Below, one piece after another: positions 1-64,000 of a stretch of DNA of 64,000 nucleotides. The number at the start of each line of letters is the position of its first letter. Position 1 is the first letter of the stretch. Made by a program: the position numbers and the translations under genes. Source of the stretch: Gammaproteobacteria bacterium (GTDB lineage Bacteria > Pseudomonadota > Gammaproteobacteria > Acidiferrobacterales > Sulfurifustaceae); assembly GCA_029863005.1 (NCBI GenBank), contig JAOTWF010000004.1, positions 1 to 64,000 on the forward strand. Reading direction: 5' to 3'. The notes beneath the pieces were generated by a model. The model ran no database searches, was not told where the DNA came from, and saw only the letters and a program-made list of their open reading frames with translations.

Positions 1-1
1 A

Positions 2-3000
2 CTTGAGCCGGCCTATATCCTGGGCTGGATCGTCTTCACGCTGTGGTACTTCCCGCGCCAGATTCGTCCACTGACCGATTTTCTCGAGAGGCAGCCCAAC
101 GCCGACCCGGAGGCCGCGGCGCGCGCGGTGAAACGTTTTCCGCTGATCTACTGGGCGACGTTCCTTGTATACCTGGTGATTGCTCCCGTGTCGGTGGTCG
201 CGGCGGCGCATATCTATACCGACTTCGTCGCCACGCCGTATGCGCTGTTTCGCATCGAGCTGGTCGCGCTGATCGTCTCGATCATCGTCGGCCTGCCGAT
301 CTTCTTCCTGATCTTCGATCTGTTCGGCCAGGCGCTCGGCGGGATTGAGCTCAAGCGCCCGATTGTCACGATCAGGGCCAAGGTGTTCCTGATCGGCGCG
401 CTGGTGCCGCTGCTAATCGACACCATGCTGGTGCAGTACTACTGGACCCGTACTGGCTTCTTCACCTTTGAAACCTTTGGCGTGTGGCTGATGCTCGAAC
501 TGCTTGCGATCGGCGGTAGCCTGATCTTCGCCAACAGCTTCGGCCAGTCGCTCGGCCCACTGCGGATGCTGCTCGATTCGCCGCGCCCCTTGCCGGCGGC
601 GGATGTGGCCGCGCTCACGGCACGCTCGACCGACGAACTCGGACTGCTCACCACCGACTACCGGCTGCTGCTCGCCGAACTACAGCGGCGCAACGAAATT
701 CTCGAGCTCAACAACCGGTTGCTGCGCCATGTAGGGGGTGAGACCGGCACGGCCGAGATATTCGCGGCGGTGGTGGATCTGTGTCGTCAGGCGACGGGCG
801 CCGACCTGTCGTTCCTGATCGAGCACGACCCGGCGTCCGGCACCCTGCTGGGCGTCGCCCTGACCGATGCCGAGTATCGCCCGGAGGGTCATTATCGGCT
901 GACGCTCGACGAGCAGTCGCTCGCGGTCTGGGCCTTTGTGCAGGGGCAGACCGCGGTGGCCGCGGACGCGCCCAGCGATCCGCGCGTCAGCCCGGAGCTC
1001 AGCAGGCACTTCGGCATTCGCTCGGCGATGGCCACGCCGCTCAAGGTCGGCGATGACAAGCTCGGCGTCCTGATGGTTGCGCACACGGCCAGCCGCCGGG
1101 ACTACGACGACCGCGACCGCGCGCTGATCGAAGGCGTGGCGCGCGAAACCGCGCTCGTCGTCCAGACCCAGCAACTGCGCCGAGCGCGCGAGCGTGCCGC
1201 GGCCGAGCACCTGGAGCAGGCCGAGCATGTGCGCATGCTCATGGATGCCACCGAGGAAGGAATCTATGGCGCGGACACCAATGGCGTGTGCACCTTCATC
1301 AACCGCGCGGCGGTGCGCATGTTGGGCTACCGCGACCCCAGTGAACTTTTGGGGCAGAACTTGCACGAGCTCATTCACCACTCTTTCCCGGACGGTCGGC
1401 CTTACCCGAAGGAGCAGTGTCGCGTGCGGCTCGCGACGCTCGCCGGCGAAGCCGCGCATGCCGACAACGAGGTGCACTGGCGCGCCAACGGCAGCTCGTT
1501 CCCGGTCGAGTACTGGTCGTGGCCGATTGTGCGCGAAGGCCGGATCGTCGGCACCGTGGTGTCGTTCATCGACATCACCGAGCGCAAACGTGTCGAGGAG
1601 GCGCTGGCGGACGCCTCCGATCGCTTGCGCCAGGCGCTGCGCGCGGCGCGCGCCGGCGCCTGGGAGTGGAACATCAGCACCAACGGGGTCACCTGGTCCG
1701 AGGAAAATTTCCTCGTCATGGGGCTGGATCCGCACACCCACCAGGCAAGCTTTGACAACTGGCTTTCCCGGGTGCATCCGGAGGAACGGGAACGCTGCAC
1801 GCGCGAGATCCGGCAGGCGCTCGATGCCGGCGTCGATCTGAATCTGGAATTCCGGGTCATTTGGCCCAACGGCGAGGTCCGGTGGATCAACGATGTCGGT
1901 CGTCTGGTGTATGACGCAAGCGGCAAGCCCAAGTCAATGTACGGGATCCAGATTGACATCACCGAACGCAAGATGGCACAGGAAAAGAACCTGTTCTTTG
2001 GGCGCATACTCGATGAGTCCACCAATGAGATCTATGTCTTCGACGCCAACACCCTGCACTTCATTCAAGTGAATTCAGGCGCGAGGAATAACCTTGGCTA
2101 CAGCCAGCATGAACTGCTGAATTTAACCCCGCTCGATCTGAAACCCGAATTCACGCGGGACAGCTTCGAGGCGTTGATCGCGCCGCTTAGGCATGGCGCG
2201 CTTGACATGCTGGTCTTCAATACCGTGCATCGGCGCAAGGACGGAAGCCTCTATCCCATCGAGGTGCACTTGCAGTTGGCGCGCCAAGTGTCGCCGCCGG
2301 TGTTCGTCGCCGTCATTCAGGACATCACCGAGCGTCAGCGGGTGGAGGCATTGAGAGCAGCAAGCGAGGCGCAAATGCGCGCGATCATTAATGCCTCGCC
2401 GGTTCCGAAAGCCTTGAGCGACGAGCATCAGAACATCACCTTCCTGAATCCGGCCTTTACTGAGATTTTAGGTTATACCCAGAAGGATATCCCGACGCTC
2501 ACCGAATGGTGGCTCAAGGCCATCCCGGATCCTGAGTACCGGCAGCTGGTGGCGAAGACCTGGCAAGCCACGTTAGACAAGTGCCAGTGGAATGGCGCAG
2601 TGTTCCCGCCCTTGGAGATGAATGTGCAGGCCAAGGACGGAACGGTGAAAACCGTTCTGGCGAGCACCGCTCCCATCGGCCAGTCATTTGTCGGCTCCCA
2701 CTTAATGGCTCTGTATGACATAACCGAGCGCAAACGTGCCGAGGCCGAGCGCGAGCGCCTGCTGGCCGAGTTCACCAAGACCAATATCGAGATGGAGAAT
2801 TTCGTCTACACCATCTCGCACGACCTCAAGAGCCCGCTCATCACCATTGGCGGCTACGTTAGCCTGCTGAAAAAAGACATCGCCAAGCGTAAAGATGCGG
2901 CAGTCGCCGATTCGATTCTGGAAATACAAAAGGCCGTGGCAAACATGAAAGTCCTGATCGAGAACCTGCTGGAACTCGCGCGCCTGGGACACGTTGCCGG

Positions 3001-3469
3001 CGAACCCCGGGAGGTGGATGTCAATGCGCTGCTGAATGAACTGCGGACGCGATGCGCCTGGCACTTCGAACAGGAGCACGCCACGGTGCGGATTGCTCCC
3101 GACATCCCTTGGGTTTACCTAGACCCGGTGCGCTTGAGTGAGGTATTGCAAAACTTGATCGACAACGCCCTCAAGTTCCACTGTCCCGGGGTACCGCCGG
3201 AGATCGAAATCGGCTGGCGTCACGAGGGGGGGTGGCTACGGCTGTACGTGCGTGACAATGGGATCGGCATTGAAAAGGAATACCAAGAGCGCATTTTCAG
3301 ACTGTTCCAGCGCCTCAACAGCCAAATCGAAGGAACGGGCGTCGGTTTGACGATTTCTCGCCGGATTATCGAGTCTTTCGGCGGCCGTCTCAGCGTGGAA
3401 TCGGAACCCGGGCAGGGAAGCACCTTCTGGATAGCTTTACCGGAATCCGTTATGTTAAAAGGTAGGTGA
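2..3469 (+). CDS. Membrane-bound GAF/multi-PAS hybrid sensor histidine kinase (5' end outside window)
   Basis: The frame is open from base 2 (LEPAYILGWIVFTLWYFPRQ...) through the GTG at 128. N-terminal TM helices, HAMP-like linker, GAF domain, several PAS/PAC repeats ending in DITERK, HisKA 'SHDLKSPL', HATPase 'DNGIGIEKEYQERIF...GTGVGLTI'. Confidence 0.9.
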   Translation, partial: LEPAYILGWIVFTLWYFPRQIRPLTDFLERQPNADPEAAARAVKRFPLIYWATFLVYLVIAPVSVVAAAHIYTDFVATPYALFRIELVALIVSIIVGLPIFFLIFDLFGQALGGIELKRPIVTIRAKVFLIGALVPLLIDTMLVQYYWTRTGFFTFETFGVWLMLELLAIGGSLIFANSFGQSLGPLRMLLDSPRPLPAADVAALTARSTDELGLLTTDYRLLLAELQRRNEILELNNRLLRHVGGETGTAEIFAAVVDLCRQATGADLSFLIEHDPASGTLLGVALTDAEYRPEGHYRLTLDEQSLAVWAFVQGQTAVAADAPSDPRVSPELSRHFGIRSAMATPLKVGDDKLGVLMVAHTASRRDYDDRDRALIEGVARETALVVQTQQLRRARERAAAEHLEQAEHVRMLMDATEEGIYGADTNGVCTFINRAAVRMLGYRDPSELLGQNLHELIHHSFPDGRPYPKEQCRVRLATLAGEAAHADNEVHWRANGSSFPVEYWSWPIVREGRIVGTVVSFIDITERKRVEEALADASDRLRQALRAARAGAWEWNISTNGVTWSEENFLVMGLDPHTHQASFDNWLSRVHPEERERCTREIRQALDAGVDLNLEFRVIWPNGEVRWINDVGRLVYDASGKPKSMYGIQIDITERKMAQEKNLFFGRILDESTNEIYVFDANTLHFIQVNSGARNNLGYSQHELLNLTPLDLKPEFTRDSFEALIAPLRHGALDMLVFNTVHRRKDGSLYPIEVHLQLARQVSPPVFVAVIQDITERQRVEALRAASEAQMRAIINASPVPKALSDEHQNITFLNPAFTEILGYTQKDIPTLTEWWLKAIPDPEYRQLVAKTWQATLDKCQWNGAVFPPLEMNVQAKDGTVKTVLASTAPIGQSFVGSHLMALYDITERKRAEAERERLLAEFTKTNIEMENFVYTISHDLKSPLITIGGYVSLLKKDIAKRKDAAVADSILEIQKAVANMKVLIENLLELARLGHVAGEPREVDVNALLNELRTRCAWHFEQEHATVRIAPDIPWVYLDPVRLSEVLQNLIDNALKFHCPGVPPEIEIGWRHEGGWLRLYVRDNGIGIEKEYQERIFRLFQRLNSQIEGTGVGLTISRRIIESFGGRLSVESEPGQGSTFWIALPESVMLKGR

Positions 3470-3521
3470 TCAGGTTTCCGCGGGAGAAACCCAGTTGCCG
3501 AGGTAAACGAGGTTAAGAGAA

Positions 3522-3995
3522 ATGGTTTCATCTTCGAACACTAAGACCGCCACGCCGATCCGCATCCTGCTTGTGGAAGACAACGACGCGCACACCAAGC
3601 TGATCCTGCGCGCCATGCAGGAGGACCGCTTGGCCAACCCGGTCGACTGTGTGCACGATGGGGAAGAAGCGCTGGATTATCTGTATCGGCGCGGTAAATA
3701 CAATGACGCCTCGAAGAGTCCGCGTCCAGACATGATCTTGCTCGATTTGAAGCTGCCCAAGATCGACGGTATCGAGGTGCTGAAGACCATCAAGAAAGAC
3801 GAAATACTCAAATCCATCCCCGTCGTCGTGCTCACGAGTTCAACCGACCAGCGCGACGTGCACGAGGCCTATCGCCACTACGTCAACAGCTACATCGCCA
3901 AGCCGGTGGATTTCGACAAGTTCCGCCAGGTGGTGCAGGAACTGGATTACTACTGGACCATTTTCAATACCAAGCCCTCCAATACACCAACCTAA
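3522..3995 (+). CDS. Single-domain response regulator, Rcp1-like
   Basis: ILLVEDNDAHTKLI...DMILLDLKLPKIDG...VVVLTSS...YIAKPVD receiver motifs; directly downstream of the histidine kinase. Confidence 0.92.
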   Translation: MVSSSNTKTATPIRILLVEDNDAHTKLILRAMQEDRLANPVDCVHDGEEALDYLYRRGKYNDASKSPRPDMILLDLKLPKIDGIEVLKTIKKDEILKSIPVVVLTSSTDQRDVHEAYRHYVNSYIAKPVDFDKFRQVVQELDYYWTIFNTKPSNTPT

Positions 3996-4039
3996 TTCGG
4001 GTCGACGGCGTGACTGGCTGAACCGTATTTTCTGAAAAG

Positions 4040-5914
4040 ATGTGGCACCCGGATATATTTGATGTCATCGTCATTGGCGGCGGTCATGCTGGTACCGAGG
4101 CTGCTGGCGCGTGCGCGCGCCTCGGTGCTCGAACCCTGCTGCTGACTCAGAACATCGAGACTCTCGGACAGATGTCTTGCAACCCCGCGATCGGCGGGAT
4201 CGGCAAGGGTCATCTGGTGAAGGAAATCGACGCGCTCGGCGGCGTGATGGCGCGTGCGACCGACCGCGCCGGGATCCAGTTCCGGATTCTGAATGCGCGC
4301 AAGGGCCCGGCGGTGCGCGCCACGCGCGCCCAGGCCGACCGTGCCCTGTACAAAGCCGCGGTGCGCGCGGCCCTAGAAAATCAAGATAACCTCACGCTGT
4401 TCCAGCAGACGGTCGAGGACCTGATCGTCGAGAACAATCGCGTCACCGGGGTGGTGGCAGCCATGGGCGTGAAATTCCGCGCGCGCGCCGTGGTGCTCAC
4501 GACTGGCACTTTTCTCGGCGGCAAGATCCATATCGGTCTTTCGAATTACCAGGGCGGGCGCGCCGGCGATCCCCCGTCGAACGCATTGGCCGCGCGCTTG
4601 CGTGAACTGCCCTTTCGCGTTGGACGCCTGAAGACCGGCACGCCGCCGCGCCTTGATGGCCGAACGATTGACTACTCAATATTGGAGCCGCAGCCGGGCG
4701 ATGAGCCGACGCCGGTATTCTCTTTCATGGGTTCGCGCATGGAACATCCACGCCAGGTGAGCTGTTACATCACGTATACAAATGAATCGACGCACGCGAT
4801 CATCCGTACCGGGCTTGACCGTTCGCCGATGTACACCGGTGTGATCGAAAGCGTGGGCCCGCGTTATTGCCCTTCGGTCGAGGACAAGATCATGCGCTTC
4901 GCCGACAAGGACCGGCACCAGATCTTCATCGAGCCCGAGGGGCTCAATACCCATGAGGTTTATCCCAACGGCATTTCCACCAGTCTGCCTTTCGATGTGC
5001 AGTGGAACCTGGTGCGCACGATCAGGGGTTTTGAAAATGCCGTGATCACTCGGCCGGGCTATGCCATTGAATACGATTATTTTGATCCACGTGACTTGCA
5101 GCCGACGCTCGAAACCAAATCTTTGGCGGGACTGTACTTCGCCGGCCAGATCAACGGCACCACCGGTTACGAAGAAGCCGCGGCGCAGGGACTCCTTGCC
5201 GGCCTCAATGCCGCACGCCGGGTGCAGGGAAAGGACCCATGGTGGCCGCGGCGCGATGAGGCCTACCTCGGCGTCATGCTCGACGATCTCATCACCCGCG
5301 GCGTCACCGAGCCCTATCGCATGTTTACCTCGCGCGCGGAATACCGCCTGCAGCTACGCGAGGACAATGCCGACCTGCGTCTCACCGAAATCGGTCATGA
5401 ACTCGGCCTGATTGACGCGGCGCGCTGGCGGCGCTTCAGCGACAAGCGCGAGAACATCGTGCGTGAACAAGCACGCCTGAGAAAAACCTGGCTGCGACCG
5501 GAAACCTGCCCGGCGGAGGACGCCACGCGTGTCATCGGCCAGCCACTCACGCGTGAGGCCACGCTCATGGAGTTGATGCGCCGCCCAGGCGTTTCCTATG
5601 AAGCGCTCCTGTCCCTCCCCGGTGCCGGGACCGCGCTGTCCGATCTCGACGTCACGCAGCAGCTCGAGATCCAGGCCAAGTACGCCGGTTATATCGAGCG
5701 CCAGTCAGAGGAGATCGCCCAGCACCGTCGCCACGAGGAAACCGCGCTGCCACCGGACATCGATTACCACAACGTCCACGGGCTGTCGGTCGAGGTACGC
5801 CAGAAACTGGCGGCACACCGACCTGCCACCCTCGGCCAGGCCGGGCGGCTTTCGGGCATCACCCCCGCGGCCATATCCTTATTACTGATTCATCTGCGCC
5901 GAAAGCGGGCTTAA
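4040..5914 (+). CDS. mnmG: tRNA uridine-5-carboxymethylaminomethyl modification enzyme MnmG (GidA)
   Basis: [50 protein letters not shown]; full length 624 aa. Confidence 0.98.
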
Positions 5915-6036
5915 GCACCGAATCCGTAAGAAACCCCCTCCGGATTATCAGCGCATGCCACGCGGTTATTTATTAGCGGCTACACTCGAGGAGAACACGG
6001 ACCTGAGGGAATGACCCGCGACCAGGAGGCAGCACG

Positions 6037-6672
6037 ATGCAGATCTCCCCGGACAGTATGCTGTATTACGTGGTGGTGTTGCTGATTTTCGGAAATATTT
6101 TTGCGCTGGTGATCGGTGTGCTGATGCTGGCCGCGCCAACGTGGATGGGCGCCCTTTTCAAATTATCCAACCGCTGGATTTCCATGCGCCGCATGACCAA
6201 GCCGCTGGAAAAACCGCGCCCGACCGAAGGCGCCATGCTTCGTTACCCGCGGCTGCTCGGCGCCATCCTGTTGGCCAGCGCGGCGCTGATCCTGATCAAG
6301 GGCGCGATCTTCATCACCGGCATGAGTGCTGCCGATGGGGGACGTCTGCTGGCGGGCTTTTACGCCGGTGCCGATATCACCCGCGGCACCTGGGAGGTGA
6401 TGTGGATCAGCCTCGTCGCTTTTATCATCGTGGGGACGGTGATGGCCATCGTGGTCGGCCTGATGTCACTGTTCAAGCTCGCCAAGCTCAGGCATTGGCT
6501 CGATAGCATGAATCGCTGGGTGTCCACGCGCCAGGTCACCAAGCCACTCGACACCCCGCATTATCAACTGGACGAGATGATTAAAGCCCAGCCCCGCGTG
6601 TGGGGCGGATTGATCTCCGCGCTCGCTCTTTTTTCCGTCCTCGTGCTGTGGGTGTTCGTGCTCGGCGTTTGA
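6037..6672 (+). CDS. Multi-pass membrane protein with internal duplication
   Basis: Hydrophobic 211-aa ORF with two similar halves (RWISMRRMTKPLEKPR... and RWVSTRQVTKPLDTPH...). Confidence 0.75.
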   Translation: MQISPDSMLYYVVVLLIFGNIFALVIGVLMLAAPTWMGALFKLSNRWISMRRMTKPLEKPRPTEGAMLRYPRLLGAILLASAALILIKGAIFITGMSAADGGRLLAGFYAGADITRGTWEVMWISLVAFIIVGTVMAIVVGLMSLFKLAKLRHWLDSMNRWVSTRQVTKPLDTPHYQLDEMIKAQPRVWGGLISALALFSVLVLWVFVLGV

Positions 6673-6686
6673 ACCGAGCGCTCCGA

Positions 6687-7271
6687 TCACGGATTCGGAC
6701 TGGACGCCACGGATGACGGGGTGGCGGTTTCGCCTGGTTTTCCCAAATACGTGAAGGTATTGACGCTGAGTGTGCCGCCGGCGGCATCCACCACTGACAC
6801 CTTCCATTCTCCGGTCCAGGACGGGAGCAGGGTTTTGCTCGAGTAGGCGCGCCAGCGTGACGTGGCGACTTGAATCGGCACTTCCAAGATGATCTGACCG
6901 TTGTATTCCCACCGGTGTTTTACCGTCCGACCGGCCATGTCATGGATTTCAGTGAAGTAGACGATGCGTGTTTCATCGTTCGTGAGTGCCGAGATACTAT
7001 CTACTGGCTCGAGATCTTTAATGTCGTGCGTGAGCTGCGCGCGGGTGACGACCCCGGGTATCGGTATCGCCGCCCGCGAGGTGGGAAAGAGCTTCTCCGG
7101 ATTGGCGGCGACGGGTGCCTCGGCCGTGTCAGTGGCCTGCGCTAATCCAGCCCCGCCAAGACCCATCACCATGATTGTCAGGAACAATGCCTTCATGCTG
7201 AACTCCATTTCGACTCCGTTACTTACGAGCTTAGTGCAGGGTTCGGGGAGTGGATAGCCAAAACAGGACAC
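6687..7271 (-). CDS. DUF2914-family exported protein (start probably internal at MKALFLTIMVMG)
   Basis: RAQLTHDIKDLEPVDS...TEIHDMAGRTVKHRWEYNGQ...SSKTLLPSWTGEWKVSVVDAAG is typical of DUF2914; signal peptide. Confidence 0.8.
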   Translation of the reverse strand: MSCFGYPLPEPCTKLVSNGVEMEFSMKALFLTIMVMGLGGAGLAQATDTAEAPVAANPEKLFPTSRAAIPIPGVVTRAQLTHDIKDLEPVDSISALTNDETRIVYFTEIHDMAGRTVKHRWEYNGQIILEVPIQVATSRWRAYSSKTLLPSWTGEWKVSVVDAAGGTLSVNTFTYLGKPGETATPSSVASSPNP

Positions 7272-7332
7272 AAAGCTTAAATTGCACGATAAGAAACGCT
7301 AAACGGGAAAAACCGGGGGGACGGGGAGTCAC

Positions 7333-7956
7333 ATGACGCTAGAAAAAAACCTTAGGCAGGGCCTGCGTGATATGGGGCTCGATCTACCGCCCCCGGTTCC
7401 GGAAAAGCTCCTGAATTTCCTGGAACTTCTCGAAAAGTGGAACCAGTCCTATAACCTCACGGCCGTGCGCGATCCCGAGCAAATGGTGCCGCGGCACTTG
7501 CTCGACAGCCTGTCGGTGTTGCCGTATTTGCGCGGCGCGCGCGTGCTCGACATCGGCACCGGAGCCGGGCTTCCCGGAATTCCGCTGGCGCTGGCTCGCC
7601 CCGACATGGAATTCACGCTGCTCGACAGCAACGCCAAGAAAACCCGGTTTGCCACGCAAGCCGTGCACGACCTGGGCCTGAAAAACACCCGCATCGTGCA
7701 GGAGCGCGTGGAGAAATTCCATCCACCGGAAAAATTCGATACGCTGATTGCTCGCGCGTTCGCGTCCATTCCTGATATGCTGGCCGCGAGCCGTCATTTG
7801 TGCGCGCCGGACGGCCGGTTCCTGGTCATGAAGGGTGTATTCCCCCAGGAAGAGCTGGCGGCGGTCACGGACGGATACCGCGCCGAAGTGAAAGTTCTGA
7901 CGGTACCGGGCCTCGATGCCGCGCGGCACATGGTCATGCTGGCGCCGGTGAATTGA
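7333..7956 (+). CDS. rsmG: 16S rRNA (guanine527-N7)-methyltransferase RsmG (GidB)
   Basis: YNLTAVRDPEQMVPRHLLDSL, VLDIGTGAGLPGIPLAL; syntenic with mnmG and parAB. Confidence 0.97.
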   Translation: MTLEKNLRQGLRDMGLDLPPPVPEKLLNFLELLEKWNQSYNLTAVRDPEQMVPRHLLDSLSVLPYLRGARVLDIGTGAGLPGIPLALARPDMEFTLLDSNAKKTRFATQAVHDLGLKNTRIVQERVEKFHPPEKFDTLIARAFASIPDMLAASRHLCAPDGRFLVMKGVFPQEELAAVTDGYRAEVKVLTVPGLDAARHMVMLAPVN

Positions 7957-7969
7957 AGGGGAATGCCCG

Positions 7970-8746
7970 ATGGGCAAAGTCGTAGCCATCACGAACCAGA
8001 AAGGCGGGGTCGGCAAGACCACGACCAGCATCAACCTCGCCGCCTCGCTCGCCCGAACGCGCCGGCGCGTGATGCTGATCGACAACGACCCGCAGGGCAA
8101 TGCCACCATGGGCAGCGGTGTCAACAAGCAAGCCAATCGCGTGACGACCTACGAGGTACTAATCGGGCTCGAACCGATCGAGGCGGCGCGGGTCACGGTC
8201 GAAGGCGGCTTTGATCTGGTGCCGTCCAACAGCCAGCTGTCCGGCGCCGAGATCGAGCTCATCGAACTTGAACATCGCGAACGGCGCTTACGCGATGCCC
8301 TCGAGAACGTGCGCACGCAGTACGATTATATTTTGATCGACTGTCCGCCGGCACTGAACCTGCTCACGGTCAATGCGCTGGTGGCGGCGCAATCGGTGAT
8401 GATTCCGATGCAGTGCGAATATTATGCGCTCGAAGGGCTCACGGCGTTGCTCAACACGATACGAAAGATTCGTGAAACCCTGAATCCGGAACTGGAGATC
8501 GAAGGGCTGTTGCGCACCATGTACGACCCGCGTAACAATCTGGATAACGAGGTCTCGGCGCAATTGAAACAGCATTTTGGCGACAAGCTTTACCGCACCG
8601 TCATTCCACGCAACATCCGCCTGGCGGAGGCACCGTCGCACGGCAAGCCGGTCATTGCCTACGACATGCAGTCCAAGGGAGCGCAAGCTTACCTGGCACT
8701 CGCGGGTGAAATGCTCCGGCGCGAAGAGGAAGTTGTGGCGGCATAA
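7970..8746 (+). CDS. parA: Chromosome partitioning ATPase ParA (Soj)
   Basis: AITNQKGGVGKTTTSINLAASLA deviant Walker A; followed by parB. Confidence 0.97.
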   Translation: MGKVVAITNQKGGVGKTTTSINLAASLARTRRRVMLIDNDPQGNATMGSGVNKQANRVTTYEVLIGLEPIEAARVTVEGGFDLVPSNSQLSGAEIELIELEHRERRLRDALENVRTQYDYILIDCPPALNLLTVNALVAAQSVMIPMQCEYYALEGLTALLNTIRKIRETLNPELEIEGLLRTMYDPRNNLDNEVSAQLKQHFGDKLYRTVIPRNIRLAEAPSHGKPVIAYDMQSKGAQAYLALAGEMLRREEEVVAA

Positions 8747-8788
8747 AGAGTAGCTTTAGAAGTAATTACAGGAGGGGATAACAAGACG

Positions 8789-9652
8789 ATGAGCGTGACC
8801 ACCACCCGAAAACCCCAGCGCCTCGGACGCGGGCTCGATGCCTTGTTGAACGCCTACGAGACGCCGGCCGAAAAGGACGAGCTGCGCCAGATCCCCATCG
8901 ACCAGTTGCAGCGCGGCAAGTACCAGCCACGCACGCACATGAACCCCGAGGCGCTCGAGGAGCTGGCCGCCTCGATCAAGGTCCAGGGCGTGGTGCAGCC
9001 GATCGTGGTGCGCCTGCTGTCCGCCGGGAGCTATGAAATCGTTGCCGGCGAACGCCGCTGGCGCGCGGCCCAACTGGCTGGTCTCGAATCGGTGCCGGCG
9101 GTGGTGCGCAAGATCCCCGACGAGGCGGCGATTGCCATCGCGCTGATCGAGAATATTCAGCGCGAGAACTTAAGCCCGGTCGAGGAAGCCAACGCCTTCA
9201 CGCGCCTGATCGATGAATTCCACATGACGCACCAGCAAGTGGCCGAGGCCGTGGGCCGTTCCCGTGCAGCCGTCACCAACCTGTTGCGACTCCTCACGCT
9301 TAATAGCGATGTGCGTGAACTGCTTGAAACCGGCAAGATGGACATGGGCCATGCTCGCGCCTTGCTTGCGCTCGAAGGGAGCCACCAGAGCCGGGCGGCG
9401 CACCAAGTCGTGAACAAGGGCCTGTCGGTCCGCGAGACCGAAAATCTCGTGCGCCGTCTCTTGGCCCACCCCGCCGGTCACCGGACGCGCGGGCCGCGTA
9501 TGGACCCTGACACCCGCGCCCTGGCGCAGCAGCTTTCGGAAAAACTGGGGACCAAGGTGCGTTTCCAGCACAATGCCAAGGGCAAAGGCCGGCTGCTGAT
9601 CGAATACAACACCTTGGAGGAGCTGGACGGCATTTTGGCCCATATCCGTTGA
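8789..9652 (+). CDS. parB: Chromosome partitioning protein ParB (Spo0J)
   Basis: RLGRGLDALL, QPIVVR...YEIVAGERRWRAAQLAGL, NIQRENLSPVEEA; HTH. Confidence 0.97.
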   Translation: MSVTTTRKPQRLGRGLDALLNAYETPAEKDELRQIPIDQLQRGKYQPRTHMNPEALEELAASIKVQGVVQPIVVRLLSAGSYEIVAGERRWRAAQLAGLESVPAVVRKIPDEAAIAIALIENIQRENLSPVEEANAFTRLIDEFHMTHQQVAEAVGRSRAAVTNLLRLLTLNSDVRELLETGKMDMGHARALLALEGSHQSRAAHQVVNKGLSVRETENLVRRLLAHPAGHRTRGPRMDPDTRALAQQLSEKLGTKVRFQHNAKGKGRLLIEYNTLEELDGILAHIR

Positions 9653-9730
9653 TACACTTGCTGTCTCCGTGAAATCGCGTCTATAACTATCAAGAGCAGG
9701 GACACATTTCAGACAGGGAAAACAAGGCTA

Positions 9731-10186
9731 ATGAAACCCGCAACCATTCTTCTGATTCTCGGATTAATCGCCCCCCTCTTTGCGGGAGCGCAGGATACGG
9801 CATCGCTTGAGCAGATGCGTCAGGCGGCCGCGCGCGGCAGCGATGCCGCACAACTGGAAATGGGCATCCTGTATGAGTTCGGCTACAACATGCCGAAAAA
9901 TGAAATCAACGCGCTCGCCTGGTATCAAGTATCCGCCGAACGGGGCAATGCTCTCGCGGCCAAACGCCGTGATCTTCTGAAAGCGAAGATGAAGCCGGAA
10001 GATATCGAGGCCGCCAACAAGCTGGCGCGCGAACTGGTTTCCGGGAAAACCGGAAACGCAGCAGAAGCCTCTCCGGCTGCCGACAAGCCACCGGATACCG
10101 TTGGCACACCGCCTCCTTCCGAACCGGCAGGGGAGAAGCCAGCCGCTCCCAATGCCGCCGGAGAAAAACCGCCCTCCTCTCCCTGA
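9731..10186 (+). CDS. Small exported Sel1-repeat-like protein with Pro/Glu-rich tail
   Basis: Signal peptide, AAQLEMGILYEFGYNMPKNEINALAWYQVSAERGNALA Sel1-like repeat. Confidence 0.75.
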   Translation: MKPATILLILGLIAPLFAGAQDTASLEQMRQAAARGSDAAQLEMGILYEFGYNMPKNEINALAWYQVSAERGNALAAKRRDLLKAKMKPEDIEAANKLARELVSGKTGNAAEASPAADKPPDTVGTPPPSEPAGEKPAAPNAAGEKPPSSP

Positions 10187-10344
10187 TTCGTTGTCACCCT
10201 GACGTCAGGTCGCCCTCTCCTCGCTCTGGTCAGGGACCAGTGCCAGCGGGTAACATACCTCCCCGCTGCCCGCCGCCGTGCGGCGTACATAAAAACTAAA
10301 GGGTGTCGATTGGCAATGGGCACCCTCAATAGTGGAGTGAACCA

Positions 10345-10797
10345 ATGCTTGTCAAAGACATTATGACCACCGCTGTTCGTTCCGCACGCCCGGAAGACCC
10401 GATCCGAGAAATTGCCGCAACCATGTGCTTGCACAAATTCGCCGGCCTTCCAGTGGTGGATGCCGCTGGCAAGATTGTGGGGGTAATTTCGGAAAAGGAT
10501 ATATTGCATGGGATGTTTCCCAAATTCGAGGACCTCGTCACCAGCTCGGGCCTGGTGGATTTTGAGGCGCTCGAGCGCGAGTATCAGGACGTGGTGAACC
10601 TCAAGGTGCGCGATGTCATGAGCCAGAAGATCATCAAAGTGGATCCGGAAATGCCGGTGCTGAAGGCCGCCTCCATCATGTTTCGCCACCGCATCCGTCG
10701 TGTCCCGGTGCAGGAGGATGGCAGGCTCGTCGGGATTATCAGCATCGGTGATGTACACAAGGCCATCTTCAAGCAAAACCTGACGAAGCTCGATTGA
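10345..10797 (+). CDS. Tandem CBS-domain protein
   Basis: VKDIMTTAVRSARPEDPIREIA...GLPVVDAAGKIVGVISEKDIL...VRDVMSQKI...RRVPVQEDGRLVGIISIGDV. Confidence 0.9.
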   Translation: MLVKDIMTTAVRSARPEDPIREIAATMCLHKFAGLPVVDAAGKIVGVISEKDILHGMFPKFEDLVTSSGLVDFEALEREYQDVVNLKVRDVMSQKIIKVDPEMPVLKAASIMFRHRIRRVPVQEDGRLVGIISIGDVHKAIFKQNLTKLD

Positions 10798-11026
10798 GCT
10801 CGCAATAATTCGTTTTTATCGGCGCATTACTTTTGTTGGATCTGGAAGGAGCCGTGTTTATGCTGCGCGGTGACATGATGCCCGCGTACGGCAGTCGGGT
10901 AACCACGAGTGATCGTGTTTGTTATATACAGCAATAACGAATACTTTCGCTGTATTTTTCTAGAAGTTAACATATAGTTTGTGCGGGTTCATTTGGGGCT
11001 CAGGACTTCACTCTCTTTCGCTTACG

Positions 11027-12516
<1,490 letters not shown>

Positions 12517-12562
12517 CCGCCGCATTAACCGAACGGTCTTTATTACAGTCAGGAGCCTGCGC

Positions 12563-13033
12563 ATGAACATAGGCATTACTTTAATCGGACAAATGCTCAG
12601 CTTTGCGCTGTTCGTCTGGTTGACGATGAAATTTATCTGGCCGCCGCTGATGCGGGCCATGGAGCGGCGCCGGCAGACCATTGCCGACGGGTTGGCGGCC
12701 GCCGAACGCAGCAAGCTCGATCTTGAGCTGGCGCAGAAAAAGGCCGGCGAACTGTTGCACGAGGCACGCGAGCAGGCCGCGGACGTACTCATGGAAGCCG
12801 CCAAGCGCGCTTCCGGGATCATGGACGAGGCCAAGTCCCAGGCGCGCGCCGAAGGCGAGCGTCAGTTCCTGGCCACCCGCGCCGAGATCGACCTCGAGGC
12901 CAACCGTGCGCGCGAGCATTTGCGTACGGCCGTGGCGGAGCTGGCCGTGGCCGGGGCCACGCGCATCCTCGAAAAGGAGATCGACCGCAACGCGCATGCG
13001 AAGCTGCTCGACTCCGTCGTGGCGAAACTCTAG
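12563..13033 (+). CDS. atpF: F1Fo ATP synthase subunit b
   Basis: MNIGITLIGQMLSFALFVWLTMKFIWPPL; amphipathic coiled coil; operon position. Confidence 0.96.
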   Translation: MNIGITLIGQMLSFALFVWLTMKFIWPPLMRAMERRRQTIADGLAAAERSKLDLELAQKKAGELLHEAREQAADVLMEAAKRASGIMDEAKSQARAEGERQFLATRAEIDLEANRAREHLRTAVAELAVAGATRILEKEIDRNAHAKLLDSVVAKL

Positions 13034-13035
13034 CG

Positions 13036-13572
13036 ATGGCGGAACGTCGCACCACGGCTCGTCCCTACGCCGAAGCCGCTTTCGCGCTCGCGCGCGATGC
13101 CCGGCGGCTCAAGCCCTGGTCCGAGATGCTCGCCCTGCTCGCCATTGTCGTGGGCGATGCCAGTATGCAGCGCCTGCTCGATGACCCGCGCCTGCCGCGC
13201 GAGCGTGTCGCGGCGCTTATCATTGAAATCGGCGGCAAGCATCTCGATGTCGCGGCGCAAAACTTTGTGCGCCTGCTGGCGGAGAATCGCCGCCTGGGAC
13301 TGCTGCCCGAAATCGTGGCGCTCTACGAAATGCGGCGGGCCGAGGCTGAGGCGATCGTTGACGCGGACGTGACCTCGGCCTACGCCCTGTCCGACGCCGA
13401 ACAGCGAAAGATTGGCGAGGCACTTAAGCGCCGACTGGGACGTGAAGTGCGCATCACCGCGCACGTTGACGCGTCACTGCTGGGCGGCATAGTTATCCGG
13501 GCGGGCGATCTCGTGATCGACGGTTCCGTGCGCGGGCGCATCGCGGCGCTGGCGACACATCTGAATTATTGA
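13036..13572 (+). CDS. atpH: F1Fo ATP synthase subunit delta
   Basis: [14 protein letters not shown]...[25 protein letters not shown]. Confidence 0.96.
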
Positions 13573-13591
13573 AATATTGGGATATCCGATG

Positions 13592-15133
<1,542 letters not shown>

Positions 15134-15136
15134 GCC

Positions 15137-16009
15137 ATGGCCGTCGGCAAAGAAATACGCAAGAAGATCAAGTCAGTCCAGAACACTCAGAAAATCACGA
15201 GTGCGATGGAAATGGTCTCGGCCAGCAAGATGCGCCGCGCCCAGGAGCGCATGCAGGCCGCACGCCCGTACGCGACCCGGATCCGTCACGTGATCCAGCA
15301 TGTGCACGAGGGGCACACGGAATATCGCCATCCGTTTACGGTCGAGCGCGAGGCCAAACGCGTGGGGGTGATCGTGGTCACCTCCGACCGCGGTCTGTGT
15401 GGCGGTCTGAATACCAATCTGTTGCGCAGTGCGCTGCAGGAAATGAAGGGTTGGCGAGACCGGGGCCTCGAGATGGAGGTCTGCAACATCGGCACCAAGG
15501 GTTTCGTCTTCTGCAAGCGCTTCGGTTTTCCGATTGTTTCGCATGTGTCGCACCTCGGGGACACGCCGCGGCTCGAAGACCTGATCGGTACAGTCAAGGT
15601 CATGCTCGATGCTTACACGGGGGGCCGGCTTGATCGCCTGTTTGTCGTGTACAACCGTTTCGTCAACACCATGACGCAAAAGCCGCTACTGGAACAGCTG
15701 CTGCCGTTGCCACCGGTGCCGGAGCAGGAAGCCAAAGAATTGAAGCACTACTGGGACTATCTGTACGAACCCGAGAATGCCCCCGAACTGCTGGATGACC
15801 TTATTACCCGCTACATCGAGTCGCAGATCTATCATGCGGTGATCGAGAATCTCGCCTGCGAACAGTCGGCGCGCATGGTGGCGATGAAGGCCGCGAGCGA
15901 CAACGCCAGCGCGCTCATCGACGATCTCCAGCTCGTGTACAACAAGGCGCGCCAGGCCGCGATCACGCAAGAAATCTCGGAGATCGTCGGCGGGGCGGCG
16001 GCGGTGTAA
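15137..16009 (+). CDS. atpG: F1Fo ATP synthase subunit gamma
   Basis: [35 protein letters not shown]. Confidence 0.98.
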
Positions 16010-16033
16010 CGAATTTATCATTCAAGGTATTGA

Positions 16034-17410
<1,377 letters not shown>

Positions 17411-17435
17411 CGCACAAATGCAAGGGAACAGAACC

Positions 17436-17861
17436 ATGGATGCCTTGACCATGCACGTCGACATTGTTTCCGCCGAGAAGGAGATTTTCTCCGGTCTGGC
17501 GGAGATGCTGGTAGCGACCTTGGTAACGGGCGAGGTTGGTATTCTACCGCACCACACGCCGCTGCTGGCGCGCATGAAGCCGGGCGAGGTGCGCGTGAAG
17601 ACGCCCACCGAGGAACTCACGTTCTATGTCTCGGGTGGCATGCTCGAGGTGCAGCCGCACGTGGTCACGGTACTGGCCGACACCGCGCTGCGCGCCAAGG
17701 ACATTGACGAGGCCGCCGCGCTCAAGGCCAAGGAAAGCGCCGAGGAAGCGCTCAAGAACCGCAAGGCCGACATCGACTACGCCAAGGCCCAGGCCGAGCT
17801 GGCCGAGGCTATCGCACAACTGCGCGCTATCAAGAAACTTCGCGAACGCGCCCACAAGTAA
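17436..17861 (+). CDS. atpC: F1Fo ATP synthase subunit epsilon
   Basis: [25 protein letters not shown]...[24 protein letters not shown] at 17436 preferred over the upstream extension. Confidence 0.95.
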
Positions 17862-17890
17862 GCAGTATCCGTTAATCTTATTTTCATTTC

Positions 17891-18376
17891 ATGACTACCG
17901 TCGTCACCAAAAACAAGGTTGTTTCTCTCATTTACGTGGTGCGTAACGAGAAGGGCGACATTTTTGAGTACCGCGACCTGCCGGTATCGTACGTGCACGG
18001 TTCCGGCGCGGATCTCTTTCCCAAGATCGAGCAGTCGCTCGAGGGACACGCCGTCGGTGACCGGGTGTCGGTGCAGCTGTCGCCGGGCGAAGCCTTCGGC
18101 GAGCGCGACCCCAAGCTCACCTTCACCGACGATATCGAGAATGCGCCGCCCGAACTGCGCCGCATCGGCGCCGAGTTCGAGGCACAAAACGCCAAGGGCG
18201 AAAGCATCATGCTTACCGTGACGCGCATCGAAGATGACAAGATCACAGTGGACGCCAACCACCCGCTGGCCGGCCAGACCATCAACTTCGAGGTGACGGT
18301 AAAGGACATTCGCGATGCCACCCCCGAGGAAATCCGCAACGGCCGCCCCGCGAGCGACATTCCAACATTGCAATAA
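17891..18376 (+). CDS. FKBP-type peptidyl-prolyl isomerase, SlyD-like
   Basis: KVVSLIYVVRNEKGDIFEY...GHAVGDRVSVQLSPGEAFGERDP...VDANHPLAGQTINFEVTVKDIRDAT. Confidence 0.93.
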   Translation: MTTVVTKNKVVSLIYVVRNEKGDIFEYRDLPVSYVHGSGADLFPKIEQSLEGHAVGDRVSVQLSPGEAFGERDPKLTFTDDIENAPPELRRIGAEFEAQNAKGESIMLTVTRIEDDKITVDANHPLAGQTINFEVTVKDIRDATPEEIRNGRPASDIPTLQ

Positions 18377-18433
18377 CCTCGGCGTCGATAATTTCCTATA
18401 GTTAACGGATATGATGAAGGCTACGTCCTGACC

Positions 18434-19807
18434 ATGGCCGTCCCCCTCGAAATCGTTATCCTCGCCGCCGGCCAAGGCAAGCGCATGTATTCCGACCGCC
18501 CCAAGGTGCTGCACGAGCTCGCGGGCCGGCCGCTGCTGGCGCATGTGCTCGCTACCGCGCGCGCCTTAAAGCCGGCCGCCATCCATGTGGTGTACGGGCA
18601 CGGCGGCGAGGCGGTACGCGCGGCCAATCCGGAGCTTGGCATAACGTGGGTGCATCAGGCTGAGCAGCAAGGCACCGGCCATGCCGTGGCCCAGGCCATG
18701 CCTGGGGTCGCCAATGAGTCCACGGTGCTGGTGCTTTACGGCGATGTCCCCTTGATCCGCCCGCAGACCCTGAAGAAATTGCTTTCCGCCGCCGGCACCG
18801 GGCTCGCCCTGCTCACCACGGAACTCCCCCATCCCGGGCCTTACGGGCGCATCCTGCGCAATGCTGCCGGGCAGGTGACCCGCATTGTGGAAAGCAAGGA
18901 TGCCACGCCGGATGAGGCTAAGGTGCGCGAGGTCAATACCGGGTTTCTTGCCGTCCCGGCGGGAAAACTCAAGAAATGGCTCTCGCGCCTTAAGAATCAC
19001 AACGCCCAGGGCGAGTACTATCTGACTGATATAATTTCCATAGCGGTGGCGGAAAAAGTGACGATCATTACCCGCCTCCCCGGCGACATCGCTGAAATCC
19101 TCGGGGTCAACAGCAAAGCGGAGCTTGCCCAAGTGGAGCGCATGTATCAGAAACAGCAGACCGAAAAGCTCATGCAGCAGGGCGTGACCCTGCGTGATCC
19201 CGCGCGCCTCGACGTGCGTGGCGAACTCACCTGCGGGCGCGACGTGGTGATTGATGTCAATGTCATTTTCGAGGGCAAGGTCCGGCTTGGCGACCGCGTG
19301 CAGGTCGGGCCGAACAACGTCATCCGCGACAGCACCGTGGGCAGTGGCACCGTCATTCTCCCGAACTGCGTGATCGAGGAGACCGACATCGGTGCCGATT
19401 GCCGCATCGGCCCGTTCGCGCGGCTGCGCCCCGAGACCCATTTGGCGGCGCACGTCCATGTCGGCAACTTTGTCGAGGTGAAGAAATCCGACGTGGCCGA
19501 AGGCAGCAAGATGAATCACTTAAGCTACATCGGCGACACCAGCATCGGGCGCAACGTCAACATCGGCGCCGGCACCATCACCTGCAATTATGACGGCGCG
19601 AACAAACATCGAACAATTATCGGCGACAACGTTTTCGTCGGCTCGAACACGGCCCTGGTGGCCCCGGTGACCGTGGGCGAAGACGCCACCATCGGCGCCG
19701 GCTCGGTGATATCGAAAGACGCCCCGGCCGGCGAGCTCACGCTCACGCGCGCCCCGCAGACGACCAAGCCGGGCTGGAAGCGGCCGGTCAAAAAAGCGAA
19801 AAAATAA
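18434..19807 (+). CDS. glmU: Bifunctional GlcNAc-1-P uridyltransferase/acetyltransferase
   Basis: VILAAGQGKRMYSDRPKVLHELAGRPL; left-handed beta-helix hexapeptides. Confidence 0.98.
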   Translation: MAVPLEIVILAAGQGKRMYSDRPKVLHELAGRPLLAHVLATARALKPAAIHVVYGHGGEAVRAANPELGITWVHQAEQQGTGHAVAQAMPGVANESTVLVLYGDVPLIRPQTLKKLLSAAGTGLALLTTELPHPGPYGRILRNAAGQVTRIVESKDATPDEAKVREVNTGFLAVPAGKLKKWLSRLKNHNAQGEYYLTDIISIAVAEKVTIITRLPGDIAEILGVNSKAELAQVERMYQKQQTEKLMQQGVTLRDPARLDVRGELTCGRDVVIDVNVIFEGKVRLGDRVQVGPNNVIRDSTVGSGTVILPNCVIEETDIGADCRIGPFARLRPETHLAAHVHVGNFVEVKKSDVAEGSKMNHLSYIGDTSIGRNVNIGAGTITCNYDGANKHRTIIGDNVFVGSNTALVAPVTVGEDATIGAGSVISKDAPAGELTLTRAPQTTKPGWKRPVKKAKK

Positions 19808-19822
19808 CCCGAGGTTTTCCCC

Positions 19823-21658
19823 ATGTGTGGCATTGTCGGCGCGGTGGCGCAGCGAAACGTGGTCCCGATTCTGGTCGAGGGGCTAAAGCGCCTGGAGTAC
19901 CGAGGCTACGATTCCGCGGGGCTGGCCGTCCTTGGCGACGGTGGTTCCGAGCGCCTCGATCGCGTGCGCGCGGTCGGCAAGGTCAAGGTGCTGGAGGAAT
20001 CCCTGCAGCAACTGCAAACCGAGGGCCAGACCGGCATCGCCCACACCCGCTGGGCCACCCACGGCATCCCGAGCGAGGACAACGCGCACCCGCACGTGAG
20101 TCACGGCGTCATTGCCGTGGTGCATAACGGCATTATCGAAAACCACGAAGCGCTTCGGAAAAAGTTGCAGCAGGAGGGTTATGAATTCAACTCCCAGACC
20201 GACACCGAGGTGGTCGCGCACCTGGTGCATCATCATCTGAAGAAAGAAAAAGACCTGTGCCGGGCGGCCATCGCCACGATTCATGAACTGGAGGGAGCGT
20301 ATGCGCTCGGGATCATCAGCCGTGCCGAGCCGCATCGCCTGATCGCGGCACGCAAGGGCAGCCCACTCGTGGTCGGTGTTGGGATCGAGGAGCATTTCAT
20401 CGGCTCGGACGTGCTGGCGCTGGCCCCGGTGACGCGCAACGTGATTTATCTTGAGGACGGCGACGTGGCCGATCTGCGCCGGGCCGACTACACGATTTAC
20501 AATTCCGACGGGAAAAAGGTCGAACGGCCGGTGCACGTCTCCGAGGCCTCGGCCGATGCGGTTGACCGTGGCCAGTACCGCAACTTCACCGAGAAGGAGA
20601 TTTTCGAGCAGCCCAAGGCCGTGGCCGACACGCTCGAAGGACGCCTTGGCAAGCACCGCATCCTGGAAGAGGCCTTTGGCGTCACCGCCGGGCAGATCTT
20701 CAACGAAACCCAGGCGGTGCAGATCATCGCCTGCGGCACCAGCTTTCACGCCGGCTCCGTGGCGCGCTACTGGATCGAGAGCCTCGCCGGCCTGCCCTGT
20801 AATGTTGAGATCGCCAGCGAATACCGCTACCGCAAGCACGTGGTCCTCCCGGGCACGCTGGTGGTGGCGATCTCGCAGTCGGGCGAGACGGCCGACACGC
20901 TCGCGGCCCTGCAACTGACGAAGAAGCTCGGTTACGGACATTCGCTTGCCATTTGCAACGTGCCGGAATCCTCCCTGGTGCGGGAGTCCGAATTGACGCT
21001 CCTCACCCGCGCCGGGCCGGAGATCGGGGTGGCCTCCACCAAGGCCTTCACCACCCAGCTCACCGCCCTGCTGCTTCTGACCATCGCGCTCGCGCGTCGG
21101 CACGGATTAACGCCGGAGAAGGAAAAGCAGCTGGTAGAGGAACTGGAGCAACTGCCGGGACGCATCCAGAAGGTGCTGGAGCTGAACGAGGAAATTCATC
21201 AGCTTTCGCAGCGCTTCGTCGATAAGCAGCACGCCCTGTTCCTCGGGCGCGGCGTGCACTACCCCATCGCCATGGAAGGCGCGCTGAAACTGAAGGAAAT
21301 CTCCTACATTCACGCCGAATCCTACGCCGCCGGGGAATTAAAGCATGGGCCCTTGGCGCTGGTGGACGCCAGCATGCCGGTCGTGGCCGTCGCACCGAAC
21401 GACGATCTGTTGGAGAAGTTGAAATCGAACCTTCAGGAAGTCCGCGCCCGCGGCGGCGAGCTGTACGTGTTCTCGGTCAAGGGCACCGGGGTGCGCGCCG
21501 GCAACACCATCAAGATCCGCATGCCCGAGGTGGGCGAGACCACCTCGCCCATTCTCTATACCGTGCCGCTGCAGCTGCTGGCGTATTACGTCGCGCTCGC
21601 CAAGGGCACCGATGTCGATCAGCCCAGGAACCTGGCGAAATCCGTGACGGTGGAATAG
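19823..21658 (+). CDS. glmS: Glutamine-fructose-6-phosphate aminotransferase
   Basis: [33 protein letters not shown]...; SIS domains; ends [13 protein letters not shown]. Confidence 0.98.
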
Positions 21659-21900
21659 GTTGGTTCGGCCTGCGGCCGCATGTATTTCTTACAGCACCCC
21701 TCGCTTGAGGACAATATTTCATCCATCAGGATTCAAGTCGTGCCGGGGAAACGGTCCGACAGTGATCCGCGACACCTGCCCGTGAAATCGTGCTGTACAA
21801 AATCGAAAAGAAAATGTAAGTTGCGAGCTGAAAGAGCTGTCTACGAAGTGGTGACGTTGTGGTTGCGTAGTATTCGGCCCAGGATCAGGAGAACGACTCC

Positions 21901-22734
21901 ATGGCAGCTGTACGCAAGCTTCCTCTGTCAAAAACACTGCTTACGAAAATTCAACAGCACGTCAAGCTGCATTGCGAAGTTTTCTCGTCTGATAGTGTAG
22001 ATCTTGAAACCTTCGGACAAATCCCCGGCGCTAACGCCCCCACGTACACCGCAACCTGGCCGATTCAAGAGGCGTTTGAATATTTTCATCACCTGGAGGT
22101 GGGACGTTTAACTGGCACGGTTTTCAAGGTTTTGATACCTGATTATTTCGAGATAGGTTCCCATCAAACTTCCCTCTCGTTCAGTTTCACCATCGACGAT
22201 CGCATCCGCTCGGAGTTGCCGGCCATGCTCGATGTCTACGCCCAGATATACGATGCGGAAAGCCGTTTGCGTTTTTTTCTCCATCAGAAGTTATTGACGA
22301 AATACGGCGCGAATTTCGTCCTTCACTTGCCGAAAAAAGTCCGGGATCGCATCGAATTCGAGAAGTTGCGCGAGCGCCCTTACGTCATTGATCCCCTTCG
22401 CGGCGAACTGGCGTACGTTTACTTGAGCGATCTGAAGCGGATCATTGACGCCAACGAGGAGTTTGTGGCGGACAATCAGATTCGCTTGGTCCTACTGCAA
22501 AAAATCGAATATCTCAATTCCATCCGTCATCTCGCTTCGCACAATAACCTGATTCTGCCATCAGAAATCATGCACATCCGGGATCACTGCGAGCTCATCC
22601 GCCTGATCATCGGAACCGGGACGCTCGGCCTCACTCCTTTTACTCCCACTCCCGCCGGTTCAATAACAGACTCTCGCCCCGCGCAACCCAAAACTGCGGC
22701 CAATACGATCGAACTCGAAACCGAGTTAGTTTGA
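21901..22734 (+). CDS. Hypothetical protein with a HEPN-like Rx4H motif
   Basis: 277-aa ORF; C-terminal helical region LQKIEYLNSIRHLASHNNLILPSEIMHIRDHCELIRLI. Confidence 0.6.
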   Translation: MAAVRKLPLSKTLLTKIQQHVKLHCEVFSSDSVDLETFGQIPGANAPTYTATWPIQEAFEYFHHLEVGRLTGTVFKVLIPDYFEIGSHQTSLSFSFTIDDRIRSELPAMLDVYAQIYDAESRLRFFLHQKLLTKYGANFVLHLPKKVRDRIEFEKLRERPYVIDPLRGELAYVYLSDLKRIIDANEEFVADNQIRLVLLQKIEYLNSIRHLASHNNLILPSEIMHIRDHCELIRLIIGTGTLGLTPFTPTPAGSITDSRPAQPKTAANTIELETELV

Positions 22735-22950
22735 CTATTCAAAAAGGGGATGGATGGGTGAAAATTTAATCACTCGTCTGTTTTTTACTAAAGTTCTGTT
22801 TCCGTTGTCCGCCGCAACGACACCAATTCTCTGGGCGTATGTCCCGGGGCGGCGGAATTCCTCAGCGGGTTTGAATCCGAGCCCGTGTTGAATGCTCCCG
22901 CCGGGGGTGATTATCCGCGAATTGCGCGCCATCTCTGGTAAAATCCGGCG

Positions 22951-25116
22951 ATGGATGTTTCCCCTCTGATGGACGATCTCAACGACGTGCAGCGTGAGGC
23001 CGTGGGCGCCCCCCCGGGGCCGCTGCTGATCCTCGCCGGTGCCGGCAGCGGCAAGACGCGCGTGCTGACCCACCGCGTGGCTTGGCTGGTGGGTGTGGAA
23101 GGCATATCTCCTCATTCCATTCTGGCGGTGACCTTTACCAACAAGGCCGCCCACGAGATGCGCGGGCGTATCGAATCCATGTTGCAGTCACCGGTCGGCG
23201 GCATGTGGATCGGGACCTTTCATGGGCTGTCCCACCGTCTGTTGCGTTTACACTGGAAAGAGGCAAATCTCCCGCAAACCTTCACGATTCTTGATAGTGA
23301 AGACCAACTGAGGGTCATCAAGCGGATCATGAAGGGCCTCAACATGGACGAGGCCTATTGGCCGCCCAAGCAGGCAATGTGGTTCATCAACGGCCACAAG
23401 GAAGAGGGCCGCCGGCCGAAGGACATCGGAGAGGCCAATGACCCGACCCATCGCGAGTTGCGGCGCGTGTACGTGGCCTATGAGGAGACTTGTCAGCGTT
23501 CGGGGCTTGTCGATTTCGCCGAGCTGTTGCTGCGCGCCTTTGAGCTCCTGCGCAACAATGCCACGATGCGCGCGCATTATCAGGCGCGGTTCCGGCATGT
23601 GTTGGTGGATGAGTTCCAGGACACCAACCGGATTCAGTACGCCTGGCTGCAAATGTTCGTCGGCCCCGAGCGCAACCTGTTTGTGGTCGGCGATGACGAC
23701 CAGTCGATCTACGGCTGGCGCGGCGCCAAGGTGGAAAATATTCTGAAGTTCGATGCCGACTATCCGGACACGCGTGTCATTCGCTTGGAGCAGAACTATC
23801 GCTCCACCGGTACTATCCTGAAGGCCGCCAATGCCGTTATCGGCCACAACACCGGGCGCCTTGGCAAGAACCTTTGGACCGCGGGCGAAGAGGGTGAACC
23901 GATCGAGCTCTACACCGGCTACACCGATTTCGACGAGGCGCGCTTTGTGATCGACCGCATCCAGGATTGGGTCGCGCGTGGACACGCGCGTGCCGAGTGC
24001 GCGGTGTTGTATCGCTCGAATGCCCAGTCGCGGTTGTTCGAGGAGCGCCTGATCAACGAGGGCATTCCCTATCGGGTTTATGGCGGCCTGCGCTTCTTCG
24101 AGCGTGCCGAGATCAAGGATGCGCTCGCTTATTTGCGGCTCATAGCCAGCCGCCATGACGATTCTTCGTTTGAGCGCGTGGTGAACTTGCCCACGCGCGG
24201 GATCGGCGCCAAGACCGTGGACGCGGTGCGCAGCCACGCCCGCGGGGAAAAGATTTCCCTGTGGCAGTCGGCCCAAAAGCTGCTCCCTGAACCGGTTTTG
24301 CCGGCACGCGCGCGCGAGGCGTTAAACGGCTTTCTGCAATTGATTGAGCGCATGGCGGCCGAGACCGCGGACTTGGTGCTCGGCGATACCGTGGAACACA
24401 TGCTCGCCGGCAGCGGCCTGATCGAGCATTACAAAAAGGAAAAGGGCGAGAAGGCCGAATCGCGCGTGGAAAACCTGGAGGAGCTCATCAACGCCGCGCG
24501 TGGCTACGAACACGATGAGGCCGAAGGCCTTGATCCCTTGTCCTCGTTCCTGGCGCATGCGGCCCTGGAGGCCGGCGAGGGCCAGGCTGAGGCCTGGGAG
24601 GACTGTGTGCAGCTCATGAGCCTGCATTCGGCCAAGGGGCTGGAATTCCCGCTGGTGTTCCTCACCGGCCTGGAAGAGGGCCTGTTCCCGCACCAGCACT
24701 CGCTCGACGACCCGACCCGGCTCGAGGAGGAACGCCGCCTGTGTTACGTCGGCATGACCCGGGCGCGAAAGCACCTGGTGCTGACCCAGGCCGAGCAGCG
24801 CCGGCTGCACGGCAATGAGCACTACACCAGCCCTTCGCGCTTTTTGGGGGAAATCCCGGAAGAATTAATCCAGGAAATTCGCGCCAAGCCTGTGGTTTCG
24901 GCCTATCCCTCCTCTGGCCTGGCCAGAGGCCTGCCGGCGGATAATCCCCCGGCCGGCGGCATGCGCCTGGGCAGCCGGGTGCGCCACGGGACCTTCGGCG
25001 ATGGCGTGGTCCTGCGCTACGAAGGCCAGGGGCCGCACGCCCGGGTGCAGGTCAATTTCGAGGCTGCCGGCACCAAATGGCTGGTGATCGGCTACGCCAA
25101 ACTCCAATCCCTTTGA
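22951..25116 (+). CDS. uvrD: DNA helicase II (UvrD/PcrA family)
   Basis: LNDVQREAV...ILAGAGSGKTRVLTHRVAWL...VFQDTN...VVGDDDQSIYGWRGA...; C-terminal VRHGTFGDGVV. Confidence 0.96.
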   Translation: MDVSPLMDDLNDVQREAVGAPPGPLLILAGAGSGKTRVLTHRVAWLVGVEGISPHSILAVTFTNKAAHEMRGRIESMLQSPVGGMWIGTFHGLSHRLLRLHWKEANLPQTFTILDSEDQLRVIKRIMKGLNMDEAYWPPKQAMWFINGHKEEGRRPKDIGEANDPTHRELRRVYVAYEETCQRSGLVDFAELLLRAFELLRNNATMRAHYQARFRHVLVDEFQDTNRIQYAWLQMFVGPERNLFVVGDDDQSIYGWRGAKVENILKFDADYPDTRVIRLEQNYRSTGTILKAANAVIGHNTGRLGKNLWTAGEEGEPIELYTGYTDFDEARFVIDRIQDWVARGHARAECAVLYRSNAQSRLFEERLINEGIPYRVYGGLRFFERAEIKDALAYLRLIASRHDDSSFERVVNLPTRGIGAKTVDAVRSHARGEKISLWQSAQKLLPEPVLPARAREALNGFLQLIERMAAETADLVLGDTVEHMLAGSGLIEHYKKEKGEKAESRVENLEELINAARGYEHDEAEGLDPLSSFLAHAALEAGEGQAEAWEDCVQLMSLHSAKGLEFPLVFLTGLEEGLFPHQHSLDDPTRLEEERRLCYVGMTRARKHLVLTQAEQRRLHGNEHYTSPSRFLGEIPEELIQEIRAKPVVSAYPSSGLARGLPADNPPAGGMRLGSRVRHGTFGDGVVLRYEGQGPHARVQVNFEAAGTKWLVIGYAKLQSL

Positions 25117-25219
25117 CCCCCGCCGTCCCTTGCATCCCCGGCAGATGAACTATAGTTAAAAGTAAGAAAAACCCAAGAAACACCGGTACAACCGGGTAGA
25201 GATAACAACGGGGATTCGC

Positions 25220-25978
25220 TTGAAGGAAACGAGGAGCGAGGGCGGTACGACGTTCAAGGCCATGCTGGCGATCGTGGTGATCATCTTCGCCGCCGCGGTA
25301 TTGATCATGTATGGCCTGCTCTATTTGGGCACACAGAACAACACCAATTTCATCCTCCTTGTCGGGATATTCACCGCCCTCGTCACGGCGCCTCCGATCT
25401 ACTGGCTGGTTCTCGGCCCGATCCGTCAGCAATACTTCCGACTCCTGCGAGGCGAGGGCGATGACGGTGACCTGAGTCAGGCGGCCATCATCGATCCGCT
25501 CACGCGCATCATGAACCGGCGTGGCATCACCGTCGGCCTGCTCGATGCCATGGCTCAGGCCGAGCGTTACCGCACCCCGCTGACAGTGGCCATGGCCGAC
25601 GTCGACCTGCTGAAAGAAATCAACGCCAGCTACGGCCGCGGTGGTGGCGATCGCGTGCTCAAGGACCTGGCCAGCGTACTGGCCGACGCCTTGCGCATGC
25701 CCGACAAGGTCGGGCGCTACGGCGGCGAGGAATTCCTGATAGTGCTACCGCACACGTCCCTGACCCAAGGGAAGAAGATTGTCGAGCGCATCCGAAGCTC
25801 GGTGAGCAAATGGGATTTTGACGTGGGCTCGAAGAAGATCCGTCTGACCATCAGCATCGGCGTAACGCAGTACAAGATGGGCGAGGACCTCGAGCAGCTC
25901 ATGTCACATGCGAGCCGGGCCCTGCAGGAAGCAAAGCAGGCTGGTCGCAACCGCGTCGTCGCCACCAAAAAACGTTAG
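25220..25978 (+). CDS. Membrane-anchored GGDEF diguanylate cyclase
   Basis: Two TM helices, DPLTRIMNRRGI...GGGDRVLKDLA...VGRYGGEEFLIVLP. Confidence 0.92.
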   Translation: MKETRSEGGTTFKAMLAIVVIIFAAAVLIMYGLLYLGTQNNTNFILLVGIFTALVTAPPIYWLVLGPIRQQYFRLLRGEGDDGDLSQAAIIDPLTRIMNRRGITVGLLDAMAQAERYRTPLTVAMADVDLLKEINASYGRGGGDRVLKDLASVLADALRMPDKVGRYGGEEFLIVLPHTSLTQGKKIVERIRSSVSKWDFDVGSKKIRLTISIGVTQYKMGEDLEQLMSHASRALQEAKQAGRNRVVATKKR

Positions 25979-26112
25979 GACTTTCCTTCCGTTCCCCCCC
26001 AATTGTTGTAGCCTTCGGGCTTGTGCCGCTTGTTGGCGCCACGCACAATTCCAGTTCGTGTTTCACGGACAACAATCGACATGAAACGACGCGATGTCCT
26101 CCGGGGTGCCGG
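25936..26112 (+). repeat. Direct repeat copy A (GGDEF 3' end / dctP 5' end junction)
   Basis: gcaggctggtcgcaaccgcgtcgtcgccacc...gcttgttggcgccacgcacaattccagttcgtgtttcacggacaacaatcgacatgaaacgacgcgatgtcctccggggtgccgg; matches 27369-27543. Confidence 0.93.
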
Positions 26113-26170
26113 GGAATTGGGGCCCAACGAAAGCGATTGTTACAAACCATTTCGGATTAGCTTAGGCTAA
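26081..26170 (+). pseudogene. Truncated 5' fragment of the TRAP substrate-binding protein gene
   Basis: MKRRDVLRGAGELGPNESDCYKPFRISLG*; the first 11 residues equal the start of the intact DctP at 27512, then diverge and stop. Confidence 0.75.
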
Positions 26171-26234
26171 CTGGCAATGCGCCAACGTGAACGTCTACGC
26201 TGGCGATCGCAGAAAGATAAATGGGCGGGGAGGA

Positions 26235-27338
26235 ATGAAGCCGTTATTCAATAAATCCGCTTTGGGTGTTGCGGCGATTTGTCTTCTGATGGGGACAGGG
26301 CTGGTGCATGCCGATCATCTCGCTTCGCCGGCAGGACGCGCACAATGCTCGAAGGAGCGCCAACAGGCGCTCGACACCATCGTCCAGCGCAAACTGGAGT
26401 TCTATGAAGTCCAGTTTCCGGATATCCAGATTTTCCTGCTGATGAACGATACGCATCGCGCTCATCGCATGGCAGAGCTGCTCCGTCTGCTTGGTCAGGA
26501 CGCGGCCAACCTCGATTACGAACACCCACCGCGTTTGCGTGCGGACCTGCTCGAGGTTTCTCTCGATCGCGTGGAGATACTCTTGCATAACAATTTTTCA
26601 TCATCCGCACTGTTTCGTGTGGGAGAAAGCGGCCAGGCGCGCCGCCAGCAGCTGTGCGTCCTGACCCTGGATAGCTGCGGAATAGCCAAGGACAATTATC
26701 ATGCCACCCGTCACTTGTTGGATGTGCCTGAGCAGGTATTCGCGCATTTACCAGCAAAGCGGTATCTCGATGCCGACCAGCACCTTGAATTCGTGATCGA
26801 TCACGAGATCCATCATTGTCTTGTCGCGCACCGTGGCGAGCCGATTCCCATGTCCAAGCGTGAATATTGGGCGAGCTACATGCAATGGCGCAGCGAAAAG
26901 GGGGCGGACGTATATGGTCTGATCATGCATGCGTTCAAGTACGGGGCTGACACCAACTACGCCAACACCCTGACCGATATCCGGGGGATGTCCCTGCTCG
27001 TGGGCGATCCGGATCACTATAGCTGTACAGCGATGACGGCTGCCATGCAAAGGTTTCCTGAGCTGGCCGATAACGGGTCTGTCGTGGAGTCCGCTCTGAC
27101 AGTGGCCGCCAAATCGCGGAATGAGACCGATTGCGGTTACGAGGAGTATCTCAAATACCGTTACGCGGCTTCCCGAGCCATGCGCCGTTTCGGGATTACG
27201 GACCCCATCGGCCATGCGGTCTTGGGCGAGTTGTCCTACTACAAGCCAGAACCCGCCCGGGTCGACACGCTGCTGCGTGAAGCGTCGAAACATTACCAGC
27301 AGTTATTTGGTGTTCCGTTGCCGGGTATCGCACATTAA
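26235..27338 (+). CDS. Exported putative zinc metallopeptidase-like protein (HEIHH motif), family unknown
   Basis: Signal peptide MKPLFNKSALGVAAICLLMGTGLVHA; FVIDHEIHHCLVAHRG (HExxH) and downstream SEKGADVYG (ExxAD-like); start at 26235 preferred. Confidence 0.65.
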   Translation: MKPLFNKSALGVAAICLLMGTGLVHADHLASPAGRAQCSKERQQALDTIVQRKLEFYEVQFPDIQIFLLMNDTHRAHRMAELLRLLGQDAANLDYEHPPRLRADLLEVSLDRVEILLHNNFSSSALFRVGESGQARRQQLCVLTLDSCGIAKDNYHATRHLLDVPEQVFAHLPAKRYLDADQHLEFVIDHEIHHCLVAHRGEPIPMSKREYWASYMQWRSEKGADVYGLIMHAFKYGADTNYANTLTDIRGMSLLVGDPDHYSCTAMTAAMQRFPELADNGSVVESALTVAAKSRNETDCGYEEYLKYRYAASRAMRRFGITDPIGHAVLGELSYYKPEPARVDTLLREASKHYQQLFGVPLPGIAH

Positions 27339-27368
27339 GCGCGCACGAATAAAAGCTTTCGCTCGTAT

Positions 27369-27543
27369 GCAGGCCGGGCGCAACCGCGTCGTCGCCACCG
27401 AGAAGTGTTAATTTTCTCCCGTTGTTTCCCTTGTAGCCGCAGTCTTCGGGCTTGCGCCGCTTGTTGGCGCCACGCACAATTCCAGTTCGTGTTTCACGGA
27501 TAACAATCGACATGAAACGACGCGATGTCCTCCGGGGTGCCGG
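27369..27543 (+). repeat. Direct repeat copy B (GGDEF 3' remnant plus intact dctP start)
   Basis: Near-identical to 25936-26112; includes MQAGRNRVVATEKC* resembling the C-terminus of the GGDEF protein (KQAGRNRVVATKKR*). Confidence 0.93.
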
Positions 27544-28585
27544 ACTGGGGCTCTTAGGCGCCGCCGCCGCGGTCCGTGCCGACGATTCCCCAGGCATCCG
27601 CTGGCGCCTGGCTTCAAGCTTCCCCAAGAGCGTGGATGCCATCTACGGTGCCGCCGAGCGCATGGCGCGGCGCGTGGGCGAGATCACGGACGGCCGGTTC
27701 CAGATCCGCGTGTTCGCCGGCGGCGAGATCGTGCCGGGCCTGCAGGTGCTGGACGCGGTAGGGGCGGGCACGGTCGAGTGCGGCCAGACCGCCGGCTACT
27801 ACTACGTCGGCAAGAACATGGCCTTTGCTTTCGAGACTACGTTGCCCTTTGGTCTCAATGCACGCCAGCAGATCGCCTGGATGTATGCAGGCCCAGGGCG
27901 GGAGCTGATGCGCGACCTCTACAAGAGCCACGGGGTGCAGATGTTCCCGGGCGGCAACACCGGGGTGCAGATGGGTGGCTGGTTCCGTCGCCCGATCAAG
28001 TCCATTGCCGATCTTAAGGGCCTCAAGATGCGCATCCCCGGGCTTGGCGGGCAGATCATGGCGCGCTTAGGCGCGGTGCCGCAGACACTGGCCGGCGGGG
28101 ATATTTATCCTGCGCTCGAAAGCGGGGCGCTCGATGCCACCGAGTGGGTCGGGCCGTACGATGATGAGAAGTTAGGCTTTCACAAGGTCGCAAAACACTA
28201 TTACTACCCCGGCTGGTGGGAGCCGGGGCCGCAGATTTCGTTTTACGTCAATCTCAAGAAATGGCAGGAACTACCGCCGGCCTACCGCGCCGCTTTCGAG
28301 GCCGCTACTGTGGAGGCGAATCTTTACATGCTTGCGGAATACGATGCCAAGAACCCCGCGGCATTACAGCGCCTGCTCAAGCAGGGTGTAAAGCTGCATG
28401 CCTTCCCCAAGGACGTCATGCTCGCAGCGCGCAAGCTGGCCTTCGAGATGTACGAGGAAGAGGCGCGTAAGAACGCCGTGTTCCGGCGCATCTATGTCGA
28501 ATGGAAAAAATTTGCCGCCGCCGGCGACCAGTGGTTCAAGGTGGCCGAGTCGCCGTATGCTAATTTCATGCACTATGTGAAGTGA
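27512..28585 (+). CDS. dctP: TRAP transporter substrate-binding protein DctP (Tat-exported)
   Basis: MKRRDVLRGAGLGLLGAAAAVRA Tat-like signal; IRWRLASSFPKSVDAIYGAAERMARRV...LDATEWVGPYDDEKLGFHKVAKHYYYPGWWEPG. Confidence 0.92.
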   Translation: MKRRDVLRGAGLGLLGAAAAVRADDSPGIRWRLASSFPKSVDAIYGAAERMARRVGEITDGRFQIRVFAGGEIVPGLQVLDAVGAGTVECGQTAGYYYVGKNMAFAFETTLPFGLNARQQIAWMYAGPGRELMRDLYKSHGVQMFPGGNTGVQMGGWFRRPIKSIADLKGLKMRIPGLGGQIMARLGAVPQTLAGGDIYPALESGALDATEWVGPYDDEKLGFHKVAKHYYYPGWWEPGPQISFYVNLKKWQELPPAYRAAFEAATVEANLYMLAEYDAKNPAALQRLLKQGVKLHAFPKDVMLAARKLAFEMYEEEARKNAVFRRIYVEWKKFAAAGDQWFKVAESPYANFMHYVK

Positions 28586-28631
28586 CTCCCGGGCAGACGA
28601 CTGGATAAAAGGGGACGGAGAACCATAATAA

Positions 28632-28687
28632 GGGGTCAGTATCCTTTTCTGATACATTCCAATTTTGCGTAACAGGGTACTGATCCC
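28632..28687. repeat. Imperfect inverted repeat resembling a REP/transposon-associated palindrome
   Basis: ggggtcagtatcc (28632-28644) versus gggtactgatccc (28675-28687), complementary with 2 mismatches; preceded by aaaaggggacggag. Confidence 0.6.
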
Positions 28688-28699
28688 GTTTATTGAAAA

Positions 28700-29230
28700 A
28701 TGGCAAACATCCTTATTCTCTATTCAACCGTGGATGGCCATACCCGGAAAATCTGTCAGCGGCTGCAGCAGGTCATCGAGCAGCAGGCCCATCGGGTCAA
28801 ACTGGCTTCCGTGATTGAGGCTGCCGAGGCGGATCTGAAATCGTTCGACAAGATCGTGATTGGCGCCAGCATCCGCTATGGCAAACATCGCCCGGAAGTT
28901 TTCGAATTCGCCGAAAGGAACAGGCTAGTCCTGGATAGCAAACCCAATGCCTTTTTCACGGTCAACGTCGTGGCACGCAAACCGGAAAAAAGCCGACCGG
29001 AAACCAATCCCTATATGAAGAAGTTCCGGGAAAAGTCAGCCTGGCAACCCAAGGAATTGGCAGTCTTCGCGGGCAAGATCGACTATCAGAATTACCGCTT
29101 CTGGGATCGGCAGATAATAAGATTCATCATGTGGATTACTAAGGGACCTACCGATCCGAATACAGTGGCGGAATTTACCAACTGGGAGGAAGTGGAAGCC
29201 TTTGGGCAGCGTGTCTGCGTGATGAAATAA
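28700..29230 (+). CDS. hemG: Flavodoxin-type protoporphyrinogen oxidase HemG
   Basis: ILILYSTVDGHTRKICQRL...FDKIVIGASIRYGKHRPEVFEF...NYRFWDRQIIRFIMWITKGPTDP. Confidence 0.9.
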   Translation: MANILILYSTVDGHTRKICQRLQQVIEQQAHRVKLASVIEAAEADLKSFDKIVIGASIRYGKHRPEVFEFAERNRLVLDSKPNAFFTVNVVARKPEKSRPETNPYMKKFREKSAWQPKELAVFAGKIDYQNYRFWDRQIIRFIMWITKGPTDPNTVAEFTNWEEVEAFGQRVCVMK

Positions 29231-29301
29231 CAAAGGATCGTATTAGAACACACGCCCCGTCATTCAAGTCAGTTGTGAGTCGGCGCCGCTTGATGCAAGC
29301 G

Positions 29302-30702
29302 TTACCGCCACTCCGGCGGCAGCAGGTAGCCAGCCCCGGGGTCGGATTCCACCGGTACTTCCACGATCCCGCTCTCGGTAGTAATTGACGCATGCCCCAC
29401 GATCTCCGGAAAGATAATCACCATCGCCACCATCAACACTTGTAATCCCACGAACGGTACCGCACCCCAGTAGATGTCGGAGGTAGCGATGCTTTTTGGC
29501 GCGACACTGCGCAGATAAAACAAGGCGAAGCCAAACGGCGGGTGCAGGAAGGAGGTCTGCATATTGATGCCGAGCAGCACCCCGAACCAGATTGGGTCGA
29601 TGCCGAGTGCTACGGCCGCCGGCGCCAGCAGCGGCACCACAATGAAGGCGATCTCGAAGAAGTCGAGAAAGAAGGCGAGTGCGAACACCAGCAAGTTCAC
29701 GACGATCAGAAAGCCGATCGCCCCCCCCGGCAATTGGGTTAACAGGCCCTCGACCCAGAGATCGCCGTCCACACCGCGGAACACAAGGCTGAATACGGTC
29801 GACCCAATGAGAATGAAAATCACGAAGGAGGTCAACCGTGCGGTCGAGTCCATGGCCTGCTTTGCTACATCCAGCGTCAGGCACCGGCGCAATGCCGCCA
29901 GCACCAGCGCCCCGGCCGCGCCCAACGCTCCTCCTTCGGTGGGTGTGGCAATGCCGAGAAAAATCGTCCCCAGCACCAGGAATATCAGCACCAGCGGTGG
30001 GATCAGCGACACCACCACGCGTCGGGCCAATGCCGTGCCGCGCAGGGTGCGGGCCTTCTCCGGCAGGGCCGGAGCCGCCGCTGGCTTGACTAGCGTGACG
30101 CCAAAAACGTAACACAAATACATCCCGGCCAGCACCAGCGCCGGGGCCAAGGCGCCGGCGTACATGTCGCCGACCGAGGCGCCGAGCTGGTCGGCGAGCA
30201 CGATCAGCACGATCGAGGGCGGCACGATCTGCGCCAGTGTGCCGGAGGCAGTGATCACGCCGCTCGCGAGGCGCTTGTCGTAGCCGTAACGCAGCATGAT
30301 GGGCAGCGAGATCAGGCCCATGGCGATCACGGTCGCCGCCATCACGCCGGTGGTGGCGGCCAGCAGCGCACCGACAAGCACGACGGCAAAGGCGAGCCCG
30401 CCGCGCACGCGGCCGAAAAGCTGGCCGACGGTGTCGAGGAGTTCCTCGGCCATGCCACTGCGCTCCAGCACCAGCCCCATGAAGGTGAAAAAGGGAATCG
30501 CGAGCAACGTCGGATTGGTGACGATGCCGTAGACCCGCTCGGGCAATGCCTGCATCAGAGTTAAATCGAAGAATCCCGATTGGATACCGATAATGGCAAA
30601 CAATAATCCATTCGCCGCGAGTGCGAATGCGACCGGATAACCGAGCAACAGGAAAATCGCCAATCCGGCAAACATGAGCGGCGCCATGACGGCGAAACTC
30701 AT
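29302..30702 (-). CDS. dctM: TRAP transporter large permease DctM
   Basis: MLFAGLAIFLLLGYPVAFAL-type membrane protein of 466 aa; IPFFTFMGLVLERSGMAEELLDTVG; NMQTSFLHPPFGFALFYLR. Confidence 0.93.
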   Translation of the reverse strand: MSFAVMAPLMFAGLAIFLLLGYPVAFALAANGLLFAIIGIQSGFFDLTLMQALPERVYGIVTNPTLLAIPFFTFMGLVLERSGMAEELLDTVGQLFGRVRGGLAFAVVLVGALLAATTGVMAATVIAMGLISLPIMLRYGYDKRLASGVITASGTLAQIVPPSIVLIVLADQLGASVGDMYAGALAPALVLAGMYLCYVFGVTLVKPAAAPALPEKARTLRGTALARRVVVSLIPPLVLIFLVLGTIFLGIATPTEGGALGAAGALVLAALRRCLTLDVAKQAMDSTARLTSFVIFILIGSTVFSLVFRGVDGDLWVEGLLTQLPGGAIGFLIVVNLLVFALAFFLDFFEIAFIVVPLLAPAAVALGIDPIWFGVLLGINMQTSFLHPPFGFALFYLRSVAPKSIATSDIYWGAVPFVGLQVLMVAMVIIFPEIVGHASITTESGIVEVPVESDPGAGYLLPPEWR

Positions 30703-31238
30703 ACTTCCTCCCGCGGCGACTCATGCGAGAGTTTAATTTCACCGCGCAAGAAGGCGATGCGTCTAATAATTTCAGCCACGCCCTGAAGCGCGAGCAGGGT
30801 AAAGCCGAGCGGAATGAGCAGGCGCACCGGCCAACGGATGAGACCGCCGGCATCGGGCGATACCTCGCCACTTTGAAACGAATCCAAGAAACCCGGGACG
30901 GCGAACCACACCATGAGCCCGCACAGCGGCAGCAGGAACAGCAACGTCCCGAAAAGATCAATCCACGCCTGCGCGCGTGCCGAGAAACGCCCGAAGATGA
31001 CGTCGATGCGCACATGGCCGTTGTGCTTCAGGGTGTAACCGGCGGCGAGCAGAATGATGGCAGCGAATAAGTACCACTGGATTTCGAGCCAAGCGTTGGA
31101 GGAGCGCCCGAGCCCATAGCGCGCCAGCGCATTCAGCGCCGAGATAAGGGTTGCCACGCCCACGAGCCACTGCACCGCGCGACCGATGAATTCATTGACA
31201 GCGTCAATAGCCCGGGCGATGGCATTAAGGAATTTCAT
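30699..31238 (-). CDS. dctQ: TRAP transporter small permease DctQ
   Basis: Four TM segments, NEFIGRAVQWLVGV...NAWLEIQWYLFAAIILLAAGYTLKHNGHVRIDV. Confidence 0.92.
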   Translation of the reverse strand: MKFLNAIARAIDAVNEFIGRAVQWLVGVATLISALNALARYGLGRSSNAWLEIQWYLFAAIILLAAGYTLKHNGHVRIDVIFGRFSARAQAWIDLFGTLLFLLPLCGLMVWFAVPGFLDSFQSGEVSPDAGGLIRWPVRLLIPLGFTLLALQGVAEIIRRIAFLRGEIKLSHESPREEV

Positions 31239-31303
31239 GCATCGTTATTCTTTGAAATAACGGCCAAGACTACCGGGATTGGAACAAAGGCTGAAGCCGT
31301 GGT

Positions 31304-32242
31304 TCACGCGGCCAGCATGGCCTCCACGACCCCGGTCCAAGCGCGCGCAAGGTTGGCACGGTTATAGCCCCCGCCGCCCGTGGCGATGATCCGTCCCTGG
31401 CAGAATTCATCTGCCAGCGCACACAGACGTGTCGTGGCGTGGGCGTGCACCGCGGGGGTGAACTGCATGTGCGTGATGGGATCACCTGCGATGCTGTCGG
31501 CCCCGGCCTGCAGGATGATGAACTCTGGTTTGCCGGCGCGCACGAATTCCTCGACCCGCGGCCACACGCGGTGAAATGCGGCATCGTCCGCACCGGGTTC
31601 CATCGGGAGATTGAGCTTGGTGCCCAGGGCCTTGCCCGTGCCGGTTTCGGTGGCCGCCCCCGTACCGGGGTAGAGATATCGCCCGTCCTCGTGAATGTCG
31701 GCGAAGATCAGGTCGGGATCGTCCTCGAAGGAATAAAACACGCCGTCGCCATGATGCGCGTCGATGTCCACGTAGGCCACGCGCGCTATGCCATGTTTGC
31801 GCAGCGCTTCGATCAGCACGCCGATATCGTTAAACACGCAAAAACCAGAGGCGCTGTCACGGCGCGCGTGATGCAGCCCCGCGATCGGCACGAACACCCG
31901 CTGACATGCACCGGCGATAATTTTTTTCAGTCCATTCAACACAGATCCCACCACCACCGCGCCCGCCTCGTACACGCCGGGAAAGGCGGGCGTGTCGCCG
32001 TAGTCGAGATAGCCTTCGCCGGTCTTGGACTGGTGTTGGACGCGCGCGATGTATTCGCCGGTGTGGAACAGGGCAAGTTCTTGTTCCGTGCAAGCGACCG
32101 GTGTGCCGAGGCCGGTCTTCCGATCGAGACCCTGCCTTGTCATTTCGCGCCAGAACGCCTCCAGGCGGTCCGGCCCGAAAGGATGGCCGCGACCGAAACC
32201 GTAGCTCGCTAGAGCTTCACCATAATAGGTCAGCATCGGCAT
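31304..32242 (-). CDS. Histone deacetylase/AcuC-like amidohydrolase
   Basis: GLHHARRDSASGFCVFNDIGVLIEAL...VAYVDIDAHHGDGV...FADIHEDGRYLYPGTG. Confidence 0.93.
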   Translation of the reverse strand: MPMLTYYGEALASYGFGRGHPFGPDRLEAFWREMTRQGLDRKTGLGTPVACTEQELALFHTGEYIARVQHQSKTGEGYLDYGDTPAFPGVYEAGAVVVGSVLNGLKKIIAGACQRVFVPIAGLHHARRDSASGFCVFNDIGVLIEALRKHGIARVAYVDIDAHHGDGVFYSFEDDPDLIFADIHEDGRYLYPGTGAATETGTGKALGTKLNLPMEPGADDAAFHRVWPRVEEFVRAGKPEFIILQAGADSIAGDPITHMQFTPAVHAHATTRLCALADEFCQGRIIATGGGGYNRANLARAWTGVVEAMLAA

Positions 32243-32292
32243 AACGCGGATTATAAATCCCGGACGTCGCGCGTCTCACGCGCGTTGACGAG

Positions 32293-33150
32293 TCACTCGT
32301 GGGGCGCGGGAAATACGGGAGAAGATGAGGATATTTCAGGAGGGTAGAGCGTGTGGTAGCTGCAATAGATTGCTGCGATAAACAGCGGCAACGCCAGGAA
32401 GCCCACACTGATCAGCAGCAGGTAACCCAGCCAGACAGATTTCGCAAACGCCATCATGATCACCAGGTAGACAAGGAAAAACGGCAGGACCAGGGCCAGT
32501 AGCGTCTTGGCGTTTTCCCGGCAGGTGGTGAAGCTTTCAGTAATCGCATCCAGCGGCTGACGGTTTCCCAGCACCGTGAGCGGGACGCTGTAGAGCAACC
32601 CCATGGCCAACAGCACGGACAACGCCGCGACCAGCACCATGCCGAGCAGCGTGGTGACCTGCGTAAACCCGCTCTGGGCCGCCGTCAGTCCCGAGACCAT
32701 CGAGCCGCCGATAAACAGGTAGCCGATAATCTTCACCAAGACGACCAGCCCAAGGGTGACGATGCCGAGCAGCACCGCACCGAACATCTTGTCCTCATGG
32801 GTGAATATGCGCATCAGTTCCTGGGCCGGCTGGACAATCCACGCTTGGAGCACGGACTGGAAGGATACGGGCTGAATCGTCGCCGGCGCCGGGGGGCCCT
32901 GTGGCTCCTGCACGCGACCCCAATACACGCTGGCGACCAGCATGGGCGATATGAGAATCAGCAGCAGGTGACCCATGAAGGGAATCAGCGTCAGCAGAAA
33001 CCCAAGGATAAAATAAACCAGGTTCATGCCGAACCAGAGTGACTTTTGCGCCAATACCATGCGAGATCCGCACGCGATCCATGATTGCGCCTGGCGCAGG
33101 ACGGAATTTGCGCGGCGGGGTTCTTCGACCGGTGAGAAAGGGTCGTTCAT
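32293..33150 (-). CDS. BPSS1780-like multi-pass membrane protein
   Basis: SVLRQAQSWIACGSRMVLAQKSLWFGMNLVYFILGFLLTLIPFMGHLLLILISPMLVASVYWG. Confidence 0.75.
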   Translation of the reverse strand: MNDPFSPVEEPRRANSVLRQAQSWIACGSRMVLAQKSLWFGMNLVYFILGFLLTLIPFMGHLLLILISPMLVASVYWGRVQEPQGPPAPATIQPVSFQSVLQAWIVQPAQELMRIFTHEDKMFGAVLLGIVTLGLVVLVKIIGYLFIGGSMVSGLTAAQSGFTQVTTLLGMVLVAALSVLLAMGLLYSVPLTVLGNRQPLDAITESFTTCRENAKTLLALVLPFFLVYLVIMMAFAKSVWLGYLLLISVGFLALPLFIAAIYCSYHTLYPPEISSSSPVFPAPHE

Positions 33151-33211
33151 GCTTTCGTCCTGGCGGAGTGCACAGCGGAAAGCGTCTTTGTCCCGGGAGT
33201 GGGCACGACGT

Positions 33212-33583
33212 TCAGAAGCGCTTGATCACCCAGTTGGGGATGGCAATGCGCGAATCGAAATCGCTACGACTGAACTGGCCGCTGCCCTCCTGGTCGATAA
33301 GGTAATAAGGCTTTCCCTTTTTCGGGATCACTTTGATCATGTAGAGCCGCCCGTTGAGCCGGTACTCTTCGTGAATCTCAGTGCCTTTGGTGGTGATCGT
33401 GACTTCCGGTTCCGGTTCGCCGCTGGGGAGGTCAGGCATGGCGGGCGGATTGTAGTTCTCCGGCGGCGCCGGAGGGCTCGGCACGGCAGTGGGAGGCTTA
33501 GTCTTGGCCGCGTTCATGGACGGCTCGGCCGAGTGGACCGGCGCGCTCAGCAAGGCCAGGATGAGAAAGTAGACAAGGCGCAT
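33212..33583 (-). CDS. DUF2782-like exported protein
   Basis: Signal peptide, Pro-rich linker, EVTITTKGTEIHEEYRLNGRLYMIKVIPKKGKPYYLIDQEGSGQF. Confidence 0.75.
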   Translation of the reverse strand: MRLVYFLILALLSAPVHSAEPSMNAAKTKPPTAVPSPPAPPENYNPPAMPDLPSGEPEPEVTITTKGTEIHEEYRLNGRLYMIKVIPKKGKPYYLIDQEGSGQFSRSDFDSRIAIPNWVIKRF

Positions 33584-33594
33584 GGTCAGTGATT

Positions 33595-34359
33595 TCAGAG
33601 ATTGAGTTTGATTTCTTGTTCCGCTTCCGAAGCCTCGAAGCCGCTTGCCTCATAATACCGGAAGATCACGTCCAGCACCTCCTCGGCGCTGTTGACCACG
33701 CTCAGCAGGTCCAGGTCGTTCTTGTCGATGACGCCTTCGCGGATCAGTGTCTCCTTGAACCAGTCCAGCATCCCGGACCAGAACGGCGCGTGCACCAGGA
33801 TGATGGGCATGCGCGTGCTCTTGCCGGTTTGGATCAGGGTGAGCGCCTCGACCAGCTCGTCGAGCGTGCCGAAGCCGCCGGGCATGCAGACATAGGCCTT
33901 GGCGTATTTCACGAACATCACCTTGCGTGCGAAGAAGTGCTGGAAGGTGAGCGTGATGTTCTGAAACCGGTTGGCGTGCTGCTCGTGCGGCAGGCGGATG
34001 TTGAGACCCACGCTCGGGGATTTTCCGGCGTAGGCGCCCTTGTTGGCCGCTTCCATCAGTCCCGGTCCACCGCCGCTCACCACGGAAAATCCGGCATCGG
34101 AAAGTTTGCGCGCGATCTCTTCGGTCAGGGCATAATAAGGATGATCTGGCGACGTGCGTGCCGAGCCGAAGATGCTGACCGAAGGCTGGATCTGCGTCAG
34201 CCGCTCGAAACCCGCCACGAACTCGGCCATGATTTGGAAAATCTTCCAGGATTCGCGCGACATGGTGCCCGAGGGCGCCACCTCGATACGAAACTGAGAG
34301 TCGGCTCCGTTGGGTTTGGGATACGGCGGTTGTTTATCGTGGGGATTTCCATCATTCAT
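33595..34359 (-). CDS. LOG/TIGR00730-family Rossmann-fold protein
   Basis: SIFGSARTSPDHPYY...VVSGGGPGLMEAANKGA...CMPGGFGTLDELVEALTLIQTGK; ATG at 34359 (MNDGNPHDKQPP) preferred over the 34500 start. Confidence 0.92.
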   Translation of the reverse strand: MNDGNPHDKQPPYPKPNGADSQFRIEVAPSGTMSRESWKIFQIMAEFVAGFERLTQIQPSVSIFGSARTSPDHPYYALTEEIARKLSDAGFSVVSGGGPGLMEAANKGAYAGKSPSVGLNIRLPHEQHANRFQNITLTFQHFFARKVMFVKYAKAYVCMPGGFGTLDELVEALTLIQTGKSTRMPIILVHAPFWSGMLDWFKETLIREGVIDKNDLDLLSVVNSAEEVLDVIFRYYEASGFEASEAEQEIKLNL

Positions 34360-34529
34360 ATCGGCAGCCCTGTTCCGCTTTGCTCCACTCGTCTTGCCAT
34401 ATAATGTCGCCCTACTTCGTTCGTCTTGATCATATATATGATTTTTAGCACAGAAGTGGCACACAGATGTGCCGGTTACGGAGCCATGGATGCCTATCAT
34501 CGACCGCCAGCCAAAAACCCTGTGCCGCC

Positions 34530-37283
34530 ATGAGTCCTAAGAACGGAAACAAGAAAAAGCCTGCCCGGAAGGGGCCGGCACGCGGCAAAAAACTGAGCCC
34601 ACTGATCCTGGTGGATGGCTCATCCTATCTCTACCGCGCGTTCCACGCCATGCCGGCGCTCGCGAATTCGCGTGGCGAGCCGACAGGGGCGGTGTACGGC
34701 GTGACCAACATGCTGCGGCGCCTGCTCGCAGAATACGACAGCGACCACATTGCGGTGGTGTTCGACGCCAAGGGCAAGACTTTTCGCGACGACCTCTATC
34801 CTGAGTACAAGGCCAACCGCCCGCCGATGCCGGACGATCTGTCGCGCCAGATCGAGCCGATCCACGCCATCGTGCGCGCGCTCGGCTTGCCACTGATCCA
34901 GATCGAGGGTGTCGAAGCCGACGACGTGATCGGGACGCTGGCGCGCGCCGCCGCCGCCGAGGGGCGTGAGGCCGTGATTTCCACCGGCGACAAAGACATG
35001 GCCCAGCTCGTGGACGAGCACGTGCAATTGATCGACACCATGCAGGACGCAGTCTACGACCGTGACGCGGTCGCGGCGAAGTTCGGCGTGACCCCGGAGC
35101 AGATGGTGGATTACCTGGCACTGGTCGGCGACACCTCGGATAACATCCCGGGCGTGCCTGGGGTGGGGCCTAAGACGGCGGCCAAGTGGTTGCAGGAATA
35201 CGAATCGCTCGATCAGATCGTCGCACACGCAAACGACATCAGCGGCCGCGCGGGCGAGAGCCTGCGCGGGGCCATGGGCCACCTGCCATTGTCGCGCCAG
35301 CTCGCCACCATCAAGTGCGACGTGGATCTGAAACTAAACCCTGCCGACCTCATACGAACGGAACCGGACAGCGCGCAACTGCGTGAGCTGTTTGCGCGTC
35401 TGGAATTCAAGACCTGGCTGGCCGATCTGGGTGGCGCGAACGCTCCCACTGATGAGTCCACGCCCGTGGCCTTGAGCGCGAAGTATCAGATGATTACCGA
35501 TAACCAGGCCCTGGATGCATGGCTCGACCGCTTGCGTAAGGCCGAGCTGATCGCTTTTGACACCGAGACCACCAGCCTCGAGGCCGTCCGGGCCGAGATC
35601 GTGGGGGTGTCGTTTACCGACCGTGACGGGGAGGGCGCGTACGTGCCGCTCGCGCACGACTATCCCGGCATGCCGGCGCAGCTTGACCGTGACGCCGTGT
35701 TGAAAAAGCTGAAACCCCTGCTGGAGGATTCCAAGCTTCCCAAAGTTGGTCAGAACTTTAAGTACGATTTTAACGTGCTGGCAAATTACGGTGTCACACT
35801 TTCCGGCATGCGTTACGACACCATGCTCGAATCCTACGTGCTGGATTCAACCGCCTCGCGCCACGACATGGATTCGCTCGCGCTTAAGTACCTCGGCTAC
35901 AAGACCCTGAAATACGAAGATGTCGCCGGCAAGGGCAAGCACCAGATTAATTTCAGCGAGGTGCCGCTCGACCGCGCCACGGCCTACGCCGCCGAGGATG
36001 CTGACATCACTTTCCGCTTGCACCAGCACCTGTGGCCACGGTTGAATGAAACACCGTCTCTGGTGAAGCTGTTCAATGACATCGAAATGCCGCTGGTGCC
36101 GGTGCTGGCGCGCATGGAGCGCCACGGCGTGCTGATCGACATCGATATGCTTCGGAAGCAGAGCCATGAACTCGGCAAGCGCGTGCTCGAGATCGAGCAC
36201 GAGGCACACAAGCTCGCGGGCCAGCCATTCAACATGGGCTCGCCCAAGCAGATTCAGGAGGTGCTGTACGACAAGCACAAGCTGCCGGTGCTCAAAAAAA
36301 CTCCCACCGGCCAGCCGTCCACGGCGGAGGAGGTGCTCCAGGAACTGGCGTTGGATTACCCGCTGCCGCAGCTCATCCTCGAATTCCGCAGCCTCTCGAA
36401 GCTCAAATCCACTTACACCGACAAGCTGCCGGAAATGATTAATCCTGAAACCGGGCGCGTGCACACCTCGTATCACCAGGCGGTCGCGGCGACTGGGCGC
36501 CTGTCCTCGACCGATCCGAATCTTCAGAACATCCCGGTGCGCACCGCGGAAGGAAGGCGCATTCGCCAGGCGTTTATCGCTGCGCCCGGTTATCAGATTA
36601 TGTCCGCGGACTATTCACAGATAGAGCTGCGCATCATGGCACATCTCTCCGGTGACAAGGGATTGATCCAGGCCTTCGCCGAGAAGCGTGACGTGCACCG
36701 CGCCACGGCGTCGGAGGTGTTCGGTGTCGATCCACAGCGCGTGACGGATGACATGCGCCGCGCTGCCAAGGCCATCAACTTCGGACTCATCTACGGCATG
36801 TCGGCTTTCGGGCTGGCCAAGCAATTGCGCATCGAGCGCGTGGCAGCGCAGGAATATGTCGAGCGGTATTTCACGCGCTACCCCGGCGTGCGCGAGTTTA
36901 TGGATCGCACGCGCGAGACCGCGCGCCGCCAGGGTTACGTCGAGACGCTGTTCGGCCGGCGGCTGCACACGTCCGAAATCAACGCCGCCAACATGAACCG
37001 GCGCCAGGCCGCCGAACGCGCCGCCATCAATGCGCCGATGCAGGGTACGGCCGCGGATCTGATCAAGCTCGCGATGATCACGGTGGACCGCTGGATTTCA
37101 AATTCAAAATCGGATATCCGCATGATTATGCAGGTGCATGATGAACTGGTTTTCGAGGTGGCAGAAAAGGAGGTGGAGTCAGCTCGGGAATACGTGCGCC
37201 GCGCGATGAGCGAGGTGGCAGAAATATCCGTACCGCTGGTGGTGGATATCGGGCAGGGCGGGAATTGGGATGAAGCCCATTGA
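34530..37283 (+). CDS. polA: DNA polymerase I
   Basis: LILVDGSSYLYRAFHAMP; DTETTSLEAVRAEIVGVSF (3'-5' exo); SADYSQIELRIMAHLSGD; start at ATG 34530. Confidence 0.98.
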   Translation: MSPKNGNKKKPARKGPARGKKLSPLILVDGSSYLYRAFHAMPALANSRGEPTGAVYGVTNMLRRLLAEYDSDHIAVVFDAKGKTFRDDLYPEYKANRPPMPDDLSRQIEPIHAIVRALGLPLIQIEGVEADDVIGTLARAAAAEGREAVISTGDKDMAQLVDEHVQLIDTMQDAVYDRDAVAAKFGVTPEQMVDYLALVGDTSDNIPGVPGVGPKTAAKWLQEYESLDQIVAHANDISGRAGESLRGAMGHLPLSRQLATIKCDVDLKLNPADLIRTEPDSAQLRELFARLEFKTWLADLGGANAPTDESTPVALSAKYQMITDNQALDAWLDRLRKAELIAFDTETTSLEAVRAEIVGVSFTDRDGEGAYVPLAHDYPGMPAQLDRDAVLKKLKPLLEDSKLPKVGQNFKYDFNVLANYGVTLSGMRYDTMLESYVLDSTASRHDMDSLALKYLGYKTLKYEDVAGKGKHQINFSEVPLDRATAYAAEDADITFRLHQHLWPRLNETPSLVKLFNDIEMPLVPVLARMERHGVLIDIDMLRKQSHELGKRVLEIEHEAHKLAGQPFNMGSPKQIQEVLYDKHKLPVLKKTPTGQPSTAEEVLQELALDYPLPQLILEFRSLSKLKSTYTDKLPEMINPETGRVHTSYHQAVAATGRLSSTDPNLQNIPVRTAEGRRIRQAFIAAPGYQIMSADYSQIELRIMAHLSGDKGLIQAFAEKRDVHRATASEVFGVDPQRVTDDMRRAAKAINFGLIYGMSAFGLAKQLRIERVAAQEYVERYFTRYPGVREFMDRTRETARRQGYVETLFGRRLHTSEINAANMNRRQAAERAAINAPMQGTAADLIKLAMITVDRWISNSKSDIRMIMQVHDELVFEVAEKEVESAREYVRRAMSEVAEISVPLVVDIGQGGNWDEAH

Positions 37284-37374
37284 ACAAGTACTTATGGTAA
37301 TTCCGTAAAAAAGTAGTAACAAATTTTTTACAATTCGAAACCATTAGCATGAACTATTCCGGAATCTTCAAGTC

Positions 37375-37380
37375 TATAAT
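37375..37380 (+). promoter_or_regulatory. -10 element (TATAAT) of candidate sRNA
   Basis: agtcTATAATggcgttg; -35 not well conserved. Confidence 0.55.
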
Positions 37381-37386
37381 GGCGTT

Positions 37387-37504
37387 GACGAAAAGGATTC
37401 GTCTTATCCCGCTCCACCTCCCTGAGCGGGGTACGTTCCGGATGAACATCATCCGGGACATGTTCGGCCCCGGACACTCTCCCCTTGTCTCCGGGGCTTT
37501 TTTT
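37387..37504 (+). ncRNA. Candidate structured sRNA between polA and cytochrome c4
   Basis: Four consecutive stem-loops: GACGA/TCGTC, CCCGCTC/GAGCGGG (loop CACCTCCCT), CCGGATG/CATCCGG, GCCCCGGA/TCCGGGGC followed by TTTTTTT; TATAAT upstream; no ORF. Confidence 0.65.
37467..37504 (+). terminator. Rho-independent terminator
   Basis: gccccgga...tccggggc followed by ttttttt. Confidence 0.85.
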
Positions 37505-37541
37505 AGGCCCAAAATAAATTCATCGAAATTGATCTTGTAAA

Positions 37542-37569
37542 TTGACCGGGTAGCGGCCAGTGGTATATA
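37542..37569 (+). promoter_or_regulatory. Putative sigma70 promoter of cytochrome c4 gene
   Basis: TTGACC - about 16-17 bp - TATATA. Confidence 0.5.
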
Positions 37570-37649
37570 TAACCGGCCTGATTTTAACCCTTGCCGCCGC
37601 GTGGTCAGAAACTTCTGAGCGTTTTTTTCGCTTTCTGTTAGGGGGATTT

Positions 37650-38264
37650 ATGAGAACACGATTGTCTGTTTTAGCCGTCGCGAGTCTGTGGCTGATCATG
37701 ATTGCGCCCACACAGGCCGCGGGTGGCAATGTCGCGGCGGGAAAGGCCAAGGCGGCGGTATGCGCGGGTTGTCACGGAGTGGATGGCAACGGTGGCGCCG
37801 ACCCCCTGTGGCCCAAGCTCGCCGGGCAGAATGCGGATTACATCGCCAAGCAACTGGCCGATTTCAAAACAGGCAAACGCAAGGACCCCATCATGGCCGG
37901 TATGGTGGCGAATCTCAGCAAAACCGACATGCAGAACATCGGCGCCTACTACGCCAGCCTCAAGATCAAGCCGGGTGCCGCGCGTGACGCGCAGCTCGCC
38001 AAGCTGGGCGAGAAAATCTACCGCGGCGGCAATGCCAAAATGGGTGTATCCGCCTGCATGAGCTGTCACGGCCCCTCGGGCCACGGTATCCCGCCGCATT
38101 TCCCCAAGGTTTCCGGTCAACAGGCTGCCTATAATAATAAACAGCTGCTGGCCTTCAAAGCCGGTCACCGGGACAACGACGGCGACATCATGACTCGCAT
38201 TGCCTTCCGCATGTCGGAGCAGGAAATCAAGGCCGTTTCGGAATACATGTCCGGGCTGCACTGA
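37650..38264 (+). CDS. Cytochrome c4 (diheme)
   Basis: Signal peptide; two CxxCH motifs (CAGCH, CMSCH), two cytochrome c domains; adjacent to polA. Confidence 0.93.
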   Translation: MRTRLSVLAVASLWLIMIAPTQAAGGNVAAGKAKAAVCAGCHGVDGNGGADPLWPKLAGQNADYIAKQLADFKTGKRKDPIMAGMVANLSKTDMQNIGAYYASLKIKPGAARDAQLAKLGEKIYRGGNAKMGVSACMSCHGPSGHGIPPHFPKVSGQQAAYNNKQLLAFKAGHRDNDGDIMTRIAFRMSEQEIKAVSEYMSGLH

Positions 38265-38288
38265 TCCGCTAATCCTCTTAGCGTTCAT

Positions 38289-38314
38289 CCCGTGCCACCT
38301 TGAGACGGCACGGG
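38289..38314 (+). other. Stem-loop downstream of cytochrome c4
   Basis: CCCGTGCC - acctt gagac - GGCACGGG; no U-tract. Confidence 0.5.
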
Positions 38315-38415
38315 GAAAGTTTCTGCCGTCCGGCGGCAGGTGTCGGCCTTCGTCTGTCCGGCTCCCTTCCTTCTGCCCAAATGCGTCAACAGCGGATTCG
38401 ATAATCTATTATATA

Positions 38416-38428
38416 TATCAACAAGTTA
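38416..38428 (+). promoter_or_regulatory. IHF-consensus site
   Basis: TATCAACAAGTTA fits WATCAANNNNTTR exactly. Confidence 0.5.
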
Positions 38429-38443
38429 TGTTTAATACCAGCA

Positions 38444-38459
38444 TGGCATGAGTATTGCT
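38444..38459 (+). promoter_or_regulatory. Sigma-54 -24/-12 promoter
   Basis: TGGCATGAGTATTGCT fits TGGCAYRN4TTGCW; GG and GC separated by 10 bp. Confidence 0.75.
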
Positions 38460-38545
38460 CTACCTAAGTACAGAGAAACACGGAATCACGAGCGGGGTAG
38501 GCCGGGATTCCAAACAACCCTAACGGGGTAATTAAGGAGCAAACC

Positions 38546-38782
38546 ATGTTGAGCCACATCGTAAACCTGGTGAACGATTATGAGGTCATCCACGGCGCGC
38601 GGCCGAACCTCGTGTACATGAATGAAACGCATTACGGCTACCTGCGCGAAGAACTGCCGGGCGTACGCGACCATGACAACCTGGTCGCCATCCTGGGGGT
38701 GGACATTGCCCTCAGCGACGAGGCCATCCGTCCGCAGGTCGCCACCGTGCGGTTTGCTTCCGAGAATATACTGGTCAGCTAA
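38546..38782 (+). CDS. 78-aa small conserved-looking protein, function unknown
   Basis: Strong SD (aaggagcaaaccatg); MLSHIVNLVNDYEVIHGARPNLVYMNETHYGYLREELPGVRDHDNLVAILGVDIALSDEAIRPQVATVRFASENILVS; flanked by sigma-54 promoter and terminator. Confidence 0.75.
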   Translation: MLSHIVNLVNDYEVIHGARPNLVYMNETHYGYLREELPGVRDHDNLVAILGVDIALSDEAIRPQVATVRFASENILVS

Positions 38783-38848
38783 GCCACAGCAGAAGGAACT
38801 GCTCGTCGCCAAGCCAAAAGAGTAGAACAGTTGTGTGGGGTGCACTCA

Positions 38849-38875
38849 CGGGCCGGGAAACCGGCCCGTTTTTTT
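38849..38875 (+). terminator. Rho-independent terminator
   Basis: CGGGCCGG-gaaa-CCGGCCCG followed by TTTTTTT. Confidence 0.9.
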
Positions 38876-40154
38876 ACAGAGTTTTGAAAACCTTTTCCGC
38901 CTTATCCAGGGTTTCATCGATATCAGACTCGGTATGCGCGCTTGATACGAACCCCGCCTCAAAAGCGGATGGTGCGAGATACACTCCCTCCCGCAACATC
39001 CCGTGGAAAAACTTCTTGAATTGTTCGATGTCGCAAGCCATGACTTGCGCAAATCGAGTCACGGGATTTTCAACGGTGAAGAAAATCCCAAACATTCCAC
39101 CTACATGTTGGGCGGTGAGCGATACACTGCTGCGCTGGGCGCGCCCTTTGAGGCCCTCCGCCAGCATGGCGGTCTTTGCGGTCAGCGCCTCAAAGAAGCC
39201 CCGCTGTGAAATCTCTTTCAGGGTAGCGAGCCCGGCCGCGAGCGATACCGGATTGCCTGACAGCGTCCCCGCCTGATACACCGGCCCTTCCGGCGCGAGT
39301 TGAGCCATGATGTCGGCGCGCCCGCCAAAGGCCCCGACCGGCAGGCCGCCGCCGATGACTTTGCCCAGCGTGGTGAGGTCGGGCTGGATGCCATAGTGCG
39401 CCTGCGCCCCCCCCAGGGCCACGCGAAAGCCGGTCATGACCTCATCGAAGATCAGCAGCGCGTCGTGTTTTGTGCATTCTTCTCGCAGCGTTTCAAGGAA
39501 ACCTTTTACCGGCGGCACGCAATTCATGTTGCCGGCGACTGGCTCGACGATCACACAGGCAATGTCTTTCCCGAGCTTGTCGAACACCTCGCGCACCTGC
39601 ACGGCGTTGTTGTATTCGAGCGTAAGCGTGTGGCTGGCTAGGTCCGCCGGTACGCCGGGCGAAGTCGGCACGCCGAGCGTGAGCGCGCCCGAGCCAGCCT
39701 TGACCAGCAGCGAATCGGCATGGCCGTGATAGCAACCCTCGAATTTCACGATCGCCTCGCGCCCGGTAAACCCGCGCGCGAGGCGAATCGCGCTCATGGT
39801 GGCCTCGGTGCCGGAGCTGACCATGCGTACTTTTTTTATGGAAGGGATGAGGCGGCAGATAAGTTCGGCCATTTCGACCTCGATGCGCGTCGGTGCGCCG
39901 AAGCCAAGGCCGTACTCCATGGTTTCCTGCACAGCCGCCATCACCTTGGGATGTGCATGGCCCAGGATCATCGGCCCCCAGGAGCCGACGTAGTCGATGT
40001 AGCGCTTGCCGTCTTCATCGATGACATGGGGCCCCTGGCCGCGCGCCAGGAACAAAGGCTCGCCGCCCACGCCCTTGAACGCGCGTACCGGCGAGTTGAC
40101 GCCACCGGGGATGTGTTTCTGTGCGCGCTTGAAGAGGTCGGAGGAAGTCGTCAT
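38874..40154 (-). CDS. hemL: Glutamate-1-semialdehyde 2,1-aminomutase
   Basis: [46 protein letters not shown]...[20 protein letters not shown]. Confidence 0.97.
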
Positions 40155-40182
40155 GGTTTCGCCAGATTCTGGATAAACAAGG

Positions 40183-40830
40183 TTATTTCCGTGATTTTGG
40201 TTTTGTGAACAGTCTCGCATAGCGCCGCGCGGCAGCACGGACATCGTCCTGCCCGAACACGCCTTCGATTACGGCCAGCGCGTCGGCCCCGGCGGCGACG
40301 AGATGGGCACCATTTTCCGGGGTGATGCCACCGATGGCAACCACGGGGAGGCGCAGCTTCTGCTTGGCGGCGCACAGCAATTCAAGGTTGGCGCGCACCG
40401 CCTGCGGCTTGGTGTGCGAGGGGTAGAAACTGCCGAAGGCGATATAGTCCGCGCCCTGCGCTTGTGCCTGCTCGGCACGCGCCAGCTCGTTGTAGCAGGA
40501 CACACCGATGATCGCTTGCTGGCCGAGCATGGTGCGCGCCTCGGCGAGCGCGGCGTCTTCCCGCCCCAAGTGCACGCCGCTCGCCCAGGCCTGCTTCGCC
40601 AGCTCAATATCGTCGTTGACGAGGAACAGCACGTTGTGTTGCCGGCAGAGTTTGGCAATTTCCCGGGCCTGCCCGAGACGCGACTCGGCATCGTGTTTTT
40701 TATCCCGGTACTGAATGACGCGCGCCCCGCCGAGAATGGCTTCGCTGACGGCCTTGGGCAGCTTTGCGTCATCCAGGTACTGGGTGTCGGCAATGGCGTA
40801 GAGCCCAGCAAGGCGCGGTGAAATGATCAT
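40183..40830 (-). CDS. thiE: Thiamine-phosphate synthase
   Basis: [12 protein letters not shown]...[26 protein letters not shown]...[17 protein letters not shown]...[11 protein letters not shown]. Confidence 0.95.
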
Positions 40831-41054
40831 TATGTTTATCGGATAAAGTTTGTTCCGCGTTACAAACGGTCCAGGGGCTCTTCACCGTCCGTCCGGTTCC
40901 GCACTTGGGTGGAAATTATCGTGGTCGATACAATCGCGACGACTGCCTCGTCCATCTTTCGTTGTCCAATATAATCGATAGGGTTCTATTGTCAGAGTAG
41001 ATTATACGGCGTAGGGTGCCAGATTATACGGCGATTTTGAATTCGAATTTATTG

Positions 41055-41366
41055 TTAGACGCAGAAGGCGAAATTCGAATGAACAAGGAATGGCACAAGG
41101 CAAACAAATTGTCGCCGAAGGCATTACTTGAAGATCGAATCCGATGGCATCTAGCTCATGCGAAGAAGTGCGGATATCGCCCCATACCAAAATCCATTCT
41201 CGCAGGAATTAAAGAAAGAAAGCTGCAGTGAACAAAAACAAAAAAGCCAATTACGCGTATACCGATGCCCAAAGGGAGATCGCGTCTAACAATGTGTTCG
41301 AGACAGATGCGGTAATACAGCACTCCGTTTCCAATTTTTACGGTGGCGGCTCGACACAACAACACG
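41055..41366 (+). mobile_element. Putative solitary integron gene cassette
   Basis: Bounded by G^TTAGACGC (41054-41062) and G^TTAAAT (41366-41372); contains one short ORF followed by an attC-like site. Confidence 0.6.
41079..41231 (+). CDS. 50-aa small protein of unknown function (cassette ORF)
   Basis: MNKEWHKANKLSPKALLEDRIRWHLAHAKKCGYRPIPKSILAGIKERKLQ; internal ATG of ORF 41016-41231. Confidence 0.7.
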   Translation: MNKEWHKANKLSPKALLEDRIRWHLAHAKKCGYRPIPKSILAGIKERKLQ

Positions 41367-41372
41367 TTAAAT
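41282..41372 (+). other. attC-like recombination site
   Basis: R'' GTCTAAC (41284-41290), L'' TGTGTTCGAG, L' CTCGACACA (one unpaired base), R' GTTAAAT (41366-41372); 89 nt. Confidence 0.6.
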
Positions 41373-41407
41373 TTTCTAAATACGTGGTTCCAGGAAAGTG
41401 AGCACAA

Positions 41408-42019
41408 ATGAAATCTGTTAACTGGGACGGAAAAAAGATTTATCCATCCAAGATTGTATGTATCGGCCGAAATTATGCCGAACATATCAAGGAGTTTGAC
41501 AACGAGGCTTCACAAGAACCTGTCATATTTATGAAGCCGAATTCGGCCCTCTCGAATGAAATCCATTCCAGTAAAAACGATGTAATTCATTATGAAGGAG
41601 AAATAGCTTTCTTGATAAGTTCCGGCGAACTCAAAGGTATTGGGTTCGGGCTGGATCTCACCAAGCGGGAACTGCAATATGAATTGAAGGGCAAGGGTTG
41701 GCCCTGGGAGCGCGCCAAGGCCTTTGATAACTCCGCCGTATTCAGTGAATTTGTGACATTCGGCGGCAACATCCGTGATTTGAGAATGGAATTTTACATC
41801 AATGGCGCCTTGGCCCAGGTCGGCAGTTATGACCTGATGATCAGCAAGCCGAAGCAAATGCTAAACGAAGCCAAAACTTTCCTTTCCTTTGAAGACGGTG
41901 ATTTATTGATGACCGGAACGCCGAAAGGCGTGGGTCCTGTTAAGGCTGGCGATAAGTACCTCGGCAAGATCTTCGAAAAAGACAAGTTGATTGTTGAAGG
42001 TTCCTGGGTCGTGAAATAA
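41408..42019 (+). CDS. Fumarylacetoacetate hydrolase-family protein
   Basis: KIVCIGRNYAEHIKEFDNE...PVIFMKPNSAL...YEGEIAFLIS...DGDLLMTGTPKGVGPVKAGD. Confidence 0.92.
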   Translation: MKSVNWDGKKIYPSKIVCIGRNYAEHIKEFDNEASQEPVIFMKPNSALSNEIHSSKNDVIHYEGEIAFLISSGELKGIGFGLDLTKRELQYELKGKGWPWERAKAFDNSAVFSEFVTFGGNIRDLRMEFYINGALAQVGSYDLMISKPKQMLNEAKTFLSFEDGDLLMTGTPKGVGPVKAGDKYLGKIFEKDKLIVEGSWVVK

Positions 42020-42082
42020 AAAAATCACTAATCAGTTGAGTGGCGATGTTTCGACTTCTCCACTCGAAACTTGCTTCTCCCG

Positions 42083-42901
42083 TCAGGATTCATCACCCTC
42101 CGGCTCATCCATCTCCCAGGCCCAGTACAGCCGGTTCGGTAGCAGCTGGCCCATGCCCGGGCGAAAACCGTGTTTCAGGCTTTCCCAGGTGTAGCGCAGG
42201 GCCTCGCCCACGGCATTGATCGGATCGAGCCCGTGCGCCAGCGACGCCGCACAGGCGGAGGCGAGCGTGCAGCCCGAGCCGTGGAAACTTCCGGGCAGGC
42301 GCTCGAACACGAAAGTTTCCAGCAGGCGCATGTTGCCGTACAGGCGGTGGATGACCTCAGGCGATTTCTCGTGCGTGCCGGTGATCAGCACGAACTCGCA
42401 TCCGAGCGACATCAGCTCCTGCGCACAGGCATCGATCGTGTCGGCATCGGAGGCAAGCGCGCGCGCCTCGAGGCTGTTGGGCGTAATCAACGTGCACTGC
42501 GGGATCAGCAAGGTGCGCAGGGCGCCGTCGAGCATGCTGTCGGCGAGCGCATCGCCGCCGCCCGAGCGCTGGATGGGGTCGAGGATGAGCGGGATGTCCG
42601 GATAATCCTCGACGATCCCCGAGACGGCCGTGGCCACCTCACTGCTGCCGAGCATGCCGACCTTGAAAGCGGTCACCGGCATGTCTTCCAGCACCGCGCG
42701 TGCTTGCGCAATCACAAGTTCCGTCTCGGTGCAGGCGAACTCCTTGATGCCGGCCGTGTCCTGCGCGGTGACGGCGGTGACAACCGGGGCCGGGTGACAC
42801 CCAAGGCTCGCGAGCGTCAGCACGTCGGCGGCGATGCCGGCACCGCCGGAGGGGTCGGTGCCGGCGAACACCAGAACCACGGGCGGCGTGGAGTGGCTCA
42901 T
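42083..42901 (-). CDS. thiD: Hydroxymethylpyrimidine/phosphomethylpyrimidine kinase
   Basis: VLVFAGTDPSGGAGIAADVLTLASLGCHPAPVVTAVTAQDT...GSFHGSGCTLASACAASLA. Confidence 0.95.
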   Translation of the reverse strand: MSHSTPPVVLVFAGTDPSGGAGIAADVLTLASLGCHPAPVVTAVTAQDTAGIKEFACTETELVIAQARAVLEDMPVTAFKVGMLGSSEVATAVSGIVEDYPDIPLILDPIQRSGGGDALADSMLDGALRTLLIPQCTLITPNSLEARALASDADTIDACAQELMSLGCEFVLITGTHEKSPEVIHRLYGNMRLLETFVFERLPGSFHGSGCTLASACAASLAHGLDPINAVGEALRYTWESLKHGFRPGMGQLLPNRLYWAWEMDEPEGDES

Positions 42902-43875
42902 GGCGCCGGCATCGCATTCAGCACGAGCGTTTTCAGCGCCGCGATGAAGCGCGGATGCGTGTTCAGCGCCGGGACCACCCGGTAGTGTGTAATGCCCTGC
43001 GCGCGCGCCAGTTCGGCGTAGGTAATGCCAAGCTCGAACAGGGTTTCGACGTGGTCCGACACGAAGGCGATAGGATACACCAGCATCTGTTTTACTCCGG
43101 CTTTGGCCTTGTCGCGGATGACGTCATCGGTGTAGGGCCGCAGCCATTCGAGTGGCCCGACCCGGCTCTGGTAGCACAGCGTGGTGTGCGGCCAGTTCAA
43201 TTGCGCACTCACGGCTTCGTAGGTGGCGCGAATTTGGCGCTCGTAGGGATCCCCGCCATTCACAATTTTCTGCGGCAGCCCGTGTGCCGAGAACAATAAT
43301 TCAATGCGCGCCGGATCGGGATCGGGAAACTTTTTCCCCTCGGCCAGAAGCGTTTCCACGATTGCGCCCTGGTAATCGGGCTGGTCGTACCATTGGCGCA
43401 CCAGCGTGATCACGGGATGGTAATGCTGGCGATCGCACTGGCGTTGGAATTCATTGTACGCGCTGCCGGTGGTGGTGATCGAATACTGTGGATACAGCGG
43501 CAGCAGCAGGACGCGCGTGAAATTCTTTTCCTTGAGTCGTGTCACGACCTCGCTCGTGAGCGGATGCCAGTAGCGCATGCACACGTGCACGTCGTAATTC
43601 CCACGGCCTTTGAGTGCCTGCTGCAAGGCCTCGGCTTGCGCGCACGTGAATTCGAGAATCGGGGATTTCCCGCCGATGGCGGCGTAGCCTGCGGCGGCTT
43701 CCGGAGCGCGGCGCCGCGCGATCAGGGACGCGAAGGGCCGCTGCGTGAGCCAGCCGAGCGGCAGGCGGAAAATATCCGGGTCGGAAAACAAGTTGAACAG
43801 GAAGGGGCGTACCGCTTCCAGCGAATCCGGCCCGCCGAGGTTGCACAGCACCACCGCCACACGTTCTGACATCAT
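42898..43875 (-). CDS. hemH: Ferrochelatase
   Basis: [31 protein letters not shown]...[23 protein letters not shown]...[17 protein letters not shown]. Confidence 0.96.
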
Positions 43876-43967
43876 TGGAATTCTACCGCCGCCACTGCGG
43901 TTTCACCACGAAGGGGAACATGCGATCATTGCCCCCTCGTCCCCTTGACCGGCAGCGAGAGGCAGAC

Positions 43968-44132
43968 ATGAAGGCGTACATGTGCGTGATCTGTGGTTTT
44001 GTCTACGAAGAAGAGAAGGGCCGGCCGGAAGAAGGCATTCCTCCCGGGACCCTGTGGAAGGATGTGCCGGAGAACTGGAAATGTCCCGATTGCGGCGCGG
44101 CTAAATCAGATTTTGAATTGATCGAAATCTGA
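43968..44132 (+). CDS. Rubredoxin
   Basis: [54 protein letters not shown]; two CxxC motifs. Confidence 0.96.
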
Positions 44133-44232
44133 GCCATTTCTCGGGCGCGGCAGACGGGTCGTGGGCTACAATAGAATGGTGTCTCGTTGCTCCGAATAAC
44201 CAGGGAACAAGGCTGTCCAAGGCAGGGAAACC

Positions 44233-46659
44233 ATGAACACCGCCATCTGGATCCTGATCGCCGTGGTAACGGTCTGGGGGCTCGCCGCGCAACGTGTCCC
44301 CGGACTCGTGTGGGCCACGGCGCTGGCCGCCGCCATTGCCCTGTGGGATGCCTTCTTCCATCCACCTACTCCGCTGTGGCTGGCCGCGTGGGCATTTTTT
44401 CTTGTCATATTTCTCCCGCTGGCGATCCCGCCTTTCCGCCGCGCGCTCATCAGCGGGCCGTTGTTGCGCGTATTCAAGAAAATCATGCCGGCCATGTCGG
44501 ACACCGAGCGCGTGGCGCTTGAGGCCGGTACCGTGTGGTGGGAGGCGGAACTCTTCGGCGGCGACCCGGACTGGGACCAGTTGTTCAACCTCCCGCAACC
44601 GGCACTCACGGACGAGGAACAGGCTTTTCTCGACGGACCGGTGGAAGAGCTCTGCGCCATGCTCGATGACTGGAAGATCACCCATGAGCATCGCGATCTG
44701 CCGCCGAAAGTTTGGCGCTTCATGAAGGACAAGGGTTTCTTCGGGATGATCATCCCGAAGCAATATGGTGGTCTGGAATTTTCCGCGCAGGCGCATTCCG
44801 CGGTGGTGGTGAAGGTCTCGAGCCGTTCGATCACGGCCGGCGTCACCGTCATGGTGCCGAACTCGCTCGGGCCGGCGGAATTACTGCTGCACTATGGCAC
44901 GGATCAGCAGAAAAAACATTATCTCCCGGGGCTCGCCAGCGGCAAGGAAGTGCCGTGCTTCTCCCTCACCGGTCCCGAGGCCGGCTCGGACGCGGGCTCC
45001 ATGCCGGACCGCGGTGTGGTTTGCCGTGGCACGTTCAAGGGCAAAAAAAATGTGCTCGGTATCCGTCTCAACTGGGAGAAGCGTTATATCACGCTCGGCC
45101 CGGTGGCCACGGTGCTGGGGCTGGCCTTCCACCTGTTTGACCCGGATCACCTGCTCGGCGAAGAAGCGGACCTCGGCATCACGCTGGCGCTGATTCCCAC
45201 CAAAACACCGGGCGTGAAAATCGGCACGCGTCACAACCCGCTCAACATCGTGTTCCAGAATGGGCCTAACTGGGGCGAAAATGTTTTCATCCCGCTCGAC
45301 TGGGTCATCGGTGGACGCGAGGGCGTGGGCCAAGGCTGGCGCATGCTGATGCAGTCGCTTGCCGCCGGTCGTTCAATATCGCTGCCCGCGCTTTCCAGCG
45401 GCGCCGGGAAGGTGGCGAGCCGTGCCACCGGCGCGTACGCGCGCATCCGACGCCAGTTCAAACTTCCCATTGGCAAGTTCGAGGCCGTGGAGGAAGGGCT
45501 CGGGCGCATCGCTGGCTTTACTTATATGATGGATGCGGCGCGCACGCTCACCGCACGCGCCGTGGACCTCGGCGAAAAACCCTCGGTGGCCTCGGCCATC
45601 GTCAAATATCAGCTTACCGAACACATGCGTCGCGTGGTGGACGACGCCATGGACATCCAGGGGGGTTCCGGTATCTGCCTTGGGCCGCGCAATTTCATGG
45701 GGCGCGTGTACCAGGCGGTGCCCATCAGCATCACGGTCGAAGGCGCCAACTTGCTAACGCGCGCGCTCATAATTTACGGCCAGGGGGCAGTGCGTTGCCA
45801 TCCCTACGTGCTGCAGGAGCTGCACGCGGTGTCAGAGCCGGACATCCGGCGTGCGGTCAAAGACTTTGACAACGCCATCTTCGGGCATATCCGCTACACG
45901 ATCAGCAGCGTCGCGCGTGCTTTCTGGTTGGGGCTGACCAGCGCGCACCTCGCGCGCCCCCCCGTGCGCGGACCCGCACGGCGCTACGTGCAGAAGCTCA
46001 CGCGTTTGTCTTGCGCCTTCGCGCTGATTTCCGACATGGCCATGCTGACGCTGGGCGGCTCACTCAAGCGCAAGGAAAAGATTTCCGGTCGCTTTGCCGA
46101 CGCGCTGAGTTATTTGTATCTGGCTTCGGCGGTGATCAAGCGCTTTGAGGACGATGAACGTCCGGAGACGGACGTTCCGTTGATGCGCTTTGCCTGTCAA
46201 TACTGTCTGCACGAGTCGGAGAAATCGCTGGTGGTGATCCTCAAAAATTTCCCCCATCCCTTTCTGGCCTGGCTTCTGGGCGGTCTGGTGTTCCCGGCCG
46301 GACGGCGTAACCATGTTCCGGACGACAGCCTCGGCCATGATTGCGCGCAAATTTTGCTCGAGCCTTCGACGGCGCGCGACCGTCTGACACGGGGGATCTA
46401 TATGCCGAAGACCACACGCGAAGCGCTGGGCCGGCTCGAGGACGCCCTACCCAAGGTTATTGCCGCGGAACCGCTGGAGCGCAAACTGACTAAATTGGTT
46501 GATGAACAGCCGCTGCTGCACGGCCAATTCGAGGAGCAGGTGAAAGCAGCGCTGGAGCAGAATATATTGAGCAACGGTGAGGCGAAGTTGCTGCGCGCCG
46601 CGCACGCCGCCCGGCGCGACGTGATCGCGGTGGATGATTTTCCCGCCGAGGGATTTTAG
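44233..46659 (+). CDS. fadE: Acyl-CoA dehydrogenase, FadE type
   Basis: 808 aa with N-terminal TM helices; GFFGMIIPKQYGGLEFSAQAHS...CFSLTGPEAGSDAGSMPD...VDDAMDIQGGSGICLGPRNF. Confidence 0.96.
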   Translation: MNTAIWILIAVVTVWGLAAQRVPGLVWATALAAAIALWDAFFHPPTPLWLAAWAFFLVIFLPLAIPPFRRALISGPLLRVFKKIMPAMSDTERVALEAGTVWWEAELFGGDPDWDQLFNLPQPALTDEEQAFLDGPVEELCAMLDDWKITHEHRDLPPKVWRFMKDKGFFGMIIPKQYGGLEFSAQAHSAVVVKVSSRSITAGVTVMVPNSLGPAELLLHYGTDQQKKHYLPGLASGKEVPCFSLTGPEAGSDAGSMPDRGVVCRGTFKGKKNVLGIRLNWEKRYITLGPVATVLGLAFHLFDPDHLLGEEADLGITLALIPTKTPGVKIGTRHNPLNIVFQNGPNWGENVFIPLDWVIGGREGVGQGWRMLMQSLAAGRSISLPALSSGAGKVASRATGAYARIRRQFKLPIGKFEAVEEGLGRIAGFTYMMDAARTLTARAVDLGEKPSVASAIVKYQLTEHMRRVVDDAMDIQGGSGICLGPRNFMGRVYQAVPISITVEGANLLTRALIIYGQGAVRCHPYVLQELHAVSEPDIRRAVKDFDNAIFGHIRYTISSVARAFWLGLTSAHLARPPVRGPARRYVQKLTRLSCAFALISDMAMLTLGGSLKRKEKISGRFADALSYLYLASAVIKRFEDDERPETDVPLMRFACQYCLHESEKSLVVILKNFPHPFLAWLLGGLVFPAGRRNHVPDDSLGHDCAQILLEPSTARDRLTRGIYMPKTTREALGRLEDALPKVIAAEPLERKLTKLVDEQPLLHGQFEEQVKAALEQNILSNGEAKLLRAAHAARRDVIAVDDFPAEGF

Positions 46660-46685
46660 AAAGGAAATAGGCAGGTAAGCGCAGA

Positions 46686-47981
46686 ATGAATGGAGTCAAG
46701 GTTTATGTTGTCGATGGCGCCCGCACACCGTTTCTGAAGGCGCGCACCGAGCCGGGGCCGTTTTCGGCCTCCGATCTGGCCGTGGCGTGCGCGCGGCCGG
46801 TGCTGGCGCGCCAGCCTTTTAAGGCATCGCAGATTGATGAAGTCATCGTCGGCTGCGTCATCCCGGCGGCGGATGAGGCCAACATCGCGCGCCTGATCGC
46901 GCTGCGCCTCGGCTGCGGCAAGCGCGTGCCGGCACACACGGTCCAGCGCAACTGCGCCTCGGGTTTGCAGGCCGTGGCCTCCGCGGCTGAGCGCATCGTG
47001 CTTGGCCGGGCGAACCTCGTGCTCGCGGGGGGCACCGAGGCCATGAGCCGCGCGCCCATCCAGTGGAACAATTCCATGAGCGGCTGGCTTGGCAAGATGC
47101 TGCGCGCGCGCAATACGTGGCAGCGATTGCAGGCACTGGCACGGTTCCGTCCTGCACTGCTGAAGCCAGTGTATGCCTTGCTGCTCGGATTGACTGACCC
47201 GCTGGTGAAGTTGTCCATGGGGCAGACCGCGGAAATTCTCGCGCATCGCTTCGGTATCAGTCGCGAAAGCCAGGATGTATATGCCCTCAACAGCCACAAA
47301 CGGCTAGCGGCGGCGTTCGATGGCGGCACCATGAACACGGAAGTCGAAACACTCTACGACTTGCGTGAAAATTTTTACACCGAGGACACCGGCCTGCGCC
47401 GTGACACCGATCTCGACCAGCTGGCGAAATTGCGACCCGTGTTCGATCGCAAGTACGGCCAGGTGACCTCCGGCAACAGTTCGCAGGTCACCGACGGGGC
47501 GGCCATGTTGCTGCTCGCGAGCGAATCAGCGGTCAAGGAACATGGATTGAATGTGCTCGGTGAGTGGGTGGATCACGAATGGGCCGGCGTGGACCCCAGC
47601 CAGATGGGACTTGGGCCGGTGCATGCCACCTCGAAGCTGCTCGCGCGCCGCCAAATGAAAATGGGTGATCTGCAGCAAATGGAACTCAACGAGGCTTTTG
47701 CCGCGCAGGTGCTCGCGTGCCAAGCGGCATGGGACAGCGCACAGTACGCGCGCGAGGAACTGGGCCTTAGTGCGCCGCTGGGGGCCATGGACCCGGAACG
47801 CTTGAATCCCGAGGGAGGCGCCATTTCCAACGGCCACCCGGTGGGCGCCAGCGGCGCGCGGTTGGTGCTGCATCTGCTGCACGCGCTCAGGCAGAAGGGC
47901 GGCGGGCAGGGGGTCGCGACCCTGTGCATCGGCGGTGGGCAGGGCGGGGCCATGTTGCTGAGGGCCGAGGATAAAAAATAA
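46686..47981 (+). CDS. fadI: Acetyl-CoA C-acyltransferase (FadI-like thiolase)
   Basis: VYVVDGARTPFLKAR...QRNCASGLQAVASAAERI...GGTEAMSRAPI...NGHPVGASGARLVLHLL. Confidence 0.93.
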   Translation: MNGVKVYVVDGARTPFLKARTEPGPFSASDLAVACARPVLARQPFKASQIDEVIVGCVIPAADEANIARLIALRLGCGKRVPAHTVQRNCASGLQAVASAAERIVLGRANLVLAGGTEAMSRAPIQWNNSMSGWLGKMLRARNTWQRLQALARFRPALLKPVYALLLGLTDPLVKLSMGQTAEILAHRFGISRESQDVYALNSHKRLAAAFDGGTMNTEVETLYDLRENFYTEDTGLRRDTDLDQLAKLRPVFDRKYGQVTSGNSSQVTDGAAMLLLASESAVKEHGLNVLGEWVDHEWAGVDPSQMGLGPVHATSKLLARRQMKMGDLQQMELNEAFAAQVLACQAAWDSAQYAREELGLSAPLGAMDPERLNPEGGAISNGHPVGASGARLVLHLLHALRQKGGGQGVATLCIGGGQGGAMLLRAEDKK

Positions 47982-50005
47982 TGAGTAATCACTGGCACCT
48001 CGACTACCAAGGTGAACACGCGGTGTTGACGCTCGACGTGGAAGGCCAGTCGGCCAATGTCCTGTCACAGGACGTACTGCATGAATTCGAAAAGCACCTG
48101 GAAGAGCTCGAATCCAAGATGCTTGAGGGAGTCATCATCCGCTCAGGCAAGACCTCCGGTTTCATTGCCGGTGCCGATGTGCGCGAATTCGTGAAAATCA
48201 CTGAACCTGAGCGCGCCACCGAACTCGCGCAACTTGGCCAGCGGGTGCTGTCGCGTTTGGCGGATTTGCCATTCCCCTCGGTGGCGGTGATCCACGGTTT
48301 CTGCCTGGGCGGCGGGACGGAATTGGCGCTGGCTTGCAGCTATCGCATCGCGCGTGACGATCCCAGCACGCGTCTCGGCCTGCCCGAGGTGCGCCTCGGG
48401 ATTCATCCGGGTTTCGCCGGGACCGTGCGCCTGCCACCGCTGGTGGGGGATTTCGCTGCGCTCGACATGATGCTGACCGGACGTACGCTGTCTTCGCGCG
48501 AAGCGCGCCGCCGGGGCTTGGTTGATGAGGTGACGCCGGAGCGCCATCTGCTGAATGCCGCCCTGACATTCCTGAAAAATGCCCCCCCGCGGCGCAAGGC
48601 GCCATGGTACCGGCGCTTGCCTGCCTGGAAACCTCTGCGCTCCTGGGTGGTGAAGCTGATGTCCGCGCGCGTGCGGCGCAAGGCGCATCCGGATCACTAC
48701 CCGGCGCCGTGGCGGATTCTCGATCTTTGGCGCGATCGGGCCACAGAATACGAAGAGGCGGAATCGCTCGGCGAACTGCTGGTCTCCCGCACCAGTCGCA
48801 ATCTCGTGCATGTGTTTCTGCTGAGCGAGGCGCTTAAGCGTCATGGCAAGGCCAACGCGCACAACATTGAACACGTGCATGTCGTCGGTGCCGGCGTGAT
48901 GGGCGCAGACATCGCCATCTGGGCGGCGAACAAGGGATTCCGCGTGACCCTGCAGGATCGTGAGCCGGAAATCCTTGCGCGCGCGTTGAAGAAGGCCTAT
49001 GGATTTTATAAAGCCAAGCTCAAGGACCCGCGTGCGGTGCAGGAGGCCATGGACCGTTTCATACCGGATCTCGAAGGCCACGGTTTAAATTGCGCGGACC
49101 TCGTGATCGAGGCCATCGTGGAGAAGACTGGACCCAAACAGGAACTTTTCCGTGCCATCGAGAAGAAGGTCAGGCCGGAAACCTTGCTCGCCACCAACAC
49201 TTCGAGCATCCCCCTGGAGGTTATCGGCGAGGCGCTCGCCGACCCATCGCGCCTGGTGGGACTGCACTTCTTCAATCCCGTGGCGAAGATGCAACTGGTT
49301 GAGATTGTACATGGCGCCAAAACATCGGAGGCGGCCATGGCGCGCGCCCGCGCGTTCACCGGCGCCATCGAGCGCTTACCGTTGGATGTCAAAAGCAGTC
49401 CGGGATTTCTCGTCAACCGCATCCTCATGCCGTATCTGCTCGAGGCGGTGAAGATGGTGGAAGAGGGTGTGAGCGTCACGGCCATCGACAACGCCGCCAC
49501 CGAGTTCGGCATGCCCATGGGGCCGATCACACTGGCGGACACGGTTGGGCTCGACATCTGCCTCTCGGTCGCGGAGGAGTTGTCCGGGCCGCTCGGCATC
49601 GAGGTGCCGGCCCGGTTGCGCGAAGTGGTCGGCCAAGGCCATCTCGGCCGCAAGTCCGGACAGGGCTTTTACCAATATGATGCGCGTGGCCACAAGCAAA
49701 GCCTGGCGCCGGACAAAACCGCGGTTGACGTGCCCGTAACCGAACGCCTGGTCCTGCGCCTGCTCAACGAGGCCGTCGCCTGCCTGCGGGAGGGCGTGGT
49801 AGCGGATCCTGATGCCGTGGACGCCGGCATGGTCTATGGAACCGGTTTTGCGCCCTTCCTGGGCGGTCCCATGCGTTATGTCGAAAACCTGGGCGTGACG
49901 GGTATCAGCCACAGCCTGCACCGTTTGTCGCAGGAATACGGCCCGCGCTTCAATCCCGACGCCGGTTGGACCAATCCCGATTTGCTGCGATCCGGCAACG
50001 CCTGA
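47981..50005 (+). CDS. fadJ: Multifunctional enoyl-CoA hydratase/3-hydroxyacyl-CoA dehydrogenase
   Basis: GKTSGFIAGADVREF...GGGTELALACSYRIA; VVGAGVMGADIAIWAANKGF; LATNTSSIPLEVIGEAL. Confidence 0.95.
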   Translation: MSNHWHLDYQGEHAVLTLDVEGQSANVLSQDVLHEFEKHLEELESKMLEGVIIRSGKTSGFIAGADVREFVKITEPERATELAQLGQRVLSRLADLPFPSVAVIHGFCLGGGTELALACSYRIARDDPSTRLGLPEVRLGIHPGFAGTVRLPPLVGDFAALDMMLTGRTLSSREARRRGLVDEVTPERHLLNAALTFLKNAPPRRKAPWYRRLPAWKPLRSWVVKLMSARVRRKAHPDHYPAPWRILDLWRDRATEYEEAESLGELLVSRTSRNLVHVFLLSEALKRHGKANAHNIEHVHVVGAGVMGADIAIWAANKGFRVTLQDREPEILARALKKAYGFYKAKLKDPRAVQEAMDRFIPDLEGHGLNCADLVIEAIVEKTGPKQELFRAIEKKVRPETLLATNTSSIPLEVIGEALADPSRLVGLHFFNPVAKMQLVEIVHGAKTSEAAMARARAFTGAIERLPLDVKSSPGFLVNRILMPYLLEAVKMVEEGVSVTAIDNAATEFGMPMGPITLADTVGLDICLSVAEELSGPLGIEVPARLREVVGQGHLGRKSGQGFYQYDARGHKQSLAPDKTAVDVPVTERLVLRLLNEAVACLREGVVADPDAVDAGMVYGTGFAPFLGGPMRYVENLGVTGISHSLHRLSQEYGPRFNPDAGWTNPDLLRSGNA

Positions 50006-50307
50006 AATCCGCCCGGGCACTCAAGAATTGTCCTGTCTCCCTGGTCGTGCCGCTATCCTGGATCTGTCCCGGCGCGGCCAATCCCCGGGTGCAGAGCGGC
50101 GCATTGTCTGCCTCTTTGCGAATGTCTTATAACCTGCCCGGGACCTCGGGAATGACTTCCTCGGTTCTCTTTCTTTCTGTACCATCATTGTGGCGCAGTC
50201 GGGTAAAAACATAACATGTCTAGCCGCTTGCACCGTTCCCGGCCATGGCGGCGAACATTCGTAACCCTCGCTTGTGACCAGGGGGCGAACGTACTAGGAG
50301 AGACACC

Positions 50308-52290
50308 ATGAACACCACTGTTTGTGTTGCATCCCGCTTTCCCCCTCGTTTGATACTGGCCTTCGTGATGGCACTGACCGCCGGTTCGGCCCACGCGATT
50401 TCATTCGAAAGCGAATCGGGCGAAGTCAAAGGCAGCTTTGACACCACCCTCTCGTTGGGCGCTACCTGGCGCATGCAGGACCGTGATCCGTCGCTGATCG
50501 GTATCACCAATGGCGGGACGGCACGTGACGTCAATTCGGATGATGGTAATCTCAACTACAACAAGAAAGGTGTGGTGTACTCGGCGGTCAAGGCCACCCA
50601 TGACTTCGATTTGAGTTACCGGAACTACGGGATGTTCCTGCGTGGGTCGTATTTCTTCGATCCGGTTAACGAGACAAAGAATTTCCTCGGCCCCGTGGCG
50701 CGTGACCGCATGGTGGACGATGTTAATCTGCTCGACGCCTACGTGCGCGGCACCTTCGATGTCGGTGGACGCAATCTCAACCTGCGTCTCGGCAGCCAGG
50801 TGGTGAGTTGGGGCGAGAGCACGTTCATCCTGAACGGTATCAACGCTATCAACCCGGTGGACGTTTCCAAGCTGCGTGTGCCGGGCGCCGAACTCAAGGA
50901 GGGGCTGACTCCCTCGAACATGCTGTGGGCCTCGCAGGAAGTTAGCCGCAGCGTCACGGTAGAGGGTTTCGTGCTGGCCAACTGGGACAAGACCCGCATC
51001 GATCCGCGCGGCAGTTTTTTCAGCACCACCGACGTATTGTCAGATGATGGCGACAAGATCTTTATCGGCAGTGGCCGGCGCGTGGATCAACATAAACCCC
51101 AGGCACTCTTCGGAGTTATTCCCGGTTTTTCAGATGCCAGTGCGCCGGTATGGGCGCCACGTTCAGCGGATCGCAATCCAGACGACAGCGGCCAATTTGG
51201 ATTGGCCCTGCGTTGGTTCACCCCCGCGCTTAACAATACCGAGTTCGGTTTTTTTGCCATGAATTATCACAGCCGCACCCCCTTCCTCACAGCCGTGCGC
51301 GGGGCAGCGACAGTCACTGGCTTGGACGCCGCAACGGCAGGGGCGTTGGCCGCCGGGGGTTGCACACCGGCGAGCACGCTGGTGAATTTCAACGCCATGT
51401 TGAACGCGCTCGGTGCCAATCCGGGCGGCAACCCGCTGGGCCAGGGAATTTGCGTGGGCGGCGCAGCTCCACTGGTGCAGGCGAATTACTTTGCTGACTA
51501 CCCGAAGGATATTCATCTCGTTGGACTAAGTTTCAATACGCTAGGACCTGCGGGTATCGCGTTCCAGGGAGAATATTCTTATCGTTCAAATCAGCCGGTG
51601 CAGCTTGCCACCACCGAGATAATCCTCGCCGCTGGCGGATTGGCGAATAACATCACGTCGAACGGACTCACCGGGGCGGCGGCCAACACCGCGGCCGCTG
51701 GCGTGGTGCCGGGGACGGAGATCACCGGCTATCGCCGGGTGAAGATGCATCAGTTGCAGTTTACCGGAACCAAGGCCTTCGGGCCGACGCTGGGTTCTGA
51801 GCAGCTCGTCATCCTGGGTGAAGCCGGCTACAACCGCCAGGATTTGACTGACGGCCTGCTGTTTGCCGGGCCCGGCGTGTTCCTGCCGGCCGTGGGCTCA
51901 AATACCGCCACGACATCAGGTTCCACGCAACCCAACATGGAAGGGTACGCCACACGCAGTTCCTGGGGTTATCGGCTGGTGGGACGGCTCGATTATCCAA
52001 ACGCGATCGGCGCCGTCACGGTGTCTCCAAGGCTCGCCTACGCGCACGACGTCGAGGGCGTGAGTGCCACGTTCAACGAGGGCACCAAGGCCGGAACTCT
52101 CGGCGTCGGTTTCAACTATCGTCAGAACCTGCAGGCCGACATCGCCTATACCTGGTTCTGGGGGGGCCGAACCTATTCGGGCACCGATCCGGGTGCCGTG
52201 CCGGCGGGCCAGATTTCGACCTATGCCTCCAGCGCCAACCCGCTCAAGGACCGCGATTTCCTAGCGGTCAGCCTGAGTTACTCCTTCTAA
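50308..52290 (+). CDS. DUF1302-family outer-membrane beta-barrel-like protein
   Basis: ISFESESGEVKGSFDTTLSLGATWRMQDRDPSLIG...NLNYNKKGVVYSAVKATHDFDLSYRNYGMFLRGSYFFDP; terminal aromatic (F). Confidence 0.92.
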   Translation: MNTTVCVASRFPPRLILAFVMALTAGSAHAISFESESGEVKGSFDTTLSLGATWRMQDRDPSLIGITNGGTARDVNSDDGNLNYNKKGVVYSAVKATHDFDLSYRNYGMFLRGSYFFDPVNETKNFLGPVARDRMVDDVNLLDAYVRGTFDVGGRNLNLRLGSQVVSWGESTFILNGINAINPVDVSKLRVPGAELKEGLTPSNMLWASQEVSRSVTVEGFVLANWDKTRIDPRGSFFSTTDVLSDDGDKIFIGSGRRVDQHKPQALFGVIPGFSDASAPVWAPRSADRNPDDSGQFGLALRWFTPALNNTEFGFFAMNYHSRTPFLTAVRGAATVTGLDAATAGALAAGGCTPASTLVNFNAMLNALGANPGGNPLGQGICVGGAAPLVQANYFADYPKDIHLVGLSFNTLGPAGIAFQGEYSYRSNQPVQLATTEIILAAGGLANNITSNGLTGAAANTAAAGVVPGTEITGYRRVKMHQLQFTGTKAFGPTLGSEQLVILGEAGYNRQDLTDGLLFAGPGVFLPAVGSNTATTSGSTQPNMEGYATRSSWGYRLVGRLDYPNAIGAVTVSPRLAYAHDVEGVSATFNEGTKAGTLGVGFNYRQNLQADIAYTWFWGGRTYSGTDPGAVPAGQISTYASSANPLKDRDFLAVSLSYSF

Positions 52291-52320
52291 CCGGCCGCAT
52301 CGAGATCCGGGAGAACCATC

Positions 52321-53661
52321 ATGACGCAGACCAAACTTTCCGTAATCCTGGCAACCGCCGCGTTCGTTCATTTTTCTGCCGTCTCGGCCGCCGAGCTGGG
52401 CAAGGACCTCACGCCCCTCGGCGCCCAGCTTGCTGGCAACAGCGCCGGCAGCATTCCGGCCTGGGCCGGCGGGTTGACTGCGCCGGTGGCCGGCTTCAAG
52501 GCCGGTGGGCACTATCCGGATCCCTATGCCGCTGACAAACCCACACTCACCATTGACGCGGGCAATGCCGACCAGCACAAGGACAAGCTCTCGGCGGGAC
52601 AGATCGCGCTGCTGAAAAAGTACCCCACGTGGAAAATGAATGTTTATCCCACGCACCGCAGTGCCGCCTATCCCAAGGCGGTCTATGAGGCCACGGCCGC
52701 GAATGTTGGTGTTGCCAAGCTCGCGGCCGGCGGCAACGGCGTGACCGGTACCACCGCCGGCATTCCTTTTCCTGTTCCCAAGGACGGACTCGAGGCGATC
52801 TGGAACGCCTTGTTGCGCTACAAGGGTGACACCTATGCCATGACCTGGAACCAGGCGGCGGTGACGCGCGACGGCGCCTACACGCTGGTGCGGTTCGAGT
52901 ATGAGTACGATTTTTCCTACAGCAATGTCAGCAAGCCCGCCGCCGAACGCGAGCCCAATAAGCTCACTAATTTTCTCCAGATCGTCACGGCCCCGGCCCG
53001 CCTCGCCGGCCAGGTGCTGCTGGTGCACGAGACGGTGGATCAAGTGAAGCAGCCGCGAAGCGCCTGGGTCTACAACCCGGGTCAACGCCGTGTGCGCCTG
53101 GCGCCGAACGTGGCTTATGATAATCCCGGTACGGCGGCCGACGGCCTGCGCACGAGCGACGACTTCGGCATGTACAACGGTGCCACCGACCGCTACGACT
53201 GGAAACTCGTCGGCAAGCAGGAAATGTACGTCCCTTATAATTCGTACAAGCTCGGCAGCAATACGCTCAAGTACGCCGACATCCTCAAGCCCGGGCACAT
53301 CAATCCCGCATACGCGCGCTACGAGTTGCATCGCGTGTGGGTCGTCGAGGCGACCCTGAAACCGGGGGCGAGCCACATCTACAAACGCCGCACCTTCTAC
53401 CTCGACGAGGACAGTTGGGCGATTGTCGTATCTGACAAATACGACGCGCGTGACCAGTTATGGCGTGTTTCCGAGCAGCACTCGATGAATTTTTACGATG
53501 TCCCGATGTATTACGGCACGGTCGAGGTACATTCCGACCTGCAATCGGGACGTTACATTGCCATGGGCCTGCGCAACGAGGAATCCAAAGTGTACGAACC
53601 CATTCGCCGTTCGGCGGCGGATTTCACGCCGGCCAATCTGCGCAACCTCGGGACACGCTGA
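52321..53661 (+). CDS. DUF1329-family exported protein (LolA/LolB-like fold family)
   Basis: AELGKDLTPLGAQLAGNSAGSIPAWAGGLTAP...YPDPYAADKPTLTIDAGNADQHKDKLSAGQ. Confidence 0.93.
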   Translation: MTQTKLSVILATAAFVHFSAVSAAELGKDLTPLGAQLAGNSAGSIPAWAGGLTAPVAGFKAGGHYPDPYAADKPTLTIDAGNADQHKDKLSAGQIALLKKYPTWKMNVYPTHRSAAYPKAVYEATAANVGVAKLAAGGNGVTGTTAGIPFPVPKDGLEAIWNALLRYKGDTYAMTWNQAAVTRDGAYTLVRFEYEYDFSYSNVSKPAAEREPNKLTNFLQIVTAPARLAGQVLLVHETVDQVKQPRSAWVYNPGQRRVRLAPNVAYDNPGTAADGLRTSDDFGMYNGATDRYDWKLVGKQEMYVPYNSYKLGSNTLKYADILKPGHINPAYARYELHRVWVVEATLKPGASHIYKRRTFYLDEDSWAIVVSDKYDARDQLWRVSEQHSMNFYDVPMYYGTVEVHSDLQSGRYIAMGLRNEESKVYEPIRRSAADFTPANLRNLGTR

Positions 53662-53794
53662 GCGCCGACCGGCCACGCGCGATCCTCGGCTGAATGGGAC
53701 GAGGCTTGTGAGATACGCCGCTACAAAGCAGAGACTATACCGGTGTGGTCCCTGAGTGTCGCACGAGTCGTCCTCGAAGAAGCTCCCAACAAGT

Positions 53795-53900
53795 CTTGCT
53801 CCTTCTCCCTCCGGGAGAAGGCAGGGATGAGGGGGATCGAAAATTTCTTACACCGGCTACATGACCCCTTCACCCTGGTCCTCTCCCTGAAGGAAAGAAA
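53795..53900. repeat. Intergenic REP-like repeat (CCTTCTCCC/GGGAGAAGG palindrome plus 'ccccttcaccctggtcctctccct')
   Basis: Perfect 9-bp arms with tcc loop at 53801-53821; resembles widespread 'CCCCTCACCC...CTCTCCC' repeats. Confidence 0.6.
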
Positions 53901-54849
53901 ACTTAACCGAAGCTTTCTTGCGCTGTTGACCGCATTTTGGCTGTTACCGCCGGTCGGGACCGTGTCCGCCGCGGAAATCGCCTCCCAGCCGGCCTCGGCG
54001 GTCCAGCAGTTGCTCCTCGATGTCGCGTCCGCAGGCCCGCGCCTGGTGGCGGTGGGCGAACGCGGCCGCATTCTGCTCTCAACCGATGCCGGCCTGCGCT
54101 GGTCGCCTGCCTCGGCCCCGGGGAAGGCCACGCTTACCGCCGTTCATTTTCACGATGACCAGCATGGCTGGGCGGTCGGCCACGACGCCGTAATCCTGCG
54201 CACCGATGACGGCGGTCTGACTTGGGCGCTGGTGCATCAGGCACCGGAGGAGCGCAAACCGCTGCTCGATGTCTGGTTCGAAAATCTTCGGCACGGTTTC
54301 GCGGTCGGCGCCTACGGCCTGGCGCTGGAAACGCGGGACGGTGGACGTCGCTGGCAGCGCCGGACGCTGTTGCCGGATGACATGCATCTCAACGCCATCG
54401 CCGGTGGTCCCAGAGGTCGGATCTATGTCGCGGGCGAGGCCGGAACGCTGTTGCGCTCGGACGACACCGGAAGCACCTGGCGCAAACTGCCCTCGCCCTA
54501 CCCAGGTTCGTTTTTCGGCGTACTGCGGCTGCCGGATGGCAACCCGTTGATCTTCGGGTTGCGTGGTAAGGCCTTCCGTTCGCCGGATGGCGGCAAACGC
54601 TGGCTCCCGATCGCCACCCACGGTGAAACAACTTTGCAGGGCGGTTCAGTGCTGGCCGATGGCAATATTGTCCTGGTCGGTAATGACGCCAAGGTGCTCA
54701 TCAGCCATGACGGCGGTCGGCGATTTACCGCCCCGCAGCATGGCCTGCGGCAGGCGTTTGCCGCCGTGGCCGAAAGCGGCGGTGCCCTCGTGCTGGTGGG
54801 TGAGCGCGGCGTCGAGGTGCTGCCACGGGTCGAGGAGGGCGCGCGCTAA
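53827..54849 (+). CDS. YCF48/HCF136-like beta-propeller protein (start uncertain)
   Basis: Repeats such as HFHDDQHGWAVGHDAVILRTDDGGLTWALVHQ and LLRSDDTGSTWRKLPSPYPGSFFG; signal-like segment RSFLALLTAFWLLPPVGTVSA. Confidence 0.85.
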   Translation: MRGIENFLHRLHDPFTLVLSLKERKLNRSFLALLTAFWLLPPVGTVSAAEIASQPASAVQQLLLDVASAGPRLVAVGERGRILLSTDAGLRWSPASAPGKATLTAVHFHDDQHGWAVGHDAVILRTDDGGLTWALVHQAPEERKPLLDVWFENLRHGFAVGAYGLALETRDGGRRWQRRTLLPDDMHLNAIAGGPRGRIYVAGEAGTLLRSDDTGSTWRKLPSPYPGSFFGVLRLPDGNPLIFGLRGKAFRSPDGGKRWLPIATHGETTLQGGSVLADGNIVLVGNDAKVLISHDGGRRFTAPQHGLRQAFAAVAESGGALVLVGERGVEVLPRVEEGAR

Positions 54850-54852
54850 CCC

Positions 54853-57195
54853 ATGCACCGTTCCATCACCCGGGTAATTGAAAGTTTCGGTCTTGGGATG
54901 TTCTCACGGCGACGCCTGTTGCTGGGAATCTTCGCCGCGCTGACCGGGCTTCTGGCCTATTCGGCCACGAACCTGAGCGTGGACGCCGGCTTCAGCAAAA
55001 TGATTCCGCTTAACCACCCCTATATGAAAGTGTTTTCCGAGCACCAGAAGACCTTCGGTGGCGCCAACCGCGTGCTCGTGGCACTGGTGCAGCCGCAGGG
55101 CAACATTTTCAATACCGAATTTTTTAACCGGCTCAAGCAGATGACGGATGATGTATTTTTCCTCCCCGGGGTGGATCGTGCAACCGTCACCTCGCTGTTC
55201 ACGCCCAACGTACGTTTCATCGAAATCGTCGAGGAGGGCTTTGCCGGCGGCAACGTCATTCCTCAGGGTTTCCAGGGCACGGAGACCGATCTCGAACAGG
55301 TGCGCCGCAACGTGCTCAAGTCCGGGTACGTGGGCCGCCTGGTCGCGAATGACTTCAGCGGCGCGCTGGTCAGCGCCGAACTCCTCGAATACGACCCGGC
55401 CAGCGGCAAGCGCCTGAATTACCGCCGCGTGGCAGAGGAACTCGAAACCCTGCGTGGAAAGCATGAAACCCCCGGAATCGGCGTGCACATCATCGGGTTC
55501 GCCAAGGCGGTGGGCGACATCGCCGACGGCGCCGTGAGCGTGATCGGGTTTTTCGCCATCGCGTTCCTGATCAGCGGCTTCCTGCTGTTTTTATACTGCG
55601 GGTCGTGGCGCCTGACACTGCTGACGCTGGCGTGTGCGCTGGTGCCGGTGGTGTGGCTGCTCGGGATGCTGCCGCTGCTCGGTTACGGCATCGACCCGAT
55701 GTCGATCCTGGTGCCGTTCCTGATCTTCTCGATCGGCGTGAGTCACGCAGTGCAGATGGCCAACGCCTGGCGCCACGAGGTCGCCGTCAACGGTGCCACT
55801 CCGCTGAACGCGGCGCGCAGCGCCTTCACGCGTTTGCTGGTGCCGGGCGTGGTCGCGCTCGTGACAGATGTCCTCGGCTTCCTGGTGATCTTGCACATCG
55901 AGATCGACATCGTGCGCGAACTCGGCATTACCTCGAGCGTGGGCCTCGCCGCGATGTTGCTCACCAACATGCTGCTGCTGCCGGCGTTGCTCTCGTACAT
56001 ACGCCTGTCGGAGGCCGCGATCGGGCGCAGCCGGCGCCAGGAGCGGCGCGGCGAACGAGTATGGGGCGTTCTGAGGCAGGCGGCCCGCCCGCGATCGGCC
56101 GCCCTGATTCTGCTGATCGCGGCAGTGATTTTCGCCATCGGCCTGCACCAGTCGTTACAGCTTCGCACCGGTGATCTCGGTGAAGGCGTACCGGAACTGC
56201 GTGCTGACTCGCGCTACAACCAGGATGTCGAGATCATCACGCGGCGCTTTTCTTTCGGTGTTGATGTGTTGTCGGTGATAGCCCAGGCCAGCGCTGCCGG
56301 CGCCTGCACCCAGTACGAGGTCATGGATCTGATCGATCGCTTCGAGTGGCACATGCGCCAGGTGGAGGGCGTGCAATCGGTACTGGCCCTGCCCGGAATG
56401 GCGAAGGTGATCGCGTCCGGGTGGAACGAGGGCAGCCTCAAGTGGCGCGCCCTGTCGCGCGACCCGACCGTGCTGGCCCAGTCGGTCACGCCGGTCGACA
56501 CCAGCACCGGCCTGCTCAACACCGACTGCAGCGTCATGCAGATCATGCTGTTCATGAGCAACCACGAGGGTGAGACCATCGCGCACGTGATCGAGGCGAT
56601 CAAGCAATTCAAGCGCGAACACGACAGCGACAAGCTGAGCTTCCGCCTGGCCTCCGGCAACGTCGGCGTGATGGCGGCCACCAACGAGGCGGTTGATGCC
56701 GCGCAGATCGGCATGGTCGCCTCGATCTTCGGCGCGATCATCCTGCTGTGTCTGTTGACCTTCCACTCCTGGCGCGGGACGCTGTGCATTGTGCTCCCGC
56801 TCGGGATGGCGACGACCCTGTGTCAGGCGTTGATGGCCTGGCTCGATATCGGGCTCAAGGTCTCGACACTGCCGGTGATCGCGCTCGGCGTGGGGATCGG
56901 CGTGGATTACGGGATCTACATCTACGAGCGCCTGCAGGACAAGCTGACGCGCGGCGGCTCGCTGGTCGAGGCTTACCATGAGGCGCTGCGTCAACGCGGC
57001 ACGGCAGTGTTGTTCACCGCCGCGACCATGACCGTGGGCGTCGGCAGCTGGGCCTTTTCGACGCTCAAGTTCCAGGCCGACATGGGCCTGTTGCTGGCGT
57101 TCATGTTTCTGGCGAACATGCTGGGGGCGTTGCTGCTGTTGCCGGCGCTGGCGGCCTATTTGCTACGCACATCCCGGCGTCGGCAGCTAGAATGA
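54853..57195 (+). CDS. RND/MMPL-family transporter
   Basis: 780 aa; two sets of TM segments; FSKMIPLNHPYMKVFSEHQKTFGGANRVLVAL; GVGIGVDYGIYIYERL. Confidence 0.93.
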   Translation: MHRSITRVIESFGLGMFSRRRLLLGIFAALTGLLAYSATNLSVDAGFSKMIPLNHPYMKVFSEHQKTFGGANRVLVALVQPQGNIFNTEFFNRLKQMTDDVFFLPGVDRATVTSLFTPNVRFIEIVEEGFAGGNVIPQGFQGTETDLEQVRRNVLKSGYVGRLVANDFSGALVSAELLEYDPASGKRLNYRRVAEELETLRGKHETPGIGVHIIGFAKAVGDIADGAVSVIGFFAIAFLISGFLLFLYCGSWRLTLLTLACALVPVVWLLGMLPLLGYGIDPMSILVPFLIFSIGVSHAVQMANAWRHEVAVNGATPLNAARSAFTRLLVPGVVALVTDVLGFLVILHIEIDIVRELGITSSVGLAAMLLTNMLLLPALLSYIRLSEAAIGRSRRQERRGERVWGVLRQAARPRSAALILLIAAVIFAIGLHQSLQLRTGDLGEGVPELRADSRYNQDVEIITRRFSFGVDVLSVIAQASAAGACTQYEVMDLIDRFEWHMRQVEGVQSVLALPGMAKVIASGWNEGSLKWRALSRDPTVLAQSVTPVDTSTGLLNTDCSVMQIMLFMSNHEGETIAHVIEAIKQFKREHDSDKLSFRLASGNVGVMAATNEAVDAAQIGMVASIFGAIILLCLLTFHSWRGTLCIVLPLGMATTLCQALMAWLDIGLKVSTLPVIALGVGIGVDYGIYIYERLQDKLTRGGSLVEAYHEALRQRGTAVLFTAATMTVGVGSWAFSTLKFQADMGLLLAFMFLANMLGALLLLPALAAYLLRTSRRRQLE

Positions 57196-57269
57196 CAACA
57201 GGGATGGATGCCGGTATCGCTCTGGTGGCAGCGGCGGGTCTTTCTCCTCGTCCGCGCACAGGATAATTT

Positions 57270-58967
57270 ATGGATCTGCCTAACGATTCAAACCTGTTTG
57301 ATCTTTTTCTCCGGCGCATCAATGAGACGCCAGAGGCGCCGGCGTATCGTCAATTCACGGGTTCATCCTGGCGCGACTGGAGTTGGAGTGAAATCGGGAG
57401 GGAAGTCGGACGCTGGCGGGCCGCGCTGGCACGCGAACACCTCATGCCCGGCGACCGCGTGGCGTTATGTCTGCGCAACCGCGTGGAGTGGGTATGTTTC
57501 GACCAGGCCGCCATGAGTTTGCAGCTCGTGACCGTGCCGCTGTATTTCGATGACCGGCCGGACAACATGGCCTGGAGCCTGAACGATGCTGGTGTGCGCC
57601 TGCTGCTGCTCGAGGATGAGAAGATGTGGAAGCCCATACGCGACCTGACTAACTCGGTCGAGCGCGTGGTATGTCTGAATCCTGTTGGCGGGGCCGATGA
57701 AAAAGTGGTCAGCCTGAGCGGCTGGCTGCCAGCGGTCGCAGACGTGCCACCGAGGTCGCCGGCTGCGGCCGATGACCTGATGACCATTGTCTACACCTCC
57801 GGCACCACGGGACGTTCCAAGGGGGTGATGCTGTCGCACCGCAATATTTTGAGCAACGTCATCGCCTCCATGCACGCGTTGCCCGCCTACCTGTCCGACC
57901 GATTTCTTTCTTTTCTACCGTTGTCGCACACGTTAGAGCGTACTTGCGGTTACTACGCCGCGATCTGGGCCGGGGCGCAGACGGTGTATGCGCGTTCGAT
58001 CGGTCAGTTGGCGGACGACCTGTACGAGCAGCAACCCACGGCGCTTATCAGCGTGCCGCGCATCTTCGAGCGCATTTATAGCCGGATGCAGGAGGCCATG
58101 GCGCCCGGCTCGCTCAAGCGCAAGTTGTTCGATGCGGCCACCGAGGTTGGCTGGCGGCGGTTTCGCGGCGAGTCCACTTTCACCGACAAACTGGTGTGGC
58201 CGGTGCTGAAGACCCTGGTGGCGAAGAAACTCCACCGTCGCCTGGGCGGACGCATGCGCATGATCATCGTCGGGGGCGCGGCCTTTTCTCCACACCTCGC
58301 ACGCGTGTTCATCGGTCTCGGATTGCCGATCATTCAGGGATACGGGCTTACTGAAACTTCGCCGGTGCTGGCAGCCAATCGAATGAACGACAACGATCCC
58401 ACTTCCGTGGGGCGCGCGATCGAGGGTGTCGAGCTGCGCTGTGATGAAAAGGGCGAATTGCTGGCGCGTGGGCCGAACATCATGTCCGGTTACTGGAACA
58501 ATCCCGAGGCCACGGCCGCCATGATCGACGGTGACGGTTGGCTGCACACCGGCGATGTGGCGGCGATCCGTGGCGGCAATGTCTACATCACCGGACGCGT
58601 CAAGGAGATCATTGTCCTGTCCAATGGCGAGAAGGTCCCCCCCACGGACGCGGAAGCGGCGATCCTGCGCGACGCGGCCTTCGAGCAGGTCATGGTGATC
58701 GGCGAAGGACGGCCCAAGCTGGGATTGCTCGCCGTGAGCAAGTTCACAGACCTGAAGGATTTGTGCCGACGCGCGAATGACAAGTTGCATGACTTTCCCG
58801 GCTATACGCGCATTCATCATATCGCGCGGGTGGACGATTCCTGGACCGTGGAGAACGGACTGCTGACACCCACACTCAAACTCAAGCGTAACGAAATCGA
58901 GAAGCGCTTCGCGCGCGAAATCGAGGCGATGTATACGGTGAATAACACCTGTTCAACCAGCAGCTAG
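57270..58967 (+). CDS. Long-chain acyl-CoA synthetase (AMP-binding)
   Basis: LMTIVYTSGTTGRSKGVMLSHRN...IIQGYGLTETSPVLAANR...WLHTGDVAAI. Confidence 0.95.
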   Translation: MDLPNDSNLFDLFLRRINETPEAPAYRQFTGSSWRDWSWSEIGREVGRWRAALAREHLMPGDRVALCLRNRVEWVCFDQAAMSLQLVTVPLYFDDRPDNMAWSLNDAGVRLLLLEDEKMWKPIRDLTNSVERVVCLNPVGGADEKVVSLSGWLPAVADVPPRSPAAADDLMTIVYTSGTTGRSKGVMLSHRNILSNVIASMHALPAYLSDRFLSFLPLSHTLERTCGYYAAIWAGAQTVYARSIGQLADDLYEQQPTALISVPRIFERIYSRMQEAMAPGSLKRKLFDAATEVGWRRFRGESTFTDKLVWPVLKTLVAKKLHRRLGGRMRMIIVGGAAFSPHLARVFIGLGLPIIQGYGLTETSPVLAANRMNDNDPTSVGRAIEGVELRCDEKGELLARGPNIMSGYWNNPEATAAMIDGDGWLHTGDVAAIRGGNVYITGRVKEIIVLSNGEKVPPTDAEAAILRDAAFEQVMVIGEGRPKLGLLAVSKFTDLKDLCRRANDKLHDFPGYTRIHHIARVDDSWTVENGLLTPTLKLKRNEIEKRFAREIEAMYTVNNTCSTSS

Positions 58968-59000
58968 AACATATTCCCGGACGGCAATGGCAAGGCCATC

Positions 59001-59993
59001 CTATTCGTGCAAGCCGGTTCGTGCTTTCCCCCAGAACACGCGATAGGAAAAGGCGCTGTAGGCAATGATCAGGGGCACCACCACCAACACGCCTACCAGA
59101 ATTACCTTGAGCGCCGAGGGGTGTGACGCCGCCTGCCAGAGGGTGAGCCGATCAATGACCACGTAGGGGAACAAGCTGTAGGCAATTCCGATAAAGGCGA
59201 GCGTGAAAATCATCACGCTGCCGGCGAAGGGCAGCCATTCCGCACGCGCGGTGCCCCGCGCGAGCCGGCGCAACGAGAGCCAGACGGTGATACCGATCGT
59301 CAGGCACGAACCCGGCAGCAACATGAGCGCCAGCGTGCGAGGAAAATCGAACCACTTCAGACGCACCGTCTCGCTGACCAGCGGCGTGGCCAAACTCACC
59401 ATCGCGACCCCGAGCGCGACCCAGAGCAAGCCCCACTCGGCCCACGCGATGGCTTTCTTCTGCAACGTGCCTTCGGTCTTCAATACCAGCCAGGTTGCGC
59501 CCAACAGCACGTAACCGCCGCACACCCCGGCGCCGACGATCACGGCAAACAGGAAATAACCGAAACCGGATTCGAATCCAGTGATGTATCGCGCGAGCAT
59601 CAGTCCTTGCGCGAACGAGGCGAGGAACGAGCCGAACCAGAACAGCCAGTTCCACAGTTCGCGGTGCCAGCCTTCGGCCTTGACGCGGAACTCAAACGCG
59701 ACGCCGCGGAACATGAGCCCGATCAGCATCGCGACCGCGGGCAAATAGAGCGCACCGAGGATGATTCCGTGCGCGTGCGGGAAAGCAACCAGCAGAATCC
59801 CCACGCCGAGGACAAGCCAGGTTTCATTTGCGTCCCAGAAAGGTCCGATCGAGGCGACCATCACTTCCTGCTCCTCATCGTCTGCAGCGGGCATAAGCAT
59901 TCCTACGCCGAGGTCGTAACCGTCGAGTACGACGTAGGCCAGCGTCGCCAATCCCATCAGCAAGGCGAATATCAGCGGAAGATCGATGTTCAA
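59001..59993 (-). CDS. cioB: Cytochrome bd-type (CIO-like) quinol oxidase subunit II
   Basis: NIDLPLIFALLMGLATLAYVVLDGYDLGVGMLMP...GPFWDANETWLVLGVGILLVAFPHAH; TTG start overlapping the cydA/cioA stop (TTGA). Confidence 0.92.
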   Translation of the reverse strand: MNIDLPLIFALLMGLATLAYVVLDGYDLGVGMLMPAADDEEQEVMVASIGPFWDANETWLVLGVGILLVAFPHAHGIILGALYLPAVAMLIGLMFRGVAFEFRVKAEGWHRELWNWLFWFGSFLASFAQGLMLARYITGFESGFGYFLFAVIVGAGVCGGYVLLGATWLVLKTEGTLQKKAIAWAEWGLLWVALGVAMVSLATPLVSETVRLKWFDFPRTLALMLLPGSCLTIGITVWLSLRRLARGTARAEWLPFAGSVMIFTLAFIGIAYSLFPYVVIDRLTLWQAASHPSALKVILVGVLVVVPLIIAYSAFSYRVFWGKARTGLHE

Positions 59994-61348
59994 GGCAGAA
60001 CTCCTGGCGTGGTCTGTTTGTCGGTTCCCGCGCCGGCCAGATGTGTCAGCACAACGATGTAGGCGATGAGCATGATGCCGTAAGTAATCAGGTAACCCGT
60101 GAGGCTCGCGCCGAGTTGCGCCTCGGAAACCGAACCCGCCGCATCGGTGGTGCGCAGCACACCAGTGACAAGCCAGGGCTGGCGCCCGATCTCGGTGACG
60201 AGCCAGCCCGCCAGTGTGGCGATCCAGCCTGAAAAGGTGGCGCTCGCGAAAATCCATAAAACCCAGCGCGGTGTTGACTCTTTTCGCAGCCGCCACGCAC
60301 CGAACCACGCCAGCAGCCACATCAATATGCCCATGCCGACCATGATACGGAAGGCGAAGAACACTGGAGCCACGGGGGGTGTGTCCGGTGCAAAAAAATC
60401 TATTCCTTTCAACTCGGCGTCCATTTCGTGTTTGAGTATCAGGCTCGCGCCTTTAGGGATTTGCACGGCGTAATCGTTCGATCTGCTCTGAGGATTCGGA
60501 ATGGCAAATAGCACGAGCGCCGCGCCGCGCTCCGTTTTCCAAAGCGCTTCCATCGCGGCGATCTTGGCCGGTTGATGGTTGAGCGTATTTAATCCGTGCA
60601 GATCTCCGGCCAGAATCTGCAACGGTGCCAGCACCGCCGCGACCAGAATGCCTGTGCGCAAGGTCCGCCGCGCTGCCGTATCTTCGGATACCTTGAGCAG
60701 CCGCCAAGCCGACAGGCCGGCGACCAGGAACGCGGCGGTGAGACCGGAGGCCAATAGCATGTGCGTGAAGCGATAGGGAAACGACGGATTAAAAATAACC
60801 GCCCACCAATCGCCGGCGATCAGCTGGCCGTCGGCCATGATGTGTCCCGCCGGGGTTTGCATCCACGAATTCAGCGCCAGAATCCAGAACGCCGATATCG
60901 TCGTTCCGACCGCAACCAGCACCGTGGCGGTTAGGTGGATCCAGCCGGGCACGCGGTTCATGCCGAACAGCATCACGCCGAGAAAGCTGGCCTCCAGGAA
61001 GAAAGCGGTCAATACTTCATAGGCGAGCAGCGGCCCGGCGATATTCCCAACAGAGTTCATGTAACCGGGCCAGTTGGTGCCGAATTGGAACGACATGACG
61101 ATGCCCGATACCACGCCCATCGCGAACGAGAGTGCGAAGACTTTGGTCCACAGTTTGTACGTTGCAAGCCACTCCGCCTCGCCGGAGCGCGCGTATTGCA
61201 CGCGAAACCAGACCAGCATCCACCCGAGGGCGATCGTGATGGTCGGGAATAGAATATGAAAACCGATATTCAGCCCGAATTGAATACGGGCAATGTCAAT
61301 GGCGTCGAGTGCTTCCATGGCCTTCCCGGTTTTCCTGAGAATGGACAT
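59990..61348 (-). CDS. cioA: Cytochrome bd-type (CIO-like, short Q-loop) quinol oxidase subunit I
   Basis: IDIARIQFGLNIGFHILFPTITIALGWML...GTNWPGYMNSVGNIAGPLLAYEVLTAFFLEASFLGVMLFG. Confidence 0.93.
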   Translation of the reverse strand: MSILRKTGKAMEALDAIDIARIQFGLNIGFHILFPTITIALGWMLVWFRVQYARSGEAEWLATYKLWTKVFALSFAMGVVSGIVMSFQFGTNWPGYMNSVGNIAGPLLAYEVLTAFFLEASFLGVMLFGMNRVPGWIHLTATVLVAVGTTISAFWILALNSWMQTPAGHIMADGQLIAGDWWAVIFNPSFPYRFTHMLLASGLTAAFLVAGLSAWRLLKVSEDTAARRTLRTGILVAAVLAPLQILAGDLHGLNTLNHQPAKIAAMEALWKTERGAALVLFAIPNPQSRSNDYAVQIPKGASLILKHEMDAELKGIDFFAPDTPPVAPVFFAFRIMVGMGILMWLLAWFGAWRLRKESTPRWVLWIFASATFSGWIATLAGWLVTEIGRQPWLVTGVLRTTDAAGSVSEAQLGASLTGYLITYGIMLIAYIVVLTHLAGAGTDKQTTPGVLP

Positions 61349-61538
61349 TTTAACCGGTTTAATTTGCTGCGAGCGATTCTGGACTCGCCAACGAGGTCAG
61401 ATCCGTGCGCGACAGCAATAACACGCCCTCATCGCCCGTGTCCAAGGTTAGCCAGATTCACGGTACCAAGGGAAATTATTGTTGAAATACCACTGGGTTG
61501 AACCCCGGCACCGCCCCCGGGTCATAACGTAGTCCACC

Positions 61539-63425
61539 ATGAAACCAGACGGCACGAAGAACAACGACACAAGCCATCCGGATATCGGGGAATACGCCGT
61601 CATTGGCGATTGCCGCTCGGTGGCGCTGATCTCGCGTGCCGGTTCCATCGACTGGTTGTGCTGGCCGCGGTTCGACAGCCCTTCGTTGTTCGGCGCGTTG
61701 CTGGACCCGAAGAAAGGTGGGCGCTTCGCGGTCCGGCCGACGGGAGCGTTCAGCGCCTCGCGCCGTTATCTCGGCGACACCAACGTCCTCGAGACCACGT
61801 TTCGCACCGCTTCCGGCGTGGCGCGCCTGATCGACCTCATGCCGGTGGCCTCCGAAGCGGAAAAGCGCCAAAGCCTGTGGGCGGATCACCAGATCCTGCG
61901 CATCGTCGAATGCCTCGAGGGCGAGATCGAGATCGAGGTGGTCTGCGACCCGCGTCCGGATTACGCGCGAATAACTCCGCGACTGCAATTTCGCGGGGAA
62001 CTTGGCTTTTATTACGAGCACGTCGGGCGCGCCTTCATCCTGCGCAGCGAATTGCCATTGATGCTGTCCGCCGATCACTCTGAGGCCTGTGCCCGGCATG
62101 TGCTGCGTCAGGGCGACCGCCGTCGCCTGTCGGCGGTGTACAGCGAGGGCCATCCGGCGTTCATCCCGCCCTTGGGGGAAGCAGCGGAATTCCGCTTGCA
62201 CACTTCGTTGCGCTGGTGGGAGGCCTGGGCCGCGCGCTGCACTTATGAGGGGCCGTACCGTGACGCCGTGATGCGCAGCGCGCTATGCCTCAAGCTCATG
62301 GCCTATGCGCCTTCCGGGGCCGTGGTGGCGGCGCCGACCACTTCGCTTCCTGAAAAAGTGGGTGGGGTGCGCAACTGGGATTACCGCTACTGCTGGCTGC
62401 GCGACGCCTCGCTCACTCTGCAGGCGCTTTACGACCTGGGTTACGGTGAGGAGGCCGAGGCATTTATGTCTTGGCTGTTGCACTCTACGGCGATGTCCTG
62501 GCCCGAGCTGCAGATTCTTTACAATGTGTATGGCGAGACGCGACTGCCGGAGCAGGAGCTCGATCACCTGGCAGGCTTCGCCGGTTCGCGGCCGGTGCGC
62601 ATCGGTAACGATGCGCGTTCGCAGCTCCAGCTCGATATCTACGGCGAGGTACTCGATGGCGTGTTTGAGTTTGTTTGCCGCGGCGGGCGTCTCGATCGCG
62701 CCACGGCACGCATGCTTGTGGGTTTCGGGGAAACCGTGTGCCGGCGCTGGCAGGAACCAGACGAAGGCATCTGGGAAATCCGCGGCGGGCGTCTCCACCA
62801 TACCTATTCCAAGGCCATGTGTTGGGTGGCATTGGACCGCCTGCTGAAGCTTCACGAACATGGTCATCTCCGGATCCCGCGGGAGCGATTTGCGCAAACA
62901 CGCGATGCCATCCGTGCGGCCATCGAGCTGCAGGGGTACAGCGAAACAATCCGCAGCTACGTGAGCGTGTTCGACGGCGAAGACGTTGATGCCAGCCTGT
63001 TGCTGCTGGCACGCTACGGCTATGTCGACGCGGCGTCAGAACGCATGAAACACACGTGTACACGCATCAAGGAAAGACTCGGGCATGATGGCTTGTTGTA
63101 CCGCTATCTTGCCGAGAACGACGGGCTCCCGCCCGGCGAAGGCGCTTTCGGCATTTGCAGCTTTTGGGCGGCGGAATGCGATGCCATGGCCGGTGACGTG
63201 GACCGGGCCACGGCGACATTCGAGCAAGTGCTGGCGTACGCCAACGATGTCGGATTGTTCGCGGAAGAGATTGATCCGGTGGACGGCACGCTGCTTGGGA
63301 ATTTCCCGCAGGCTTTCACTCACGTCGGCCTGATTGACGCAGCACTAACGATTTCCCGCGCCCGCTGCGGCGAATGCCGACAGCCGGGAATGGGCCTGGA
63401 AGAAAAGCGGAGTGCCGTCCGGTGA
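61539..63425 (+). CDS. Glycoside hydrolase family 15 (glucoamylase/trehalase-like)
   Basis: IGEYAVIGDCRSVALISRAGSIDWLCWPRFDSPSLFGALLD...VGGVRNWDYRYCWLRDASLTLQALYDLGY. Confidence 0.94.
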   Translation: MKPDGTKNNDTSHPDIGEYAVIGDCRSVALISRAGSIDWLCWPRFDSPSLFGALLDPKKGGRFAVRPTGAFSASRRYLGDTNVLETTFRTASGVARLIDLMPVASEAEKRQSLWADHQILRIVECLEGEIEIEVVCDPRPDYARITPRLQFRGELGFYYEHVGRAFILRSELPLMLSADHSEACARHVLRQGDRRRLSAVYSEGHPAFIPPLGEAAEFRLHTSLRWWEAWAARCTYEGPYRDAVMRSALCLKLMAYAPSGAVVAAPTTSLPEKVGGVRNWDYRYCWLRDASLTLQALYDLGYGEEAEAFMSWLLHSTAMSWPELQILYNVYGETRLPEQELDHLAGFAGSRPVRIGNDARSQLQLDIYGEVLDGVFEFVCRGGRLDRATARMLVGFGETVCRRWQEPDEGIWEIRGGRLHHTYSKAMCWVALDRLLKLHEHGHLRIPRERFAQTRDAIRAAIELQGYSETIRSYVSVFDGEDVDASLLLLARYGYVDAASERMKHTCTRIKERLGHDGLLYRYLAENDGLPPGEGAFGICSFWAAECDAMAGDVDRATATFEQVLAYANDVGLFAEEIDPVDGTLLGNFPQAFTHVGLIDAALTISRARCGECRQPGMGLEEKRSAVR

Positions 63426-63904
63426 ATTTTCCAAGCATCTTTCTCTGGGGCTTCGTCGCCACGGTATTCCTTACCACGCTGATGGCGGCAGGCCAGGGGC
63501 TGGGTTGGTCGCGCATGAGCCTGCCGTTCATGCTCGGGACCCTGTTCACCGCCGACCGCCACCTTGCCATGGTCATAGGATTTATTTTTCATTTCGTGAA
63601 CGGCTGGCTGTTCGCGTTGTTCTATGCGCTGGTGTTCGAGGACTTGCACCTCACCGGCTGGTGGCTCGGGGCCGGCATCGGTGTCATGCAGGGGCTGACG
63701 GTCTTGATCGCGCTGATGCCGATTTTGCCCGCCGTGCACCCGCGAATGGCCAGCGAATCGCGCGGCCCGGAACCCACGCACGCACTCGAACCGCCGGGCT
63801 TTATGGCGCTGAACTATGGTCGACAAACGCCACTGCTGACCCTGGCGGCACACGCGGTCTATGGCGCCATATTGGGTGGATTCTATCGGCTGGCCGGAGG
63901 TTGA
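63422..63904 (+). CDS. Membrane protein of unknown function, overlapping the GH15 stop
   Basis: GTG at 63422 (GTGA overlap); about four TM helices. Confidence 0.75.
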   Translation: MNFPSIFLWGFVATVFLTTLMAAGQGLGWSRMSLPFMLGTLFTADRHLAMVIGFIFHFVNGWLFALFYALVFEDLHLTGWWLGAGIGVMQGLTVLIALMPILPAVHPRMASESRGPEPTHALEPPGFMALNYGRQTPLLTLAAHAVYGAILGGFYRLAGG

Positions 63905-63913
63905 ATCGTTCAA

Positions 63914-64000
63914 TCAACCGGGGCGGATCAAGGCACCCTGGTGGTGTTGCAATTCCTCGGCTGTCAACAGGAACACGCTCTCATCTCCCGATGAGGATGT
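63914..64000 (-). CDS. C-terminal fragment of an unidentified protein (continues beyond window)
   Basis: Open frame reading ...SSSGDESVFLLTAEELQHHQGALIRPG* on the minus strand. Confidence 0.4.
   Translation of the reverse strand, partial: TSSSGDESVFLLTAEELQHHQGALIRPG

Follow-up and report, generated by a model that had tools for sequence, protein, structure and literature searches.

Between the vitamin-B1 genes thiE and thiD, the 64-kb stretch of DNA analysed here (the window), from a soil or sediment bacterium of the genus Sulfuricaulis, carries what a sequence-only reading had taken for a solitary, SALIN-like integron gene cassette. The question raised by this locus is how one cassette came to lie there: by insertion at a chance chromosomal site, by loading of a recombination site from a distance, or as the last remnant of a complete integron. 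The evidence given below makes it probable that a sedentary chromosomal integron once occupied this locus, of which only a stump is left.

The cassette and its attC

The cassette occupies positions 41055-41366 on the plus strand (312 bp, TTAGACGC...CACG), its limits being set by the closure between the 5' boundary and R''. The attC, defined by covariance model, alignment with sister attCs and folding, lies at 41282-41372 on the same strand, with R'' at 41282-41290, L'' at 41293-41302, L' at 41350-41358 and R' at 41366-41372; all four motifs are where the sequence-only reading had placed them. The boundary TTGTTAGACGC at 41052-41062 is the exact 11-bp reverse complement of GCGTCTAACAA at 41282-41292, as had also been claimed, and the pair is unique, there being no further exact copies in the 64-kb window beyond those at 41052 and 41282. 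There are 38 RYYYAAC sites on the plus strand of the window; when the 1.5 kb upstream of each is inspected for a GTT-anchored complement 9 nt or longer, that at 41284-41290 alone has one. In the circular form, the cassette closes over 9 nt from the GTT and 11 nt overall. L'' and L', TGTGTTCGAG and CTCGACACA, are paired with one extra base.

A covariance model was built from 17 sister-genome attCs out of real arrays, with the window attC excluded. It matched the window attC over the full length of the model at 41283-41372, with 26.4 bits and E=1.6e-4 for the 64 kb searched, and the second-best match within the window had E=0.53, the E-values of this home-made model being rough. The window attC could be aligned with sister attCs, with which it has the 3' arm CAACAACACGTTA in common. 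Rfam contained no family matching attC. The cassette, the attC, the orientation and the boundaries are as originally proposed. Folding of the bottom strand, which had been suggested as a check, gave a weak hairpin: the structure has an energy of -8.5 kcal/mol (z=+0.27), compared to -15 to -25.5 kcal/mol for the eight attCs compared, and folding of the single strand alone did not tell the window attC apart from shuffles. The arm pairing is real, yet the site looks degraded, and a weak hairpin is what is expected after loss of an integrase. A fold no better than that of shuffles is also what a chance resemblance would give, with the integron feature absent altogether. That explanation is scarcely credible, being refuted by the held-out match and opposed by the boundary closure, the attI and the sister arrays described below.

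The cassette contains an ORF of 50 aa at 41079-41231 (plus strand). A related protein stretch was found in one of the 273 other genomes of the class, with no attC found beside that relative, and the ORF was not found on plasmids; any use of it is presumptive. An open frame at 41016-41231 has a GTG start in the attI and continues in frame into the cassette ORF, which recalls the ORFs of attI1 that assist the translation of first cassettes. A 57-aa frame over the attC (41228-41401) was without family match and was interpreted as fortuitous. The variable segment is flanked on its right (41373-42082) by a low-GC FAA-hydrolase family gene (41408-42019, plus strand), lying between the cassette and thiD, and then by the 3' end of thiD. 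This gene was considered as a second cassette and ruled out, as the covariance model shows no attC 3' of it.

The attI upstream of the cassette

The segment immediately upstream of the cassette, 41000-41054 (plus strand), has the structure of an attI, with the left box TCGAA at 41043-41047 and the crossover G at 41054. The direct repeats GATTATACGGCG are two exact 12-bp copies at 41000-41011 and 41022-41033, 22 bp apart, and an exact 12-mer repeat in this segment was reached in only one of 20000 shuffles. At the recombination point, G41054^TTAGACGC, the attI is joined to the first cassette at G^TT. The repeats lie at -54 and -32 relative to the crossover, compared to -54 and -35 in the attI1 of a class 1 integron plasmid record. 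The attI1 of class 1 integrons has the same arrangement, ie a pair of direct repeats on the 5' side of the crossover, at near-identical distances from it, then G^TT; the window attI is otherwise unrelated to it in sequence, and is not adjoined by an intact intI.

The attI core, TCGAATTTA..G^TT, resembles the attIs adjoining intI in genomes G001 and G015. Among 41 genomes searched, the last 33 bases of the attI, TTATACGGCnnnnTTGAAnTCGAATTTATnGTT, occur as one copy each in the window genome and three other Sulfuricaulis genomes, with no copy in the remainder and none in the reversed control. In G002, G004 and G005 the window-type attI heads cassette arrays at two loci, neither of which is the thiE locus, with no intI alongside. 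In view of the repeats, and of a core in common with intI-adjacent attIs, the window cassette is, as judged by its sequence context, located at an attI and not at a random G^TT. The sequence-only reading, which had a mobile cassette entering a G^TTAAAT-type site in a housekeeping locus, was wrong or incomplete about the target.

A single cassette may also enter a chromosomal GTT off target (attG-type insertion). This is a known process, cited in PMC12444791 and given among the origins of CALINs in PMC8618304, and the single attC at the locus is in keeping with it. It is most improbable in this instance, the target being an attI that has paired repeats and a conserved core and is found ahead of cassettes in four species, at loci that are not orthologous.

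The probable integrase remnant and the thiE-thiD locus in relatives

The left flank of the integron locus is thiE (40183-40830, minus strand), identified from its ORF and from synteny with contig C5 of G002 and contig C46 of G003. Between the attI and thiE, the minus strand has an open 41-codon frame at 40860-40985, NPIDYIGQRKMDEAVVAIVSTTIISTQVRNRTDGEEPLDRL, which encodes ...VSTTIISTQVRNRTDGEEPLDRL, the IntI counterpart being VSTTMIYTHVLNRGGRGVxSPLD. When the search was narrowed to 170 nt, eight of the nine sister IntIs aligned at this spot in C-terminal register. With a C-terminal IntI profile the frame scored 36.4, against maxima of 32.6 for 1200 control segments and 36.2 for 1200 shuffles, one of the shuffles lying less than 0.3 below the frame. 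Its stop is 29 nt from the start of thiE, and the intact intI of G003 ends 32 nt from thiE. The frame was missed by the tblastn search for intI relics at all loci (E<0.01) and by the full-length IntI HMM. It is strongly suggested, on the basis of some 41 codons and their position, that 40860-40985 is the probable remnant of an intI 3' end. No integron integrase over the TIGR02249 cut-off was found in the assembly, a 95%-complete MAG in which a gap could hide one, in agreement with the earlier remark that none was in view; the TIGR02249 and tblastn searches likewise found the window locus to lack the functional intI in cis of a complete integron.

In G003 an intact intI lies between thiE and an attI, with thiE directly downstream of intI and the array on the far side of the attI, which is of a different family from that of the window. 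The flanks of the window locus are syntenic with those of G002 (~86-88% identity), and the replaced segment is confined to 40810-42098. The gap between thiE and thiD contains other cassettes or a related attI in G002, G006 and G008, and ordinary genes in G004 and G007; no intI relic was seen in the thiE leaders of the first three. An empty insertion site had been predicted for sister genomes and was found in none, the gap being filled by other cassettes or genes.

The attI and the relic, together with the intact intI at the same place in G003, point to a stump and away from an off-target solitary cassette. The ancestral order would have been thiE <- intI <- attI -> cassettes, as is still visible in G003. 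IntI would have put the circular 312-bp cassette into the attI by attI x attC recombination, with cutting after the G of G^TT; the junctions imply that insertion at this point restored the inverted boundary pair. Later, intI would have disappeared apart from the final ~40 codons adjoining thiE, and the attC would have drifted. We infer this order and timing of events. The alternative is that the block never had an intI here, and was loaded in trans by an integrase elsewhere that has since been lost. Such an origin would be in line with the presence of the window-type attI, unaccompanied by intI, elsewhere in G002, G004 and G005 (two loci), with the many intI-less attI blocks in the genus, and with the in-trans traffic indicated in G004 (see below). 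We regard it as unlikely, since the window locus has the probable intI 3' relic and G003 has an intact intI at this position. Among the other attI-only loci tested, no relic is seen except at type D in G006. These loci were examined by the same tests, of limited sensitivity. The exception, on contig C4 of G006 (L131, ~1790-2113), combines a type D attI with a relic of the N-terminal part of intI (36 bits), ie another decayed integron.

The integron stump, as the preferred reading, also bears on classification. IntegronFinder catalogues attC sites without integrase as CALIN or SALIN, with a default CALIN threshold of two attCs (PMC9024848). The window locus resembles these in having attC without a neighbouring integrase, and differs from them in having an attI. 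With only one attC it is not a CALIN as defined in IntegronFinder 2 (at least two attCs, no integrase). With one attC and no integrase nearby it is a SALIN by description, so this part of the earlier label stands; the presence of the attI and the probable intI relic makes it an integron stump all the same, and not an off-target SALIN.

A second integron of the window genome, on contig C47, is linked to lexA2 and has an attI and four attCs; it is devoid of intI, and lexA2 lacks its first 37 codons. In G002, G004 and G007 intI or its end is kept beside lexA2. With no other integrase seen in the assembly, and the C47 integron also without intI, the window cassette is presumably now effectively fixed and immobile. 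As to lexA2 itself, this second LexA paralogue (window genome C47, L115:3290-3826; G002 C278; G004 C1:433599-434216; G007 C16) encodes a protein 36-40% identical to the other LexA and, in several species of Sulfuricaulis, is the immediate neighbour of the integron integrase gene; in the window genome its N-terminus has gone together with intI.

In Xanthomonas, PMC12444791 describes degenerate chromosomal integrons with intI deleted or truncated beside ilvD, and intI loss and CALINs at conserved loci. The likeness to the ilvD integrons, as described there, is of an ancestral integron at a fixed housekeeping locus, with intI lost and one or more cassettes remaining; the window locus differs in keeping only one cassette and an intI relic of ~40 codons. 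On the stump reading it is a clear intermediate in chromosomal integron loss, having attI, one cassette and the last intI codons, with the integron intact in a sister species.

attI blocks away from integrases

As found with the covariance model, attCs are scattered over the chromosomes of Sulfuricaulis and related genera, many of them without integrase. The boundaries of first cassettes sort into families of attI blocks, ~125-180 bp in length and ending at the crossover, with several blocks per genome. Types A and B, which adjoin intI in G004 and G007, respectively, recur without intI, and type C is matched as many as eight times in a single genome among G005-G008. Pairwise identity between copies of a block falls to background at a common 5' edge. 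G011, G020 and G026 each have a further copy of their intI-adjacent attI at another locus, 70-90% identical to it. Two further blocks were observed in the window genome. On contig C23 (L213, ~512-624) the leader half of a window-type attI is fused to a type C core; the crossover of this chimera is mutated (ACGTCGG), and no attC was found within 1.5 kb. On contig C90 (L198, ~1300-1347, minus strand) a truncated type A attI lies downstream of the gene that precedes a seven-cassette, integrase-less array at 1.98 Mb in G004, the two being the same attI locus, eroded in the window genome.

The genome of G004 is a single contig of 2.86 Mb in which one integrase exceeds the cut-off. The first two cassettes of its intI array (400 and 619 nt) have letter-for-letter copies in an attI-headed array ~1.54 Mb away, and the flanks on both sides of G^TT differ between the two arrays. 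This points to site-specific traffic, in which the integrase would load a remote attI in trans; independent capture of the same cassettes may also explain the identity. On balance we favour, with some reserve, the view that integrons of Sulfuricaulis and related genera are distributed, ie that several chromosomal loci per genome have received copies of an attI block (the ~125-180 bp leader from intI to the crossover, intI itself excluded), which an integrase encoded elsewhere loads in trans. CALIN cassettes are thought to be servable in trans (PMC9668308). The Delta-attI-type cassettes of mobile integrons (PMC12901181) likewise have attI sequence away from its usual place; in those, a partial attI is the recombination site of an unusual cassette, whereas the Sulfuricaulis blocks head arrays at separate chromosomal loci. 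Xanthomonas CALINs away from ilvD are described in the passages of PMC12444791 consulted with attI copies going unmentioned, whereas the integrase-less arrays of Sulfuricaulis open with attI blocks. No report of dispersed attI blocks was found in the open-access literature, subscription papers lying outside the search. IntegronFinder detects attI for class 1 only (PMC9024848), and the window attI is therefore invisible to it.

CALINs are listed in PMC8618304 as arising by off-target insertion, by loss of intI or by rearrangement; distributed attI blocks, if real, would be a birth route outside these three. Clusters of attC without integrase are catalogued about as often as complete integrons (PMC9024848), and are usually interpreted as debris or off-target insertions. 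If many integrase-less arrays start with recognisable attI copies, they would be satellite capture sites within reach of a single integrase, and their origin would become directly testable.
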